Source of the DNA: Cyanidium caldarium | Lineage: Eukaryota > Rhodophyta > Bangiophyceae > Cyanidiales > Cyanidiaceae | Assembly: GCA_026184775.1 (NCBI GenBank) | Contig: JANCYW010000001.1 | Location: 682,001-746,000, forward strand | Direction of reading: 5' to 3' | Length of the DNA: 64,000 bases | In this document: positions 1 through 64,000 of the stretch, piece after piece | How positions within the stretch are numbered: position 1 is the first letter of the stretch | How the letters are laid out: every line of letters begins with the position of its first letter | Program-made: the position numbers and the translations under genes | The notes under the pieces: model-generated | Told to the model about the DNA's origin: nothing | The model's database searches: none | The model's input: the letters and a program-made list of their open reading frames with translations, nothing else

Positions 1-2602
1 CCAGGCGCAACAGCCGCTGCCACAGCCGGATGGAGTTGCGCTCGGCCAGTTTGCCCATCACCATGCGGGTGTCCCGCCGGATCTCCTGCAGCCACTTGCG
101 CAACGTCTCCGCGCTGGGCAGGGAGGCGTCGCCGTGTGTCGAGCGCTGCCGCCACCAGCCGTCGTACGCCGCCGCGGCATCGCCTCGGGAAGACGACGAC
201 GAGGAGGCAAAGGTGCCGGGCGCGAACAGCGACGGCAGCACCACCGTGGCCAACACTTCGCGCACCGTGTCCAGCCGATCGTAATTCGGTTCACCGAACG
301 ACGGCACCAGACCGCGCGTCCACTGCGACAGCTGCTGCTGGATGGCCAGCTGGGCGTCATCCACCGTATCCACCACCTCCTCCATAAACGCGTCGCGCAG
401 GAACGCACCGTCATCGGAGAAGAGATACTGCAGGGCCGCTTGCCATTGCGTCGACGTCAGCATCGTCGTCGATGCAGCGGCCGTCCTGCCTGCAAGGTAC
501 TCGCTGCTCCTCTGTCCGCCCGTCACTCCATTCCTGGACGATACCGGCTCCTCGCCGCCCACCGACGCCACCTCGCGCCTACTCTGCCGCAGCAACGAGA
601 ACAGCCGTCGCCACCGAATGCGACCAGTGCGCCCATCCAACAACGCCTCGCGCATGGCCGCGCGCAACGGCGGTGCCGGGTCGCGCATCAGCCGCCGCGC
701 CACGTACGGATACACCGCGTCGACGATCTTGAAGTCGGGATCGTGCATCAGTGCCAGTCCCTCCAGGATGGTCAGCGAACGAATGACCAGCGAAAACGCC
801 GCCGGAATGCGGATGGGATAGCGGTACGCCACATCCGCCAGGTTGGTGCTCAGTGCCGCAAAATTCAGGTCGGACAATTGGTACGTGTCACTACCATTGC
901 TGCTGCTGCTGCTGCTGCTGCGCAGAATGCTTCGCGCACCGGTCAATGGCTCGACGCGGTACGGCCATCGGGAGGTCGTGGCGCCTCGACTCGACGTCTG
1001 CGCCATATCCGGCGCCCGCTGCGCATTCCGAAACGCCGCCGCCAGCGCCGGACCCACCGGGGTGGTGTCCGCATCGGGCGGCAAAAAGTCCAGCTCCACG
1101 AAATCGCGCGCCAGCTGCTCAAAGTCGCCGTTGATCAAATGCACAATGGCCAGGATGAGTCCGTACCGCCGTTGGGCGCTCAGCTCGGCCATGCACCCGA
1201 AATCCAAATACGCCAGTCTGCCGGCCGGCACGGTGCACAGCAGGTTGCCCGGATGCGGGTCGGCGTGGAAGAAACCCTCGTCCAGCAGCTGTCGCAACGA
1301 ACACTCGATGCCGATGCGGATGAGTCGCGGCGCGTCCCGATCCGACCAGGCGATCGGTTTGATGCCCTCGATCCACTCGGTGGTGAGCACGTAACGGCTG
1401 GTGAGGTGCCAGTGCACGCGCGGCACCGTCAGCTCGGAGGCGTACACGTAGCCGGTTGTTGCAGAGGAAGAATCCGCCGGGGTGCCATCGTCCCCGTGCG
1501 CATAGAGCGCGGCGAACCGCTCGGCATGATGCGCCTCACACACGTAGTCCATCTCCTCGAAGAGGCGCGTGCCGAACTCGTCCAGAATCGCTTGCAGGTC
1601 GGACCGCAGGCGGAAGCGCCGCTTGAGCCAGCCCGCCAGGGCGCGCAGGATGCACATGTCCAGCGGCACGTTCAGGGCAAGCCGCGGCCGCTGCACTTTC
1701 ACCGCCACCTCCTCGCCGGTGGCCCGCACGCGCGCTCGATAAACCTGTCCCAACGAGGCGGACGCTATCGGCAGCGGCCGGCCGCGGGCGTCCCGTGTCA
1801 CGAAATCGAATACCTCCTCGGCGGAGCGCACGCCCAGTTCGTGCGCCATGCTGGCCATGGCCAGCTCAGCGGAAAACGGCCCGACATCGTCTTGCAGCTT
1901 TTGCAGCTCGGTCATCAGCGTCGGGCCCACTGCATCCGGTCGATTGCTGAACGCCTGCCCGATCTTGATGCCGGTGGCGCCGAGGCGCACCGCCAGCGCC
2001 CGCAGCGAGGCGGCGGACTCGGCGTCCATCTCTCCGCCGTCGGGACGAGAAGCAGAGCGCCGGGAAAGCTGTCGCAGCCGGTATCGCGCATACCAATCGG
2101 CGATGGGCAGCGCGATGGCCAGGGCGCGCGCCAGCAGCACATCCGGCCGGCGGCGGTAGTGCTCGGCAAAGGAACCGGGGCGGTATTCCAGGAATTCACC
2201 CCGACCGCCGCGACGCCACCACGACAGCAAGCGCTTGATGTCATGTTGTAGCAGGGCAGTGCCGCGGAGTGATTCATTCGGCTCGACGGTGTAGCGGCGA
2301 TCCGGCGCGGCAACCGCCCGTCGAGGGGGACTCGACGGAGGGGAAGGGCCAGGATCGCTATACGTGGTGGATGCAGGTTTCGGAGAGGTCGCCGTACCCC
2401 GCAATGAATGCCTCTTCCAACCTGTTGCTCGTGTTGCCGTTCGCGGCCGCACCCGCGCTGCCTGTACACATCCTCGTTGCGGCGTCGGGGTGAACGGGAC
2501 ACTATACACCCACCCCAAAACCCCGCAAACTGCACACTCTCGACATCCATCCCCACTCCCACGATGTCTTCCGTCCACCATCTTTCCCCATTCTCCGTCC
2601 AT
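1..2602 (-). CDS. ABC1/ADCK (UbiB-family) atypical kinase, 3' end missing
   Basis: ABC1K proteins are protein-kinase-like ATPases of mitochondria and plastids that support quinone and prenyl-lipid metabolism. The minus-strand frame is open from 2602 to the window edge (867 codons), so the C-terminus is outside. Family hallmarks appear in order: KIGQ of the KxGQ motif (about residue 213), the Ala-rich loop ASLGQVYRA (about 280), the lysine strand VAVKVQRP (about 300), HADPHPGN (about 450) and LDFG (about 465). About 110 residues precede the conserved region and are basic and Ser/Pro/Thr-rich, as expected of an organelle leader, which I infer. A poly-Ser run is encoded at 899-921. The start is the first ATG after an in-frame stop at 2636-2638; ATG at 2581 is an alternative. 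The family call is firm; the subfamily and compartment are not resolved. Confidence 0.9.
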   Translation of the reverse strand, partial: MDGEWGKMVDGRHRGSGDGCRECAVCGVLGWVYSVPFTPTPQRGCVQAARVRPRTATRATGWKRHSLRGTATSPKPASTTYSDPGPSPPSSPPRRAVAAPDRRYTVEPNESLRGTALLQHDIKRLLSWWRRGGRGEFLEYRPGSFAEHYRRRPDVLLARALAIALPIADWYARYRLRQLSRRSASRPDGGEMDAESAASLRALAVRLGATGIKIGQAFSNRPDAVGPTLMTELQKLQDDVGPFSAELAMASMAHELGVRSAEEVFDFVTRDARGRPLPIASASLGQVYRARVRATGEEVAVKVQRPRLALNVPLDMCILRALAGWLKRRFRLRSDLQAILDEFGTRLFEEMDYVCEAHHAERFAALYAHGDDGTPADSSSATTGYVYASELTVPRVHWHLTSRYVLTTEWIEGIKPIAWSDRDAPRLIRIGIECSLRQLLDEGFFHADPHPGNLLCTVPAGRLAYLDFGCMAELSAQRRYGLILAIVHLINGDFEQLARDFVELDFLPPDADTTPVGPALAAAFRNAQRAPDMAQTSSRGATTSRWPYRVEPLTGARSILRSSSSSSSNGSDTYQLSDLNFAALSTNLADVAYRYPIRIPAAFSLVIRSLTILEGLALMHDPDFKIVDAVYPYVARRLMRDPAPPLRAAMREALLDGRTGRIRWRRLFSLLRQSRREVASVGGEEPVSSRNGVTGGQRSSEYLAGRTAAASTTMLTSTQWQAALQYLFSDDGAFLRDAFMEEVVDTVDDAQLAIQQQLSQWTRGLVPSFGEPNYDRLDTVREVLATVVLPSLFAPGTFASSSSSSRGDAAAAYDGWWRQRSTHGDASLPSAETLRKWLQEIRRDTRMVMGKLAERNSIRLWQRLLRL

Positions 2603-3049
2603 TCCCCACCGCGGTACTTGCCGACTCGTGCACACTCAGACAGAGAGAGAGAGATGCACACCCGCTTCCACCGCCAACGCTTCGCCATGCGCGCGACGCG
2701 CCTTTCTCCCCTCCTCCCCCGCCGATCGCGCATCTCGCGCCGCCGATCGCCACCCGCTGACGGCGACGGAATGCGCCTCGCGGCGCGCATCTTCTCTCGC
2801 GGCCGGCCGTCTGGAGCGCGCTCCGAAGCCCGGGGGAGGCGGTGCGGGTGTGTGTGTGTGTGCCCGCCGGAGGCTCCTCACCTGGCGACAACCTTGACAA
2901 CGAGGTCGCGCCGGGGCGCTCGCTAGTCTAAGCAAGTGCTGCTGGTGCTGGTGGTGGTGGTGGTGGCCTGTGCAGGGTGCCAGCGCCGCCGACTCGATTA
3001 CCGAGACGACATCGCGGTTCATCAGCTTGCGGGAATCGACCGGCGCCGC
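2603..3049. promoter_or_regulatory. Divergent intergenic region between ABC1K and ELO genes
   Basis: This 447-bp gap separates two genes read outward, so it must hold both promoters. It contains a short AG run near 2640-2652, a GT run near 2850-2864 and a GGT-rich tract near 2941-2966. No convincing coding frame or RNA gene was seen, and I did not identify a TATA box. Confidence 0.5.
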
Positions 3050-4114
3050 ATGTCGTGGACGCGGTGCTGGTTTCTGTGGCTCGTTCTGTGGGTGGGCGTT
3101 GGGGGGTCGTTGGCCGCGACTGCCGGCGCGATCTCTCCTCTCTCCACGTCCGCGTCGGGGGATGGTTGGTGTGATGGGTTGGTGGCGTGGGCGACTCGTC
3201 TGGACGCCCGCGTGCGTCAGTTCGATTTCGCGCACGCGCCGTTGTCTCACGTGGCGTATCCCGTGTGCGGCATGCTGACCTACCTGCTGACCGTGGGGCT
3301 GTTGGTGTGGGTGATGCGGAAGCGTGCGCCGATGCGCCTGCAGGCTGCGGTTCTGGTGCACAACGTCGTGTTGTGTGTGCTGTCGGTGGCCATGGGCGCG
3401 GGCACCGCCGTGGAGGTGTTTCGGCACTGGCGACGCTCACCAGACGGTGTGCGGGCCATTTTGTGCGATCACGACGGCACGGTGATGCGCGGCCGGTTGT
3501 CGTTCTGGATGTACGTGTTCTACGCCAGCAAGTACTATGAGCTGCTGGACACGGTGATTATGATCTTGCGCAAGCGGCCGTTGAGTTTCCTGCACGTCTA
3601 TCACCACTGCGTGGTGCTGCCGCTCTTCTGGGTGTACATGCGCACGTCGATGGTGATCCACTTCATCCTGGTGATCGCCAACTCGCTGGTGCACGTGTTC
3701 ATGTACTACTACTACGCGGTGGCCAGCCTCGGTATGTCGGTGTGGTGGAAGCGCCACCTGACCATGGCGCAGATCGTGCAGTTCGTGATCGACCTGACGG
3801 CCACGTACCCGTTCGTTTATTTCTACCTGCGGCATCCGCGTGGCTGCTCGGGTTCGATGCGCGGGTTCATCTTCGGGCAGGCGGTGGGCATTTCGTTCTT
3901 CTACTTGTTTGTGGACTTTTTCCACAAGTCGTACACCAAGCGCCGCAGTAAAGATGCCGGCGCCGTACCGCCGGTGATGATCACCGGGGCAGCGGTGGAG
4001 GATCGGGCGACGGCAGCAGCAGCAGCAGCGGCGGCGGCGGCGGCGGTGAGCGGCGTGGAGGCGCCGGCCGCCGCCGGATTGGTGAAGCGGCCGCGGCCGT
4101 CAAAGCGGTCGTGA
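3050..4114 (+). CDS. ELO-family very-long-chain fatty acid elongase (3-ketoacyl-CoA synthase)
   Basis: ELO enzymes condense malonyl-CoA with a fatty acyl-CoA in the endoplasmic reticulum, the first step of each elongation cycle. The 354-residue product has several hydrophobic segments and the family signature: KYYELLDT, then the histidine box HVYHH at about residues 182-186. Further on there is a YYYYAVASLG segment. The N-terminus is hydrophobic and may be a signal anchor. The C-terminus ends in basic residues after a poly-Ala tract encoded by a GCA/GCG run (about 4013-4045). The ATG at 3050 was preferred; the frame is open upstream to 2936 only through non-ATG codons. The gene is convergent with KMO. 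Substrate chain length cannot be read from sequence. Confidence 0.93.
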   Translation: MSWTRCWFLWLVLWVGVGGSLAATAGAISPLSTSASGDGWCDGLVAWATRLDARVRQFDFAHAPLSHVAYPVCGMLTYLLTVGLLVWVMRKRAPMRLQAAVLVHNVVLCVLSVAMGAGTAVEVFRHWRRSPDGVRAILCDHDGTVMRGRLSFWMYVFYASKYYELLDTVIMILRKRPLSFLHVYHHCVVLPLFWVYMRTSMVIHFILVIANSLVHVFMYYYYAVASLGMSVWWKRHLTMAQIVQFVIDLTATYPFVYFYLRHPRGCSGSMRGFIFGQAVGISFFYLFVDFFHKSYTKRRSKDAGAVPPVMITGAAVEDRATAAAAAAAAAAAVSGVEAPAAAGLVKRPRPSKRS

Positions 4115-4144
4115 ACACCGATACGGAAGCGACGGCATCGGAGG

Positions 4145-4150
4145 AATAAA
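4145..4150 (+). terminator. Candidate polyadenylation signal AATAAA
   Basis: A perfect AATAAA lies about 30 bp after the ELO stop codon, in the gap before the convergent KMO gene. Its position fits a cleavage/polyadenylation signal, but use of this hexamer in the organism is assumed. Confidence 0.35.
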
Positions 4151-4231
4151 TAGGGGGATGCGGCACGTGGGTGTGCGCGCCGCATTCAGACGTGCCGCTC
4201 ATCCATCTGGCGTCGCGCGCCTCCAACCTCT

Positions 4232-6520
4232 TCACACGGTCGCGCCGCGGTTCAGCGTGGCGAGCGCCGGTTGACGCAGCCACTTGCACGCCAGCCACAG
4301 CGCGTACCCGCCAGCGGCCGCGCCACTCGCCAGCAGCGCCTGCACCAGCGCCGAAAGCACACGCTCTTGACGTCGCGCTCGCCGCACGCTCTCCGCGTAC
4401 GGAATGTGGCTAAACGACACCATGTGGTACAAAGACATGAACCGCGACGGCATCAGCGCGTGCAACCCGTTCTCCAATCGCCGCCGCAGTCGAAACGCCG
4501 GGGAAGCAGTCTTGCTGGCCATCTCCGTGTAGTTGTCCAGCGCCAGCTGCGCAATGGCGTCGGCGTCGGGTTTGCGCGCCGCGGTATACGCCGCCAACAC
4601 CCGCGCCACATCCAACATCCCATCAGGGACCGAGATCGGGTGCGTGGCCGATCGGTTGTGGGGCGGTTGCGGTGGTGATGCGGCCGACGGGCTGGGCGGC
4701 AAGTCTGTCAACGGGCGTTCCCCGGTCCGTTTCTCCGGCTTCAGCGGTGCGGAACGGGACCGCCCGGTTCGACTATCTGATTCACTGCCGATACTCCCAT
4801 CGCCGTCGCTCCAATCATCATCGCCCGCTGCGTTCATGCTCGAGTCGGGCAGTCGCAGCGTGATGTCCGCTTCAACGGCCTCGTCAGCACTACCCAGTGA
4901 CCGTTCGGCGTTCCGAGCGATCGTCGTCGCCGCTTTCACCACCCACTCGATCTCCGCATCGAACAATTCCCCCAGCACCCGCGCATCCTCCAGTGCGGCA
5001 TTACAGCCCTGACCATAAAAGGGCACGATGGCGTGCGCCGCATCGCCCAACAGCACCGCCCGGTTGCCGTAATGAAATGGCGCGCAGCGCACGGTAAACA
5101 GCGGCGATGCGGACGTCGCGAAAAAGTCCTCCACTAGGGTGGGCATCAGCGGCAGCGCATCAGGAAAGTGGTGCGCGAAGAACGCCCGCACATCCGCCGG
5201 CGTCTGCAGCTGTTCAAAGCACGGCGCTCGCGGTGCCTGCGGGTCGGCGAACGCATTCAGAAACAGCGTGCAGGTGAACGAGCCGTCGCGATTGGGTAGT
5301 GCGATGAGCATGAACGAGTCGCGTGGCCAAATGTGCAGGCAGTGTGGCTCCATCGCGTAGCGAGCGCGCGTCTCCGTGTTGAGACTATGTTTGCCGGGCG
5401 ATGTCCGCTTGGCTGGCATGCGCAACTCCTTGTACGAGGTGGGCAGATACTCCTGTGCGTAATCGAACCAACCGGCGCGCTGCATCACCGCTCGCACTTT
5501 GGAGAAGGCGCCATCGGCACCGATCACGAAGCTGGCGGTGACATGCCGCGTGCACACCATTCGCGCCGGGGTGGATCGAATCGAGGCGCACGCTTGCTCG
5601 TCCGCCCAGACATCTTCCTCCATAGGCGTAGCCGATGGGCGCGAGTGGCCGCGGTCGTTGGCGATGGTATCGGCTTCGGCTTCGGCCAGCGCCGCCGCCG
5701 TGCTCTCCGTTCCTTCGGGTTCGCACCGCAATTGTCGTTGCCGCCGCCGCCATCGTCGCTGCCGTCGCGCAGCACTGCTGCTGCGACAAGCGCCCGGCGT
5801 CGGACCCGAGTCGCGCGTTTCCGACGAACGGTGCGCGTCCTCGAACACCACCACCCCGCAATCCAAGTCGGCATCCACGCATTTCTTGCCGAGAAACACC
5901 GAGATGTTGTTGCTGGGCTCCAACTCGCACGCATCCAGCAACAGCTCGTTGAGCTCCTGTCGGGACACCGACAGCAGATACTCGTCCGGACGACTGCCAT
6001 ACGCTTGATACGTGCGCCGCCCGCGCCGGTCGTGGATCATCCGCCCGTGCATGCGCACCCCGATGGCGTGTACGCGGCCGGCCAGCCCAACGCCCGCCAA
6101 CGCATCCAGTCCGCGTTTGGAGAGTGCCAAGTTGATGGAGCGGCGAGAGGATAGGTCGCCGCCTTGTGTGCGATCGCGTGCCCGCGCATACCGATATTCG
6201 TACAGCTCCACCGACAGGCCGCGCCGACCCAGCTCAAGCGCCGTCAAACAACCGGCCGGGCCACCGCCCACCACCACCACCGGGTCGCGCGCTTCGATGC
6301 GCACCTGCCGGGGAGGCAGTCGGCGTTGCCGGGGCGCAATAGCAGCAGCAGCGGCGGCGGCGGCGACGGGATGATCCACAGACGCCGCGGCGGGGGCGGT
6401 GTCCACCGTCCGATGGTGATCTCCGTGCCGACCACCGGAGACTTGTTTTACGTCACCGCTCTGGGTCCACTCTATCACCCGCTTCACTTGCTGCGGTGTT
6501 GCTGGCTCCACACTGGCCAT
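4232..6520 (-). CDS. KMO: Kynurenine 3-monooxygenase
   Basis: KMO is a flavin hydroxylase of the outer mitochondrial membrane that turns kynurenine into 3-hydroxykynurenine in the tryptophan-to-NAD pathway. The 762-residue protein shows the FAD dinucleotide fold VVGGGPAGCL, the RSINLALS block, the GADGAFSKVR motif, the LHIWPRDSFM block and the second FAD motif GDAAHAIVPFYGQG, all characteristic of KMO rather than other aromatic hydroxylases. The C-terminus has a hydrophobic helix (SALVQALLASGAAAGGYALW) followed by basic residues, matching the membrane anchor of KMO. It is much longer than the usual 450-490 residues because of low-complexity insertions: an N-terminal Ala/His-rich tract, one of about 100 residues before the GADG motif, and one of about 120 residues after GDAAH. 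All lie between conserved blocks, so the enzyme is probably intact. The start is ATG. Confidence 0.93.
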   Translation of the reverse strand: MASVEPATPQQVKRVIEWTQSGDVKQVSGGRHGDHHRTVDTAPAAASVDHPVAAAAAAAAIAPRQRRLPPRQVRIEARDPVVVVGGGPAGCLTALELGRRGLSVELYEYRYARARDRTQGGDLSSRRSINLALSKRGLDALAGVGLAGRVHAIGVRMHGRMIHDRRGRRTYQAYGSRPDEYLLSVSRQELNELLLDACELEPSNNISVFLGKKCVDADLDCGVVVFEDAHRSSETRDSGPTPGACRSSSAARRQRRWRRRQRQLRCEPEGTESTAAALAEAEADTIANDRGHSRPSATPMEEDVWADEQACASIRSTPARMVCTRHVTASFVIGADGAFSKVRAVMQRAGWFDYAQEYLPTSYKELRMPAKRTSPGKHSLNTETRARYAMEPHCLHIWPRDSFMLIALPNRDGSFTCTLFLNAFADPQAPRAPCFEQLQTPADVRAFFAHHFPDALPLMPTLVEDFFATSASPLFTVRCAPFHYGNRAVLLGDAAHAIVPFYGQGCNAALEDARVLGELFDAEIEWVVKAATTIARNAERSLGSADEAVEADITLRLPDSSMNAAGDDDWSDGDGSIGSESDSRTGRSRSAPLKPEKRTGERPLTDLPPSPSAASPPQPPHNRSATHPISVPDGMLDVARVLAAYTAARKPDADAIAQLALDNYTEMASKTASPAFRLRRRLENGLHALMPSRFMSLYHMVSFSHIPYAESVRRARRQERVLSALVQALLASGAAAGGYALWLACKWLRQPALATLNRGATV

Positions 6521-6996
6521 GACGACGGGGAACGAGGGTGGCGCGTGGGGACAACGCTTAGCCGGGGTGGGTGTGCCCGGTCACCTGGCGGTCTGTCTTA
6601 TGCGCCGGTGAGCCACCCAACGCTTGTGTTCAGTGTCTCTGCACCACTCGGTTATCCGGGCAACTCCAACATACCACGGAACGTGAAAAGGTCACCACGA
6701 AACACCGCTCATCACCCCGTCGTCGCCGGTCCCCGGCGCATCCCCACTTTTTGGTCCACTGCGGCTGTCGGGCCGAGCGATCGTCTCGAGTTGGCCTGCG
6801 GAGGCACCGATCACACCACGACGGTATGTTGCTCGTGAGAGTCTGATGGGAAGCTGGTTCGACTTTTGAGCAGTGAATCGGGCGTGGCGGCGGTGCTGCC
6901 GAGCGCCACAGCAGTAGTGCAGCGTCAAAGAGGCGTGGCCGCAACGGTATCCACATATTCGTCATCGGTAATATACACGCCGTTCGTGCCTCGCGT
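6521..6996. promoter_or_regulatory. Intergenic: KMO upstream region and DDX3 3' flank
   Basis: This 476-bp gap lies between two minus-strand genes and should hold the KMO promoter and the 3' UTR of the helicase. No supported gene was found. A GGTTCGA near 6857 resembles a tRNA B box but has no matching tRNA fold around it. Confidence 0.4.
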
Positions 6997-8946
6997 TTAC
7001 CAGGCGCTGTTGCCCGAGCTGCTGCGCCAATTGCCACCCCACGGGTCATCGCGCCCGAAGGCGCCGTTGCCCGCACCGCCCGGGCGGCGCGTCGGTCCGC
7101 CACCACCACCGCCGCCGCCGCCGAAGGCACCGTCGCGGCGCATGTCGCGGCCGCCGAAACGGCCGCCCCGGCCGCGACCGCCACCACCGCCACCGCCACT
7201 GCGCGGGGCGGCAAACGCCATGCTGGTCAGCCAGCCGGGCACCTCCTGACCGGCCTCTTGCAACAGCTCGATCAGCTCGCGCACCACGCCGCGGTTCTTC
7301 TCGTTGACGAACGCGGTGGCGATGCCTTGATTGCCCGCGCGTCCGGTGCGCCCGATGCGGTGCACGTAATCATCGATGGTGGACGGCAGCTCGTAGTTGA
7401 TCACATGCGTCACGTTCGGAATGTCCAGACCGCGCGCAGCCACATCCGTGGCCACCAGAATCGGCGTCTTTCCCGAGCGAAACGACGCCAGCGAGTCCTC
7501 GCGCTCGCGCTGCGTGCGATCGCCGTGAATCGACGCCGCCGCGTATCCCTGACGCAGCAGCCAATCCTCCAACGCATCCGCGGCGCGTTTGGTGTCCACA
7601 AACACCAGCGTCAGGCCCTGGATGCTGTTCAGCAGATCCAGCAACATCTCGCGCTTGAGATGGTCCTCGCAAAACTCTATCCGCTGCAGGATGAAATCGG
7701 TGGTGGAGCCTACACGCCCGACCGTCAAAAAGATGTAGGCATGCAAAAAGTCGGCCGCCAACCGCTGGATCTCGCGCGGGAACGTGGCGCTGAACATTAA
7801 CGTCTGGCGCTGGCCCGCCGGCCGCATGTCGCTGCCCTCGACGATCTGGCGGATCTGCGGCTCAAACCCCATGTCCAACATACGATCCGCTTCGTCCAGC
7901 GTGAGAAACTGCACATTGGCCAGGGAGATGCGCCCGCGATCGATAAAGTCCAGCAGGCGACCCGGAGTGGCCACCACCACATCGACGCCGTTCTCCACGG
8001 CGCGCAGCTGCTCGCGAGTGTTTTCGGAGCCGCCATAAATGACTGCGGCCCGAATGCTGGTGGCGTGACAGAATTTCTTGCACTCCGAAAAGATCTGCGA
8101 GGCCAGCTCGCGCGTCGGCGCCAATATCAGATAGGTGGGGTGCGAGCGGCGCATGCGGCTGCCGAAGCTGCCACCGCCACCGCCGCTCATGGAGGATGGT
8201 GGTGGCGGTGCCGGTCCACCCATCAACAGCATCTGGTGCAGTACGGGCAACAAAAACGCCGCCGTCTTGCCGCTGCCGGTCTGGGCGCACGACATCAGAT
8301 CGCGGCGCGCCATCACCGTGGGGATGGCGTGCCGCTGCACCGGAGTGGGCTTTTTGTAGCCGGACAGGGCCACGTTCCGCAGCAGCAATTTGTGCAGGCC
8401 GCTGCCCTCGAAATCCTTGATTTCGGGCACGGCGTCCTCGCCGGACACGTCCACCGGGATGTCGTCGTACTTGTCAAAGTTGATACCGGTGTTCAGTCCG
8501 TTGAAAAGTTCACCGTCGGCGCCGTCCACCGCACCGCCGTCGTCGACCGCATCCGACGGCCGCCCGACACCGCTGCTGTAGTACGGGTTGGAATCTTCCC
8601 AGGCGCTGCCGCGTCCGCCGCGAAAGGAACTGCCGCCGCTCGCGGTCGCCCGCGCCGTGCCCCAAGTGCGACCGCTACCGCCACTGCCGCTCACCGGTGG
8701 CGGCGGCGGTGCAGCCGTCGCGCCACCCGCCCCGTTCGCGGCCGGCCGGCGCGACCAGCCGGTGGAGGCGCGCGGCGGTGGCGGTGGCGGCCCGCCACCG
8801 CTGCCGTTCCCTGCCACCCGTTCCTCCAAACGTCGGCGCAGGTGCGGTGGCACGTACGCCCGGCGCGCTGACGCTCCACCTGCCATGTCGGCATCGTCAC
8901 CCCCTGCCTTTCCCGCCTGATCTATTTTTTCCTGTGCGTCTGCCAT
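6997..8946 (-). CDS. DDX3: DEAD-box RNA helicase, DDX3/Ded1 type
   Basis: Ded1/DDX3 unwinds mRNA leaders during cytoplasmic translation initiation. The 649-residue protein begins with MADAQEK and carries the short N-terminal motif [10 protein letters not shown] typical of DDX3/Ded1. The helicase core follows: a Q-motif block ([15 protein letters not shown]), Walker [33 protein letters not shown], the [16 protein letters not shown] segment and [10 protein letters not shown]. The C-terminus is a Gly/Arg-rich tail ending in a Ser-rich segment with a final Trp, as in DDX3. The ATG at 8946 was chosen; the frame extends 33 bases upstream only to a GTG. The start faces cbbX across a 660-bp divergent gap. 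Confidence 0.95.
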
Positions 8947-9606
8947 GGTACCCCCGAAAATCGCTAAAGAGTCCTCCACAGCTGCCTGCCGGGCAGAGGA
9001 TAAACAACGCGGACATACCCGACGGCCGCACCGGGGCCCGCGCAGGCAAACGCCGCTGTGGCGCCGGCGTGAAATCCACTGGACTCCAGAAGGAAAGCGA
9101 AGTTTTTGGAAGGTTGTAGAGGGAGTCGGAAAGAGGACACGACGCTCTCATCGAGAGGCAGCTTTGGTGTCTGGGACGGCAGCGGACAACAGGTATGGGC
9201 AGCGCTGAAATACAAGTTGCGTCTGACGCTGGTCAATTTCTATGGAGCCCGGAAACACAGGGGAGAATGTTGGCCCACAGTGTGCCAGACCGCTTGCAGG
9301 GGCATCGTGCCCGATGAATCTGCCTCCGCCAACTCATGCACCCCCTGCATTACCTGTCACCTTCCTCCGCATTCTCTTCTCGTCGCTTTTCGCCACCACG
9401 TTCTCGTCTCGAACCCACCTTCTCGTTTCCGTGGCTCTCGACCACACATTGCGCACCGCCTCGCTGGATCGCCAGCGGCCTCGCCTGCGCACCCCCGCCG
9501 CTGCACGAGGTGTTTCGGCTCGACCGTGCGTCGGCTGCGTCGTTGCGTCCCTTTCATCGCGAACCAATTCACTTCCTCGAGGGCTAGCTGACTCCATTCA
9601 CCCACC
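8947..9606. promoter_or_regulatory. Divergent promoter region, DDX3 helicase / cbbX
   Basis: This 660-bp non-coding stretch lies between outward-facing genes, the longest such gap in the window. The cbbX side (about 9330-9600) is C/T-rich, consistent with a 5' UTR, and ends in CCCACC directly before the cbbX ATG. No gene supported by motif or composition was found in it. Confidence 0.5.
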
Positions 9607-10812
9607 ATGTTGGCGTTCCTATCGAGCTTTGCTGGAGCCGGATGGACGCGCGGGCATTTCCGCAGCGGAACTGCGCGCAGTCGCGCGGTGTGCGCGCCGC
9701 GGCGCTCGCTGCGCATGCAGGACGACGGGGGCTCGTCGCAGAAGTTCGACGCGGCGCCTGAGCGACGCCTGAGCGACGCGCTGCGCGAGCGCGATGTGGA
9801 GGCACGCAAGGACCGCGAGGCGGCCGAGGCGCGGGAGCGTGCACGCTTGGAGGAGAAGCGCATGCGTCAGAAGAAGATCGAGCAGCTGCAAGCCATCCCG
9901 GATGACACGCCGGCCGGCTCCATCGACGATTACATGTACCAGGAGGGCGTGTCGAATATCCTGGAGCAGCTCGACAGGGACCTCGTGGGTCTGAAACCGG
10001 TGAAGCAGCGCGTGCGCGAGATCGCCGCGCTGCTGGTGGTGGACAAGCTGCGCGGTAAGCTGGGCCTGTCGGCCAGCTTACCGTCGCTGCATATGTGCTT
10101 CACCGGCTCGCCGGGCACCGGCAAGACCACCGTGGCCATGCGCATGGGCCAGATCCTCAAAGCGATGGGTTACTGCCGCTCGGGCCACTTGGTGGTGGCC
10201 ACGCGCGATGACCTGGTCGGCCAGTACGTGGGCCACACCGCGCCCAAGACCAAGGAGGTCATCAAGAAGGCCATGGGCGGTGTGCTGCTCATCGACGAGG
10301 CCTACTACCTGTACAATGCCTCCAACGATAGGGATTACGGCGCGGAGTCCATCGAGATCTTGCTTCACATCATGGAGCACAACCGCGAGGACCTGGTGGT
10401 GGTGCTGGCCGGCTACGAGGACCGCATGAACAAGTTCTTCTCCTACATTCCGGGCATGAAGTCGCGCATCGGCAACCACATCGACTTTCCGGATTACGGG
10501 TTGGAGGAGTTGGTGGCCATCTCCGAGGTGATGGCGCGCGACATGGAGTACAACATGAAGCCGGAGACGGTCGAGGCGTTCCGCGCCTACATCGGCAAGC
10601 GCATGACGATGCCGTACTTTTCCAACGCGCGCACGGTGCGCAACGCGATCAATCGGGCGCGCATGCGCAGCGCCATCCGCATCTTCAACCGCGCGATGGA
10701 CCCCAGTGCGGACGGCATGGTCAGCCGCGACGAGCTGATGATGTTGGAGCCGGAGGATGTGCCGACGGTGCAGGAGCTAGAGGAGCGCGGCGAGACGGCG
10801 ATCGTGGAGTGA
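9607..10812 (+). CDS. cbbX: CbbX, red-type Rubisco activase (AAA+), plastid-targeted
   Basis: CbbX is a hexameric AAA+ ATPase that frees red-type Rubisco from inhibitory sugar phosphates in the plastid stroma. The 401-residue protein matches the family along its full body: SIDDYMYQEGVSNIL, Walker A GSPGTGKT (residues 167-174), the LVGQYVGHTAPKTK pore-loop region, Walker B VLLIDEAYYLY (about 225), and the sensor region MKSRIGNHIDFPDY. About 100 residues precede the AAA core. The first 36 or so (MLAFLSSF..., then Arg/Ser-rich) form a plastid transit peptide with an early Phe, and a Lys/Arg/Glu-rich helix follows. The ATG sits in the context CCACC-ATG. A nuclear, leader-bearing cbbX is characteristic of red algae and their plastid descendants and is the best lineage marker in the window. 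Confidence 0.97.
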   Translation: MLAFLSSFAGAGWTRGHFRSGTARSRAVCAPRRSLRMQDDGGSSQKFDAAPERRLSDALRERDVEARKDREAAEARERARLEEKRMRQKKIEQLQAIPDDTPAGSIDDYMYQEGVSNILEQLDRDLVGLKPVKQRVREIAALLVVDKLRGKLGLSASLPSLHMCFTGSPGTGKTTVAMRMGQILKAMGYCRSGHLVVATRDDLVGQYVGHTAPKTKEVIKKAMGGVLLIDEAYYLYNASNDRDYGAESIEILLHIMEHNREDLVVVLAGYEDRMNKFFSYIPGMKSRIGNHIDFPDYGLEELVAISEVMARDMEYNMKPETVEAFRAYIGKRMTMPYFSNARTVRNAINRARMRSAIRIFNRAMDPSADGMVSRDELMMLEPEDVPTVQELEERGETAIVE

Positions 10813-11176
10813 GCGCGCGGTATGCCTGGAGTAGACAGTGATCGGGAGGAGGTGCACTTGTCGGATAGGGCAGCGGCGGGAGCGTAGGCGGGCAAGAAGG
10901 CGAGGCGGTGTTGTCGTGGTTACGGCAAGCTGCCGTGCCGGCTCACGCACGAGTCGGTGCGGCCAATGGGAAAGGAGTGACCGCGACGGAGACGGCGTAA
11001 GCGTGTGTGCGTAAACCTGTTCAGGTGCTGACTAGAGCGGAGTGCTGTCGGTGCCACTTTGACGCCCTTGCACCGGGGGAGCGTTTCGTGGCCGCGGCAG
11101 TCGCCACTGCCGGAAGTGCGCCGCCTTGAGTGAGCCACGGAACCGGAGGGCCCTGTCAGCGGGTGTCGGACGGACA
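10813..11176. other. Intergenic, cbbX 3' flank and promoter of next gene
   Basis: This 364-bp stretch lies between two plus-strand genes. No RNA gene, repeat or supported frame was seen. It presumably contains the cbbX 3' UTR and the promoter of the unknown gene at 11177. Confidence 0.4.
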
Positions 11177-12391
11177 ATGGCCGGGTCGAGCACGTCCGAG
11201 GCGGCTGTCTCAGCACCGCCTTCCATCAATGAAGCCAATCAAGTGTTGCCCACCGTCCTCGAGGACGCCTTATTGGCGACGGCGTGTTACGTGGAGTGGC
11301 AAGCGTCGCGCAGCACCATCTCCACGCAGCTTGCCTCGGAAAATCAGTGGGTGCTGCCACCCGCGCTGGCCGACTGCCTGTGGAGCGCGCACACCGGTTG
11401 CGAGCCGGCGCTCTATGCGCCGGTGCGGCAGCTGCTGCGGGAGGATCCGGAGACGCTGGGCGCCGAGCTGGCGCGCGTAGCTGCCGCGGCCGTCGATCCA
11501 CCGCCGTCGCCACTGCTAGCCGCCGAAGTCGTCTCGTCCGCGAACACGACGCCGACGCTGCCACGAAGCTCGAGGCTGTTGCGAATACTGTACCACTTTT
11601 ACCGACGTCGGGTCGATGCCAGTACCGCCGACCCATCGACCGTTGATGCGAATGGCGGGCCGGTACCCGCCGCAGCCATCCAGGCGGTGCGCACCGTGCT
11701 GACCCGACAGGATCGACGCACCTTGCTCCCGGTGCTGCTGCACAACCTGCAGCAGCAGGCACAGTGGACATCGGCCGGCAATGAGGCGCTCATCAAATGC
11801 TTTCACGAGCTCGGCGGCGTGGTGTATGTACAGATCGGCTTTACCCATTCGGTGGCTGCGGGCGCGGTCGTCCCGGTGCCGCCGACGGCCGAGTCGCTGG
11901 GCGATATCACCGCACTGGTGCGCATACAGCGACATGCACCGGCGGCGTTGGACGCGTCGGTGCCGCCGGCCGCATGGCCTTCCACCCCCTCAGCCGCGGA
12001 CGTGGCCACTGTGCGCTTGCCGGCGTCGTTGCGACGGCTGTACCAAACGGACGTGCGCGTGCGAGACGCGCTGGACACTGTCGGCATGGATGCAGTGGCG
12101 CGGCTGGCCGGTTGGCGGCTGGATGCGGCACCAGGCGCCAGGAGAAAGTTGGACGGGCCGCAGACGGCGATGCAGCGCGGGCTGGTCGGTCGCGTCCTCC
12201 TGCCCGAAGCGGGAACGGAAGGGGAGGTCGATTCCGGTGCGCCTGCGGCGGAGTGGCAGATAGCCACGCTGCGCCTATCGGGAGGCGCGGCCGAAGTGCC
12301 ATACAGGCCGAGTGCCGTGTTGTCGGGTGAGAACGGAGCGGTGGCGATACCTTCGGAACGCCGCGCGGGGCTCATCGAGGAAATGGACTAG
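11177..12391 (+). CDS. Unrecognised 404-residue protein
   Basis: I do not recognise the family. The product is soluble, without a signal peptide or membrane segment, and is rich in Ala, Leu and Arg with alternating helical blocks. There are conserved-looking patches such as LRILYHFYRRRV, LLPVLLHNLQQQ and GGVVYVQIGFTHS, and a final acidic LIEEMD. The frame is open further upstream to 11126 through a TTG; the first ATG is at 11177. The stop lies only 28 bp from the convergent stop of PRP3. Codon use (G/C third positions) matches its neighbours, which supports a real gene. Confidence 0.75.
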   Translation: MAGSSTSEAAVSAPPSINEANQVLPTVLEDALLATACYVEWQASRSTISTQLASENQWVLPPALADCLWSAHTGCEPALYAPVRQLLREDPETLGAELARVAAAAVDPPPSPLLAAEVVSSANTTPTLPRSSRLLRILYHFYRRRVDASTADPSTVDANGGPVPAAAIQAVRTVLTRQDRRTLLPVLLHNLQQQAQWTSAGNEALIKCFHELGGVVYVQIGFTHSVAAGAVVPVPPTAESLGDITALVRIQRHAPAALDASVPPAAWPSTPSAADVATVRLPASLRRLYQTDVRVRDALDTVGMDAVARLAGWRLDAAPGARRKLDGPQTAMQRGLVGRVLLPEAGTEGEVDSGAPAAEWQIATLRLSGGAAEVPYRPSAVLSGENGAVAIPSERRAGLIEEMD

Positions 12392-12419
12392 GCGCTGGGG
12401 CGCCTCACCGCCTTGGCGT

Positions 12420-13712
12420 CTACCGACTGCTCGCTGGTACTGCCTCCGGCGCTCCGGCCTCCTCCCAGCAACTGCCACGCGCGATATCATACAGTTCTTC
12501 CGCGCACGCTGTGGCAAACCGCCGCCGCACTTGTCGCTCCGTGTCGCACACGCACTCCACCCACGTCTCCGGCAGTTGTGCGTGCAACCAACGACCGTGC
12601 CACACCAACACGCCCGCAGCGCCGTCCTCTCCCCATTGCAGACGCTCGCTCAGCAGTCGTTGCAGGTGGCGGGCGGCGCGCGCCCCGCTCTCGATGACCA
12701 TCACCACCGCCAAAGGGGATGCGTCGGGCGGCTCCAGGCGACGCGCCACTGCCAGACCGCCAGCCTGCCAGCGTCGCACCGCTTCCCGCAATCGAAAGCG
12801 CCGTCGTTGCGTCCAGGCGCGTTGTGGGTCTACCGCTTCCACCCGGAACACACTCACCACGCGGTCTCGTTGGCGCTCTTGTCGCAGCCGGGCGTGCCAT
12901 TTCGCCCGCCGCGCCTCCGGAGTGAGCTGGCGTGCCCGGTTGCGCTCCTCGTGCTGCCGCATGCGCTGCGTGGCCATCTCGCGCGCTATCTCCTCAAGCT
13001 CGGTGGGCGGCACGCCCGACCACTCCGATCGCGCCTTACGCCTCGACGTCTCCAGCAACGTCTGATAGAGACCGGAGCTCGCGTGTCGATGCGGCAGCGG
13101 CGCAGAAGGGTGAGGCGTTGCAAGCACCGCTTGCTGCCCGTCGGTGTGATTTTGATCGGAGGCAGCGGCGTCGGTTGCCGAGACCTGCTCCTCTGGCATC
13201 TCGACGGGCAAGACATGTAGTGCAACCTGCTCTGCCGGCATGCCATGGGAGAAGCGTTGGTGGAACAGAGGCCATGGGATGCCATCCAATGGGTCCGATC
13301 CGATAACGGTGTCTGCTGCGTTCAACCCGACCTCTACCACCGACAACGCGGTCGCGTAACGGGCGTCGCGCCCATACGCTTCCCATCGCTGTGACTTTCG
13401 CCACTCCTCCCGCAATCGCTCGGCATACCGCACCCACGCCCCCGCCCGCCATACTCTCCACACTCTCCGTCGATCGTTCACCACCGACTGCACCACTCGT
13501 TGCAACAGTTCGCGGTCAATGTACGGGTTGCCGCGCTCCGTCACCGGCTCCGCGACCTCCGCCGCCGCTTTCTTTGGCGTCCGCGCCGCCCCCGCCAACG
13601 TCGCCCAAAACGCCGTTCTCGCCCGCTCCACACCGTCACTCCCTTCCGTGGACCCCGCCGGTTGGATGGAGAATCGTCGTCGCCTCTTCCGATCTCCCAA
13701 TTGCCCGTCCAT
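12420..13712 (-). CDS. PRP3: U4/U6 snRNP splicing factor Prp3 (PRPF3), compact form
   Basis: Prp3 binds the U4/U6 duplex in the spliceosomal tri-snRNP. The C-terminal half aligns by eye with the two Prp3 domains: a Lys/Arg/Glu helix ending HEERNRARQLTPEARRAK (the HEEANAARKLT... block of human PRPF3), then VVSVFRVEAV, AVVMVIESGARAARHLQRL and GVLVWHGRW, which match the YRV, VVVVEGG and CVLVWEG steps of the terminal DUF1115 fold. It ends near LYDIARGSCWEEA, like the family's WDLAL end. The protein is 430 residues from ATG 13712, well short of the 683 of human PRPF3; the N-terminal region is reduced. An upstream in-frame ATG at 13958 would overlap the divergent MAP1 start by 12 bp and was not preferred. 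Confidence 0.82.
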   Translation of the reverse strand: MDGQLGDRKRRRRFSIQPAGSTEGSDGVERARTAFWATLAGAARTPKKAAAEVAEPVTERGNPYIDRELLQRVVQSVVNDRRRVWRVWRAGAWVRYAERLREEWRKSQRWEAYGRDARYATALSVVEVGLNAADTVIGSDPLDGIPWPLFHQRFSHGMPAEQVALHVLPVEMPEEQVSATDAAASDQNHTDGQQAVLATPHPSAPLPHRHASSGLYQTLLETSRRKARSEWSGVPPTELEEIAREMATQRMRQHEERNRARQLTPEARRAKWHARLRQERQRDRVVSVFRVEAVDPQRAWTQRRRFRLREAVRRWQAGGLAVARRLEPPDASPLAVVMVIESGARAARHLQRLLSERLQWGEDGAAGVLVWHGRWLHAQLPETWVECVCDTERQVRRRFATACAEELYDIARGSCWEEAGAPEAVPASSR

Positions 13713-13815
13713 CGCCCTTCCGCAAGGACCCCAACGATGGGATGGAGAATCGTCGTCGCCTCTCCCGAGCCCCCGGCTGCCCGTCCATCGCCCTTCCACA
13801 CGGTGTCGTCGTCCG
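13664..13815. repeat. Imperfect 76-bp direct tandem repeat
   Basis: Two copies of a unit beginning GGATGGAGAATCGTCGTCGCC start at 13664 and 13740, 76 bp apart. They also share GCCCGTCCATCGCCCTTCC further in. The repeat spans the chosen PRP3 start and the PRP3/MAP1 divergent promoter. Because 76 is not a multiple of three, a coding role for both copies is unlikely, which is one reason to prefer the inner ATG for PRP3. Confidence 0.75.
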
Positions 13816-13946
13816 TCGGCGCCGAAGCGCTCGCACGGCCGTCCCCTCCCCGATTCGCGGCGATCGGCGGCGGCGGGAGGCCGTTCGTCGTTCCGCACCG
13901 ACGTGCCCGCCCGCTCCGCAGCGAGTGCCGGGATGCAACTGGCGCG

Positions 13947-15197
13947 ATGGCCACTCATGCTAGGAAACTGCCGCATACGGAGCTGATTGCCGCCGAGGAC
14001 ACATCTGATACACCTGCCTATGGTCGACGGTGTGCCAAGCCGGGTTGCGTGGCGGCAGCGGCGTGGCAGTGTGCGGTGTGTGCGCGACTGGGTATGCGGG
14101 GCGCGCCCGGCTGGTTCTGTTCGCCGGAGTGTTTCCAGGGATGGCGGTCGTTTCACGAGAAACTGCACCAGGCAGCGCGGTTGAAGAACGCCCAGCAAGC
14201 GATTGCCAACGTGAAGGCGCTTGACACGGGAGTCGGCGCGTGCGCGCCGCCGGCAGGTTTTTGCGGCTACACCGGCTACACCGGGTCGTTGCGACCGTGG
14301 GAGGTGACGCCGTATCGGCCGGTGCGTCGCGAGATCGCCCGACCGGACTATGCTTACACGCAACGGTCGCTGGCCGAGGAGGAGGCGCAACGTTCCGGTA
14401 GCGTGCCGCGGCTGCGACCGGAGCAGGTGGAGCGGCTGCGGGCGGCGTGTGAGGTGGCGCGCGCGGTGCTCGATGCCGCCGGCGCGGCGGTGGACGTGGG
14501 CGTCACCACGGACGACCTGGACGCGATTGTGCATGAAGAGTGTATGCGTCGGGATGCGTACCCGTCGCCGCTCAACTATTACGGCTTTCCCAAATCGTGT
14601 TGCACGTCGGTGAACGAAGTGATCTGTCACGGTATACCGGATCGGCGACCGCTGCAAGACGGTGACATCGTCGACATCGACGTCACCGTGTACTACAACG
14701 GATATCACGGTGACTTGAACGAGACGTACCTGGTGGGCCGAGTGGATCGCGCTAGCAAGCGCCTGGTCAAGAACGCCTACGACTGTCTGCAGGCGGGCAT
14801 CGCGTCGGTGCGCCCGGGACGCGCCCTGTGCGATATCGGCGCTGTCATCGAGCGGCAAGCCCGACGGCACGGACACAGTGTGGTGCGGGGCTACTGCGGG
14901 CACGGCATCCACGAGCTGTTCCACGGCCCGCCCAATATCCCGCACTACGCCAAGAACCGGGCGGTCGGCGTCGCCCAACCGGGCATGGCGTTCACCATCG
15001 AGCCGATGATCTGTGCGGGCAGCGCGCGCGACGTGTTGTGGCCGGACCGTTGGACGGCGGTGACTGCCGACGGGAAGCGCTCGGCGCAATTCGAGGAGAC
15101 GCTGCTGGTGACGCCGGTGGGCGTCGAGGTGCTCACCGCCAAGAACGACGCCTCTCCGCGGTACTTTTGGCAACGAGACGGTTGGGAAGAGGAGTAG
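13947..15197 (+). CDS. MAP1: Methionine aminopeptidase type 1 with N-terminal zinc finger
   Basis: This enzyme removes the initiator methionine from nascent cytosolic proteins. The 416-residue protein opens with a MYND-like zinc finger (residues about 30-70; CAKPGC, CAVC, CSPEC, then H), as in eukaryotic cytosolic MetAP1. The pita-bread catalytic domain follows with all metal ligands visible: Asp in VDIDVTVYYNG, Asp in HGDLNETYLVG, His in GYCGHGIHELFH, Glu in FTIEPMI and Glu in QFEETLLVT. Substrate-side residues in YHGDLNETY and HGIHELFHGPPN are also kept. The ATG at 13947 directly precedes the zinc-finger region; the frame is open upstream only through non-ATG codons. It is divergent from PRP3 and convergent with ALG2, 94 bp apart. 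Confidence 0.96.
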   Translation: MATHARKLPHTELIAAEDTSDTPAYGRRCAKPGCVAAAAWQCAVCARLGMRGAPGWFCSPECFQGWRSFHEKLHQAARLKNAQQAIANVKALDTGVGACAPPAGFCGYTGYTGSLRPWEVTPYRPVRREIARPDYAYTQRSLAEEEAQRSGSVPRLRPEQVERLRAACEVARAVLDAAGAAVDVGVTTDDLDAIVHEECMRRDAYPSPLNYYGFPKSCCTSVNEVICHGIPDRRPLQDGDIVDIDVTVYYNGYHGDLNETYLVGRVDRASKRLVKNAYDCLQAGIASVRPGRALCDIGAVIERQARRHGHSVVRGYCGHGIHELFHGPPNIPHYAKNRAVGVAQPGMAFTIEPMICAGSARDVLWPDRWTAVTADGKRSAQFEETLLVTPVGVEVLTAKNDASPRYFWQRDGWEEE

Positions 15198-15291
15198 ATC
15201 GGAAGAGAGCGCGAGAGAGGATTTCGGGAGATGGGGAGTTGTAGAACGTCGCCCGTGATATCTTTTTTCTCGCATGCGCGCTCTACGAACT

Positions 15292-16716
15292 CTATGTCTG
15301 GACGAGCGCTTCAAGGCGCTGGCCGAAGCGCTCGCGCGAAAAGTGTTGGCGCACGCGGCGCGCGCCCTGCGCGCCCATTCGAGCACGTCGCGGGGTATCG
15401 CGCAGCAGCGAGGAGATGGCGTCGGCGAAGCGCCGCGGCGTGACCGGTTCGGGGCATAACACGCCGGTGGCGCCGTCCACAATGGATTCGCGCGGCCCGC
15501 CGCTGTCGCAGGCCACCACGGCCTTGCCGGCGCGCATGGCCTCCAGCGGCACGATGCCGAAATGTTCATACGACGGGGTGTACAGCACCAGTTGGCAACG
15601 TCGTAGCAGGGCGGCGCGTTGGACATCACTGACATTGCGCGCCAGAATCACCCGCTCGCGGATGCCCAACTCGGCGCGCAGCGTCGCCAGGTACCCAAAG
15701 TACTGCACGTTCTCCGGCAGGCGCGAGTCGTATCCGCCGGCTATCACCAGTCGTGCGGAGGTCGCTTCCGGCACCTCATCGGTCTGCAGCAGGTGCCACG
15801 CCTGCAGCGCCAACTCCACCCGTTTCTTGCGTTCGTACCGGTTGATCGACAGCACAAACGCCTCGCCGGGCGCCAAATCGAGCGCGGCCAACACGCGCTC
15901 GTCTGCCGCCTGCGCGTCCTCCTCGGCGCCATCCAGCATGCCGTTCTCAGCGCGCACCTCGATGGGCGGATAGACTACTTGCGGCGGCCGCTTTCGACAC
16001 GCGCTTGCAAACACCTCCTGCACCACCGCGGCGGTAAACTCGCTGTTGACGATCAGCACGTCCGCCAGCGACACGCTCCATCGCTCGACGGCATCGACCA
16101 CGCGGCGATATGCGCGACGCAGCCAGCGCTTGAGACGATGCTCCGGGCGGTGGACCCCGGCCACACCGGTGTCCACGCCCTGCCACTGCGCACCGGGCGC
16201 CAACAGCGCATCCGGGAAATGGCAGTAGAAGAGAATGCGACGCAAGAAACGATCCTCGCCAGTACGTCGGGTATTCCAGTGGAGACAGCGTCGCCACAGC
16301 GTGTGCCACCAGCGTCGCCAACGTAGCACGACCACCGGCCACGCCACCAGATCCACCACCACCGCCTCGGTATCGGGCGGCACCAGCAGCAGCGCCACCA
16401 ACCCGCACAGCACCGCCGCCTGTGCCGCCTGACCCGGAATGACTCGCCGCACCACACGCACCCAGCGCACAGGCAACACCCGCACCCCACCAGCTGCACC
16501 GCTGCACACTTCATCGAAGGAGCGCGACGCGTCCCAGTGCGTCGCGGCCAACGTCACCGCGTGTCCGCGGGCGTGCAACGCCACCGCCGCGTCCACCACC
16601 AACCGCTCCGCCCCGCCTATGCCCAGATCCGGGTGTACGAACGCCACCCGGAGCGGCGGAGGAGAACATGGACGAGTGTCGGCAGTGCGGTCGTGCGGCA
16701 ACGTGTCCAGGGCCAT
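15292..16716 (-). CDS. ALG2: ALG2 alpha-1,3/1,6-mannosyltransferase
   Basis: ALG2 adds the second and third mannoses to the dolichol-linked glycan precursor on the cytosolic face of the ER. The 474-residue GT4 (GT-B fold) protein starts with the nucleotide-binding HPDLGIGGAERLVVDAA block, carries the ALG2-type segment ILFYCHFPDALLA, VLSINRYERKK in the hinge region, and the retaining-enzyme E-x7-E motif in YEHFGIVPLEAM. A hydrophobic stretch around residues 85-125 could be a membrane association segment as in other ALG2 proteins. The ATG at 16716 was used; the frame is open to 16830 only from a GTG. A short out-of-frame ATG at 16823 would make a tiny upstream ORF if the transcript starts far enough upstream. 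Confidence 0.92.
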   Translation of the reverse strand: MALDTLPHDRTADTRPCSPPPLRVAFVHPDLGIGGAERLVVDAAVALHARGHAVTLAATHWDASRSFDEVCSGAAGGVRVLPVRWVRVVRRVIPGQAAQAAVLCGLVALLLVPPDTEAVVVDLVAWPVVVLRWRRWWHTLWRRCLHWNTRRTGEDRFLRRILFYCHFPDALLAPGAQWQGVDTGVAGVHRPEHRLKRWLRRAYRRVVDAVERWSVSLADVLIVNSEFTAAVVQEVFASACRKRPPQVVYPPIEVRAENGMLDGAEEDAQAADERVLAALDLAPGEAFVLSINRYERKKRVELALQAWHLLQTDEVPEATSARLVIAGGYDSRLPENVQYFGYLATLRAELGIRERVILARNVSDVQRAALLRRCQLVLYTPSYEHFGIVPLEAMRAGKAVVACDSGGPRESIVDGATGVLCPEPVTPRRFADAISSLLRDTPRRARMGAQGARRVRQHFSRERFGQRLEALVQT

Positions 16717-17170
16717 GGAGAGAGCGACGGAAGCCGCGAGGATGGTGGCCGCAAACGATGCCCCCAAACTTCTTTTCGTACAAGCGTCCCTCAGCGTAGC
16801 GGCCCGTACGCAATGAGATCCATGCTCCACAAGCGTTTCTGTACTGTCTCCCTACCCGACACGCTTCATGACGCCCTCTGGTGCCTCTAGACCCAGTGCA
16901 CAGCTCACGCGCGCACCCCACCCACCCGAGCGATGACGGACGACGATGCAAGGATGACGATGCAATGATTCCATCATTCGGTGATGATGACGATGCAACG
17001 GCGACGATTCGATGATTCCATGATGACGATGCGCGCGACTTCGTTCCCGCGTTCACCGTTCTGCGCGACGGGGACCACCGCCGCATCGCCCGGTTTAGGC
17101 AATCGATCGAAGCCGTACCAGCAATACACCTCACTCTCGGCACGGTCTGGTCATGGTGCTTGTTCCTTCG
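16717..17170. other. Intergenic with imperfect GATGA-rich repeats
   Basis: This 454-bp gap holds the ALG2 promoter and the 3' flank of the next minus-strand gene. Between about 16935 and 17035 there are several imperfect copies of GATGATGACGATGC and ATGATTCCAT, a local simple-sequence expansion. No gene is supported. Confidence 0.6.
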
Positions 17171-18742
17171 TCATCTATACTTTTTGAAAGCCACTTGGAT
17201 CATATCTTCCATGTCGGCGCGGTCGACGGTGCCGCCTTCGTGTTCCGCACCGGCCGCGTCGGCGCTCTCCATGGTGACGAAAACGTCCTGCACTTGGGAC
17301 GCTTTGCGCGCTACCAGTTTCCAGCCACCGCGTACGGGTACGGTGACGCGCATGGAGAGTGTCGGTGAGCGGCCTTGAGCGCGCGCCAACCGGCCGGGCA
17401 CGATCTTGCGGATGCGCGGGTCCTCGGCCAGTCGGTGCAGCAGCGGGATCAGCCCGGGGATGTGGGTGCTGTGATTGAGCACTACCCGCGCTGCCGGTGG
17501 GCGTTCGGGAACGGCATTGGGTGAGGTGGTGGGTGGAGATGTCGGCGGGCGTATCGGCGGTGGGCGCAATGCGGCCGGTTCCGCGCGAGCCTCCGGTGCG
17601 GCCGCATCGCCACCGCCTGCGGCGGGTCGCGCAGGGGGTGCGCGCAACTCGGCACCGGATGTGCTCCCACGGATCGGGTCATTGGCATAAGCCGCCGACG
17701 ACGGACGACGGACATATCCGCACACCGCCTGGAACAGCGACAATGCATCGGGCGCATCGGCACTGCGCTCCCAGTGCCATCGCGTCGGCGTGTCTGTACC
17801 CGGTCGTCGTCGGAACACCACCACATGCACATGGGTGTTGTCACAGTACCGCGTGGCGAACCGCCGGTGCTCATCGCTGAGCAGCGCAAAGCGGAAACCG
17901 GTGTGGCGCACGTACTTTTTGTTCATCGTCGGCCGGTCGGCACACACCGCCACCACCTCCACGCCCTCGTCCGACCGCAACGGGAACAGGGCATGGAACT
18001 GTTCCAGCAGGCGCGCAAACTCCCGAGCGGCCCCGCGCGGCTGCAGCACCATCAGTAGCGTGTGTGCCGTGTCCGGCAAGCGCGTCAGGTCGAACATCGC
18101 ACCCTGCACATCGCGCAGCACTTGCGTCTGCAGGTGGTGCTCCTCGTCGGACACACTCGGTCGTCGGGCACCGTCTCCGGGGAGCGTCTGCGCTCGGCGC
18201 CAGCGTACGCCCTCCGTGACGCCCTGTTTGGGAGCGTACCGCTGCTGCAGCAACGCCTCGAAGTTTTCGTAAGTCGCCGCGTCCTCCGGGCCCGTATCGA
18301 CGTCGGCCGATCCTGCCGGCGGCCGTATGTCCTCCCGCCGCCGCAGCTCCCGATGAAACGCGGCATACGCGTCGGCCGAGCCACCCGACGCGTTCATCTG
18401 CCGCAGGGCGTCCGCGCCCCAGCGCCGAACCCACGGGTCCAACTCGCCCCGTTTGAAGATCTTCTTCTTGGTGTCCTCGTCCCGTTGCAAGTACTTTTCG
18501 AATTCGGCATAGGCATTCGCATCACCGGAAGAGCCGCCGCCCTTGTCGCCTTGCTGCATCCACACACCGACCGCCGGTGTCCGTGGGCGCCGGCGGCTCC
18601 CCACACACCCCGTCCCGCCCGACTGCCCCCACCGATTGGGTGGCCGCGACAAGTGTCTGCGAGGTGACTCCCGCCCCAGCCGCTCTCCATTCAGTCCTGA
18701 TAGGAATGCCATGCCCCAGCGACTCCCGCGACCTGCCTCCAT
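17171..18742 (-). CDS. Thioredoxin-fold domain fused to C-terminal DUF2103, probable plastid protein
   Basis: The 523-residue protein has two recognisable parts. Residues about 207-348 look like a peroxiredoxin/thioredoxin-fold domain (MFDLTRLPD, LLMVLQPRGAAREFARLLEQF, VEVVAVCADRP, FRFALLSDEHRRFATRY), but the usual catalytic Cys of peroxiredoxins is not seen. Residues about 418-491 match DUF2103, a predicted metal-binding family known from cyanobacteria (VLNHSTHIPGLIPLL, RVTVPVRGGWKLVARK, VQDVFVTM). A Pro-rich linker joins them. The N-terminus is basic and Ser/Pro/Arg-rich; an internal ATG at 18712 begins MAFLSGLNGERL, which looks like a plastid leader. The frame is open upstream from a TTG at 18850. 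A cyanobacterial-type domain fits origin from the plastid endosymbiont; the function is unknown. Confidence 0.75.
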   Translation of the reverse strand: MEAGRGSRWGMAFLSGLNGERLGRESPRRHLSRPPNRWGQSGGTGCVGSRRRPRTPAVGVWMQQGDKGGGSSGDANAYAEFEKYLQRDEDTKKKIFKRGELDPWVRRWGADALRQMNASGGSADAYAAFHRELRRREDIRPPAGSADVDTGPEDAATYENFEALLQQRYAPKQGVTEGVRWRRAQTLPGDGARRPSVSDEEHHLQTQVLRDVQGAMFDLTRLPDTAHTLLMVLQPRGAAREFARLLEQFHALFPLRSDEGVEVVAVCADRPTMNKKYVRHTGFRFALLSDEHRRFATRYCDNTHVHVVVFRRRPGTDTPTRWHWERSADAPDALSLFQAVCGYVRRPSSAAYANDPIRGSTSGAELRAPPARPAAGGGDAAAPEARAEPAALRPPPIRPPTSPPTTSPNAVPERPPAARVVLNHSTHIPGLIPLLHRLAEDPRIRKIVPGRLARAQGRSPTLSMRVTVPVRGGWKLVARKASQVQDVFVTMESADAAGAEHEGGTVDRADMEDMIQVAFKKYR

Positions 18743-18895
18743 GCCTCGCTCAACGCGCGGTGAACGACGCAAGCGACCCGTCCCCCGTCGGACGCGATCG
18801 CCTCCATCGCCGGTGGACGCGCCGCGGACGACGGCGCCCGCGCGATACAACCCGTGTGTCGCCAGCGTCTCAAGTCCTACCTACCGACAATGGGT

Positions 18896-21763
18896 TTAGG
18901 TGTGGGAGTGGTGAGCGCGCACGGCGTGGCGTGGACGTGGCGCGCGAGTTCGTGCGCGACGGTGGCCAGTGGCGGGTGTGCACTGGCGTTCCGCCTGCTC
19001 GATGCGATGGATTTGCTCCGTCAGCCACAGCGCTTCTTCCAGTTCCGCCTGGTGTTGCCGCTCCTCGCTTTCGATCTGGGCGATGCTTTTGACCGAAGCG
19101 GCAGCGGTGGTGGCGGAGCGAGCGGTATCGCTGCGGCGCCAGGCATGCGGCGGGGTTACCGCCGAGCCGAAGGCGTGGCTGCCGGCCAGGGCCGCCTCTT
19201 GAAACAGCAGTTCGCGGAAAGAGCCGGGCGAGGTGGTGGATCCGGTGGGGCTGCTGGCCGCGGTGTGCGCCGCGGCCGGTGGTGTCAACAATGGTGCTGA
19301 CCGTCGCACTGCCACCGGCATCGGCAGCGACGCGAGCCGTCGACTGCCGCCATCGGCACGAGTTGATGGCGGCGGCGGTGGTGGCGGTGTGCGTCGCCAT
19401 CTGGCGGCCGCCATCTGCACTCGTCGCTGTTTCTCCTCCTCTTCGCGCATGATTTGCCGCAGGTCTGGCGTCTCTGCCGCTCGCCGGCACTCGGCCGCGC
19501 CCATTCGTCCCCACGGTCCGGCCACTGTGGAGGAGGCGGCGGGCGCCTCCTCGGCCGTTTCCCGACGTGCCTCCTCGGCATCCTCGCGCACAGGCGGCAT
19601 GGACTCGGCCATCGGTCGGTGATTGCGCGTCTTGCCAAACAAAAGGTGGCGTGGTGAGTTCACCACCACCGCAGCCTCGATGCGGCGCAGCAGTCGCTCC
19701 ACTTCCTGGCCGGCGCCGCCGCCGCCGCCGCCCATCTGTGCATCGCTGCTCAGGCAAGCCGCCCACGGGCACCGCCTCCACGTCCGCGCCTCCAGGTATC
19801 GCTCCATGCGGGTGATCGCACGCGGATATCGCTCTAGCGGTATCGAGCGCCGATGCTGCGTCGCCACCAGAATGTCCAGGTTGGCCTGCAGAAACGCCGC
19901 GCACGTCTCCGCCAAGGTGTCCGCTCCGAGCATGGCGGCGTGCTCCAGCAATTCCAGCGCCGTGTCCAGACAGACGCACGGCAGGAGCGAGCGCTCGCAG
20001 AGTTGCGACAGAGGCAACGGCCGCCGAAACGTTTCCCCGACATCCTCGCGATGTGCTGGCACCCGTATCGGTCGTTCGGCCACCACAGCGACAGCGTGCG
20101 TACCCGTGGCGACCATCGACTCGACGCCGCGCAAGCCGTGGACGCGATGCCACCGATGGCCGGCCTTTGTCCGGGACGCGTCACCGCTCCATCGCCACGC
20201 ACAGCCGTGCCGATCCACCACGTAGACGCAACGACCACCGCAGGTGACACTCATCACGCCGGCGCGGTGCATTCCCGGCAGCGACAATGGATCCGCGTTC
20301 ACATGACGCGAGTGAGCCCTCCCCTTGGCCACAGCCTCACCCGCCAAGTCCAGCACATACCCGCGCTGGTCCGGCGTCCGCATGACCACCAGCTGCTCTC
20401 CGACGGCGACCTCTGCCAGACGTTGCACCTGTCGCGGCGACCGCTGCCAGGCACGGTTCGTGGCGGGTGCTATCGTCAAAAGCGGCGGCAGCGCCACCCG
20501 TCGTACCGTCGGACTGCCGAGCGTCCACACGAACACGTCGTCGGTGGCCTCGTCGCGCACCAACGCCACACACAGCAAGTCGTCGCCAGCGGCCGCCGAT
20601 ACCACCGGCCGCTCCCCGATCACACCCGCCACCACCTGCCGAAAAGCGTCCGGTGCGCTGGCCACCGCGGCGTACAGGCGTCCGGCTCGCGCCACCGCAA
20701 GCGAATGCGCGGCGCCCAGGGACAAGTGCGCGACCGCCTCCTTGCGCAGCGAGTGCACCAGGCGCGGCTGCCACACATCGCCACCCCAGTGATACACCAG
20801 ACCGCGGCAGGTCAGTGCGCCCGAGCGGTTGCCGCCGGCGGCCACTTGAAGCACCCGGTCGTCGGGCCATTCGAGTTCGGGAATGCGCGTCGGATGCATG
20901 CACGAATAGGGTCGGGCAGCCGAAGCGGTATGGCGCGCAGCGGGCGCGTCTGTTGGATGCGAGGACGCGGCCGGCGGTACGCCCAGACCCAGACGTCCGT
21001 TGGCGCCCAGGCCAGCCGCCAGCACTTGCCCGTCCACAGTGAGGAAGAGGGAATGCTGCGACGCGGTGGCCACCTGTACGATGGGCATGCATGGCGCCGG
21101 ATGGCAGTCGTGCGGCCACGGCGCCTCCGGGCCGGGCAGCTGCAGGCGCTGAAATTCGGTCTGTGGCGCGTCGCCCAGGTGCGTCGGATTGGGCACGCCC
21201 AGTTGAAAGTCGTAGTTGGCGCCCCACACCCACACCTCCCGCCGCGGCGTTGGCGAGCTAGTCGCAAATGAAGCGCGGTCGCCGACCGTCTCCCGGAATG
21301 GGAGATAAGCCTCACAGTACAGATCCAGCGGGCTTAGCGACTCTGCATCGAGCCAGGTGAGCGCAGAGCGGTCGCGCCGCAGCATCGTCAAAAACGCCCT
21401 CCAGTTACCCTGATAGGCAGCCCGGTGCGCTGGCGTCCAGCCGCTCTCCGCGTCTCGACCGCAGAGCGCCTGCCGCACCGCCGCCCCACTCGCCGCTCCC
21501 GTCAGCAGCCAACGCGTGATAACCGCGGCCGCCTCCGAATCCGTCAAAGACGCCGCCAAGTGCAGCACCGTCCTCCCGTGACAGTCCTTGTGCCGTAACA
21601 GCTTGTCCATCAGCACACGCTTCTCGCCGTCCTCTCGGTCGTCCAACGCCAACAGCCTCGCCCGCAACCGCGCGCTTCCTCTGTGAGGGGTGGCATCGAA
21701 GTTGGCCACGCGCCCTCCAACCAGACGGTCTCGGTCGGTCCCTGTGGCACCTACGGTATCCAT
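18896..21763 (-). CDS. IBTK-like ankyrin / RCC1-repeat / BTB-related protein
   Basis: IBTK-type proteins combine ankyrin repeats, an RCC1 propeller and BTB domains and act as cullin-3 adaptors in animals. The 955-residue product has ankyrin-like units (GRTVLHLAAS, GWTPAHRAAYQGN; residues about 60-150) and then RCC1-like repeats (VWVWGANYDFQLGV, VLAAGLGANGRLGLG, RGLVYHWGG, VDRHGCAWRW; about 175-540). A segment around 590-650 with ALELLEHAAMLGADTLAETC matches the C-terminal part of BTB domains in IBTK. The rest is charged and Ala-rich with coiled-coil character near the end (SIAQIESEERQHQAELEEAL). Only one BTB-like part is seen where animal IBTK has two. ATG at 21763; a 303-bp divergent gap separates it from the next gene. 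The architecture call is good; orthology is inferred. Confidence 0.78.
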   Translation of the reverse strand: MDTVGATGTDRDRLVGGRVANFDATPHRGSARLRARLLALDDREDGEKRVLMDKLLRHKDCHGRTVLHLAASLTDSEAAAVITRWLLTGAASGAAVRQALCGRDAESGWTPAHRAAYQGNWRAFLTMLRRDRSALTWLDAESLSPLDLYCEAYLPFRETVGDRASFATSSPTPRREVWVWGANYDFQLGVPNPTHLGDAPQTEFQRLQLPGPEAPWPHDCHPAPCMPIVQVATASQHSLFLTVDGQVLAAGLGANGRLGLGVPPAASSHPTDAPAARHTASAARPYSCMHPTRIPELEWPDDRVLQVAAGGNRSGALTCRGLVYHWGGDVWQPRLVHSLRKEAVAHLSLGAAHSLAVARAGRLYAAVASAPDAFRQVVAGVIGERPVVSAAAGDDLLCVALVRDEATDDVFVWTLGSPTVRRVALPPLLTIAPATNRAWQRSPRQVQRLAEVAVGEQLVVMRTPDQRGYVLDLAGEAVAKGRAHSRHVNADPLSLPGMHRAGVMSVTCGGRCVYVVDRHGCAWRWSGDASRTKAGHRWHRVHGLRGVESMVATGTHAVAVVAERPIRVPAHREDVGETFRRPLPLSQLCERSLLPCVCLDTALELLEHAAMLGADTLAETCAAFLQANLDILVATQHRRSIPLERYPRAITRMERYLEARTWRRCPWAACLSSDAQMGGGGGGAGQEVERLLRRIEAAVVVNSPRHLLFGKTRNHRPMAESMPPVREDAEEARRETAEEAPAASSTVAGPWGRMGAAECRRAAETPDLRQIMREEEEKQRRVQMAAARWRRTPPPPPPPSTRADGGSRRLASLPMPVAVRRSAPLLTPPAAAHTAASSPTGSTTSPGSFRELLFQEAALAGSHAFGSAVTPPHAWRRSDTARSATTAAASVKSIAQIESEERQHQAELEEALWLTEQIHRIEQAERQCTPATGHRRARTRAPRPRHAVRAHHSHT

Positions 21764-22066
21764 CACCGACTGCCTTCCGGTTCAGTATCCCCTTCTCGAT
21801 TCTCTCCTATTCACCACTCCATTCCCCTTACGCCGTCGCTCCTCGCTGCGCGCCCTCTTCGCTTCCCACCCACCACCTCGTTTGGGCGCTGCCGTCGAAG
21901 CGCTCTCCGCCTGCGAGAACGTCGTATCGCTCCCGCGGCGCGCACGAAAATTCGATCGGGCGCGCATCCGTTGGCGAAACCCGGAGGCATCGATCCGGTG
22001 CCGAAGCCACGCTTGGCGGGACCGAGACCTGTTCGCGTCCCGGCTGACAGACCCAACGCTGGGGAT

Positions 22067-22750
22067 ATGACAGAGGTCACCGAGGGCACGACAACACGTC
22101 CAGCAATTGTCTCGCGGGAGCAATTGTTGGCGAGGCGACTGCGTGAGGCGCAGCTCTTGGCGGCGGAGTCGTACCAGGAGAGCGAGCGAAAGAACACCGC
22201 GGCGCGGGTGTTGCATGATCCGTCGCTGCTGCATCTGCTGCTGTCCGAGAGGCTGAGCGGATGGGGCGAGTTGCCGTTCTGTCACTGCACGGAGTGTCGG
22301 GCGCAGTGGATGCAAGCGGTGGCGGAGCGCTCGGAGGCGGGCGACTCGGCGGCTGACGTCGGCGATGTCGATAGCGCGCTGCGCTTGAGCGAGTTGCGAC
22401 GGGATCTGCTGGAGGCGCTGGCAATTTGCCGAGTGCATCCCGAAGAGGAGGGAGGCGAGGCGAGCGCTCGTCTGGGCGGGAGCGAGTTCGCCGGGAGTCT
22501 CCCGGCGGTGCAGCTGGAGCGCAACGACACTCCCGCCGCGCTGCTGAACGTGCCCGCGGAGGCAGCGATGGAGGAGGAGATGTTGCCTCTCGAGATGGCG
22601 ACTGCCGAAGCGTTGTTCCCGCAGGTGGATATGGGAGAGAACGACGGCACCGAGGCACCGACGGATGCTTCCGATGCGATGGCCGGCGACATGCCACATC
22701 GGCCGACGCCGACCTCTCCGCACCGGCCCGACGGACGACCGGCGAGATGA
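22067..22750 (+). CDS. Unrecognised 227-residue acidic protein
   Basis: I do not recognise the family. The first 100 residues look structured: a Leu/Arg/Glu helix (SREQLLARRLREAQLLAAES), then LHDPSLLHLLLSERLSGWGEL and a CHCTEC cluster that could bind a metal. The second half is acidic, rich in Glu, Ala and Met, and probably disordered. No signal peptide or membrane segment is present. The frame is open upstream of the ATG at 22067, overlapping the start of the IBTK-like gene on the other strand, but only through non-ATG codons. Codon bias resembles neighbouring genes. Confidence 0.6.
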   Translation: MTEVTEGTTTRPAIVSREQLLARRLREAQLLAAESYQESERKNTAARVLHDPSLLHLLLSERLSGWGELPFCHCTECRAQWMQAVAERSEAGDSAADVGDVDSALRLSELRRDLLEALAICRVHPEEEGGEASARLGGSEFAGSLPAVQLERNDTPAALLNVPAEAAMEEEMLPLEMATAEALFPQVDMGENDGTEAPTDASDAMAGDMPHRPTPTSPHRPDGRPAR

Positions 22751-22886
22751 ACGGCAACGTGTTGCATAGATGGTTGGGAGACGCTGTGTGCAGGGATGCA
22801 GTCGAGTAGCTGTGTCGACTCCTGTCCATGTCCCTATAACCCGGACGCAGCAACGTTCGGGCACGGCCGCGCACGGCGACGGTGGT

Positions 22887-24986
22887 TTACGTCTCTGGCG
22901 AGTCGCCATACTCGTCGATGCCCTCGGCGGCACTACCTCCTGCTGCATTCGCGGCGAATGAATCCGCATGTCTGGAACTGCCCGAGACGCTCGGGGACGA
23001 ATCGTCAAAGGTCGCCCACTCGTGCGACGGCGCCGGCCTGTGAGAGCGCGCGGCACGGTCAGGAAACGGGCGATTCCAGGAAGGCGGCGGTGGCGGCGGC
23101 GGCAACCATTTGGCGAGGCGGGGACCGGACGCCGGTGGCATCGTGGGATAAATAATGGAGAGGGGCACCAGGCCGGAATGCACGCCGCGGGCGCCATTGG
23201 TGGGTGGTGTCTGCATGTCGCCGGCGACGCGCGATGGTCCAGCGGTGCGGGAGGCCGGTCGCGCCGGATCATGGGACGATGCCGATCGTTTGCGACCGGT
23301 GCGCCGTTGGTGATCGGACCACGCCGCATCTTCGTCATCGTCATCGATGTTGGCGGGCTCCTCCCACGCATCGCTGTCGTCGTGCTCGCAAATGTCTTCC
23401 GCCTGGCCGTTCCACACGAAATCGTCGTCGCCGTCGTCACCATCATCGTCGTCGTCGTCGTCGTCGTCCAGCCTGCTGCTCACGATCGACTCGCTGGCCG
23501 CGCTCGCCTCCACCGACTCGGACTCCGACATCGGCGCACTGGCGTCACCGCTCGAGCCGCCCGATGAAAAGGCGCCATCGAAGAGGTCGTCCTCGCGGTA
23601 TGACTTGCGAGGCTGGGCACCGCGCGTTCGCGGGCCAATCCATCCGCCGCGCAACGCCGCCGCATACGCCTCGCTCTCGGCCAGCTGTTGTCGTTTGCGG
23701 TCGACTTTTCGGCGTTGCGCTTCGCGCGTGGCGTATGCCTCGCAGAGGCGCGGCAGCACCGTGTCGCGAATCGTATCGAATACTTGCCGGCTGCGCTGAT
23801 GGCTTTCGTGTTGCAGCTCGGCCGCCAGTTGTTGTAGGTCGTGCTCCCGAGTGTCAAAAGACCGGACGACGGTCTCGATGCAGACGTCTTCACAGGCGTC
23901 CTCCGTGACAGCCATGCCGGTCTCGGCGTGGTCACCTCCTTTGCGAGCGCGCGGTGGCCGCCAACGGCACACGCGCACGCATCCGCAACGTTCAGCCGCG
24001 CAGATACCGCCTGGCACCCAATACTGGCGACCGGCGGCGTCTTGGGCGAAAGGTACCAGTCGCACTTGCAGGTCTTCGTGCGGGGCCAGCGGCGGCGCCT
24101 CCTCGTCGTCGGCCGTTGCCGCCGACTGTGTCAACTCGTGTTTTGCGCTCCTAAAATGGTACAACGTGCTCTGCTGACGGTGACGGTTGCCGCTCCGGTT
24201 GTCTTTTCGGGAGCGGCGAGCGCGGCGCATGCTGGCCGCATACCCATGCCGCCGTTCTATACACTGGCGAACAGCGTCGCGCACGCATTCGCTGTGCTCA
24301 GCAGCGGTCGTGCACAGCGCCTCGAGAAGGGCCACTCGTTGCAGCGGATGCAACGCGCCGTACGGCATCGCGTTCAGCACGCTGTGGCCGTCCTCGCCGT
24401 ACAGCTGCGCGGTCGACTCGTCGGTATCGTACAGGTAGGCGCGTTCGCGCAGCTCCTTGGCCAACACGTCCACCCAACCGAAGCGTCCTCGTGCATGGTG
24501 CACGTCGACGCGCCCGGCGCGCATACAGTGCAGCAGCGCCGCGTGCACGCGCGCCAACAGCGAGTTGCACAGGGAGTCCTCGGTGGCGTCGCCATGTTGG
24601 TCTTGGACGCCTGACGGCTCGCCCAACGCGTATCCCAGCAGCAGCTCCGTCTCTAACTGCTCGGGGCAGATATCGTCCAGTAGCAGCAAGTGGGAGCGGC
24701 TGAATCGGGCAGCCTTGAAAAACTCGCACGCCTCCCGGTTGATGGCGTCTCGAAAGCTGATGAGAAACTGCAACGCGCTGGCAAACGTCCATGAACATCG
24801 CAACTGTGCCAGCATCTCTGCAGACGCATCCGCGGGACCGGCGGGTGTGGCCTGCCGTTCCCGCGGGGCCGTTGCGACCCCAGTGCCGTTCGACAACCAA
24901 GACGGGGCTGGTGGAGTCGCTGCCCCATCTCCCCCGCCATTCTCCTCCACTGGCACCTCGACGGTATCCCCGCTCTCCCCCTCCAT
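22887..24986 (-). CDS. DDT/WHIM-type chromatin-remodelling accessory protein
   Basis: DDT and WHIM motifs occur in partners of ISWI-class remodellers (WSTF, RSF1, BAZ, plant RLT). In this 699-residue product residues about 50-130 resemble DDT helices (FASALQFLISFRDAI, LETELLLGYAL). Residues about 145-210 resemble WHIM1 (WVDVLAKELRERA, LHPLQRVALLEALC), and VPFAQDAAGRQYWVPGG resembles the WHIM step where the nucleosome-linker contact lies. The C-terminal third is acidic with a poly-Asp run encoded by a GTC repeat near 23450-23470, then Pro-rich. No PHD finger or bromodomain is visible. ATG at 24986 (MEGESGD) was chosen; an in-frame ATG at 25292 would add 102 residues of low-quality sequence. 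Family assignment is by motif order, not by strong identity. Confidence 0.65.
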   Translation of the reverse strand: MEGESGDTVEVPVEENGGGDGAATPPAPSWLSNGTGVATAPRERQATPAGPADASAEMLAQLRCSWTFASALQFLISFRDAINREACEFFKAARFSRSHLLLLDDICPEQLETELLLGYALGEPSGVQDQHGDATEDSLCNSLLARVHAALLHCMRAGRVDVHHARGRFGWVDVLAKELRERAYLYDTDESTAQLYGEDGHSVLNAMPYGALHPLQRVALLEALCTTAAEHSECVRDAVRQCIERRHGYAASMRRARRSRKDNRSGNRHRQQSTLYHFRSAKHELTQSAATADDEEAPPLAPHEDLQVRLVPFAQDAAGRQYWVPGGICAAERCGCVRVCRWRPPRARKGGDHAETGMAVTEDACEDVCIETVVRSFDTREHDLQQLAAELQHESHQRSRQVFDTIRDTVLPRLCEAYATREAQRRKVDRKRQQLAESEAYAAALRGGWIGPRTRGAQPRKSYREDDLFDGAFSSGGSSGDASAPMSESESVEASAASESIVSSRLDDDDDDDDDGDDGDDDFVWNGQAEDICEHDDSDAWEEPANIDDDDEDAAWSDHQRRTGRKRSASSHDPARPASRTAGPSRVAGDMQTPPTNGARGVHSGLVPLSIIYPTMPPASGPRLAKWLPPPPPPPSWNRPFPDRAARSHRPAPSHEWATFDDSSPSVSGSSRHADSFAANAAGGSAAEGIDEYGDSPET

Positions 24987-25401
24987 GCCTTTCCCAGCGG
25001 CCGCGACAGCACCGGCGAAGACCGAATCGCTCGATAGACGCGTATCGGAGCGCCTTTTCGTGGGCAGATGAACCTCTGTCCTCGGAGCGCACCCGACACG
25101 TCCTCTGCCCGCGCAAAAGACGCATCGCGCTTCGACGACCACGGCGATCGGGTGCGCCGTGACGCGCGCGGGTGCCGACGGCGAGGTTGCGGTCGCTCGG
25201 TCGGCGGCATCGATTGACAAGGGCGGCGCGGCAGCAGCCACGCATAGATAGGAAAAGTGGGACTGGCCAGAGACGTTCCTCGTCAGGCGCATTGGCTGGT
25301 ACTGAATTGCACGCACGCCGCGCCGGGACCAGTCGCGCACCGAAGAGGTGCGCGTTGGCGAGCTTCACCGGCGGATACCGCTTGCGCCTCTTCGAGACGC
25401 C
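24987..25401. promoter_or_regulatory. Divergent promoter region, DDT/WHIM gene and plastid-leader gene
   Basis: This 415-bp stretch lies between outward-facing genes. Part of it would become coding if the DDT/WHIM protein began at the upstream ATG 25292. No other feature was seen. Confidence 0.4.
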
Positions 25402-26028
25402 ATGTTCGTCTCGGTTTCCAGCACCGCACTGCGAAAGTGTCCCGGTGCGCTATGGCGTAGTGGGCGGTGTAGGGCGCTTGATGAGAGAGTGGGTACGGCG
25501 GTTCGCGCGCCGCGGCGGACTCCAGTAGCACGCATGCTGGCGAGCAACGGGCAGCGGCGCGCGACCGACGACGTCGAACAGGACGCTGAGGTGGACGACC
25601 CGCGGGAAATGGTGCGTGGCATGAGCAAGGAGCTTGAGGCGGTTATTGGCGACGTGGTGCATCTGGAGGAGTATGCGCTGAACCGGACGGTAACGCTGAA
25701 GGACTCGCTGGCGGCGGACCTGAAAAAGCTGCGCCACTTTCAGGACGAGCGGCAGTTGGCGGACAAGATCGAGACCGACCTGCGCCGGAAGGAGGAGGCC
25801 GTCTTCGAGGCCATGCGCAAGGTGTTGTTCTGCGTGGTGGAGTTGAAGCAGCAGGCGGCAGCGCTCACGAACGAGTTGGAGTCGATGCGCGAGTTTGTGG
25901 TGGAGAATCACGAGCGCATCATGCTGGCCATGGAGGCGTTGCGCGAGAAGGGGCTGATGGGCTCGCGTCACGACGTGTTTGAGGGCGAGGTGCAGAAGAA
26001 GCTCGATCGGTTTGACCCCGAGATTTAG
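25402..26028 (+). CDS. Plastid-leader coiled-coil protein, unrecognised
   Basis: The 208-residue product begins MFVSVSSTALRK and continues Arg/Ala-rich to about residue 40, a good match to red algal plastid transit peptides. The mature part is almost wholly charged helix with heptad-like spacing (residues about 65-200; for example ELEAVIGDVVHLEEYAL, LRRKEEAVFEAM, LKQQAAALTNELESM). It ends FDPEI. No catalytic motif, Cys pair or membrane segment is seen. A structural or scaffolding role in the plastid is inferred from the leader and coiled coil only. The family is unknown to me. Confidence 0.75.
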   Translation: MFVSVSSTALRKCPGALWRSGRCRALDERVGTAVRAPRRTPVARMLASNGQRRATDDVEQDAEVDDPREMVRGMSKELEAVIGDVVHLEEYALNRTVTLKDSLAADLKKLRHFQDERQLADKIETDLRRKEEAVFEAMRKVLFCVVELKQQAAALTNELESMREFVVENHERIMLAMEALREKGLMGSRHDVFEGEVQKKLDRFDPEI

Positions 26029-26153
26029 GTGCCATTCTGGTGGTGGTAGGAAGAGGGAGAGCGAGGGTAGAACAGGCACCGGGCTGCAAAGTGGGTCGAG
26101 AGAGGTAGCGCGAGACACCCGCTGGCCAGTCAGGACACTCGGCGAAACGTCCC

Positions 26154-26483
26154 TCACATACACGCCCAGTGTCTCATGCGGTGCAGCCACTGACGCCAGG
26201 CGCTAAGGCGCTCGTATTCCACGCCATACACTGTGGTCTCCACGGTCTCTTCGCTCCAAGCGTAGCGCATCGGATAGGTGGGCGGGTCTTGCCAACAACC
26301 GCCAGGACGTCGGCATTGGACACACGGCATCAACTCATCTTCATAAAGCTCCGGGACATATAGCCTATGCCAGGAACCGCTCGAGCGCGGCACGTACACC
26401 ACGTAGCCGGTGTAGCCGTCGGCCACTTCTGCCGACGAACTCCAGCTGGACATTGCGAGCGGGCAGGCTTTGGCAGCGGACAT
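26154..26483 (-). CDS. Small hypothetical protein (109 residues)
   Basis: This ATG-started frame lies alone in a 695-bp gap between two plus-strand genes, so it is not an antisense shadow. The product is unusually rich in Trp and Tyr and contains CVQCRRPGGCW, a Cys cluster that might bind a metal, and the aromatic stretch YTGYVVYVPRSSGSWHRLYV. Composition looks protein-like, unlike the Arg/Ala/Pro shadows elsewhere. No signal peptide or membrane helix is seen and no family is recognised. It could also be part of a longer spliced gene. Reality is plausible, not certain. Confidence 0.45.
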   Translation of the reverse strand: MSAAKACPLAMSSWSSSAEVADGYTGYVVYVPRSSGSWHRLYVPELYEDELMPCVQCRRPGGCWQDPPTYPMRYAWSEETVETTVYGVEYERLSAWRQWLHRMRHWACM

Positions 26484-26723
26484 TGGACGCGTTGGAGGTC
26501 GTTATGTTTGCCGCCGCAACAACTCCAACGTCGCCGCCACATGCCTACTTCAGCGCATTGGGCTGTGAGGCCATGCACGCCCGTCACCAGACTTTCTTGA
26601 CGTGCCCCGCTGCCGGCCTCGATTGACCTGACCGCCGGGTCAGCGGTCCGCAGGGCGTTTTGACCGATCGCGCGCGCACGAACGGCTTGTCCGCGCGTTG
26701 TCGCATCGGACGGCCAGAGGGTC
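26484..26723. other. Short intergenic region upstream of the RanBD/C3HC gene
   Basis: This 240-bp gap holds the likely divergent promoters of the small hypothetical gene and the RanBD/C3HC fusion. Nothing else was seen. The 125 bp at 26029-26153 on the other side of the small gene are also featureless. Confidence 0.35.
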
Positions 26724-28445
26724 ATGGGCGCGACTTTGGATGGCAGCGCGGACGAGGTGGTTGATCATCCAACGGCAGGTCGACTGACAGCCGATGATTA
26801 CCTAGTGTCGGAAGACAGCGCGGCGATAGAGCCGGAGCGGTATCCGCCCGGGATGCTGCGAGTCGAACCCGAGCACGGCGGGACGCCGCCCGGCACGGAC
26901 CCGGCCATCCCACTGGCCGGCGGCGACGAGGGGCAGGGCGAGAGAATTGGCGAAACTGATGAAGCGGAAGCGCCCGCGGCGCCTGATTGGACGGGTGACG
27001 CTGCGTATGCTCGGGCGCCGGACACAGTGTACAGCACGCCGTTGGTGATTTTGAAAACGTTCGCGGACGGCGAGTGGCGAGACGTCGGCCGAGGTCCGTT
27101 GCGAATCGTCACCGACCGAGCACCTTCGCGTGGTGGCGGTGCACGGTTGATCATGCACTCGGGCTTGACGGTGGTCCTGAACGCCGATCTCGGCCACGAG
27201 GCGCCGCGCGAAGCCGGTTGGGAGAAAGTGCGCGAGCGCACCGTCCGCTTCGTGTATCCGCTGGACGGCAGCGTGCCGCGAACCTGCGTGTTGCAGTTTC
27301 GAGATGCCGACACGGCGGCTCGCTTTCATGCGGTGCTGACGCGACTGATGGCAGCGGACGGACAGAGCGCCGAGCCGGCGGCGCCGGCGGATGCGACCGT
27401 GCGCGCGGATGCGGGAGTAGAACACGAATCGGACGCGGCACTGGCGGAGGTGGTTTTGACGCCGGACGATGGCTGGTGCGCGGTGGCTCAGAAAATGCAA
27501 CTGCTGCTGGAGGAGCTGGCGGACACGGTCGGCACCCAAGACGAGGCGCTGACGATGATGGAGCGCGGCGTGGCGGATGCCCGCGAACGCTACTTGCAAG
27601 ACCGTGAGAGCGTCCAGGCACAGTGGAGCGCGGTACGGGAGCGATTGGTGCAGTTTCACGCCTATCTGGATGCCGATCGACAGGCGGGGACATTGGAGGC
27701 GCTCTGCACTCAGATGGACGCCCGTTTCCAGACCCCGGCGCACGAGGAGATGGACACCAAACCCGGCGCTGAGGATGATATCGATCGTGTAGGAGCGGCT
27801 CGCCAGGCTTCTATGCGTGCTCGCCCACAGTCGTTTGCTGACTTTTGTCGCCGACTGTGCACTTTTCGGGTGAGCACGTTCCCGGTGGCCCGGGCCGACG
27901 CTCCCACGACAACCGACGGTGCGGAGGAGGCGTGCGTTCAGCTCGCTCGCCACGGCTGGTACAGTCGCGACGTGGGCATCGTGCATTGCGGGCGTTGCGA
28001 TGCAGAGGTCTCGATCGGTACCGATACGCCGCTCGAGGCGATACAGCACCGGCCAGAGTGCCCGTGGACCATGGACGAATCCCCGCCGCGGTTTGGCCCC
28101 GGCGCAGAGGCGGAGACGGAAGGCGTTTGGCGCACACTGACCGGCGATGTGATGCGGCTGATGCAAGAGGCGTTGCAACGGGCATCGCAATGCGCTGCAC
28201 AGTTGGGAGGTCCCGAAGCCGTCCGGACACTGGCGCAACACGGCTGGCAGCTGGAAGCGGGGCGGCGCGGTCCCCTGCTCGGCTGCATGTACTGCGGCGC
28301 AACCGCAAGTGTAGAAGCGAGTTTGGTGGTGACTGGTGAGTGCCCCTCGCCGAATCAACATCGATATTGGTGCCTGTTTGCCCGCGATGCGTTCGTGGCT
28401 CTCTGCCAGGACGCATCTCGAGCGGCAACGATGGATGAGGCGTAA
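26724..28445 (+). CDS. Ran-binding domain fused to C3HC/Rsm1 zinc-finger (NIPA/ZC3HC1-like)
   Basis: The 573-residue protein has an acidic N-terminus, then a RanBP1-like (PH-fold) domain at about 100-210 (VILKTFADGEWRDVGRGPLRI, RLIMHSGLTVVLNADLG, CVLQFRDADTAARFHAVL). A helical region follows (about 250-330). At about 365-455 comes a C3HC zinc finger typical of NIPA/ZC3HC1 (SFADFCRRLCTFRVSTFP, ARHGWYSRD, CGRCDAEVS, HRPECPW). A second BIR-like Rsm1 module is at about 495-560 (LAQHGWQLEAG, CMYCG, HRYWC). ZC3HC1 and yeast Pml39 are nuclear-basket proteins, and Ran-binding domains occur in nuclear-pore proteins such as Nup50 and Nup358, so a nuclear pore basket role is inferred. I know of no family member with this combination. 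ATG at 26724. Confidence 0.8.
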   Translation: MGATLDGSADEVVDHPTAGRLTADDYLVSEDSAAIEPERYPPGMLRVEPEHGGTPPGTDPAIPLAGGDEGQGERIGETDEAEAPAAPDWTGDAAYARAPDTVYSTPLVILKTFADGEWRDVGRGPLRIVTDRAPSRGGGARLIMHSGLTVVLNADLGHEAPREAGWEKVRERTVRFVYPLDGSVPRTCVLQFRDADTAARFHAVLTRLMAADGQSAEPAAPADATVRADAGVEHESDAALAEVVLTPDDGWCAVAQKMQLLLEELADTVGTQDEALTMMERGVADARERYLQDRESVQAQWSAVRERLVQFHAYLDADRQAGTLEALCTQMDARFQTPAHEEMDTKPGAEDDIDRVGAARQASMRARPQSFADFCRRLCTFRVSTFPVARADAPTTTDGAEEACVQLARHGWYSRDVGIVHCGRCDAEVSIGTDTPLEAIQHRPECPWTMDESPPRFGPGAEAETEGVWRTLTGDVMRLMQEALQRASQCAAQLGGPEAVRTLAQHGWQLEAGRRGPLLGCMYCGATASVEASLVVTGECPSPNQHRYWCLFARDAFVALCQDASRAATMDEA

Positions 28446-28942
28446 AGCGCTGGAAATACGTGCGGCAGCATGAGCGACTACCCGGCAATGTTGCACTCTG
28501 CGCAATATTGATGACAGTGTCGCTGCTCCATGTTTTGCACGGTATCGAACGCGGCTCTCTCCTCCCATCTGGGGCCGAGGGCATGCCGAACGCCGCGACG
28601 TTGGCGCATCGGATTTTGCCGCAGTGCGACCACGAGACTCGGCCGCGGAGTTCGGTGAGCCCCCAGGGCAAAACGCACCCGATAGTGTCCATGAGAGAGG
28701 GGAGAACCAGTCTCGTCGTTGAGGGGAGTTGGGGTGTGCCCAAGTCGTCGACTGTGGCCTTTCTCCTGGTTCTGACGGTGAGGCCACGAGGCATCAGGGA
28801 GCGGAACGGTGGTGCTCGTGGGTGGGACAAACGCGCGCCGCGCCTGTCCACCGCGCCCTCCTTTCTTCCGTCTGGTCCCGCCACTCTATCCATCCAGCTA
28901 TGCAGAAGACATCCCACACCTCATTTCCCGCAGTCGTTCTCC
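28446..28942. promoter_or_regulatory. 5' region of threonine deaminase gene
   Basis: This 497-bp stretch precedes the conserved part of the next gene. It is open in the same frame from 28460, with in-frame ATGs at 28511, 28583 and 28691, so part of it may encode a plastid leader. The last 100 bp are C/T-rich like a 5' UTR. The two readings cannot be separated here. Confidence 0.4.
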
Positions 28943-30598
28943 ATGTGCACGGAGGCTGGCTCGCTCGGCCACCCACCGCCGGGTAACGTCTCTCGCTATG
29001 TGGCCAGCTCGCCGTTGAAGAACGACTACCTCGAACGCGTGCTGAACTCGCGGGTGTACGATGTGGCCATCGAGTCACCGCTGGAGGCGGCGCCACTGCT
29101 GTCGGCGCGGCTATCGCGCACCGTGCTGCTGAAGCGGGAAGATCTACAGCCGGTGTTCAGTTTCAAGTTGCGCGGCGCCTATAATATGATGGCGTGCATG
29201 GGCTGCGCGGCGCTGCAGAATGGGGTGGTGGCGGCATCGGCGGGCAACCACGCTCAGGGTGTGGCGTTGAGCGCGCAGCGCTTGGGCGTGCCCGCCACCA
29301 TCGTGATGCCGCAGACCACGCCCTCCATCAAGGTGGAGGCGGTGCGGCGCCGCGGTGCCACGGCACTCCTGTTCGGCGACTCGTTCGACGATGCCCGGCG
29401 GTATGCGCTACAATTGTCGCGCGAGCACAACGCGGTGTTCATCCCGCCGTTCGACCATCCGGACGTGATCGCCGGCCAGGGCACCATCGGACTGGAGATT
29501 CTGCGCAAGCACTCCGGGCGCATCGACGCCATCTTCGTGCCGGTGGGCGGCGGCGGCCTCATTGCCGGCATTGCGCTGGTGGTGAAACGACTGCGGCCGC
29601 AGGTGAAGGTGATCGGGGTGGAGCCGCGCGATGCCGACGCCATGTATCGGAGCCTGCAGGCCGGCCGGCGGGTGCGGCTGGAGCAGGTGGGCGTGTTTGC
29701 CGACGGTGTGGCGGTGAAGGAGGTGGGCGAGGAGACGTTCCGCATCTGTAAGGATTTGGTGGATGAAGTGGTGCTGGTGGACACCGATGAGATCTGCGCC
29801 GCCATCAAGGACATGTTCGAGGAGACGCGCTCCATCCTGGAGCCGGCAGGCGCGCTGGCCATCGCCGGCCTGAAGCATTACGTGGCGACGAATGCTGCTG
29901 GCGCCGCTGGCGGCAATGGCGCAGGTGCTGCCGAGGATGCCGGCGCGCTCATTGTCATCGCCAGTGGCGCCAACACCAATTTCGACCGATTGCGACACGT
30001 GAGCGAGCGTGCCGAGATCGGCGAGCAGCGCGAGGCGGTGCTGGCGGTGGCCATCCCGGAGCGACCGGGCGCCTTTCGGGCGATGATCGAAGCGTTGGGC
30101 AGCGGCGCCAACATCACCGAATTCAACTACCGCGCCTCGTCATCGGAGGTGGCGCACGTGTTCGTGGGCCTCAGCGTGGCCGATCGGCGCGGCGCGCACG
30201 ACAGCATGCGACGGCTGCAGGACGCCGGCTACCAGGCCGTCGACCTGACCGACAACGAAATGGCCAAGCTGCACCTGCGGCATTGCGTGGGGGGCATGGG
30301 CGGTCCGAGCTTTGCGCCCACCGACGAGATCGTGTACCGCTTCGAGTTTCCGGAGCGCCCGGGCGCGCTGCGGCGCTTTCTCAGCGGTCTGCGTGGGTGG
30401 AACATCACCCTGTTTCATTATCGCAATCACGGCAGCGATGTCGGTCGCGTGCTGGTGGGCATTCAAGTGCCGGCGGCGGAGCGCGTGGAGTTTCTCCATT
30501 TTGTGGACGAGCTCGGCTACCAGCACAATGATGAGACCGACAATATCGCCTATCGGATGTTTTTGCGCCCCGGCTTGCCGTCGTCGGAGGAGCGATGA
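28943..30598 (+). CDS. ilvA: Threonine deaminase (threonine ammonia-lyase), biosynthetic type
   Basis: This PLP enzyme converts threonine to 2-oxobutanoate, the first committed step to isoleucine, in plastids of plants and algae. The 551-residue protein shows the PLP lysine in FSFKLRGAYNM, the substrate loop SAGNHAQGVALSA, the phosphate-binding glycine loop VGGGGLIAG, and ILEPAGALAIAG. Two ACT-like regulatory modules follow (each introduced by PERPGAFRAM or PERPGALRRF), as in biosynthetic enzymes feedback-inhibited by isoleucine. A Gly/Ala-rich insertion (AAGAAGGNGAGAA) lies before the first ACT unit. The start is uncertain: MCTEAGSLG at 28943 is the last ATG before conserved sequence, while ATGs at 28511, 28583 and 28691 would add a possible transit peptide. 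Convergent with the phosphatase gene, 115 bp apart. Confidence 0.93.
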   Translation: MCTEAGSLGHPPPGNVSRYVASSPLKNDYLERVLNSRVYDVAIESPLEAAPLLSARLSRTVLLKREDLQPVFSFKLRGAYNMMACMGCAALQNGVVAASAGNHAQGVALSAQRLGVPATIVMPQTTPSIKVEAVRRRGATALLFGDSFDDARRYALQLSREHNAVFIPPFDHPDVIAGQGTIGLEILRKHSGRIDAIFVPVGGGGLIAGIALVVKRLRPQVKVIGVEPRDADAMYRSLQAGRRVRLEQVGVFADGVAVKEVGEETFRICKDLVDEVVLVDTDEICAAIKDMFEETRSILEPAGALAIAGLKHYVATNAAGAAGGNGAGAAEDAGALIVIASGANTNFDRLRHVSERAEIGEQREAVLAVAIPERPGAFRAMIEALGSGANITEFNYRASSSEVAHVFVGLSVADRRGAHDSMRRLQDAGYQAVDLTDNEMAKLHLRHCVGGMGGPSFAPTDEIVYRFEFPERPGALRRFLSGLRGWNITLFHYRNHGSDVGRVLVGIQVPAAERVEFLHFVDELGYQHNDETDNIAYRMFLRPGLPSSEER

Positions 30599-30713
30599 GC
30601 GAGGCGTGTAGGTGTCCTGTTCGTCTGGCACAGCGTCGGCGATACTGTCGCAATGGTCATCGCGTATCCGTTGAGATTGACCGCGGAGGGGCATCGTCTC
30701 CATTTTACGCTCC

Positions 30714-31841
30714 CTACTCGGGCGTCATAAAGTCGGCGATGCTGTCGCAGAAGTAATCGGGCACCACTTGCGACTGACCGCGCATGTGCTGCTCGGTGGT
30801 CACGCCGCTCAGACACAGGATGGCGCGCGTGCCGTTGGACTTGCCGAACAGCACGTCGGTGTCCAGGCGGTCGCCCACGATGCAGATCTCCTGTTTCGGG
30901 ATGCCGTACTTGTGCGCCATGTAATCGATCATCAGCGGACTCGGCTTGCCCACCACGGTCGGCTCTCGCTGCGTGCAGCCGCGAATGGCGCCGACCATGG
31001 TGCCGTTGCCGGCCCACTCCTGCGCATCGGTCAAGTGGGTCACCGCGTCGGTGTTGGTGGCGATGAACTCGGCGCCCAGCTCGCGAATGCACAGATTGGC
31101 GTACTGCGCTTTGTAGTAATTGAAATACCGATCAAAGCCGACCACCACTGCGCCCACGTCCGGGTCGACCTCCATCTTGTCGCCCGGGCCCATGCGCGGG
31201 CTCTTGTCCTTATCGGCCGGTCCGCCGATATGCGGAATGCCCAGCAAATCCAGCTCCTCGCCGATGCCCGCCTCGCCGATGACGTACACCTTCTTGCCGG
31301 TGGCCTGGAAGTTTTTCGAGTCCAAGTACGCGGCTGCGGCAAACGACGAGGAGAAGATCTCGCTGGCCTCCGCGTTCAGACCGAGCGAGGTGAACTTTTT
31401 CACGTAGCCCGCTCGCGACTTGGTGGAGTTGTTGGTGACAAAGAAGCACCGCTTGCCTTGCGCCCGCAAATAATCCAATACTTGCGGCACCCGGTCGATC
31501 AGGCGGTCGCCGCGCCAGATCACTCCGTCGCAGTCGAAGATGAACACCTGCGTGGTGTTCAGAACCTGCGACTGCGGATCGGTCAGCCGTTGAAAGCGCG
31601 GCTGTTGCGCCACTGCCGTCCCATCACTGGCAGACGTGTCGTGATGCACTTTGCCGGTCGAGGACATCGAGTTGGCCAGGCGCAGCACGCCGTTGCGCCC
31701 GCCGCACCGTCGCCAATTCACTCCGACGGAGACCGGATGCGGGCGGTCACGCGTCGCGGAAGAGATGGAACTCTCAGAAAAATTCCTCGGCGGTGCCCGT
31801 AGCGCCAATCGTACAGTTGCGGCGAATCCCACTCGATCCAT
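30714..31841 (-). CDS. PGLP1: 2-Phosphoglycolate phosphatase, plastid-targeted
   Basis: The enzyme dephosphorylates the 2-phosphoglycolate made by Rubisco oxygenation, the entry to photorespiration. The 375-residue HAD-superfamily protein has motif I FDCDGVIWRGD, motif II FVTNNSTKSR, the lysine of motif III in VVGKPSPLM and motif IV GDRLDTDVLFG, with a large C2-type cap between II and III (VVVGFDRYFNYYKAQYA). It matches the plant/algal PGLP/PGP family at the expected length. The first 60 or so residues (MDRVGFAATVRLALRAPP..., Arg/Ser-rich) form a probable transit peptide. ATG at 31841 was chosen; the frame is open to a GTG at 31976, and an ATG further in (MSSTGKV) would give a leaderless form. 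It works with CbbX, 20 kb away, in the same Rubisco-linked metabolism. Confidence 0.94.
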   Translation of the reverse strand: MDRVGFAATVRLALRAPPRNFSESSISSATRDRPHPVSVGVNWRRCGGRNGVLRLANSMSSTGKVHHDTSASDGTAVAQQPRFQRLTDPQSQVLNTTQVFIFDCDGVIWRGDRLIDRVPQVLDYLRAQGKRCFFVTNNSTKSRAGYVKKFTSLGLNAEASEIFSSSFAAAAYLDSKNFQATGKKVYVIGEAGIGEELDLLGIPHIGGPADKDKSPRMGPGDKMEVDPDVGAVVVGFDRYFNYYKAQYANLCIRELGAEFIATNTDAVTHLTDAQEWAGNGTMVGAIRGCTQREPTVVGKPSPLMIDYMAHKYGIPKQEICIVGDRLDTDVLFGKSNGTRAILCLSGVTTEQHMRGQSQVVPDYFCDSIADFMTPE

Positions 31842-32115
31842 AACCGTTCGATGGGTGTTGTCCACGACAAAGAGCGCCGAGAACGTCTCTGAACGAGCAT
31901 CGCACCGACAATGTGCGGTCGGCAGACGCTCTGACCGCGCCGCGCCTCGGGCCGATCGAGGGGGTGCGCACGGCACGTGTCAGGCGACGCCTGCAGCGGA
32001 GGCTTCGGTGACGGCATCCGAGGATGTTCAGAAAGGTGTCGCGATCAACTAGAAATAACGGCATGAAAGCGATCGTCATGGGCGGCCTGACGTTCCATCA
32101 TTTTATCTTGCCACT

Positions 32116-34770
32116 ATGACGCAGCCGACACCGTCAAGCGACGCGCAAGAGCATCCGCCGTCGTGTCCGGTGGAGCGGAGGTACGATGCCGCAGCGTTTG
32201 GCTTTCCGTACGCCCAGGCGTACCCGCAACAGCTGGAGCTGATGCGCGAGGTGTACCGCACGTTGGAAGATGGTGCAGTGGGAATGTTCGAGTCGCCGAC
32301 TGGCACCGGCAAGTCGCTGTCGTTGATCTGTGGGGCGCTCACCTGGTTGCGGGATAGGCAAGCGCGCGAGCAGAGCCGTCTGGTAAGGCATCCGGACCCG
32401 ATCCACGACGACGATCCGGAGTGGCTGCGCGACGCAGTGCCGGTGCATATGGTCCGTCGAGCGGCGGCTGCAGAGGCGGGAGGCGAGGTCAGTCCGGACA
32501 ATGCGGGACGCATGCAGGCGAAGCGCCCGAGAGCGCACCATCGTGTCCCCGACGAGGACCCGGAAATGCGGTTCCTGTTGCAAGACCCGGAAGAGGAGGG
32601 GGTGTTGGCGTCGGACACCTGCGCGACGCCTTCACCGCGACGGAACGGCCGACATGCGTGGAACGATATGCAGCAATCCTGTTACGCTACAGACAGCCCA
32701 CAACGGCCTCTATCTGTATCCCCGAGCCGCACGCTCTCCACGCCACTGCCTGCGCATCGCATCCTCTTCGGCACGCGTACGCACTCGCAAATCGCCCAAT
32801 TCTTCAGCGAGCTGAAGCGCACGCGCTTCTCGCAGGCACCGCAACGAGTGCCGGCGGTGGCGGTGGCCTCGCGCAAGCTGATGTGCATTCATCCGGAGGT
32901 GCGCGCGCTGCCATCGGCGGCGGCGGTGAATGACCGCTGTATGGAGCTCACCGAGGGGCAACGCATGGGCGACGGCGACGGCGGCTGTCCCTATTATCGC
33001 AGAACGGCGCTGGATGAATTTGTCAGCCGCGTGCACGCTGAGGTGCGCGACATCGAGGATTTGGTGCAGTTGGGTCAGGAGCTGCGTGCGTGTCCGTACT
33101 TTGGGGCACGGCGTGCCTTGCCACACGCTGAGCTCATCGCCATGCCGTATCAGACGCTGTTGCATCGGGGCACGCGAGAATCGTTGGGTATCGAGGTGAA
33201 CCGACAGTGCGCGGTGGTTCTGGACGAGGCGCACAACCTGGCCGACGCCATGAACGCGGTGTATTCGGTCGTGCTGACGCGTCGTGATTTACACTTGAGC
33301 GAAGACGCGTTGCGGCTGTATGAGCAGCGTTTCGCCTCGGTGTTGCGGCCGGACAACCTGTTTTATCTGCGACAGCTTCGTCAATTTGTGACGGCGCTGG
33401 TGCGCTTGGTGAATATGAGCAGGGACGCGAAGGCGCAGAACCACAGCCGGCGAGGCACGGCTGCTCGGGCATCGGATGCAGAGGTGGATGCCGAGTCGGG
33501 CGGACCCGACGAGATGTGCCTCAATCCGCACGAGGCGGTGTTTGCCGTCGAGTTGGACAATTTGAATATGCAGCAGCTGGCGGCGTTTGTACGCGACAGC
33601 CTGCTGGCGCGCCGCATCACCGGCTATTTGGAGCACGTGCGACGACGAGAGAATGAGGCGCAGAACGCCGCCGCGAATGCCGAGACGGACGGTGTGGCGA
33701 TGCACACCGAGCGTATGGGACGGGCGTCGTCGCCGTTTTACGCCCTGGAGGCGATGTTGAATGCACTCTGCAATCCGGATGAGGACGGTCGGGTGATTAT
33801 CCGCCCGCGCACCTCCGTCAAGTACGCCCTGCTGAATCCGTCGGTGCCTTTTTCAGAGATGGCACAGACGGCGCGGGCGGTGGTGCTGGCGGGCGGCACC
33901 ATGGAACCGCGCGCGGTGCTCTTGCAACAGTTGATGACGGAGGAAGTGCAGCAGCGGGTGCATTTTCGTGTCTTCCCGCATGTGGTACCGCGCGAACAGG
34001 TGCTGGCGTTGGCGGTGGATCGTGGGCCGACCCGCGTGAAGCTGGATTTCTCGTACGCCCAACAGCACAACGTGCAGGTGTTGGACGAGCTGGGACGGTG
34101 TCTGCGCAACGTGGCCACGATCGTGCCCGCGGGCGTGATCGTGTTCTACCCATCGTACCGCCTGATGGAGCGGGTGTGGCGGCGATTGCGCGAGAGCGGC
34201 GCGGCAGACGATATCGACCGTCGCAAACAACTCTTCTTCGAGACGCGCGGCATGCATGGTGAGCAGTTGCTCGCCGAGTATGCCGAGGCAGTGCGGGAGG
34301 CGCGGTCGGTGCCAGCTCCCGAGAGACGCAACGGCGCGCTGCTGAATGCGGTGGTGGGCGGCCGCCTGTCGGAGGGCATCAACTTTGCCGACGACCTCGG
34401 CCGCTGTGTCATCATGGTCGGCTTGCCCTTCCCCAACGTGCGCGATGCCCTGACGCGCGAAAACATGTTTTTCATCGAACGCCAACAGTCGCCGAAGCGT
34501 CAGAGCGCGATGGACGGCGGCACCCAGCCCGTCCAGCGCAACGAATACCTGCAGGACCGCTGCATGATCGCCGTCAACCAGAGCGTCGGCCGAGTCATCC
34601 GACACGCGCACGACTATGCGGCGATACTATTTATGGATGTGCGCTATGTGGAGCAGGGCACGCTGCGCGCCAAACTCTCCCGTTGGTTGCGCGATTATCT
34701 ATCCGACGAGCACCTGTCCTTTGGCAGTGCTCACGCACGTATCGCTCAATTCTATCGCCGGTTCACCTGA
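32116..34770 (+). CDS. DDX11: DDX11/Chl1-type iron-sulphur DNA helicase
   Basis: Chl1/DDX11 is an XPD-superfamily 5'-3' DNA helicase needed for sister-chromatid cohesion and replication-fork stability. The 884-residue protein starts with the Chl1-type FGFPYAQAYPQQLELM and Walker A FESPTGTGKSLSLICGAL. An arginine-and-cysteine region carries four candidate Fe-S ligands (MCIHPEV, DRCMEL, GCPYY, ACPYFGAR), then VVLDEAHNLADAMN (DEAH), GGTMEPR, VGGRLSEGINFADDLGRCV and the motif VI block NQSVGRVIRHAHDYAAILF. An acidic insertion after motif I with poor conservation fits the known DDX11 insertion. ATG at 32116. The divergent gap from the phosphatase gene is 274 bp. Confidence 0.93.
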   Translation: MTQPTPSSDAQEHPPSCPVERRYDAAAFGFPYAQAYPQQLELMREVYRTLEDGAVGMFESPTGTGKSLSLICGALTWLRDRQAREQSRLVRHPDPIHDDDPEWLRDAVPVHMVRRAAAAEAGGEVSPDNAGRMQAKRPRAHHRVPDEDPEMRFLLQDPEEEGVLASDTCATPSPRRNGRHAWNDMQQSCYATDSPQRPLSVSPSRTLSTPLPAHRILFGTRTHSQIAQFFSELKRTRFSQAPQRVPAVAVASRKLMCIHPEVRALPSAAAVNDRCMELTEGQRMGDGDGGCPYYRRTALDEFVSRVHAEVRDIEDLVQLGQELRACPYFGARRALPHAELIAMPYQTLLHRGTRESLGIEVNRQCAVVLDEAHNLADAMNAVYSVVLTRRDLHLSEDALRLYEQRFASVLRPDNLFYLRQLRQFVTALVRLVNMSRDAKAQNHSRRGTAARASDAEVDAESGGPDEMCLNPHEAVFAVELDNLNMQQLAAFVRDSLLARRITGYLEHVRRRENEAQNAAANAETDGVAMHTERMGRASSPFYALEAMLNALCNPDEDGRVIIRPRTSVKYALLNPSVPFSEMAQTARAVVLAGGTMEPRAVLLQQLMTEEVQQRVHFRVFPHVVPREQVLALAVDRGPTRVKLDFSYAQQHNVQVLDELGRCLRNVATIVPAGVIVFYPSYRLMERVWRRLRESGAADDIDRRKQLFFETRGMHGEQLLAEYAEAVREARSVPAPERRNGALLNAVVGGRLSEGINFADDLGRCVIMVGLPFPNVRDALTRENMFFIERQQSPKRQSAMDGGTQPVQRNEYLQDRCMIAVNQSVGRVIRHAHDYAAILFMDVRYVEQGTLRAKLSRWLRDYLSDEHLSFGSAHARIAQFYRRFT

Positions 34771-34868
34771 CGACCGCATGAACTTCATCTGAAAGACTGA
34801 CAGAGTCGCTGGCGACCCAACACCCTCAGCCACACCGGCTATCGCCCCGCTGCCGGTCGTCTCTCCCT

Positions 34869-34890
34869 TGCACACACACACACACACACG
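34869..34890. repeat. (CA)n dinucleotide microsatellite
   Basis: A run of about ten CA units lies in the 271-bp gap between DDX11 and the small membrane-protein gene. It is one of the few simple repeats of the window that is outside coding sequence and not a triplet. Confidence 0.8.
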
Positions 34891-35041
34891 AGGGGTTCCC
34901 GCATCTCGTGCCCCCGTTCCGGATTCCGCGACGCTGCCGCCGTCGCGAACGCGCCCGCACATCGCGTCCCCGTTCGTGTTGTGCGCTGCACCACACGCAT
35001 CGCTGCCGCAAACGGGCCGCGGAGCAACCCGTTCGCTGTGA

Positions 35042-35620
35042 ATGATGGTGTCTGAAAAGGTGTGTCGCAAAGTACGCAATGCCATAGTGATAACCATCGC
35101 CTGTTTGGAGGGGGTTATGGCGGCGTACATGCTGGCGGCACCGAGGGAGGCACCGCGGCTCATGCCGCAGGACGACTGGACGGCGCTGTTGCACCCGCGG
35201 CAACTGCTGCAACACTGGCGCGACTCCATTTTGCAACTGCGAACACACTTTCTGGAGTTCATGGCGGAAGCGGTGAGGAGGCGGACGTTTTGGATGTTGT
35301 GGGGCGAGTACCTGGCGTTATTGGTGGCGCTGCCATACTTTGTGTCGTTCATCCTGAACTTGGACTCGCCGGAGTTTGTGCCGCTGACGGCGTCGCTGTC
35401 GCGCATCGGACTCATGTGGGCGTTTGGGGATTTCGATGTGGTCGGCCGGTTTATGTCCAACCTGTGTCGCGACGTGTTGTACGTGAACAGCATCTTGGTG
35501 GTGGCGATGGAGGCCATCTACGTGGCCTTTTTCTGCGACTCGTGCAAGGCGCCGGCAGGGCACCGGGAGGGACGAGAGGGAGCGCGCTCGGTGCCGGCCA
35601 AAATCATCAAGACCAACTGA
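35042..35620 (+). CDS. Small multi-pass membrane protein, unrecognised
   Basis: The 192-residue product has three probable membrane helices: residues about 13-33 (AIVITIACLEGVMAAYML), 83-107 (FWMLWGEYLALLVALPYFVS) and 147-165 (LYVNSILVVAMEAIYVAFFC). A loop of about 50 residues between the first two carries the amphipathic segment LLQHWRDSILQLRTHFLEF. The tail is basic and polar with two Cys (CDSC). No signature motif was recognised. The start is a double ATG at 35042. It converges with the POT1-like gene, 89 bp apart. Confidence 0.7.
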   Translation: MMVSEKVCRKVRNAIVITIACLEGVMAAYMLAAPREAPRLMPQDDWTALLHPRQLLQHWRDSILQLRTHFLEFMAEAVRRRTFWMLWGEYLALLVALPYFVSFILNLDSPEFVPLTASLSRIGLMWAFGDFDVVGRFMSNLCRDVLYVNSILVVAMEAIYVAFFCDSCKAPAGHREGREGARSVPAKIIKTN

Positions 35621-35709
35621 GGGGGTGGGAGTGCTCGGCGAGAGAATGCGGCACGGATGTAGGAGAGGGGCAGTCGCGGACGCAGGGTGCGACCGCCATG
35701 CGATGGCGT

Positions 35710-38169
35710 TCACTCGGCCAACTGCAGAAGGAACGGGGCGGAGACGCGGGCGCATTCGACCTCATGGCCACGGTTGCGATCATCGGACACGCCTGACGGG
35801 AGATACGCCAGCACGTGAACGTCGATCCAAGTGCGCGGCCATAGGAGCACCCGCTGCACATATCGCCAAGCCGCATCCGCCCCCAAATTTCCGGAGAGGG
35901 TAAAGCGTGCCGTCCGGATCAGGATTGCCAGGGCGTCCTCGCCATGCGCCCACACCACCGCTCGGATGGTCAGCTTCCGGTTGCCGAGATGCGCCTCTGG
36001 GGCAGCGGGCACCGACGCCACCGAGATAGCGTCGCGCACTTCCAACCAGATGGAGGTGCCTCGCGCCGTCTCACGCATGCCTGCGCGGGCAACACCAGCG
36101 CGCAGGCGAAACCGCATCGGGTGAGCGTCGGACCGCGTGCCCCGTTCTGTGGCATCGAGTGCATCGCACAGTTGCGCCACCATCTCCCGCACCGTCAACG
36201 GCTCGAGCTCGGTCTGTCCGTCGGCGCAGAATGTGCATCGGCCGTGCTCATTGAGGTGACGCCCACAGGAGTAAAGTGCTGGCGGTCCGAACCAGCTGCT
36301 GGTCCACTCCTGCTGGCGCAACAGGCGCCTCCGGGATGTCGGCCGGCCTTGACCGAGCTCCTCTTCCTCCTCGTCGAGACCGGAGTCGGGCATGGACACC
36401 TGCTGATGCGCATTCTCCTTGTCGGCACGCATGAGATGGTCGCATGTCTGGGGCACTCCACGCCGGTCCGGGGACATGCACCCTTCCATCGGTCGCAGCG
36501 TATCGCCATCGCCGTCTTCTCTCCCCGGCCGCAACGGACACTCGCCCACGCCCCGCAGCGACAGAACACACCGATCCACTTCGGGCATCCAGTCCGGAAA
36601 CAGCAACACCGACGAGCCGTTGCCGAGATATGCCTGCACCTGTCCGTCGGGCATGAGGCCGATGCGCACATCGCGCAGGCGGGCCCAGCGACCGGGCTCG
36701 ACGGGCATCGCATGATGGCACAGCTGGATCCAGTCGGCGGTGGGAGCGCGCACCACCAGCGGTCGTCGCACGCTGTCGTCCAGCACACGCAGCTCCACCT
36801 TATCGGCATCGACGCGCCGCTCGCAAATGCGGGCCACAGCGTCGTAACGTTTGCGGGCGGTGCCATGCCCGAACGCTTGCACCGCTTGTTGCAGTTCGCG
36901 CAACTTGACGGCGTAAGCGTCGTTGCCCAAGAAGCCGCGCTGCGACAGAAACTGTCGCGCCCACACCAACATCTCGGCAGCGACCGCCAACGCTGCCGGT
37001 TCCAGCTCGACGTGTTTGGTGTGCGGCGGATAGACGCTCATCTGCGGCGGTGCAGCCCCAGGCGATAGGTCTGCATCAGCGGATGCATCCTCTGCTTCAC
37101 CCAGCGCGTACCAGAGACACAGGGATGAGTACGCGGTCACCTTGAGTTGCAGCACCGGCTCGGCGGCAGCGGCACCGGCTGGCGTGTACCACTCTTTGGC
37201 GACGCGATGCACGCGAATCACGTCACCGACGCTGGTGTACGGCACACTGGTGGACACATCCTTGGAGAAGGAGGCCAGGATCACTTTGGGGATGGCGGCG
37301 TCGGCGCTGACCACACTCGGGTCGATGATCTGCACCTCGGTGAGGTAGAGGCCGGGTCGCAGCAAGCGCGGCGACCGCGCATCCACCACCACGCCATACA
37401 CATCGAACAGCTCCAGGCTGGGCGACGGATCGGCGTGCAGCTCTGCCAGCGATTTGTAGTGGTGCAGGCGGCTGCGGCGCCGGGGTCGTCCCGAGGGAGA
37501 GGCCGGCTGGGAGGTGGCCGAATCCGGCCGCGCGGCGGCGTCCTCCTCGGCCTGATGCCAGTCTCCGCTGCCCAAGGTGGATACGGTGACAGGTGGTAGA
37601 ATGCTCAGCGAGCGCTGCTTCCACACATCCATCTTGCGCTCCACATTCGCACAGAACGCATCCTCCAACACGCGAACGCTGGCGTCGGGCGTCTCCGGCA
37701 GGCGTGGCGACCCGTCGGGGTCCCGGCGAGTACAGCGGCGTGAGCGGTCAGCAAGAGCGGGATCGTTCAGCACCAGGCAATAGCCGTGGGCGTACTCATC
37801 GTCGGCCATACCATGTCGGGAGAGCAGCGGCTCCAGCGCCTCGTATTCGCACACCGCAGCGCCGCTCACCTCCACCCAGTCGTGTTGCCGCAACGGCCCG
37901 CACTCCTCACGCCACCGCCCCAAAAACACCACCAGAATTTGATCGCCCGTTGTCGTTGCTGCAGCTTCCCATTCGTGCCCCGCTCGCCGGCTTCCCGTCC
38001 TCGACGCCGCCGTCGGTGCCTGCTCCAACAGGCAACCGACGACTTGCCGACCCAGGTCGTCCCCGAAGCGCAACCGCACCCGGCCACGCACACAGTAGTG
38101 ATGTGCCGGCCCGCAAGTCGACGGCTTCACTGAACGGATGTGCGTGAGGCGAGCAGCGTCAGTGTTCAT
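35710..38169 (-). CDS. POT1: POT1-like telomere single-strand DNA-binding protein
   Basis: POT1 caps the telomeric 3' overhang through OB folds. In this 819-residue product, residues about 237-355 fit the first POT1/TEBP OB fold (Telo_bind): YKSLAELHAD, FDVYGVVVDARSPRLL, YLTEVQIIDPSV, VILASFSKDVSTSVPYTSVGDVIRVHRV, then LKVTAYSSLCLW. Here, as in POT1, a GDIIRLHR-type step is followed by a Phe/Trp-rich strand. Further on is a possible second domain with CGRHLNEHGRCTFC, a Cys/His cluster that could bind zinc, near residues 655-670. The N-terminal 230 residues are less typical. The frame is open to a GTG at 38205; the ATG at 38169 was used. Homology is judged from the OB fold only; another OB-fold ssDNA-binding protein remains possible. 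Confidence 0.62.
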   Translation of the reverse strand: MNTDAARLTHIRSVKPSTCGPAHHYCVRGRVRLRFGDDLGRQVVGCLLEQAPTAASRTGSRRAGHEWEAAATTTGDQILVVFLGRWREECGPLRQHDWVEVSGAAVCEYEALEPLLSRHGMADDEYAHGYCLVLNDPALADRSRRCTRRDPDGSPRLPETPDASVRVLEDAFCANVERKMDVWKQRSLSILPPVTVSTLGSGDWHQAEEDAAARPDSATSQPASPSGRPRRRSRLHHYKSLAELHADPSPSLELFDVYGVVVDARSPRLLRPGLYLTEVQIIDPSVVSADAAIPKVILASFSKDVSTSVPYTSVGDVIRVHRVAKEWYTPAGAAAAEPVLQLKVTAYSSLCLWYALGEAEDASADADLSPGAAPPQMSVYPPHTKHVELEPAALAVAAEMLVWARQFLSQRGFLGNDAYAVKLRELQQAVQAFGHGTARKRYDAVARICERRVDADKVELRVLDDSVRRPLVVRAPTADWIQLCHHAMPVEPGRWARLRDVRIGLMPDGQVQAYLGNGSSVLLFPDWMPEVDRCVLSLRGVGECPLRPGREDGDGDTLRPMEGCMSPDRRGVPQTCDHLMRADKENAHQQVSMPDSGLDEEEEELGQGRPTSRRRLLRQQEWTSSWFGPPALYSCGRHLNEHGRCTFCADGQTELEPLTVREMVAQLCDALDATERGTRSDAHPMRFRLRAGVARAGMRETARGTSIWLEVRDAISVASVPAAPEAHLGNRKLTIRAVVWAHGEDALAILIRTARFTLSGNLGADAAWRYVQRVLLWPRTWIDVHVLAYLPSGVSDDRNRGHEVECARVSAPFLLQLAE

Positions 38170-38558
38170 GGAGCAGGGTGTGTCCTCTGTTCGGCCTGTG
38201 GCCACGGCCGTGTACGCCTTGCCCCGTCGCGCCGTGTTCCCGCCAAATCATCATCGAGTCGCCGGCGCCACGGTCGGCGGGCGCGCGCGAGGGCGTCGCG
38301 TCGGGCAGTCGAAGGGACACCGCCCGGAGGCGTCGGTGTAAGGGCACTGAGAACGGGTGGCGGTTCAGAGAGGCAGGATCTCTGTTTTGGGGTGTTTCTC
38401 GCCGCAGAAGATTGAGGTCGTTGTGACGGCTGGGGGATCGTGGTGCTCGTGGCGGCGGCTGGTTCGTTGCAACGGACGGCGCGTCCGCCGGGGTTGCATC
38501 AACCCATTCCGTCCTCGAACCCGATCCCTAGACGACTCTTTTTCGCATTCTGTCTCTC
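38170..38558. promoter_or_regulatory. Divergent promoter region, POT1-like / P5B ATPase
   Basis: This 389-bp non-coding stretch lies between outward-facing genes. No supported gene or clear element was seen. A T/C-rich stretch (CTCTTTTTCGCATTCTGTCT) lies just before the ATPase ATG. Confidence 0.45.
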
Positions 38559-38682
38559 ATGTCGCACAACGCCTGGTGTGCGGCAGCGCGGCCAGAACTG
38601 TGGGTGGTCGACGACGATGATGCGCCCGGCGATGTCTCTGGTCGTGTCGGCGGCGGCGGCAGCGGCGGGTCGCCGGTGACCA

Positions 38683-38713
<31 letters not shown>

Positions 38714-41700
38714 AACAACAATCGACTATGGTGCTACGGGCACATCTTCCCCGCTGACGTTTCCCTCAAACGAAACAGCAGGTGTCGGCAGTGCGCCGGG
38801 CCGCCCAGCCGAGGCTGTCGCCGGCGACGAGAGCGACGCCTCCGTCAGCTCCAACCCCAGAAGCCAGCACGACGAGTCGCTGCACGGCTTTGAAGCCTAC
38901 ACCTACGCCCGATGGCGACTGGCACTGTACGCCCTCTGCTGCGCGCTCACGTTGGGCATGCTGCACTTGATGGTGCGCGCCTTTCCCAACCGCTGCATTC
39001 GGTTGCTCGGCCGACGCGCTCGCTCCCTCATCGAAGCGGACGTGCTGCTCGTGCGCATTCGGCGCCTGGTGCCCGGAGCGCTCGCGCAAGAGTACGTCCT
39101 GCCGGTGGTGCCGATTACCACGGTGCCCCATCGCGCTTTCGCTTTCTATTTGGCGGGCTGGTGGAGCCACATCGCTGCCAGCGTGGGCAATGCCAAGGCG
39201 CCCTCGCTGCTGCCGCTGTTGTCGCAGCCGCCAGCGGCGTCTATTGTCATCGAAGTTCGCCAGCGGCGCTTTCTGTTGGTGGAGCTGGCGCAGCCGCTGC
39301 CGCTGCCCGGCACGCGTAGCGCAGTGCGTTACGTCGGGTTGCGGGTGCGTTGCGCTCTGGCGCCCCATTTCGATGACTACTACGAGGTGTCGGGCAGGCA
39401 GTGGCGCGGGCTGCCACAGGGACTGTCGCACCCGGGCGGCCAGCTTTGGGAGCGCACCATCTACGAGGACTTGCCACTGGAGGACGCCGAAGAGCTGGTG
39501 TGGCCGCAGACACCGGCACCGTCGCCGGCCACGCCCCAGGACCTGCCGCCGAGCCCACCGATGACCACCACCACTGCCGTCGAGGAGGAGCAGGTGGAAG
39601 AGGAGGACGCCACGACCGCCGTGCGTCTGAAGCGCCACCTGGGCCTCAGCCGCCTCGATGCCGATATCGTGCGGCTGGTGCTGGGCCGCAACCGCATCGA
39701 GGTGGAGGTGCCGCCACTGCTACGCCTGTTCGTGCGGCAACTGGTGCATCCGTTCTTCATATTCCAGTGGTTGGCGATCGCGCTGTGGATTCTGGAGGAT
39801 TATTATCTGTACTCGGCCACCATTGCCGCTGCCTCGCTGATGTCGGCGCTGCTGGAGGCCACCGAGACTCAGGGTAACGCCCGACGGCTAGCGCGCATCG
39901 CCGCCAGCGATTGTGAAGTGCAGGTATGGCGTCGCGGGCAGCGCCCCGCGTCGGACGGCGTGCTGGAGCGCATCTCCTCTTCGGAGCTGGTGCCCGGCGA
40001 CGTGTTTGTGATCGAGAGCGGCATGACGCTGCCCTGCGACTGCACCCTGTTGAGCGGCTCGGCGGTGGTCACTGAGGCGAGTCTGACGGGCGAGGCGTCG
40101 CCGCTGTTCAAATCGGCATGGCGCCATGCGTTCGAAGACCCGCACGCCGAGGAGGGAGTGGCGTCGCCGCGCTCTCGCGTTGTGGGCGGGGCGGCGGATG
40201 AGGACGACCATGACAGCGACGAGGAGGAGTGGACGTCGCTGCAGGCGGCCTACTTTTCAGGCGCGTATTCGTTAGCGGACGATTCCGAGGAGCTGCTGCC
40301 GACGCCGGCGTATCATCACTTGTTGATGTCAACAGGGCTGCCCGTCGATGTTGGCGGGCAGGCCCCAGCAAAATCCGGTGAGCGCATGGGCATGGCGACC
40401 TCTCGGCAACGGCATCGTCGCCTGCCGGAGCACTACACCGCCTGGGATCACGCCGCCCACATGCTCTACTGCGGTACGCGCGTCATCGAGGCGCGCGTCG
40501 AGGAGCCCGCCCAGCGCCTCCCTACGCACGGCGGCGATGCCGTCCCGACGGCACTGTCGACGAGCGCTGTGGGGGTGCTGGCGGTGGCGGTGCACACCCG
40601 GATGGACACCGCCAAGGGCACCCTGATGCGCGACATCTTTTTGGCTGACGACGACATCACCCGCCACGAGGCGGCCCCATCGCCGCGCGGTGCCCGGCGC
40701 GCCAACTCGGCGCTCCCGCTCAAGGCCGGCGCCGCGTCAGGCGATCGCCGTATCGCTCAAATGTACGACGACGCTTACCAGGCCATGAAGGCGCTCTGTG
40801 TGATCGGTTTCCTGTGCGCCGCCTACTCCCTGCGGGTGTTGGCGCGTCGAATGTCGCTGTACGAGGCGGTGCTCAGCGCGCTGGACGTGGTCACCATTGC
40901 GGTGCCGCCGGCGTTGCCCGCGGCGGTTACGTTCGGCATCGTGTTCGCCATCGATCGCCTGCTCCGCCGCGGCATCCTCTGCATCCGCCCGCCGGCAGTG
41001 CTCATCGCCGCCGGCCTGGACACGCTCTGTTTCGACAAAACCGGCACGCTGACCGACCTCGGCCTGGACGTGTACGCGCTGCGGCCGGTGCAGCGTGTGG
41101 AGACCGTCGATGCGGGGCCGCACGGCGAGGTGCTGGGCATGGAGTCGGTGTTCGCGCCGGAGGTGTCCTTTCACCGCGAGCACGTCGCCGAGGAGACGAT
41201 GACGACGGCATGGGGGGAGCGACGAGGCGGTGAGGCGGTCTTGCCACTGTTGCCGCCGGAGTTGTCGCTGGTGATGAGCAGCTGCCACACCCTGACCGTA
41301 GTGGGCGACGAGGTGTTGGGCGATGAGGTGGACTCGCGGCTGTTTGAGTTGACCGGCCGTCGGTTGGAGCGGCGCGGCACCGGCGGTGGGGCCGTCCGCC
41401 ACGCCACGGCTTCCGCTGCGGCTCGCGATGCAGGCCTCTTCACGGTCTGCGATGCCGCATCCGGTCAGCCGTACGTGCGGGTGGCGAAAGTGTTCGAATT
41501 CAGCAGCGAGCTGTCGCGGATGGGCGTCGTGGCGCAGGTGCTGGACGCGCGGGCATTTCCGGACCAGTACTGCGGGTGGGTGTTTTTGGTGAAAGGCGCA
41601 CCCGAGGTGGTTTTGACGCTGTGCGATGCGTCGACGGTGCCGCGCCATTTTGGCGACGAACTGCGCAGCTACACGGCACGCGGCCTGCGGGTGCTAGCGC

Positions 41701-43619
41701 TGGCGGGCAAGCGGCTGTTGCCGCCCGCCCAGGCGCGGCCAGCCGCCCGCAAAGCCAAGGCCTGGACGCCGCTGTCGCTCAGCCGCCGCCGCCTGGAGAA
41801 GCACCTGGAGCTGTACGGTCTGGCGGTGCTGGAGAACCGGCTGAAGCCGGAGACGGCGCCCGTGCTGGAGGCGTTGCGGCTCGGTGGCGGGCTGCGCTGC
41901 CCGATGGTCACCGGCGATCACATCCGCACCGCCATCAGCGTGGCGCGGCAGGCGGGCATGATCGAGTCGGATGCGCGGGTGGTAATCGCCGACGAGGACA
42001 CGGCGCACCGTCATCGCGGCGGCGGTGGAGGGAGACGAGGGGCGGACGGCCCCTTCCCGGCAGACGCCGGACAGGTGGTGTTTTTCGATAGCACCAACGT
42101 CGCCCAGCGCTACAGCCGTATGGAAATGTTTCGGCTGTTGCTGTCGGGGCGGGAGGCGGCAGCGGCCGGCGGTGAGTGGCACGGCATGACCGGGGAACGC
42201 CCGTATACCGCCGCGCCGGCGCCTCGTCGGCCTGCGGGATGGACAGCGGGGCGAATGGCGGATGAGGAAGAGGAGGCGGGAGCACGAGCGGCCGGCGAGA
42301 GGACGCCTACGTTGCCAGGCGCTGTGGGCGCGCTCTACCTGCCCGTGCGCGACGACGAACCGGTGGCGCTGGCCATGACCGGGGCGGCGTTCCGTCTGCT
42401 GTCGCGGGAGCTGCGGCGCCTCGTCCATCGAATGCCCGACGCGGCCGCCAGCCTCCTGACGGGCGGCACCACCTCCCGAACGCCGTCGCGGCGACTCTTC
42501 TTCCTGCGCGAGGTGTTCCTGGGTTGTGCGGTGTTTGCGCGCATGTCGGCCGATGACAAGTCGGCGCTGGTGCGCCTGCTGCGCACGCGCCTGGGCGTCT
42601 GCGTGGGCATGTGCGGTGACGGCGCCAATGACGCCAGCGCCTTGCGAGAGGCGGACGTGGGCATTAGCCTGTGTGAGCGCCGTCAGCCGTCGTCATCCGA
42701 ATCGACGAAAGTGGCGGAGGGCGGGTGGCGACAGCGATGCGCTCGGCGGCATCGACGGGGATCGTCGTCATCGTCATCGCCGCCGACTGCCACCGCATCC
42801 GCGGCGCGAGCGATATCTTGCTCGCGCGCCACGCCCGAGGACGAAGACGCCACCGCATCCCTGGCGGCGCCCTTCACCAGCACGGACAGCGGCATCCGCG
42901 CCGCCGTCACGGTGGTGTGCGAGGGACGCGGGGCGGCCGCCGCGTCGGTGTCCTGCTTCAAGTACATGGGCATCTACTCGCTGACGCAATCCACCAGCAT
43001 CCTCTTCCTGTACCGCATCGGCTCGGTGTATTCCGACGGGCAGTTTCTGTTTCAGGATCTGTTTCTGATCATGCCGCTGGCGCTGGCCATGGGCCGCACC
43101 GCAAGCGTGCACGCCCTGAATCGATATGCGCCGCCGACGCGCCTGGCCAGCTGGCCGGTGTGTGTCTCGTTGGCGATACAGGGATGCATTCAGAGCGCGT
43201 TCCAAGCGTATGCGCTGTGGGCGTTGGCGTCCACTGCAACGACGACGGCGTCGGACGCGGTGTCGGTGCACGGATGTCGCAGTTGGAACGGGGCGTGCGC
43301 GCAGGCCACCACCCTGTTCCTGCTGGTCAACTTTCAGTACATCTGGACGGCGTTGGCGTTCAACATCGGGTTTCCGTTTCGGCGCTCGCTGTGGAGCAAC
43401 CGTCTGTTGGTGGTGTTGGTGGTATCGCTGACCGCTGCGTGCAGCGCGCTGACGCTGTGGGCGCAGCCGCGGCTGGTCAAGTGGTTCCGCCTGTTCCCGC
43501 TGTCGACGGCGTTTCGCGGGACGCTGCAACGGACGGCGCTGGCGAACGGGGCGATATCGCTGGCGACCGAGTGGCTGCTGACACAGCTGTTTTATCGGTA
43601 CGGCCATCGGAGAGCGTGA
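38559..43619 (+). CDS. ATP13A: P5B-type cation-transporting ATPase (ATP13A2 family)
   Basis: P5B ATPases sit in vacuolar, lysosomal or endosomal membranes, and studied members export polyamines from the organelle lumen. The 1,686-residue protein has the P5B signature PPALP in TIAVPPALPAAVTFG, the phosphorylation site CFDKTGTLTDLGLD (Asp at about 826), the dephosphorylation motif LTGEAS, and the hinge GDGANDASALREADVGISL, with FKYMGIYSLTQSTSILFLY and further helices after it. It is longer than the usual 1,150-1,450 residues because of low-complexity insertions: a poly-Thr N-terminus (ACG run at about 38684-38716), inserts in the actuator and nucleotide-binding domains, and about 70 Ser/Arg/Ala-rich residues directly after the hinge motif. 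All catalytic motifs are intact. Its stop is 15 bp from the convergent PRP5 stop. Confidence 0.94.
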
Positions 43620-43634
43620 GTGCTGCGGCGGCGT

Positions 43635-46145
43635 TCACAACACCTGATAGCGGGTGCCGGTGGAGGCGGCCGCCAGGCGCTCGCCGCCGCTGTTGTTGTG
43701 ATACATGTTGTCGATGTCGCGCACGATGCATTGGTAGGCGGCGCGCGCATCCGCCGCGGTGGCCCCGCTGATAAACAAGTGCAGTTTCCGTGGCGGTGTC
43801 GATGGAGAGGCGGTTCCGCTGCGACCATGCACGAAACTGCCCCTCACCATGACGTGACAGGGGCACTTGTCGGCAAGTCGGGTGAGAAACGCCTTGGAGG
43901 TGACCCGCTGGCGGATGGCCTGCGGCAGATCGTTCACCTCCAGTTCCAACTCCCGGGCGTCGGTGGCAGGTGGTGGTGGTGGTAGAGACAAGAGTGTATC
44001 GGTGGTATCGACCGGAGCGTTGCGGCTCGACATCGACACTTGCTCCTCCTCCTCCTCCTCGTCGCACTCTACGGTAGAACGCGTCGATGGGCGATGCGTC
44101 GATCCGGTGGATGCGTGTCGAATGTGCTCCCGTGCCAAACCGCGTCCGCCATACCCCGGCGCCGGTGCTCGCCATCGACGGCGCGCACTCTGTCGCCCCG
44201 CCTCCACCGCGCTCGCTCCCTCATCACTTCTTGACGCGAAACGCTCGCCCGCCTCCCGGGTCAAAGCTTTCAGAGCGGGCGGTACCGCCCGGCCGGCCGA
44301 CTCCAACCCGCGTATCACCCATTGCGCCCACGTCCGGTCCCGCTGGGCATCCAACAGGGTGTAAGCGATGCCCGGCCGTCCGGCGCGCCCGGTACGCCCC
44401 ACTCGATGCACGTAATCTTCATAATGCGACGGTGGGTGGTAGTTGATCACCACTCGCAACTGCGGTATGTCCAGTCCGCGCGCCGCCAGCGAGGTGGCGA
44501 TGAGCAGTTGCGTGCGCTGCGCATGTCGAAACTCGCTCCAGGTGAACTGGCGATCCGACTGCTCCACCCCGCCGTGCAACACCAGCGCCTGTTGCCAGCG
44601 GCGCACCAGCTGCGGGGAGAATTCGGCGCGCTCGGCCAATGCGGGTGCATCGGTGTGCAGCCGCTGATACAACGCATCGGCGTCGTCTTGGCGGGTGACA
44701 AACACCAGCACCATCTCCTCGGGATGGCGCGATAGGATATCCAGCAGGGCGGCGAAACGCATGGCGTCGTTGCTGCCGCTGCTGCCTTCAAGCACTTCCA
44801 CGCGCTGGTCGATGTGCGGCGGCACCGCCCCCCGGAACACTGCATGATCCCCGGCGTCGACACCGGCAGCAGCATGATCGTTGCCGCCGGTGCCGCAACG
44901 CACCAGCACTGCCGGATGCGTTGGCGAATCGCGAAACGCCCGTCGCACCACCCGTTGCACGGCAGGCGGCAACGTGGCCGAGAACATCGCCAGCTGCACA
45001 TCCGGACGCACCCGCTCCAGAATCGCTTGCACCTGCGGCCCGAAGCCCATGTCGAAGAGACGGTCGGCTTCGTCCAGCGTTACCCAGGTGACCCGATGCA
45101 GGTGCGCCACGCGACCGTGATTGGCGGCTAGCAGGGCGATCAGGCGGCCCGGTGTGCACACCAGAACCTCCACCCCGCGCTGCAGCCTGCGGATGTGCGC
45201 GGCGATGTCCGCCCCGCCGCACGCACACAGACAGCGGATGACGTCGTCTTCGTGACCGTCCCCAGAACGCACAGCGGCCGCCAGCGGACGGATCACCCGG
45301 TGAATCTGCACGGCGAGTTCTCGCGTCGGCGCGATCACCACGGCGATGGGCGCGTGACCGACAGCGCGCGGCTGCGCCGCCACATGACGCAACAGCGGCA
45401 GCACGTACGCCAGCGTCTTGCCGGAGCCGGTCTCGGCCAATCCGACACAGCTGCGGCCACTCAGCAGCAGGGGAATGCACACCGATTGTATCAGGGTCGG
45501 CTGGGCGAAATGCATCCGATGCAGCAGCACATCCAGCAGTGTTGAGGGCAGTCCGGCTTGCGCCCAGTGCGGCAACCGCAACGCTGGGGGAGGCGGCGCG
45601 GAGGCCGCGGCAGTCTGCAGCGGTTCGATGGATACCGCGGCGTCGGTGACCGGATGGAGCGTCTCCGGTGTGTAGGCCAGGAGCTGTCGCTGAAAAGGCG
45701 GATACGCGGTGTGCGCACGGTCCACTGGCGGCAGGATCGGTCGACGTCGTTTGCAACGCGGTGGCGCCCGGATCGCTGAAGATGATTCCAGGTCGCTCTC
45801 TTCGGACACGAGAATATCCGCCGATGCGTCACCGCCTCGGTGCGTATCCGGTGGTTCGGTGCGCCTGGCGTGCACGCTCGTGCCGTTGGGCAGCGGCGCC
45901 TCCAACGTGGTGTCCTGACGGTGCACGGCCTCCTCACCGACGAATCGATCCAGTGCGTCTGCAATGACACCATCTTCGTCCGTCACCGCCTCTCCTATAA
46001 AACTTCCCGCGCCCGACGCACTCAGAGCTTGCTCAGCCGGCTGCGCCGACTCCGCACACCGCATCGCGTCGTGGACCCTCTCCTCCGTCGCCGGAAGCAC
46101 CCGCCGCGCCTTCCGCAACCGCACGCCTGTGCCTCGCAACTTCAT
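43635..46145 (-). CDS. PRP5: Prp5/DDX46 spliceosomal DEAD-box helicase
   Basis: Prp5/DDX46 remodels U2 snRNP during branch-site recognition. The 836-residue protein has the DEAD-box core: FAQPTLIQSVCIPLLLSG, AETGSGKTLAYVLPLLRH, PTRELAVQI, CTPGRLIALL, LDEADRLFDMGFGPQV, FSATLPPAVQ, then [18 protein letters not shown] and HRVGRTGRAGRPG. The assignment to Prp5 rests on the C-terminal KH-like domain of that family (residues about 725-836): LELEVNDLPQAIRQRV, PRKLHLFISGATAADARAAY. A segment DALD at residues 63-66 lies where Prp5 has its conserved DPLD motif. A poly-Glu run separates core and tail. ATG at 46145 is the only ATG near the start of the frame. Confidence 0.88.
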   Translation of the reverse strand: MKLRGTGVRLRKARRVLPATEERVHDAMRCAESAQPAEQALSASGAGSFIGEAVTDEDGVIADALDRFVGEEAVHRQDTTLEAPLPNGTSVHARRTEPPDTHRGGDASADILVSEESDLESSSAIRAPPRCKRRRPILPPVDRAHTAYPPFQRQLLAYTPETLHPVTDAAVSIEPLQTAAASAPPPPALRLPHWAQAGLPSTLLDVLLHRMHFAQPTLIQSVCIPLLLSGRSCVGLAETGSGKTLAYVLPLLRHVAAQPRAVGHAPIAVVIAPTRELAVQIHRVIRPLAAAVRSGDGHEDDVIRCLCACGGADIAAHIRRLQRGVEVLVCTPGRLIALLAANHGRVAHLHRVTWVTLDEADRLFDMGFGPQVQAILERVRPDVQLAMFSATLPPAVQRVVRRAFRDSPTHPAVLVRCGTGGNDHAAAGVDAGDHAVFRGAVPPHIDQRVEVLEGSSGSNDAMRFAALLDILSRHPEEMVLVFVTRQDDADALYQRLHTDAPALAERAEFSPQLVRRWQQALVLHGGVEQSDRQFTWSEFRHAQRTQLLIATSLAARGLDIPQLRVVINYHPPSHYEDYVHRVGRTGRAGRPGIAYTLLDAQRDRTWAQWVIRGLESAGRAVPPALKALTREAGERFASRSDEGASAVEAGRQSARRRWRAPAPGYGGRGLAREHIRHASTGSTHRPSTRSTVECDEEEEEEQVSMSSRNAPVDTTDTLLSLPPPPPATDARELELEVNDLPQAIRQRVTSKAFLTRLADKCPCHVMVRGSFVHGRSGTASPSTPPRKLHLFISGATAADARAAYQCIVRDIDNMYHNNSGGERLAAASTGTRYQVL

Positions 46146-46541
46146 GAATTCCAGAAACGGATGGATGCATTACCGAAAAACACCCAACAAAAACAGCCGG
46201 TCCCGATCCACCCAGACCGCCATCGCTGCACGAACCGCAACCGCAGCCACGGCAACCGGAGGAGCGGTCGCCGAACGCCTCCCCCCCACCCCCGACACCG
46301 GCGCGCGGCATGCGCAACATCTCGCGCGTGCGAAACACCCTCACCGGAATCGATTTCCGCCCCGGACATCGCTGCGCAGCGCCCGCGGGATGCATGCAAG
46401 CGCCGGGAGCGACAGCGTCTCCGCGGAGGACGGTATGTAACAGAGACGAGTTCATTGCCAGCATTTCGTCATCTCCCAAGCACAACCTTTTATCTCTCGG
46501 GACGTCCTGCTGTCGTAGCGAACGACCCGCACCGAACACCG
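46146..46541. other. Intergenic: PRP5 promoter and 3' flank of LRR gene
   Basis: This 396-bp gap lies between two minus-strand genes. No supported frame, repeat or RNA gene was found in it. Confidence 0.4.
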
Positions 46542-47427
46542 CTACCACTCATCCACACAGCCGAACACCACCAGCTGGGGATATTCCCGCTCCAGCGCGT
46601 GGATGGCGGCGCGCGAGGTGAGGCTCTGGTGGCAGCCGCGCACGCTCAACAGGCGCAGATGCGGTAGGTGCGGCAGCAGCGTGGCTACGCCTTTGAGCGT
46701 CACCGAGGTGAACGCCAGATTGAGGCGCTCGAGGCGGCGGGGGGTCCCGCGCGCCCATTTCTCTACCCCCGCGTCGGTAATGCGCACATTCTGGCTCACG
46801 TTCAGCTCTCGCAGCTGCGGAAAGCCGCGCGCCAGCACCGCCATGGCCTCATCGGTGAGGCCGCCGCCGCACACCTCCAGCGACTCCAGCTGCGGGCAGG
46901 TCGCCGCCAACTTCTCGATACCGCGGTCGGTGATATGCGCTCCGAACAAATCCAAGTGGCGCAGCGAGCGCGGCAATCCGGGCGGCAGCGACAGTGCCAC
47001 ATCCTCGCGGCGGTCGATGCCCTCCGGGCTCCGTGCCAGCGCCTCGTCGCCCACCATGCGCGCATCCAGACCGAGCCACTCCAGCTGATCCAGCGCTCCC
47101 AGGTATCGCGAGGCCATAGGATCCACCGCGGTGTACGACAGATCCAGGCGCCGCAAACGCCGCAGCTTGTGCAGTGTCGACCCGCACGCTGCCGACGAAA
47201 CGCAAGTGTCCGACAAGTCCAATTCTTCCAAGTACGTCAACGAATCCAGATGCTCCACCCCGGCGTCGGTCAACAACGAGCAACGCGACAGGTTCAGCCG
47301 CCGCAGCGCCCGCAGCCGCCGGACGTATTGCGCCACCGCTCGATCAGATATCTTGGCGCCACTGAGGTTCAGTTCGCGCAAGCATACCGCCAGCGGCGAC
47401 GATGACGACGGGGAGCGCGCGCTACTA

Positions 47428-47464
<37 letters not shown>

Positions 47465-49829
47465 CATGGCACAAGCGGGAGAGAAACCCCTCGGTCGCCA
47501 GACGCGGACAATCGCCCAAGTCCAGCACCGACAGCGGTCGGTCGCCGTCCGCCAGCTGATCGGCAAAGCGCGCAGCGGCAGCCGCCGACGCCCGCAGCGT
47601 GTCTCCGCAGCCGTTCAGCGACAACGCCCGCAGCGCCACCACCTGAGCCAACGGATCCAGCACCAGCTCGTGCACCGCCGTGTGCGACAGATCCACCACC
47701 TCCAGCGAATGCCGATGCGCATACAGCAACGCGCTGACCGAGGCATCGGTCACGCGGAAACACCACGCCAACGACAACTCCCGCAGACCGGGGTAGACTC
47801 GATGCTGGCGGGGAAGCGACAGCGTCCTATCAGGAGTGGCGGCGCTGCCCTGAGGAGCGCGACCGCGGTGGCCACCGCTTGTCTCGCTCTGTAGCGCTGC
47901 CAACAGGGAGGCGGACAGCGAGCGCACCCCGACGTCGGTCACGCCCCCACATCCAGCCAAATCCAGGTACTCGAGGCGCAGCGGCATCACCCGGGACGGC
48001 TCATTCGTCGCCGCTGCCGCCGCCGCCGCCGGCTCGCCATGGCCGGGCTGCTCAAAGGCCGCATCGGTGAGCGAGCGACATTGCCGCAAGCTGAGGCGTC
48101 GCAGACCGGACGCCTGCCGCAACAATGCACGCACCGCCGCGTCGGTCAACTCCACGCATCCGTCCAGAATCACCGTCTCCACCGAGGTCAGCAACGGCGC
48201 GATCGCCAACAGGCCGACGTCGGTCACGCGGCTGCAATCGCTCAAGTCCAAATGGCGGATGCCGCCCGCCGCCGGCAACAGCGCATGCAGCCAACGGTCG
48301 TCGACACGAGGTGCCAGCGCCCGCGGCACTGCCAACGCGGTGATGAAACTCCGGCTACTGGGCGCGTAGGGCAAGGCGGCGTCGATCGCTCGCAGCGGGG
48401 CGCGCTCGAAAGCGGTCAGACACGACGCCAGTGAGAAGGCGCGAATCAGTTCGTGGGAGGCGGCGCCGGTTTGCAGACTGGCCAGCACCACGCGATACAG
48501 CGCGTCGCTCGGCAGGTGATGCAGCAGCAGCAGCAGGGTGTCGACGTCGCTCGGGCGTCGAGGTTGGCGTCGAAGGGGCGTGGCGTCCACTGCGGCCGTC
48601 GACGTCGCCAACGGGTAATGCGGCAGTCGCAGCGACGGCCATGGCGGCAAACGTTCCTCTGCGTCTCGAGCGTGCAACGCCTGACAGAAGCGCCACATGC
48701 ACAGCGCCTGCAACGAGGGAGGCTGGCGGCCGCAGCGAACGCGCGTCTCCGGCGACCGTCTCGCGGCCAGCTCGTCCGCCAGCTCCTCCATGCCGAGCAC
48801 CGTCTTGCGCATCGGCGCGTATCCCTGACCCACTCGGGGCAGTGCCAACACCGACTGCAGACGCTCGCACGGCAGCAGCTCGGTGCCGTCCCATGGAGCC
48901 GGCCCGCTCGCCGCATCTGCCGCTGCTCTGCCGGCGGCACCGCCCGCATACACCAGTCCGCAGGCGGTGGCCAGTGCCTCGGAAGCGGGCGCAGCAGTCG
49001 ACGGCGCGTCACCGTCAGAAACGGCGACGAACTGCGTCTCCGCTTTGCCATACCATTCCATGGCGTTCGGGGAGTGTGCCTCGATCACCGGACTCACCGG
49101 TGACGTGCCCAGCCGCTCGGACGCCTCTCGCCAGACGTTTCGCGGTGACGTGCTCGGCACGGGCGGCGTCCCGCCCGCATCCCAACTCGGTGAAGTCGGC
49201 GACGTGGCCAACAAGCGCGCCGATTGCGGCGACTTGTCGCCGGCGCCAGATGAGAAGCACAGCGGCGCCAGCTCGACGGACATGCGCGAGCTGCTGGAAC
49301 ACACCGTGGCCGCGTCCACATTCTCCTCCGCGCTGCTGCTGACGCTGCTGCTGCCGCCGCCGACGGTCATCGCACCCACGGACGCCTTGCCACTACTGTC
49401 CCGATCACCGGAGGGAACCGTTGGTCGTGATGCCGCGTCCGGTTCGACGATCAGCCGACCCGGCGGTGGCCACGAGGGCGACTCGTCGCTCATGCGCCAC
49501 GGCACGAACAACACCTCTCTGGAGGTGATGCCAGCGCCACGCGCTGCAGCACTGTTCCCAGCAACGTCATCGCGAGCACTGCGGCGGCGATGCCGCCAGC
49601 CGGGCGCCGGCCGCAACGCCTCGGCATCGTCATCCATGGCACCGAACGCGCGCGCATCGCGATGCGCACCGAATCCAAACGCGTGCAAGTACACCCGGAA
49701 CAGCGACGAGGCGGTGGAGGCGAGCCACAGCGGTGACAACAGACCGGAGCGGTTGTCGCTGTGGCGGTGGTCGTGGTGGTGGTTCCGTTCCCCATCGTCG
49801 TCTTCGTCGTCCTCGGCGATGGCGCTCAC

Positions 49830-49862
<33 letters not shown>

Positions 49863-52235
49863 GGGATGCAGCGCGATGCGCGGCGGGGCCACCGGCGCCG
49901 CCTCGATCGACATCTCGCGCGCATCGCAAGCACCCGTCGTTGCGGCGACGGCATCAGCCGATGTTACCGGCAGACAGGCCGTGGGTCTGTCTGCGCCGCC
50001 GCTGCCGCCGCCGGTGATGCTTGCTCCTGGGCACCGCCATCCCTGATTCACTGCTGTCAAGAGCGGATGACGCATCGCCTGCCGCCCGCGTTCTCTCGCG
50101 GAGCTCATGCCCGCTTGTGCGCGACGTACACGCATCTCTAGCGAGCGCATCGCCTGCTCCAGCGCACCCACGTATGCCTCCAACTGGTCCAGGTCGGCAT
50201 CACCGCCGCAGCCTCCATCGTCGCGCGTTTGTCGTTCGACCGCGGCCTCCACATCGTTGCGGGCGCTGCTGCGGCGACTGCCGCTGCGCAGATGCTCGCC
50301 GGGCGATCGAGTCGCTCGTCGCGATTTGCGAATGTAGCGCGGGCTGCGTGGGCTGGACGGACGACGTGCTCGATCGCCCTCGTCGGCCGCCGATGACGAC
50401 GACGACGACGACAACAAGTCCGCAACCACCTCCGACCGGTTTGCCGCCCCGCACGCCTTATCGTATCCATCGCTGAACGCAGTGTCATCGTCGATATCGA
50501 CAATCTCGATGCCCCTCGGCGCCGAAGCGCTACCGCCGGTGGGTGCCTCGTTGGGCGGCGCGGTCGACCGGCTGCTGCCGCCATCCGGGCGAGATCGACG
50601 GGTCGATGGCGGTGCGGCCCGTTCCGCGGGCTGCCGACATCGCCACCGCGCATCGGATGTCGAGAGCGCGCTGCGCGCCATTGTCACCGGCTTGGCACGC
50701 TTGCTGCGGCCGGCCCCGTCAAGCGCCCCGTTCCGCATCGGTCGACCGTGCATCATTTCCATCGGCTCGGTGCGGGTGCCGAGCGCGGTCGGCATCAGAA
50801 ACTGCTGCTGCTGCTGCTGCGATTGCATGCGAGAGCCCTCGCGCAGCGAGTGGCTGATCGCCGCGCTCGCGTCCGCGTCTGCGGCGAAGGCCTCTCCGGC
50901 AGCCGTGCGGAGCGCTCGCAGACGCTGCAGCCCGCCGAGTATCTCGGAGAGGGGAAACAGGCTGGTCAGCGGCACGCCCATCACGCCATCCACGTAGACG
51001 TCGTGCGCGAAGGGCTCGTACAGGCCGGTCGGCGGTGTGGCGGCCGACAGCGAGTGCGACACGGTGTCCGCAACGACCCACTCCGTGGTTTCCACCCCAA
51101 GCGGATGCAGTGCGCGGTTGGTCGGGTTGTCGTTGCCGCGCGCCGCCAGTGCTCCGGACGATTCGCTGCTGGCGGCCGTCAGCGGTTGCATTTCCGGCTC
51201 TGGGCGTCCAGCCATGTTGGTGGAAGTATTGTGCATTTCTACACCCGCCCAGCACTGCTGAATGCGGCGCATGGCCACCTCCTTGCGGAAACGTAGGTAA
51301 AAGCGCCGACGCGCCCGCCGACATACATCACAGCAGAGCGGCACGGTCAGGGTGCCTTCCCTGCTGTCGTCGTCGGTTCCCAACGTCCGGTACGACGGCA
51401 GCGGCGGCGGCCCGCTCATCGATGCGGCACGTGGAACCGGCACCGGGGAAGATGCCTGCCGCTGCGGCACCGGTGTGGCCGGCGCACGGATGTTGCAATG
51501 CGGACAGTGCCGACGCAGCTGCGCCAGCAGGCAGTTGTTCACGTACTGCACCAAGGCGAGATCCAGCGCCCCGGCCGCCGGCGGCCGTGGCGATGGCGGC
51601 GCACTCGGGGAGCTGGAGCGCCGATCGGTCACCGCTCCGACCGCCGAAGCCGCGAATGCCGCATCCGCCTGCCCGCCGTTTGCGGCGACGGCGCGCTCCG
51701 CCCCGCCGATGTGGACCAGCCGCAGCAACATCGCCAGGGTCTGCGTCTCGCCCAGCGGATCCTCTACTGCGCTGTCCACATCGGTGTGCATTGCGGGCAC
51801 GCGCTCTGCCAGCACATGAATCCAACGCGGTGGCGCATCGCCCTCGACCTCATCGATCTCGCCGCCGGCGGGGACATTCTCGCTCGCCACCGCCAGCGAC
51901 CGCCGCCCCGACAATAGGCGCTCGTTATGCAAACGCATGCGCACCAGCGCGTCCGCCTCGCTGTTACCGCCAGACGCCACCATTCCAGCGCGCGACCGCG
52001 ACACGCGCCCCGAGCTGCGCCCAAACGTGTGCCCGGCGTGCACCTCGGCCCCGGCCGACCAGCTCGCGCTCCGACGGCCCACCGGCGCCATTCGATACGT
52101 GCGCTGCCGACTCGCCTCCATAGCTTCGCGCTCACCACCTCCCACCGCCGGCAAAAGCCCCTCCGCATTGTCCTCGGGGCGAGCCGCGCCCGCTCCCTCG
52201 CCAGCCGAACGCACCGAACTCACCGTCGCACCCAT
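46542..52235 (-). CDS. Giant leucine-rich repeat protein with myristoylation-type N-terminus
   Basis: The largest gene in the window encodes 1,897 residues. The C-terminal third (from about residue 1270) consists of cysteine-containing LRRs of the AMN1/F-box type, with repeated HLDLSDCSRVTDVGL, YLDLAGCGGVTDVGV and LNLSRCSLLTDAGVEHL units. Such domains commonly select substrates or scaffold complexes, but no F-box was recognised. The N-terminus reads MGATVSS, which fits the MGxxxS N-myristoylation consensus. A CPHC and CCDVC pair of Cys clusters flanks residues about 250-310 and could bind zinc. The middle (about 330-1200) is low-complexity, rich in Ser, Arg, Pro and His, with runs encoded by triplet repeats near 47424-47463, 49829-49861, 50395-50414 and 50804-50822. 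ATG at 52235. Function unknown. Confidence 0.85.
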
Positions 52236-52711
52236 GCTTCCTCACCCGACCGCCGTCGCCACCGCTGTCGCACGAGAGCCTTTCTCCGCAGTGCCCTCTA
52301 TTACCCGCCACAGAGCGTACGCCCGTGTCGTTCACTCGCCCCAGTGGTGCAGACAGTGTCGAAATGGACAGGCAACGCGTTGCGCCCGCTGCACTCGAAG
52401 CGGTGTCGGGCACGGCCAGCGGACCGAAATGGGCGCTGCGCGAGCCGCCACCTGCGTCCGGCAGATTCGTGGGGGTGTCTCGGAGCGGGCGATCGGTCCA
52501 CATGTACAATTTTGTCGCAACATGGTGATGAAAGGTGCGTTGCCGATAGCGCGCAGGGTGACGCGTCGGTCCCTTGGGCGCCGCGCGGGTACCCTACACG
52601 GACCGCGTGCGGGTGCGAGAGAGTCACTCCAAGGGGACGTGCAAGCTAAGCGGTGGTGGTGGTGGTGGTGCTGTTGGCGGCATCAGGCGCGTTTGGTGCC
52701 CAGACGAGATC
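52236..52711. promoter_or_regulatory. Divergent promoter region, LRR gene / plastid membrane-protein gene
   Basis: This 476-bp gap lies between outward-facing genes. A GGT-rich tract lies near 52650-52672. The plus-strand frame of the next gene is open back to 52574 but without a better ATG. No further feature was seen. Confidence 0.4.
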
Positions 52712-53128
52712 ATGGCGATAGCGTTCGTGGTGCCGGGCGTCGGAGTTGTTGGTGGGTGGCGGACGGGGCCATCGGCGGGGCGGACGGACTGGCCGAGGTT
52801 TGGGCGAGCGGCTGTGCCGGTTGGGGCGCTCGACCCGAGACGCCGACCGCTGACTTGCCCGGCCGCCCCATGCCATCGGAGATTCCTGTTTATGAAGGAA
52901 GGAGGCGCGTTGGATGGTCTGCTGAAGCTGCCGATACCGGCGTACGGGTACTTGGCGCTATCGTCGGTGCTGGCGATCGCTTCGGTGGGCTGTGTGTTTG
53001 AGTTGGGCTCCGGCCACCCGCAGCACGGGGTGCCACTGACCAGCGTCATACTGGGTGCCAGCTTTCCGGGGTTTCTGTTGGTGTTTTGGCTGGCCATTCG
53101 CAAGGGCCGCATGGAGGCGGGTGAATGA
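52712..53128 (+). CDS. Plastid-leader small membrane protein, unrecognised
   Basis: The 138-residue product starts MAIAFVVPGVGVVGGW, a typical early-Phe plastid leader, followed by an Arg/Pro-rich stretch to about residue 58. The mature part is about 78 residues: a short polar start (MKEGGALDGLLKLPIP), a first membrane helix around YLALSSVLAIASVGCVFEL, a loop GSGHPQHGVP, a second helix around VILGASFPGFLLVFWLAI, and a basic/acidic tail. Such small two-helix proteins are common in thylakoid and envelope membranes. I do not recognise the family. An internal ATG could give the 78-residue form without leader. It converges with the next gene, 48 bp apart. Confidence 0.75.
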   Translation: MAIAFVVPGVGVVGGWRTGPSAGRTDWPRFGRAAVPVGALDPRRRPLTCPAAPCHRRFLFMKEGGALDGLLKLPIPAYGYLALSSVLAIASVGCVFELGSGHPQHGVPLTSVILGASFPGFLLVFWLAIRKGRMEAGE

Positions 53129-53176
53129 GGGGTGGGGAGCGCTCGGCTCCACACGTTTGCCCGCTGTCGAACGTCG

Positions 53177-54151
53177 TCATCGCGGGGAAGGCAGCGTCAT
53201 CGTGTCGCGCTCCAGCGCACAATAGGGCAGATACCAGCGAATCCACTCCTCCAGTTGTTCCACTTCGGTCAGGTGCGAGACGGTGGGTGCGCGGCCCGAA
53301 GCACGCCGCGACGCGCGCTTCTCCGCGGGCGCGCTCCACAACGCTAACAGTTGCCGTGGCCGCGAGGCGGTCTCGGGGATATTGGCGGTAAACGCGTTAG
53401 CGTCGTTGTCCTCGTCATCGTCATCGACGCATTCCGCAACGGCCGGCTGCGCAAGCGCTGCGGGCGGCGGCAAGCGGTAGCAGGCGCGTCGCAATCGTTC
53501 CCACAGCGAGCGACAGCGAGAGCCCTCGCGCAGCAACGCACGAACGGCTGACTGCACCCGCCGCAAGTGCTCGCAATGCACCTCAACGACGTCAGCAACG
53601 GTGGGCGTGACCGCTCGCAGCCGTTCCGCCAGACGGGCGCACTCGTGTCCGGCGCGGTCCATCCGCTCCATACCCAACCGACACTGACGCAGTGCCGTCT
53701 CCAGACGATCGTGTTGCGCCTTCAGGTACTGAACACGCAGCTCGCGGTACGCCGCGACAGTGGTGTCCGAGTCGTCCGACGTCCGACCCAGCAGCACCTG
53801 CATGGCCAGGTGATGTCGCGGCAGGCTCAAAAACGCCTCCGCCCGCTCAAAGCTGTCCACCGCCACAGACGCCTGCTGCACGACGTACGCGTGCAATTGC
53901 TGCCAGAGATCGAGCGCCGGCAACAAATCGCCGCTGACGACAGTGGCCTCGGCACCTACCGGCTTCGCGGGGGCGTTACCGGTCGACGCCGCCGCTGTTC
54001 TTCGTGGTGGTCGGTTCGGGCGCATCTCTGCCCAACATTCACCCAGAAACCGGTCCATGGAACGGACTGAGGCGCTTATGATACCCCATGACCCCTGCAA
54101 AAGAAATCCTCCCCTCGAGTCGTACACCGGTTCTCCTGTCAGCGCCTCCAT
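53177..54151 (-). CDS. Unrecognised helical protein
   Basis: This 324-residue product is unknown to me. The middle (residues about 85-245) is continuous charged helix (LLPALDLWQQLHAYVVQQASV, YRELRVQYLKAQHDRLETAL, CEHLRRVQSAVRALLREG) suggesting a helical bundle. An acidic patch (DDDDEDND) and a basic segment follow, with a final aromatic stretch VEQLEEWIRWYLPYCALE. No signal peptide or membrane segment is evident. ATG at 54151 was chosen; ATG at 54058 (MDRFLGECW) is a good alternative. It is divergent from the diflavin reductase with 126 bp between start codons. Confidence 0.65.
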   Translation of the reverse strand: MEALTGEPVYDSRGGFLLQGSWGIISASVRSMDRFLGECWAEMRPNRPPRRTAAASTGNAPAKPVGAEATVVSGDLLPALDLWQQLHAYVVQQASVAVDSFERAEAFLSLPRHHLAMQVLLGRTSDDSDTTVAAYRELRVQYLKAQHDRLETALRQCRLGMERMDRAGHECARLAERLRAVTPTVADVVEVHCEHLRRVQSAVRALLREGSRCRSLWERLRRACYRLPPPAALAQPAVAECVDDDDEDNDANAFTANIPETASRPRQLLALWSAPAEKRASRRASGRAPTVSHLTEVEQLEEWIRWYLPYCALERDTMTLPSPR

Positions 54152-54277
54152 CCACCACCCGAAACGCCCGCGCTGGCGGTGGCCATCGGTTTCGTCGCGG
54201 CAGGTGACTTCACCTCCCCGTTCGATGACGCCGGTGCGCCGGGTGACACCTTCCACCGTTCCAGCACCTCGGTAAAG

Positions 54278-56221
54278 ATGGCAGGCGTGCTCTTATGGTT
54301 AGCGGCGGGGATGATGGTGCTGGTGGCGCTGCGATCTCTCTGGCTCACTGTGCAGAGTGTGTTGATGGGGGGCGGCGGCCGGCCGGCGCGCAAGAAGCGG
54401 CGCTTCGAAGACTACCTCTTGGACGACACGGTGGCCCCGGGCGGGGCGCCAACAGGGGCGGTGAGTGCGTCGATTGCGTCGGCGGAGTTGTTGGAGCAGG
54501 CGTACCGGTTTGCCAACGACGGCGGCCTCCCGGTGTTGATCCTGTACGGCACCGAGTACGGCTTCTCGCGGGAGGTGGCTTACCGCCTGGCGGAGACGCT
54601 TCGCACGGCATCGTCGGGGGCGCTGTCGCCGCGGGTGATGAATATGCTACACTTTGAACTGATTCAGTGGAGCGAGGAGCCGGTGGTGCTGGTGGTGTGC
54701 TCGACAACGGGCGACGGGGTGGTGCCGAGCGATGCGCGCCCGTTTGCCGATCAGCTCGAGTCGGGCGCGCTGACGTTGAGACCGGATCTACACTACTCGG
54801 TGCTGGCGCTGGGCGATAAGGGGTATCCGCACTTTTGTCGCGCCGGCAAGCACTTCGAGGCGTTGTTGCGTGAGCGCAGCGGTCAGCAGGCCGCGCGGTT
54901 GGCGGAGCGCAGCGACATCGACCAGGAAGACTGGCACGCCATCGAGGCCTGGTTCGGCAGCGTGCAGCAGGCGCTGCGCGTGGAGCTGTTGCATGCACTG
55001 GGGCTACAACCGCACCGGGACTACCTGCGCGACAGTATCGTCAAGGGCGGCGCGATGATCGCCGACCTGGCCAACGACGTGTCCCGCAAGTACACCAAGG
55101 ACAATCCGTACTGGGCGACGATGGTGGTGAAGCGGCCGCTGACGGTGCAAGTCGAGCCCGATGACAAAGAGACGGTGCACATCGAGCTGGACTTGGGCGA
55201 TTCCGGCATCCGATACGTGCCGGGGGATGCGCTGGGCGTTGTGCCGCGCAACTGTCCGGCCGAGGTGCGGCGCACGCTGGCCGCGCTGCACATGAGCGGC
55301 ATCGAGCAGGCCGAGTCGGGTGAGACGGTGCGCGAGTTTTTGGAACGACGCGCCGACTTGAAGAATCTGCGGCCGGAGCTGCTGTTTCGGGTGCTGGCGG
55401 ATTCACTGTCGGACGTCGAGGCGCCGGCGGAGAGGCAGCGGGCGTCGCAGCTATGGACGGAGGCGCCGCCCAGTTATCTGCGGGAGCGCGAACTGGCGGA
55501 TGTGTTGCTGGAGTTTCCGTCGGCGCGCATCGCCCCGCATCGGGTGCCGCAGATGGTGCGCGCCCTACAGCCGCGCTTCTACTCTATCGCGTCGTCGCCG
55601 GTGGTGCACGGCGAGCGGCGCGTGGCGCTCACCGTGGCGGTGGTGCGTTATCGCACCCTCGGACGCGATCGCCAAGGCGTGACCACGTGTTATCTGGCCG
55701 ATCGCGTGCACCTCCGCGATACGGTGCCGGTGTTCTTGTCGCGCAACCCCAACTTTCGTCTGCCGGTGGACGACGCGGTGCCGATCGTGATGATCGGACC
55801 CGGCACTGGCATCGCGCCGTTCCGCGCATTTGCCGCCGAGCGTCGCACCGCCCGCGGCCGCACGCTGCTCTTTTTCGGCAGTCGACATCGGGAGCGCGAC
55901 TTTCTGTATCGCGACGAGCTGGAGGAGATGGCCCGCCGCGGCGAGCTGGAGCTGTATACGGCGTTTTCGCGTGACCAGTCTCAAAAGTACTACGTGCAGC
56001 ACCGCATGCTGGAACGTGCGGCCGACCTGTGCACGCTGATCGATCGGCAAGGAGCGTATGTGTATGTCTGCGGTGATGCGTTGCATATGGCGCGCGATGT
56101 GGACAAGGCGCTGCGGACGATTTTACGCGAGCACGCCGGGCTCAACGCCGCCGACACCGACGCCTATATGGAGCGCCTGGAGCGCGAAGCTCGATACCAG
56201 CGCGACGTGTGGGTGGAGTGA
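54278..56221 (+). CDS. Membrane-anchored NADPH diflavin reductase (cytochrome P450 reductase-like)
   Basis: Diflavin reductases pass electrons from NADPH through FAD and FMN to P450s or other acceptors. The 647-residue protein begins with a membrane anchor (MAGVLLWLAAGMMVLVALRS) and a basic stop-transfer segment, as in P450 reductase. The FMN domain follows (LILYGTEYGFSREVA, VVCSTTGDGVVPSDA, LALGDKGYPHFC), then a linker domain, the FAD motif RFYSIASSP with GVTTCYLAD, the NADPH motif GPGTGIAPFRAFAAERR, and FFGSRHRERDFLYRDEL. The C-terminus ends RDVWVE with the Trp that stacks on FAD in P450 reductases; bacterial CysJ has Tyr there. It is slightly short for CPR, so a related diflavin enzyme is possible. 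ATG at 54278; the frame is open to a GTG at 54179. Confidence 0.88.
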   Translation: MAGVLLWLAAGMMVLVALRSLWLTVQSVLMGGGGRPARKKRRFEDYLLDDTVAPGGAPTGAVSASIASAELLEQAYRFANDGGLPVLILYGTEYGFSREVAYRLAETLRTASSGALSPRVMNMLHFELIQWSEEPVVLVVCSTTGDGVVPSDARPFADQLESGALTLRPDLHYSVLALGDKGYPHFCRAGKHFEALLRERSGQQAARLAERSDIDQEDWHAIEAWFGSVQQALRVELLHALGLQPHRDYLRDSIVKGGAMIADLANDVSRKYTKDNPYWATMVVKRPLTVQVEPDDKETVHIELDLGDSGIRYVPGDALGVVPRNCPAEVRRTLAALHMSGIEQAESGETVREFLERRADLKNLRPELLFRVLADSLSDVEAPAERQRASQLWTEAPPSYLRERELADVLLEFPSARIAPHRVPQMVRALQPRFYSIASSPVVHGERRVALTVAVVRYRTLGRDRQGVTTCYLADRVHLRDTVPVFLSRNPNFRLPVDDAVPIVMIGPGTGIAPFRAFAAERRTARGRTLLFFGSRHRERDFLYRDELEEMARRGELELYTAFSRDQSQKYYVQHRMLERAADLCTLIDRQGAYVYVCGDALHMARDVDKALRTILREHAGLNAADTDAYMERLEREARYQRDVWVE

Positions 56222-56383
56222 TGGCGGCGTTCAGGTGTGCAGCGCTGCCGAGCGCCCACGCGCGTGATCGGTGACGGCCGATTGATGCGGGCGCTGCCGA
56301 ACGCGCCCGGTAAAATACCCCTCCCACAGAACCCATGCGCATGCATGCCCTGGAAAGCGCCCTATTCCTCCTCCGCGGGCTGC

Positions 56384-57181
56384 CTACTTTTTGGATTGCG
56401 CACTGGTGGCTTTGGGCCGCGCCTTGTCGCCGCGCTGGGCGTCGGCCTTGCCGCCCTTGGCGCCGACCGCCTGCTGCTTCTGCTTCTCCGCCTGTTCGGT
56501 TCGCTGCTGGATTCGCTCCATCGCCTGCTTTTGCAAGTTCTCAAAAAAGTTCATAATTCGACTGCCTTGACTCGGCTCGTCCTTGGGCGGCGGCAGGAAG
56601 CGCTGGTGCGGCTTGCCTAGCGCCCAGTTGCGCAGGTTGGCGTACGTGGTCGCGCCGCAGATCCAACCCCGGGTCTTCTTGTTGTAGAAGAAGGGCACGC
56701 CACCGCAAGCGCCGCCCTTATCCAGTTTCTGCAACAGCCGCAGATTGTCCTCGGAGTACCATACTTCGAAACGTCGCACCGGCACGCCGAGCTCTTTGTG
56801 CAATTGGTCCATCAAAGGCTCCATGTCCACGCAGTGGTCGCACTCGATGCCGTAAAACTCCAGCAAGTGCGACTTGCCCTTGAGCGTTTTCGGCGACATG
56901 GTAACGTGCGCGCGTGATGCAATGCCCGCCGGCGCCAGAAACCGCGACTCAGTGCCACCGCTGTGGGAGACGATGACGCTCGTGAACGGCGGTCGAGAAC
57001 CGGAACGGACGCGGACGCCGGACGGAGCCCCGCGCGATCCGGACGAGCGACGCGAGGGAGAGGCGCTACGCCGTGACGAGTGCACCGCACGAGAGTAGAT
57101 GTTATGGCTGGGTGTCTGATATCTGTCCGCCAAGCGAACCGTGAAAAGGAGAAGTTTTGCACCCCCGCCTCGAGTCTCCAT
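56384..57181 (-). CDS. Thioredoxin-like protein with CDHC motif, probable organelle targeting
   Basis: The 265-residue product has a thioredoxin-like domain at about residues 98-200: HLLEFYGIECDHCVDMEP with a CxxC active-site motif (CDHC), then VRRFEVWYSEDNLRLLQKLD, GVPFFYNKKTRGWICGATTY with the cis-Pro position (GVP). The tail is Lys/Gln/Ala-rich and basic, with a helical stretch FFENLQKQAMERIQQRTEQ. Residues 1-94 (METRGGGAKLLLFTVRLADRY..., Ser/Arg-rich) look like a transit peptide. The chosen ATG overlaps the stop codon of APC13 by one base (TAATG); the next in-frame ATG is at 56899 (MSPKTLKGKS), which would give a leaderless protein. The redox partner is unknown. Confidence 0.78.
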   Translation of the reverse strand: METRGGGAKLLLFTVRLADRYQTPSHNIYSRAVHSSRRSASPSRRSSGSRGAPSGVRVRSGSRPPFTSVIVSHSGGTESRFLAPAGIASRAHVTMSPKTLKGKSHLLEFYGIECDHCVDMEPLMDQLHKELGVPVRRFEVWYSEDNLRLLQKLDKGGACGGVPFFYNKKTRGWICGATTYANLRNWALGKPHQRFLPPPKDEPSQGSRIMNFFENLQKQAMERIQQRTEQAEKQKQQAVGAKGGKADAQRGDKARPKATSAQSKK

Positions 57182-57756
57182 TAAATACTCAGTCGACCGG
57201 GAGTGTGGCTCAGCGATTCCGAGGCCGCCGAACGGCCCCGCGCGCGTATCATCAGTGTGGCTGCGGCAGCGTTGGCGCCAGTGCCCTGTTCGCGCATGGA
57301 TAGTGGCGTCGGCGGCAGCACCGGAGCGCCCTGCGACAGGACATTCCACCGCTGCGCCGCCGGCCACTGGGCAGCATGCCACGGGGCGCGCACACCGCCC
57401 GATCGGACGTCGTCGTCGCGGGCCGCCTCGGGCGCAGCACCCGGTCGTTCTATCTCGTTATCGGTGGGCAGGGCAAACGGATGGGTGGAAAACGCCAGGT
57501 CCCGTTGTCGCACCCGATCCAGCAGCTGCTGCAGACCAAGCTCGTTCCACTCCTGCTCCGCCTCGCCGCTGAGCACCTGTGCCACGTCCTCGTAGCCTTC
57601 GTCCTCCACTGCGAAGAACACACCCGGCGGGAGCGGCACGTCTTCGGTGGGCAAGCGATCCCGTCGCCACCGCTCATCCACCACGTCCACCAGGTGGCCG
57701 GGTTTGTGCAGCGGCGCGCAGTACCCGAAATCGGTCCGGTGCCGCTGCGTCGACAT
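57181..57756 (-). CDS. APC13: Anaphase-promoting complex subunit APC13
   Basis: APC13 (Swm1 in yeast) is a small subunit that stabilises the TPR lobe of the APC/C ubiquitin ligase. Residues about 17-70 match the conserved core of APC13: HLVDVVDERWRRDRLPTEDV corresponds to the ILDLIDDAWREDKLP step, and QEWNELGLQQLLDRV matches the EMKWTDLALQYLHE step. The 191-residue product is longer than the usual 74-100 residues, owing to an Ala/Arg-rich C-terminal extension that is probably disordered. The ATG at 57756 (MSTQRHRTDFG) was chosen; the frame extends to a non-ATG codon upstream. Its stop codon overlaps the start of the thioredoxin-like gene on the same strand. Assignment is by a short motif but a distinctive one. 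Confidence 0.78.
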   Translation of the reverse strand: MSTQRHRTDFGYCAPLHKPGHLVDVVDERWRRDRLPTEDVPLPPGVFFAVEDEGYEDVAQVLSGEAEQEWNELGLQQLLDRVRQRDLAFSTHPFALPTDNEIERPGAAPEAARDDDVRSGGVRAPWHAAQWPAAQRWNVLSQGAPVLPPTPLSMREQGTGANAAAATLMIRARGRSAASESLSHTPGRLSI

Positions 57757-58114
57757 GGAGAGAGAGGAAGCGCAGCACACGGTCAGCCACTGGGAATCAC
57801 GGTATGCAGCACGCCTGTGAGAGTGATGCCAGCGAGTCGCGGGGTGCAAGTGCGGGAGATGCCGACTCCGAGCGGTGTGCGACGGTCGTGGACACGACAC
57901 GCATGCGCGAGAGCGGGTCGTGCCGCCCGCGCAACGGGAACCGTTTCGGCCATCTCTAGATCATGTACATTATGAGACATTTACCCGGGTATGCACGGAC
58001 GGCGCGCCCTGCAGCTGCGTACGCGTCACCTCCTGGCCCTGTCACCGCCGCTCCCAGGAGGCCGCTCAACGTGCTGGAGACCCGCCGGCACTGCTGCAGC
58101 AACTCACCTACACC
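57757..58114. promoter_or_regulatory. Divergent promoter region, APC13 / SecE
   Basis: This 358-bp gap lies between outward-facing genes. It is open in the SecE frame back to 57875 without a better ATG. No other feature was seen. Confidence 0.4.
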
Positions 58115-58843
58115 ATGACTCGACGCTTGCCTGGTTGGCCACTGGAGACTCTGGCGTTCACGCTCAGCCGACTGCCGGATGCCCGTCGTCCGCGCACGGA
58201 GTGCCGAACACCCCATTCCTCCGCCAGTCGGCTGTGCGGCGCGCGTTGCCGTCCAGCTCACGGCGCGTGTGGTTTCTCTTCCCGATGGCTGGGCATTCGA
58301 CGTCACATCATGCCCGCTGCTGCCACTCGCCGCCGACATTCACCCCGGCGGGTGCACCCGCTGGTGTGCATCCGGCTGGACGCAGACGAGGAGGAGGAGG
58401 AGTCGGTGGAGCTGCCCGACCCCGAGGACATCCCCGAAGAGATGCTGCAGTTGGATATTCCGCTAGAGCAGTTGCAAGAGATGCTGGGCGTGAAACCCCG
58501 CGGCAGCGACACCGTGCCCGAGCTGCTCGGGGAGAACGCCGGGGACGGCATGAGCTCCCTCCAAGAAGTGGACCGTGACGCGGACGAGGGGTGGAACGAC
58601 CGACAGAGGGCCGAGATCGAGCATATCCGACGCGTGGCCCACATCCGCAAGCAGCCCATGTCGGCGTATAGGCGAAGGATCGCCGAGACAGTGGAGGAGT
58701 TGCGCATGGTGGAGTGGCCCAACGCGAATACCGTGTTGCGACTCACGGTTGCCACCATCGCGCTGTTAATCGTCATGTCGATCTTTTTGTACTCGGTGGA
58801 CACGTTTTTCTCGTGGGCGATCAACCTCTTCCTGACGGACTAG
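58115..58843 (+). CDS. secE: SecE subunit of the plastid Sec translocase, nuclear-encoded
   Basis: SecE clamps SecY in the thylakoid Sec translocase. The 242-residue protein ends in the conserved SecE block: ETVEELRMVEWPNANTVLRL (amphipathic helix and hinge) and one membrane helix (TVATIALLIVMSIFLYSV), then a short tail FFSWAINLFLTD. Before it are an acidic region (ADEEEEESVELPDPEDIPEE) and an Arg-rich N-terminus that should act as plastid leader. The ATG at 58115 lies in CACC-ATG-A. The N-terminal 80 residues contain another ATG (MPAAATRRR), so leader length is uncertain. Extended N-terminal regions are known in plastid SecE. Confidence 0.88.
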   Translation: MTRRLPGWPLETLAFTLSRLPDARRPRTECRTPHSSASRLCGARCRPAHGACGFSSRWLGIRRHIMPAAATRRRHSPRRVHPLVCIRLDADEEEEESVELPDPEDIPEEMLQLDIPLEQLQEMLGVKPRGSDTVPELLGENAGDGMSSLQEVDRDADEGWNDRQRAEIEHIRRVAHIRKQPMSAYRRRIAETVEELRMVEWPNANTVLRLTVATIALLIVMSIFLYSVDTFFSWAINLFLTD

Positions 58844-59193
58844 GCAACGCGCCTCCGTTGCCTCCGATGAGGAAGCTGCTGCGGCGGCTTGCGCCACAGC
58901 GGCGCCCAGAAGGGGTCCCGCCAAACGGGCGGACGGAGGCGCCGCGGCACAGCGCGGGCAATGAACGTTCCCTCGTCGACGCGTGCAACACGATGCCGCA
59001 TCACCAGAATGTCGACGACGTAAAAGTGCTCGTTTCGCACGAGCGACCGTATTCTCCGCAGTGGCAACCGCGTCGCCGGAATGCCTCTCTCGGGCGCTTT
59101 CCCCACCCGACACCCATTCGCCACGCGTCGCAACGCCACCGCCGGAGTCCCTGCCTCGACACCACTCCCTCCTCCTGACACCCGTTCGCCACG
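58844..59193. other. Convergent 3' intergenic region, secE / zinc-finger gene
   Basis: This 350-bp gap between two stop codons is long for a convergent pair here. No coding frame with family character, RNA gene or repeat was recognised. Confidence 0.4.
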
Positions 59194-59946
59194 TTACAGC
59201 GGGATGTCCAACTCCAACTCATATGCCTCCGTCGACTCCCGCTGACTCGGCTGCCGCTTCTTCCACGGCGGCTTCATCCGGTACACCGGATACTTGGCCA
59301 GGTTGAGCAGTTTCTTCGGCCGACCGGTCTTTTCGTCCAGCTCCGGCGTAGGTGGCTCCCAGTCGTCGCACTCCTGCCCGAACTCGTCGCGCATCTTCGG
59401 CAGCGTCAGCCACGACAGCAGTGGCGCCCGCTCCGCCAGCGGCGGCCGTAGGTTGGCGAACACGTTCCACCGCGCCACCTCCTTCAACACCTCCCGACTG
59501 AACTTGGGCTTCGGCTCCGTGACCTCCGCCGCCACTCGACCGCTGCCGTTGCACGGCACACAGGAAATCAAGCCGGTCTGCACACACAGAGTGCACGGCA
59601 GCGTCACTCGAAAGAACAGCAGCGCCACGTGCTCCTTGCGCCGCCCCACACACTTGGGACATCCCAGCCGCCCGTACCCGTTGCACACCTCACAAGTGCG
59701 GTACTCGGCGTCGTCTCCCGATCGCCCGCTGAATACCCCGCTCAACGCCTTTAGTGTCGGTGACTCATGGATGTCCATGAGGGTGGAGAGGCACTCCGTG
59801 GCCCCCGGGCGCGAACGATGAGGCAGGCGGTGACCGCTGCGAGGCCCGCCCGTGGCCGCGCGTCGTCTCCGCAGGCGCGCCGTGGGAGCCGCGACGCGTT
59901 TCGACGGTGCGTTGGTCGCGCGCAGCGCCAGGAAAGAAGCGTCCAT
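59194..59946 (-). CDS. DnaJ-type zinc-finger protein, BSD2-like, plastid-targeted
   Basis: The 250-residue product has a DnaJ-type cysteine-rich module at about residues 85-140: CEVCNGYGRLGCPKC, CTLC and CVPCNGSGRV, four CxxC pairs with two CxxCxGxG-like repeats. This occurs in BSD2, the plastid chaperone of Rubisco large subunit, and in related thylakoid proteins. No J-domain is present. The N-terminus MDASFLALRATNAPSKR followed by an Arg-rich stretch fits a red algal plastid leader. The C-terminal half (KFSREVLKEVARWNVFANLRP, LAKYPVYRMKPPWKKR) is unlike BSD2 and suggests a distinct subfamily. ATG at 59946, only 60 bp from the divergent GUCD1 start. A Rubisco-assembly role is inferred from the fold only. 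Confidence 0.75.
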   Translation of the reverse strand: MDASFLALRATNAPSKRVAAPTARLRRRRAATGGPRSGHRLPHRSRPGATECLSTLMDIHESPTLKALSGVFSGRSGDDAEYRTCEVCNGYGRLGCPKCVGRRKEHVALLFFRVTLPCTLCVQTGLISCVPCNGSGRVAAEVTEPKPKFSREVLKEVARWNVFANLRPPLAERAPLLSWLTLPKMRDEFGQECDDWEPPTPELDEKTGRPKKLLNLAKYPVYRMKPPWKKRQPSQRESTEAYELELDIPL

Positions 59947-60006
59947 GCAGGTGGCGTTGTCGTGCAATCGTATGGGGTGAGTCGGGCGGTCATAACGGGA
60001 CGGGGC

Positions 60007-60843
60007 ATGCGATGGCCACGGTTACGAGTCTTTCACGGTAGGGAGCACGGACTGGAGAGCGCTTCGCGCCGGGCGACGGGCTCGCGCGACGATGCGTCGT
60101 GGTGTGCGCTGGGCCGAGTGCCGCGCCACGTGCCACAGCGACACTCGTGGGATTGCGGGCTAGCGTGTGTGGCGCTGGTGTTGGAGTGCCGCGGATGGCG
60201 ACCGATACCGCTGTCGATGTTGATGGCGCGGGCGGGCACGCGGTCGGTGTGGAGCATCGATTTGGTGCACGTGTTGCGCACTTTCGGAGTGCGCCCGCTG
60301 CTCTTTTACACGAGTTGTGCGGGTGTGCGCCCGGAGTACGCGCGGCTGGCGTTTTATCAGCGGCACCTGAAGCGCGACACGGGGCGAGTGCGCGAGCGAT
60401 TCGCCCAGGCCGAGGCCGACGGGACGGTGATCGAGCTGCGCGAGCTGTCCAGCGCCGACCTCGTGCGCCTGGTGTGCGAGGGCGTGACGTTGCCGACAAA
60501 GACGGCCGCCTCTCACACGAAAGCGCTGGTTATTGCGCTGGTGGACCAGCGCTACTTGCTGCGGCAGTATGCGGCGCTGGCGCCCAAGCGCTGGTGGCAG
60601 CGCCTGTGGCCCGCGAGCGACCCGCTCGTTGGCGATGCGGCGGTGTCTCCCGCACATGTACTGCCGTCCGAATCGTTCGTTGGCCATTACGTCGTTATCC
60701 TGGGCTACGACGGCCTCCGCGACGAATACCTGCTCAACGACCCCGCCCAGCGCACGCATCCCTGTCGCGTGCCGCGTCTTCTGCTCGACGTAGCCCGCTC
60801 CGCCTACGGCACCGACGGGGACACCATCGTCATTCCCCTCTAA
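60007..60843 (+). CDS. GUCD1: GUCD1-family protein (guanylyl cyclase-like cysteine-protease fold)
   Basis: The 278-residue protein matches the family named guanylyl-cyclase-domain-containing 1, also known from plants (AtGC1). The hallmark is QRHSWDCGLACVALVLE with the family Cys, then RSVWSIDLVHVLRTFGV, FYTSCAGVRPEYA, and near the end FVGHYVVILGYDG and LLNDPAQR. The Cys / His / Asp pattern resembles papain-like peptidases more than nucleotide cyclases, and the cyclase role of the family is debated; the real activity is unknown. Length is close to the usual 240-270 residues. ATG at 60007 was chosen; another ATG at 59818 would lie inside the neighbouring opposite-strand gene. Subcellular location is not evident. 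Confidence 0.88.
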   Translation: MRWPRLRVFHGREHGLESASRRATGSRDDASWCALGRVPRHVPQRHSWDCGLACVALVLECRGWRPIPLSMLMARAGTRSVWSIDLVHVLRTFGVRPLLFYTSCAGVRPEYARLAFYQRHLKRDTGRVRERFAQAEADGTVIELRELSSADLVRLVCEGVTLPTKTAASHTKALVIALVDQRYLLRQYAALAPKRWWQRLWPASDPLVGDAAVSPAHVLPSESFVGHYVVILGYDGLRDEYLLNDPAQRTHPCRVPRLLLDVARSAYGTDGDTIVIPL

Positions 60844-61413
60844 ACACCCACACCTGCACAGCGAGAAAGTGGTGGATCCCGACGTGATGTGCGGCCGCCG
60901 CGACCAGCCTCTCTGGCAGAGGCGCCGCTGAGCGCTGAGAGCACCACCGCCACCACGCCAAGCCACCTCCCCGCATCACCCCATCACGTCCTTGAAGCCC
61001 GTCGCCCTCTGTTCATCGTGTCCCCGTCCGTCGACCCGGCGCCGGCCACGTCGCGTTCCAAGCGGCGCCGGTTCCTTGGGACGGGACGGTTGCTCTTGGC
61101 TGTTGTAGGCTCATCGAGAGAGCCATCCAGGCAGGGCCGCCTTTGGTGGCAATGGTATTCCCAAAGGGCCCCGTGGCAGTTTGCAGCCGTGGTGAAAAGT
61201 GACGTCCACGCGCGCGAGCGCGAGGCAGTGCGCGTCTCACGACATGACCGTGCGTGCACCGCGCGCCCGTCGACCCGCCGAATCCGCGAAATGCGCGGGA
61301 CGCGGCGGGCCTTCACCACAACGCAGCGGAGCGGGGCTTTGGTGCATTCGTATTCGGCGCGGCGGATGAGGAGAGGAGCGGTGAGGCGGGTGTGGAACAA
61401 AATTCCCGAGGAA
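60844..61413. promoter_or_regulatory. 5' region of FANCI gene
   Basis: This 570-bp gap lies between two plus-strand genes. The FANCI frame is open back through at least 61081, with in-frame ATGs at 61291 and 61366, so up to 123 bp of it may be coding. The remainder shows no feature. Confidence 0.4.
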
Positions 61414-64000
61414 ATGGATACAAGTACGGAGGATCCGGGGGATAATTTTGGTATGGAGTTGGGAGAGTTGTCGGAGGCGTTGGGAGCGTTGGAAACGGCG
61501 GACGACAGCTCGGCCGGGATGGCGGAGGGGGCCGGTCGGATGTTGCGGTGTGCGGTGGCCACGCTGTTTGCGGGGACAGAGCAGAGCGCACAGCCGGAGG
61601 CGTTTGTGTCGCAGTTTGGCGTTGCCTGTGTGGCACCAGCGGAGTTGGTTATTTATAGGCTGAGTCGCCAGTTGCCACGAGGCGAGGCTGCCGCGGCGCT
61701 GCAGCGCACCGCCGAGGCGATCACCACGGCGCTGGAACGATTCCTGCAGCCACCGACGGACGCCGCAAATGGCGCGTCGTGGTCGACCAGCGGGTGGCGT
61801 GCTCGCGTTTGTCATTGGGCGGTGGACTTGCTGGGCACGGTGATGCGCGCTTTGCGAGGAGATGCGGCGTCCGTGCGCGCGCTCTTCGATCGCCTCATCG
61901 ACCGGGTGCCGTGGGCGGAGGGCGTTGCGGTGCCGCTTCAAGACGTGTTCACCGCCTGTCACGAGGTGCTGTTGGCGCAGGAGGTTGCCGAACCGACGGT
62001 CGGTTCGGTGGACGCGCGTCTGGCGGCCAAGCTGCTGGCCGACTGCGCGCACTGGCCGGATGCCGTGGAGTTTCCCGGCCTGGTGCGCGCTATCGCCGCT
62101 TCGTTGCGCGCCATCATGGAACAAGCGTCCACATTGGCAACGGGCGCCAACGAGCTCAACGCCTCTCGCCAGGTGTGGAGCGCGGCGTTGCGTCGTCTGT
62201 TTGCGGTGGCACCCGACGATGCCCTGCCGGATATGTGGTGCGTGCTGGAGATGGAGGCGGCGGCGACGCCTGCATTGGCCACCGCGTTGCTCACGTCCAT
62301 GCACCGCGATGAAGCGCAGAGCGCGCTATGCCTCTGCGAGCACTCCGGTACGCAGCGTCGACGTCTGCCAGCGGTCGATCTGGCCATGTGTATGGCTTGC
62401 AGTGCGATGGACGTCGCTCAGGTGGCCGCCGCCGCCACCGAGCACGCGGCCACCTTGTTGTGGGCGCAGTACACCGCGAGCGACGCGCCAGCGTCCGCCT
62501 TGGCGTCGCTGATCGGCGAGGCGGTGCGAATGCCAGGCATGGAGCGCGCGGCGGCATCCGTCGCGGAACTGGGCTTTGCCTGGATGGTGGCCGGCGATGT
62601 CGAGCCGCCGCGACGCCTCCCCTCCACACCGAGCGTCCGAGCGGATGCGCCCAACGTCAACGTGCAGCCGGTGCGCATCCGTCGGCGCGGCCGCAAGCGC
62701 CAACATCGCGACGGCTCCCGTCGCCACGCCCTGCTGCAACATTGCGGCGTGCTGCTATTGGAGCAGCTGCTGGTGCAGCATCGCGATGCCCGCCAGGAGG
62801 TGTTGTGCGCGTGTCTGACGGCCATGGCCGATCCCTCGCTGCCGTTGCCCGCGCGCACGGCGTGCTGTGCGGTGATCGAGCGCGTGGCTCTCTCACGCAC
62901 CCACCGCCTGCTGTTGCAGGAGTTCACCGTCAAGCTGGTGGAGTGGGTTCAGGCGCTGGCGGTGGACATTCCGCTGGCGCTGACCAAGCGGTTGCTGGCG
63001 GCGCTGGCCCCGCTGGCGGTGCTGTGGCCACCGCTCGGCGACGCGCTGATGCTTTATCTGCGCAAGTTGACGGCGTCGCGGGCCGTGCGGGCGCGCCGCC
63101 TCGGTGCGCACGGCCTGGCGTGTCTGTTGTCGGCGCCGTACATCGCGGCGGCCACGGAGGACGAGGTGGTGCGCGCCTACCTGCGGGCGCTGGACACTGC
63201 GCCGGGCCCGGTGCGGGCCGAGGCGTTGCTGGCGCTGGCGGCGGCGTTGCGCTGTCGGTCACTGCGGGCGCCCGTGCTAATGCAGCTCAAGGGCGGCCTG
63301 GCGGATATGTTGGCGCAGCTGACGAGCGCCAACGAGGCGCACTCGCCGCCGCACCATCTCGACTTGAGTCGCTGTTTTGCGGACGGCGGGGTGCAGGTGG
63401 AAGCGGTGGCCGAGCTGGTGCGCTGTGCCGCGGCCATGCCGCTGTCGGCCGATGTGGGCGGGCCGTCGCAAGCGTCGGGCACGGCGGTGGCGCCAGCCGA
63501 TGTCAGCGGCCACTTTCTGTACGGATTGTTGACGACGCTGGTGGACGACCTGGCCGACAGCCGCGCGTCGTTGCGCCTGATAGGGCTGGACCTGCTGTTG
63601 CAGCGGCCGCCGCCGCATGCGGGCCTGCCGCCGCTGGTGGAGCGGGTGCGCATCGCCCGCACGCGCTGTGAACTGGCCGCCAAACTGTACGAGACGGTGC
63701 TGGACACCGGTTGCGGCTCCATGGCCACCGAGCGGCTGCTGCAGCAGTACGGCTGTCTGACGCAGCTGATCGACACGCTGCTGCCGTCGTTGGTGCATTC
63801 GGCGATGCGCAGCGGGCGCGACGCCTTTGCGCACGTCACCGTGGGCCAGATGTGCCGCAACGACCATGGCAATCAGAGGGGAGGGGAGGTGTCGACCGCC
63901 GAGGTGGCCGAGACGCGGGCGCACTGCGCTCGCCGTGAAAACGGCGCGGAGCATCCCTCTGCCGAACATCACCACCACCACCACCACCACCACCGTCCTT
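61414..64000 (+). CDS. FANCI: Fanconi anaemia protein FANCI, 3' end missing
   Basis: FANCI pairs with FANCD2 in the clamp that coordinates DNA interstrand-crosslink repair. The frame is open to the window edge (862 codons), helical throughout with the solenoid pattern of FANCI. The order of segments matches human FANCI as I remember it: SVAELGFAWMVAGD, HCGVLLLEQLLVQHRDARQEVL, FTVKLVEWVQALAVDIPLAL, LTKRLLAALAPLAVLW, GDALMLYLRKLTASRAVRARR and YLRALDTAPGPVRAEALLAL. The lysine that receives ubiquitin in vertebrates (in the context DARKSAVAGF) is replaced here by Arg at codon 63097-63099. A poly-His run encoded by CAC repeats is at 63967-63993. ATG at 61414 was used; ATGs at 61366 and 61291 are in frame upstream. 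No intron is needed. Confidence 0.82.
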   Translation, partial: MDTSTEDPGDNFGMELGELSEALGALETADDSSAGMAEGAGRMLRCAVATLFAGTEQSAQPEAFVSQFGVACVAPAELVIYRLSRQLPRGEAAAALQRTAEAITTALERFLQPPTDAANGASWSTSGWRARVCHWAVDLLGTVMRALRGDAASVRALFDRLIDRVPWAEGVAVPLQDVFTACHEVLLAQEVAEPTVGSVDARLAAKLLADCAHWPDAVEFPGLVRAIAASLRAIMEQASTLATGANELNASRQVWSAALRRLFAVAPDDALPDMWCVLEMEAAATPALATALLTSMHRDEAQSALCLCEHSGTQRRRLPAVDLAMCMACSAMDVAQVAAAATEHAATLLWAQYTASDAPASALASLIGEAVRMPGMERAAASVAELGFAWMVAGDVEPPRRLPSTPSVRADAPNVNVQPVRIRRRGRKRQHRDGSRRHALLQHCGVLLLEQLLVQHRDARQEVLCACLTAMADPSLPLPARTACCAVIERVALSRTHRLLLQEFTVKLVEWVQALAVDIPLALTKRLLAALAPLAVLWPPLGDALMLYLRKLTASRAVRARRLGAHGLACLLSAPYIAAATEDEVVRAYLRALDTAPGPVRAEALLALAAALRCRSLRAPVLMQLKGGLADMLAQLTSANEAHSPPHHLDLSRCFADGGVQVEAVAELVRCAAAMPLSADVGGPSQASGTAVAPADVSGHFLYGLLTTLVDDLADSRASLRLIGLDLLLQRPPPHAGLPPLVERVRIARTRCELAAKLYETVLDTGCGSMATERLLQQYGCLTQLIDTLLPSLVHSAMRSGRDAFAHVTVGQMCRNDHGNQRGGEVSTAEVAETRAHCARRENGAEHPSAEHHHHHHHHHRP

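Follow-up and report, generated by a model that had tools for sequence, protein, structure and literature searches.

Within the Fanconi pathway, the monoubiquitination of FANCD2 is presented as a key biochemical step in PMC2730050, which also describes a minimal Fanconi anemia (FA) pathway in Dictyostelium discoideum. This organism, like Cyanidium caldarium, possesses FANCD2, FANCI, FANCL and UBE2T outside the animals; its FncD2 is monoubiquitinated in an FncL-dependent manner (PMC2730050), whereas the canonical FANCD2 site of C. caldarium carries no lysine. Cyanidioschyzon merolae is mentioned in the legend of a conservation figure of the same article, and the word lysine is absent from its main text (PMC2730050). 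For Arabidopsis, PMC12541362 reports that FANCI Lys520 is conserved among plants and animals. Arabidopsis FANCI resembles the C. caldarium protein in being a plant-lineage FANCI, and the tree of that article includes a red-algal sequence (PMC12541362); C. caldarium has an arginine where Arabidopsis has Lys520. In the open-licence PMC literature, no paper was found that deals with the acceptor lysines of red algae, Cyanidiales included.

The FANCI gene of C. caldarium runs out of the 64,000-nucleotide stretch of DNA that was analysed (hereafter the window). Its open reading frame starts at the ATG at 61414 on the forward strand, codes for 1546 AAs and ends at the window-equivalent position 66054, beyond the window; an in-frame ATG further upstream, at 61291, would give a protein of 1587 AAs. 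The earlier note had identified the product as a red-algal FANCI homolog, which is borne out by both profile and structure searches. The Pfam FANCI_S2 profile (cut-off 37.8 bits) matches the whole protein with 38.5 and its in-window part with 39.8 bits. FANCI_S2 is the only Pfam domain found on the whole protein at E<=1, and in a genome scan with this profile the FANCI ORF was the sole match at E<=1 (43.5 bits). As for the relatives, P0002 scores 38.8 bits, while the close relative P0001, with 36.7, falls slightly under the cut-off of 37.8. A FANCI-type helical solenoid fold is predicted by AlphaFold2 and Foldseek: the model of residues 200-760 has a mean pLDDT of 54.2 (86 in blocks 550-569), and the eight best Foldseek matches of the model are all FANCI or FANCD2 chains. 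A phmmer search of the PDB with the solenoid 2 region retrieved five sequences, all of them FANCI, at E values (0.085-0.73) that are not significant alone. With whole proteins as queries against the PDB, FANCI was not recovered significantly: its chains appeared at E 0.29-0.69 amid unrelated ones, and two further searches gave no match at E<=0.1. The features within the window are collected in Table 1.

Table 1 Coordinates of the FANCI features in the window, with the evidence for each.
Feature	Position in window	Strand	Evidence
FANCI gene, part within window	61414..64000	+	ORF; FANCI_S2 38.5 bits, whole protein
FANCI solenoid 2 match, residues 384-568	62563..63117	+	Pfam PF14676
Lys551 (AAG), candidate substitute acceptor, 11 residues upstream of acceptor position	63064..63066	+	alignments
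Helix bearing acceptor position, residues 558-572	63085..63129	+	AlphaFold2 model, pLDDT 79-86 in these blocks
Arg562 (CGC) at vertebrate FANCI Lys523 position	63097..63099	+	translation; alignments

The assembly totals 8.79 Mb in 20 contigs, and the window is part of its contig C1. Against this figure for C. caldarium, PMC9812998 has 12.0 Mbp for Cyanidium and 8.8 Mbp for Cyanidiococcus, in an order that may be swapped. By eye, the neighborhood of FANCI includes a protein with a SecE-like C-terminal membrane segment (57875-58843, forward strand), a protein with DnaJ-type CxxCxGxG zinc motifs (59194-59967, reverse strand) and, adjoining FANCI, a C39-like or plant guanylyl-cyclase-1-like protein (59767-60843, forward strand). 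Residues 852-860 of FANCI (window 63967-63993) form a run of nine histidines, of which P0001 has three and P0002 and P0008 none; the run is a variable codon repeat.

The position of human FANCI K523 is occupied in C. caldarium by Arg562, numbered from ATG 61414. An arginine at residue 562 had been claimed in the earlier note for codon 63097-63099, where CGC is read, and the gap-free alignment with the vertebrate acceptor region claimed there recurs in all five phmmer alignments to PDB sequences, e.g. RKLTASRAVRARRLGAHG over RKAMFANQLDARKSAVAG. The vertebrate LDARKSAVAG stands over VRARRLGAHG, with the acceptor lysine on Arg562, and within this gap-free block the RK before the site and the A-x-x-G after it are conserved. 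Arg occupies the acceptor position in all four FANCI sequences found (C. caldarium, P0001, P0002 and P0008), which makes a sequencing error unlikely, and the three relatives at hand thus show the arginine that the earlier note had named as one half of the support for its idea. These show 93% (P0001), 35% (P0002) and 35% (P0008) identity with C. caldarium FANCI in the alignment, P0002 and P0008 being 70% identical to each other. P0008, which is CCYA07G1997 of Cyanidiococcus yangmingshanensis, was found at E 0.13, and its placement in the family is based on 35% identity over 1429 columns and the precomputed PF14676 assignment. The relatives are those found by protein searches that scored the 7993 candidates with the most shared words and are a non-exhaustive set; for FANCI as for FANCD2, the sample consists of few sequences, with Galdieria and mesophilic red algae outside it.

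The 41-column block around the FANCI site is 66% identical to P0002 and 68% to P0008, which corresponds to the 98.5th and 99.7th percentile of such windows, respectively. The acceptor position is thus maintained as Arg inside a strongly conserved block. In the AlphaFold2 model, Arg562 comes fifth in its helix. The nearest lysine is K551, 11 residues off, a position that is Lys in all four FANCI sequences and also in the vertebrate FANCI of the phmmer alignment.

The FANCD2 gene is located on contig C4 and encodes a protein of 1413 AAs that scores 87.1 bits with the FancD2 profile (cut-off 27); its seven best PDB matches are FANCD2 chains (59-71 bits). At the position of human K561 it has Gln732 (codon CAG), in the local sequence VVYQRIGCVAAA. 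The human sequence around K561 is YKLIGIIG. Gln is found in all three Cyanidium-type sequences (C. caldarium, P0004 and P0006), and the lysine-rich out-group FANCD2 P0007, which reads NYKIIGIYG, has the acceptor lysine. Identity with C. caldarium FANCD2 in the alignment is 90% for P0004, 31% for P0006 and 20% for P0007; P0003 and P0005 represent the query protein itself, C. caldarium FANCD2, and stand outside the counts of relatives, P0005 being a shortened model with a differing C-terminal part. Since the phmmer alignments to human FANCD2 do not extend over the acceptor site, the residue was assigned, over a short motif, by the alignment with P0007, the human motif and the structural model. 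The alignment is anchored by K722, ten residues upstream of Q732 and Lys in all four FANCD2 sequences, and the nine residues on either side of Q732 contain no Lys. The block around the FANCD2 site, with 39% identity to P0006 (83rd percentile) and 37% to P0007 (93rd percentile), is less conserved than that around the FANCI site. In the FANCD2 model the acceptor position is the fourth residue of a helix, as compared to the fifth in FANCI, the helix geometry is alike, and in both models the retained lysine (K722 or K551) is near the end of the helix that precedes the acceptor helix. When the alignments of FANCI and of FANCD2 were compared as profiles, the match had a probability of 0.1, over a C-terminal region, and the acceptor sites were not aligned to each other; this comparison is uninformative, and the correspondence of the two sites is therefore based on the models and the motif.

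It is very probable that both canonical acceptor lysines of ID2 have been replaced, by Arg562 in FANCI and by Gln732 in FANCD2, in which case ID2 would not be ubiquitinable at its classical sites. The earlier note had offered two consequences, control of ID2 in an older, ubiquitin-independent way or through FANCD2 only. The latter, with only FANCI having lost its acceptor, would agree with the vertebrate FANCI site being the more dispensable one (PMC9890228); however, it fails because the FANCD2 acceptor is also replaced, in each of the three Cyanidium-type sequences, and its rescue would take an alignment error of at least ten residues, which leaves it a very slight chance. An error of sequence alignment, the true acceptor being another, wrongly placed lysine, is similarly hard to sustain. 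It could draw on the lack of significant FANCI matches in the whole-protein PDB searches, on the block matches that do not reach significance alone and on the failure of the two sites to align in the profile comparison. Set against this are the gap-free block with its flanking motifs, the Pfam profile that scores over its cut-off and reaches residue 568, the distance of the nearest lysines (11 residues in FANCI, 10 in FANCD2) and the similar helix geometry of the two models.

A further protein, of 1164 AAs, is encoded on contig C13 (L041:470-3961; C13:222469-225960), with FancD2 scores of 14.5 bits in the genome scan and 12.7 bits on the protein, under the cut-off. In the PDB it matches, at E<=1, only two sequences, both FANCD2 (E of about 0.19, residues 53-323). 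It may be a second, very divergent FANCD2-like protein and was considered as a possible paralog carrying the missing lysine; however, AMRKHLPWGDPLAFSL, which by eye would be its counterpart of the acceptor region, has no Lys after RK.

Lysine is scarce in these proteins. It makes up 0.78% of FANCI and 0.71% of FANCD2, as compared to 2.70% in the 17 E2 domains (UBE2T included) and 2.16% in the 10 USP domains of the same genome. In a window with a GC content of 66%, 21 ORFs of at least 350 AAs contain 1.50% Lys and 11.1% Arg; these ORFs were not checked as genes, one of them (62328-63671) overlaps FANCI in another frame and FANCI itself is not among them. The share of Lys in Lys plus Arg is 0.08 in FANCI and FANCD2, 0.15-0.18 in P0002, P0006 and P0008 and 0.70 in P0007. 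P0007 has 105 lysines, 84 of which have an aligned C. caldarium residue, and this residue is Lys in 7 of the 84. The loss of a lysine is thus the default in these proteins, and the arginine in FANCI alone is therefore weak evidence.

Some lysines have nevertheless survived. In FANCI, K206, K525, K551 and K1482 are Lys in all four sequences, and in FANCD2 this is true of K722, K1326, K1341, K1342, K1352 and K1372, P0007 included. PCNA served as the single control. The human PCNA segment is SCAKDGVKF, with the ubiquitin/SUMO acceptor K164 and with K168; the C. caldarium protein reads SVSKEGVRF, so that the acceptor lysine is kept and the neighboring one (K168) is Arg. Unlike K164 of PCNA, the ID2 acceptor lysines were evidently not retained, as far as one control can be extended.

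The replacements could on this account be mechanistically meaningless, a GC-rich, Arg-favoring mutation having removed lysines that already had no role from an FA module that is relaxed or decaying. The GC content, the Lys and Arg contents of the window ORFs, the low share of Lys in FANCI and FANCD2 relative to P0007 and their Lys content below that of the E2 and USP domains all speak for such a drift. However, the survival of the PCNA acceptor and of the ten lysines listed above does not, and FANCI, FANCD2, FANCL and UBE2T have uninterrupted reading frames of the expected length. Unlike in decay, the block around the FANCI site exceeds almost all other parts of the protein in conservation, and drift alone does not account for this; we regard it as an improbable explanation.

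FANCL of C. caldarium is a protein of 426 AAs with matches above the cut-offs to FANCL_C (89.3 bits), d3 (85.8 bits) and d2 (45.5 bits), and a d1 match of 17.6 bits under the cut-off of 23.8; its architecture is that of three UBC-like domains, d1 being sub-threshold, and a RING-type C-terminal domain. Among the 17 UQ_con matches in the genome, L016 is UBE2T: its six best PDB matches (174-178 bits, top 177.9) comprise five named UBE2T and one named HSPC150, another name of UBE2T, and the next E2 follows at 120.1 bits. Both enzymes look intact by sequence in the one genome examined for them, that of C. caldarium, and the loss of FANCL and UBE2T, which the earlier note had named as support for its idea, is thus not borne out. 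The genome also encodes a WDR48/UAF1 C-terminal domain (91.5 bits) and has 12 UCH matches, one of which, compared with the PDB, is USP12/46-like (337 bits versus at most 126 for USP1), while the others were assessed by eye only; USP1 was not found in these comparisons and may still be present. UAF1 does not imply USP1, because USP12/46-type enzymes also use it. A VRR_NUC match (77.8 bits) corresponds to the nuclease domain of FAN1, a domain that is not FAN1-specific. A search of the genome for FANCE gave no match, and neither did its controls.

Two further observations concern these enzymes. A weak FANCL_C match of 24.3 bits, under the cut-off, lies at C6:160808-160939 (L006) in an open frame of 2110 AAs, which is perhaps, at a guess, another RING ligase such as listerin. 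FANCL (L005:1495-2775) has a single Lys and the UBE2T domain (L016) none in 152 residues. Lysine deserts have been described in the literature for ubiquitin enzymes, but composition may explain the near-absence of Lys in FANCL and UBE2T.

In the closed state of the vertebrate clamp, FANCI R1285 forms a salt bridge with FANCD2 E1365, according to PMC7332966. E1365 of human FANCD2 aligns with E1345 of C. caldarium, and Glu is present in all four FANCD2 sequences aligned. All four FANCI sequences share an identical C-terminal motif, LRSRN-x-YID, and human R1285 presumably stands in a similar context. Since E1345 is kept, we infer that the clamp may still close on DNA.

A clamp that closes could do so without any ubiquitin, ID2 relying on protein-protein contacts alone, with Arg and Gln as fixed substitutes and FANCL-UBE2T kept for a different substrate. 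We consider this unlikely, albeit less so than drift. It would account for a FANCI site block that ranks among the best conserved windows in spite of the loss of both canonical acceptors, it is in line with the kept E1345 of the closed-state arm contact, and DNA binding has been proposed to let some ID2 close before ubiquitination (PMC7332966). On the other hand, FANCL and UBE2T look intact, and the literature passages at hand name no other conserved FANCL-UBE2T substrate. In vertebrates the loss of the FANCD2 site is described as being as bad for survival as that of FANCD2 itself (PMC9890228), and the conservation of the site can also stem from its burial in the open-state interface (PMC7588663). 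In its full form, in which the ID2 of Cyanidiales closes and stays closed with neither subunit ubiquitinated, Arg and Gln were fixed before the split of Cyanidium and Cyanidiococcus and FANCL-UBE2T turned to another substrate, the proposal is somewhat less probable still. If it were true, a ubiquitin-free ID2 with a redirected ligase would be a case in nature of the clamp being uncoupled from its tag.

We propose, with a probability of roughly 0.4, that FANCL-UBE2T owes its retention to a continued modification of ID2, at a different lysine. The canonical acceptor lysines would have been lost from both subunits, the clamp would still close on DNA, and the retained FANCL-UBE2T would ubiquitinate ID2 at another lysine. 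K722 of FANCD2 and K551 of FANCI are the leading candidates, because no other lysines are closer to the sites and because Lys occupies both positions throughout the FANCD2 and FANCI sequences aligned. A shifted acceptor would explain the retention of a dedicated FANCL-UBE2T pair. Lysine is so rare in these proteins that, without selection, any given Lys would be expected to disappear, which counts against a shift. The retention of K551 may be structural, because this residue is Lys in vertebrates too, where K523 is the acceptor. In human mutants there is no hint of a neighboring lysine taking over, at least in the available part of PMC9890228, and FANCL-UBE2T may have another substrate. The shifted acceptor and the ubiquitin-free clamp are the two readings left, both of them predictions from sequence and models, and the ubiquitin-free one is the more novel.

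C. caldarium shares with the vertebrate ID2 and FANCL-UBE2T system a FANCI and a FANCD2 of similar length and predicted fold, a FANCL with UBC-like and RING-type domains, UBE2T, a WDR48/UAF1 C-terminal domain and the equivalent of E1365. It differs in the acceptor lysine, which vertebrates have in both subunits and C. caldarium has apparently replaced by Arg in FANCI and Gln in FANCD2. A clamp and, in C. caldarium, a ligase that are kept without either classical lysine would pull apart two issues that are linked in animals, namely whether ubiquitin is dispensable for the clamp and what is recognized by FANCL-UBE2T. Both could be addressed in Cyanidioschyzon merolae 10D, called genetically tractable in PMC13353863, provided that its FANCI and FANCD2 carry the same replacements. 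Hot-spring red algae could thus show whether the clamp needs its ubiquitin tag, as placed on both subunits in vertebrates, or bears the tag elsewhere.
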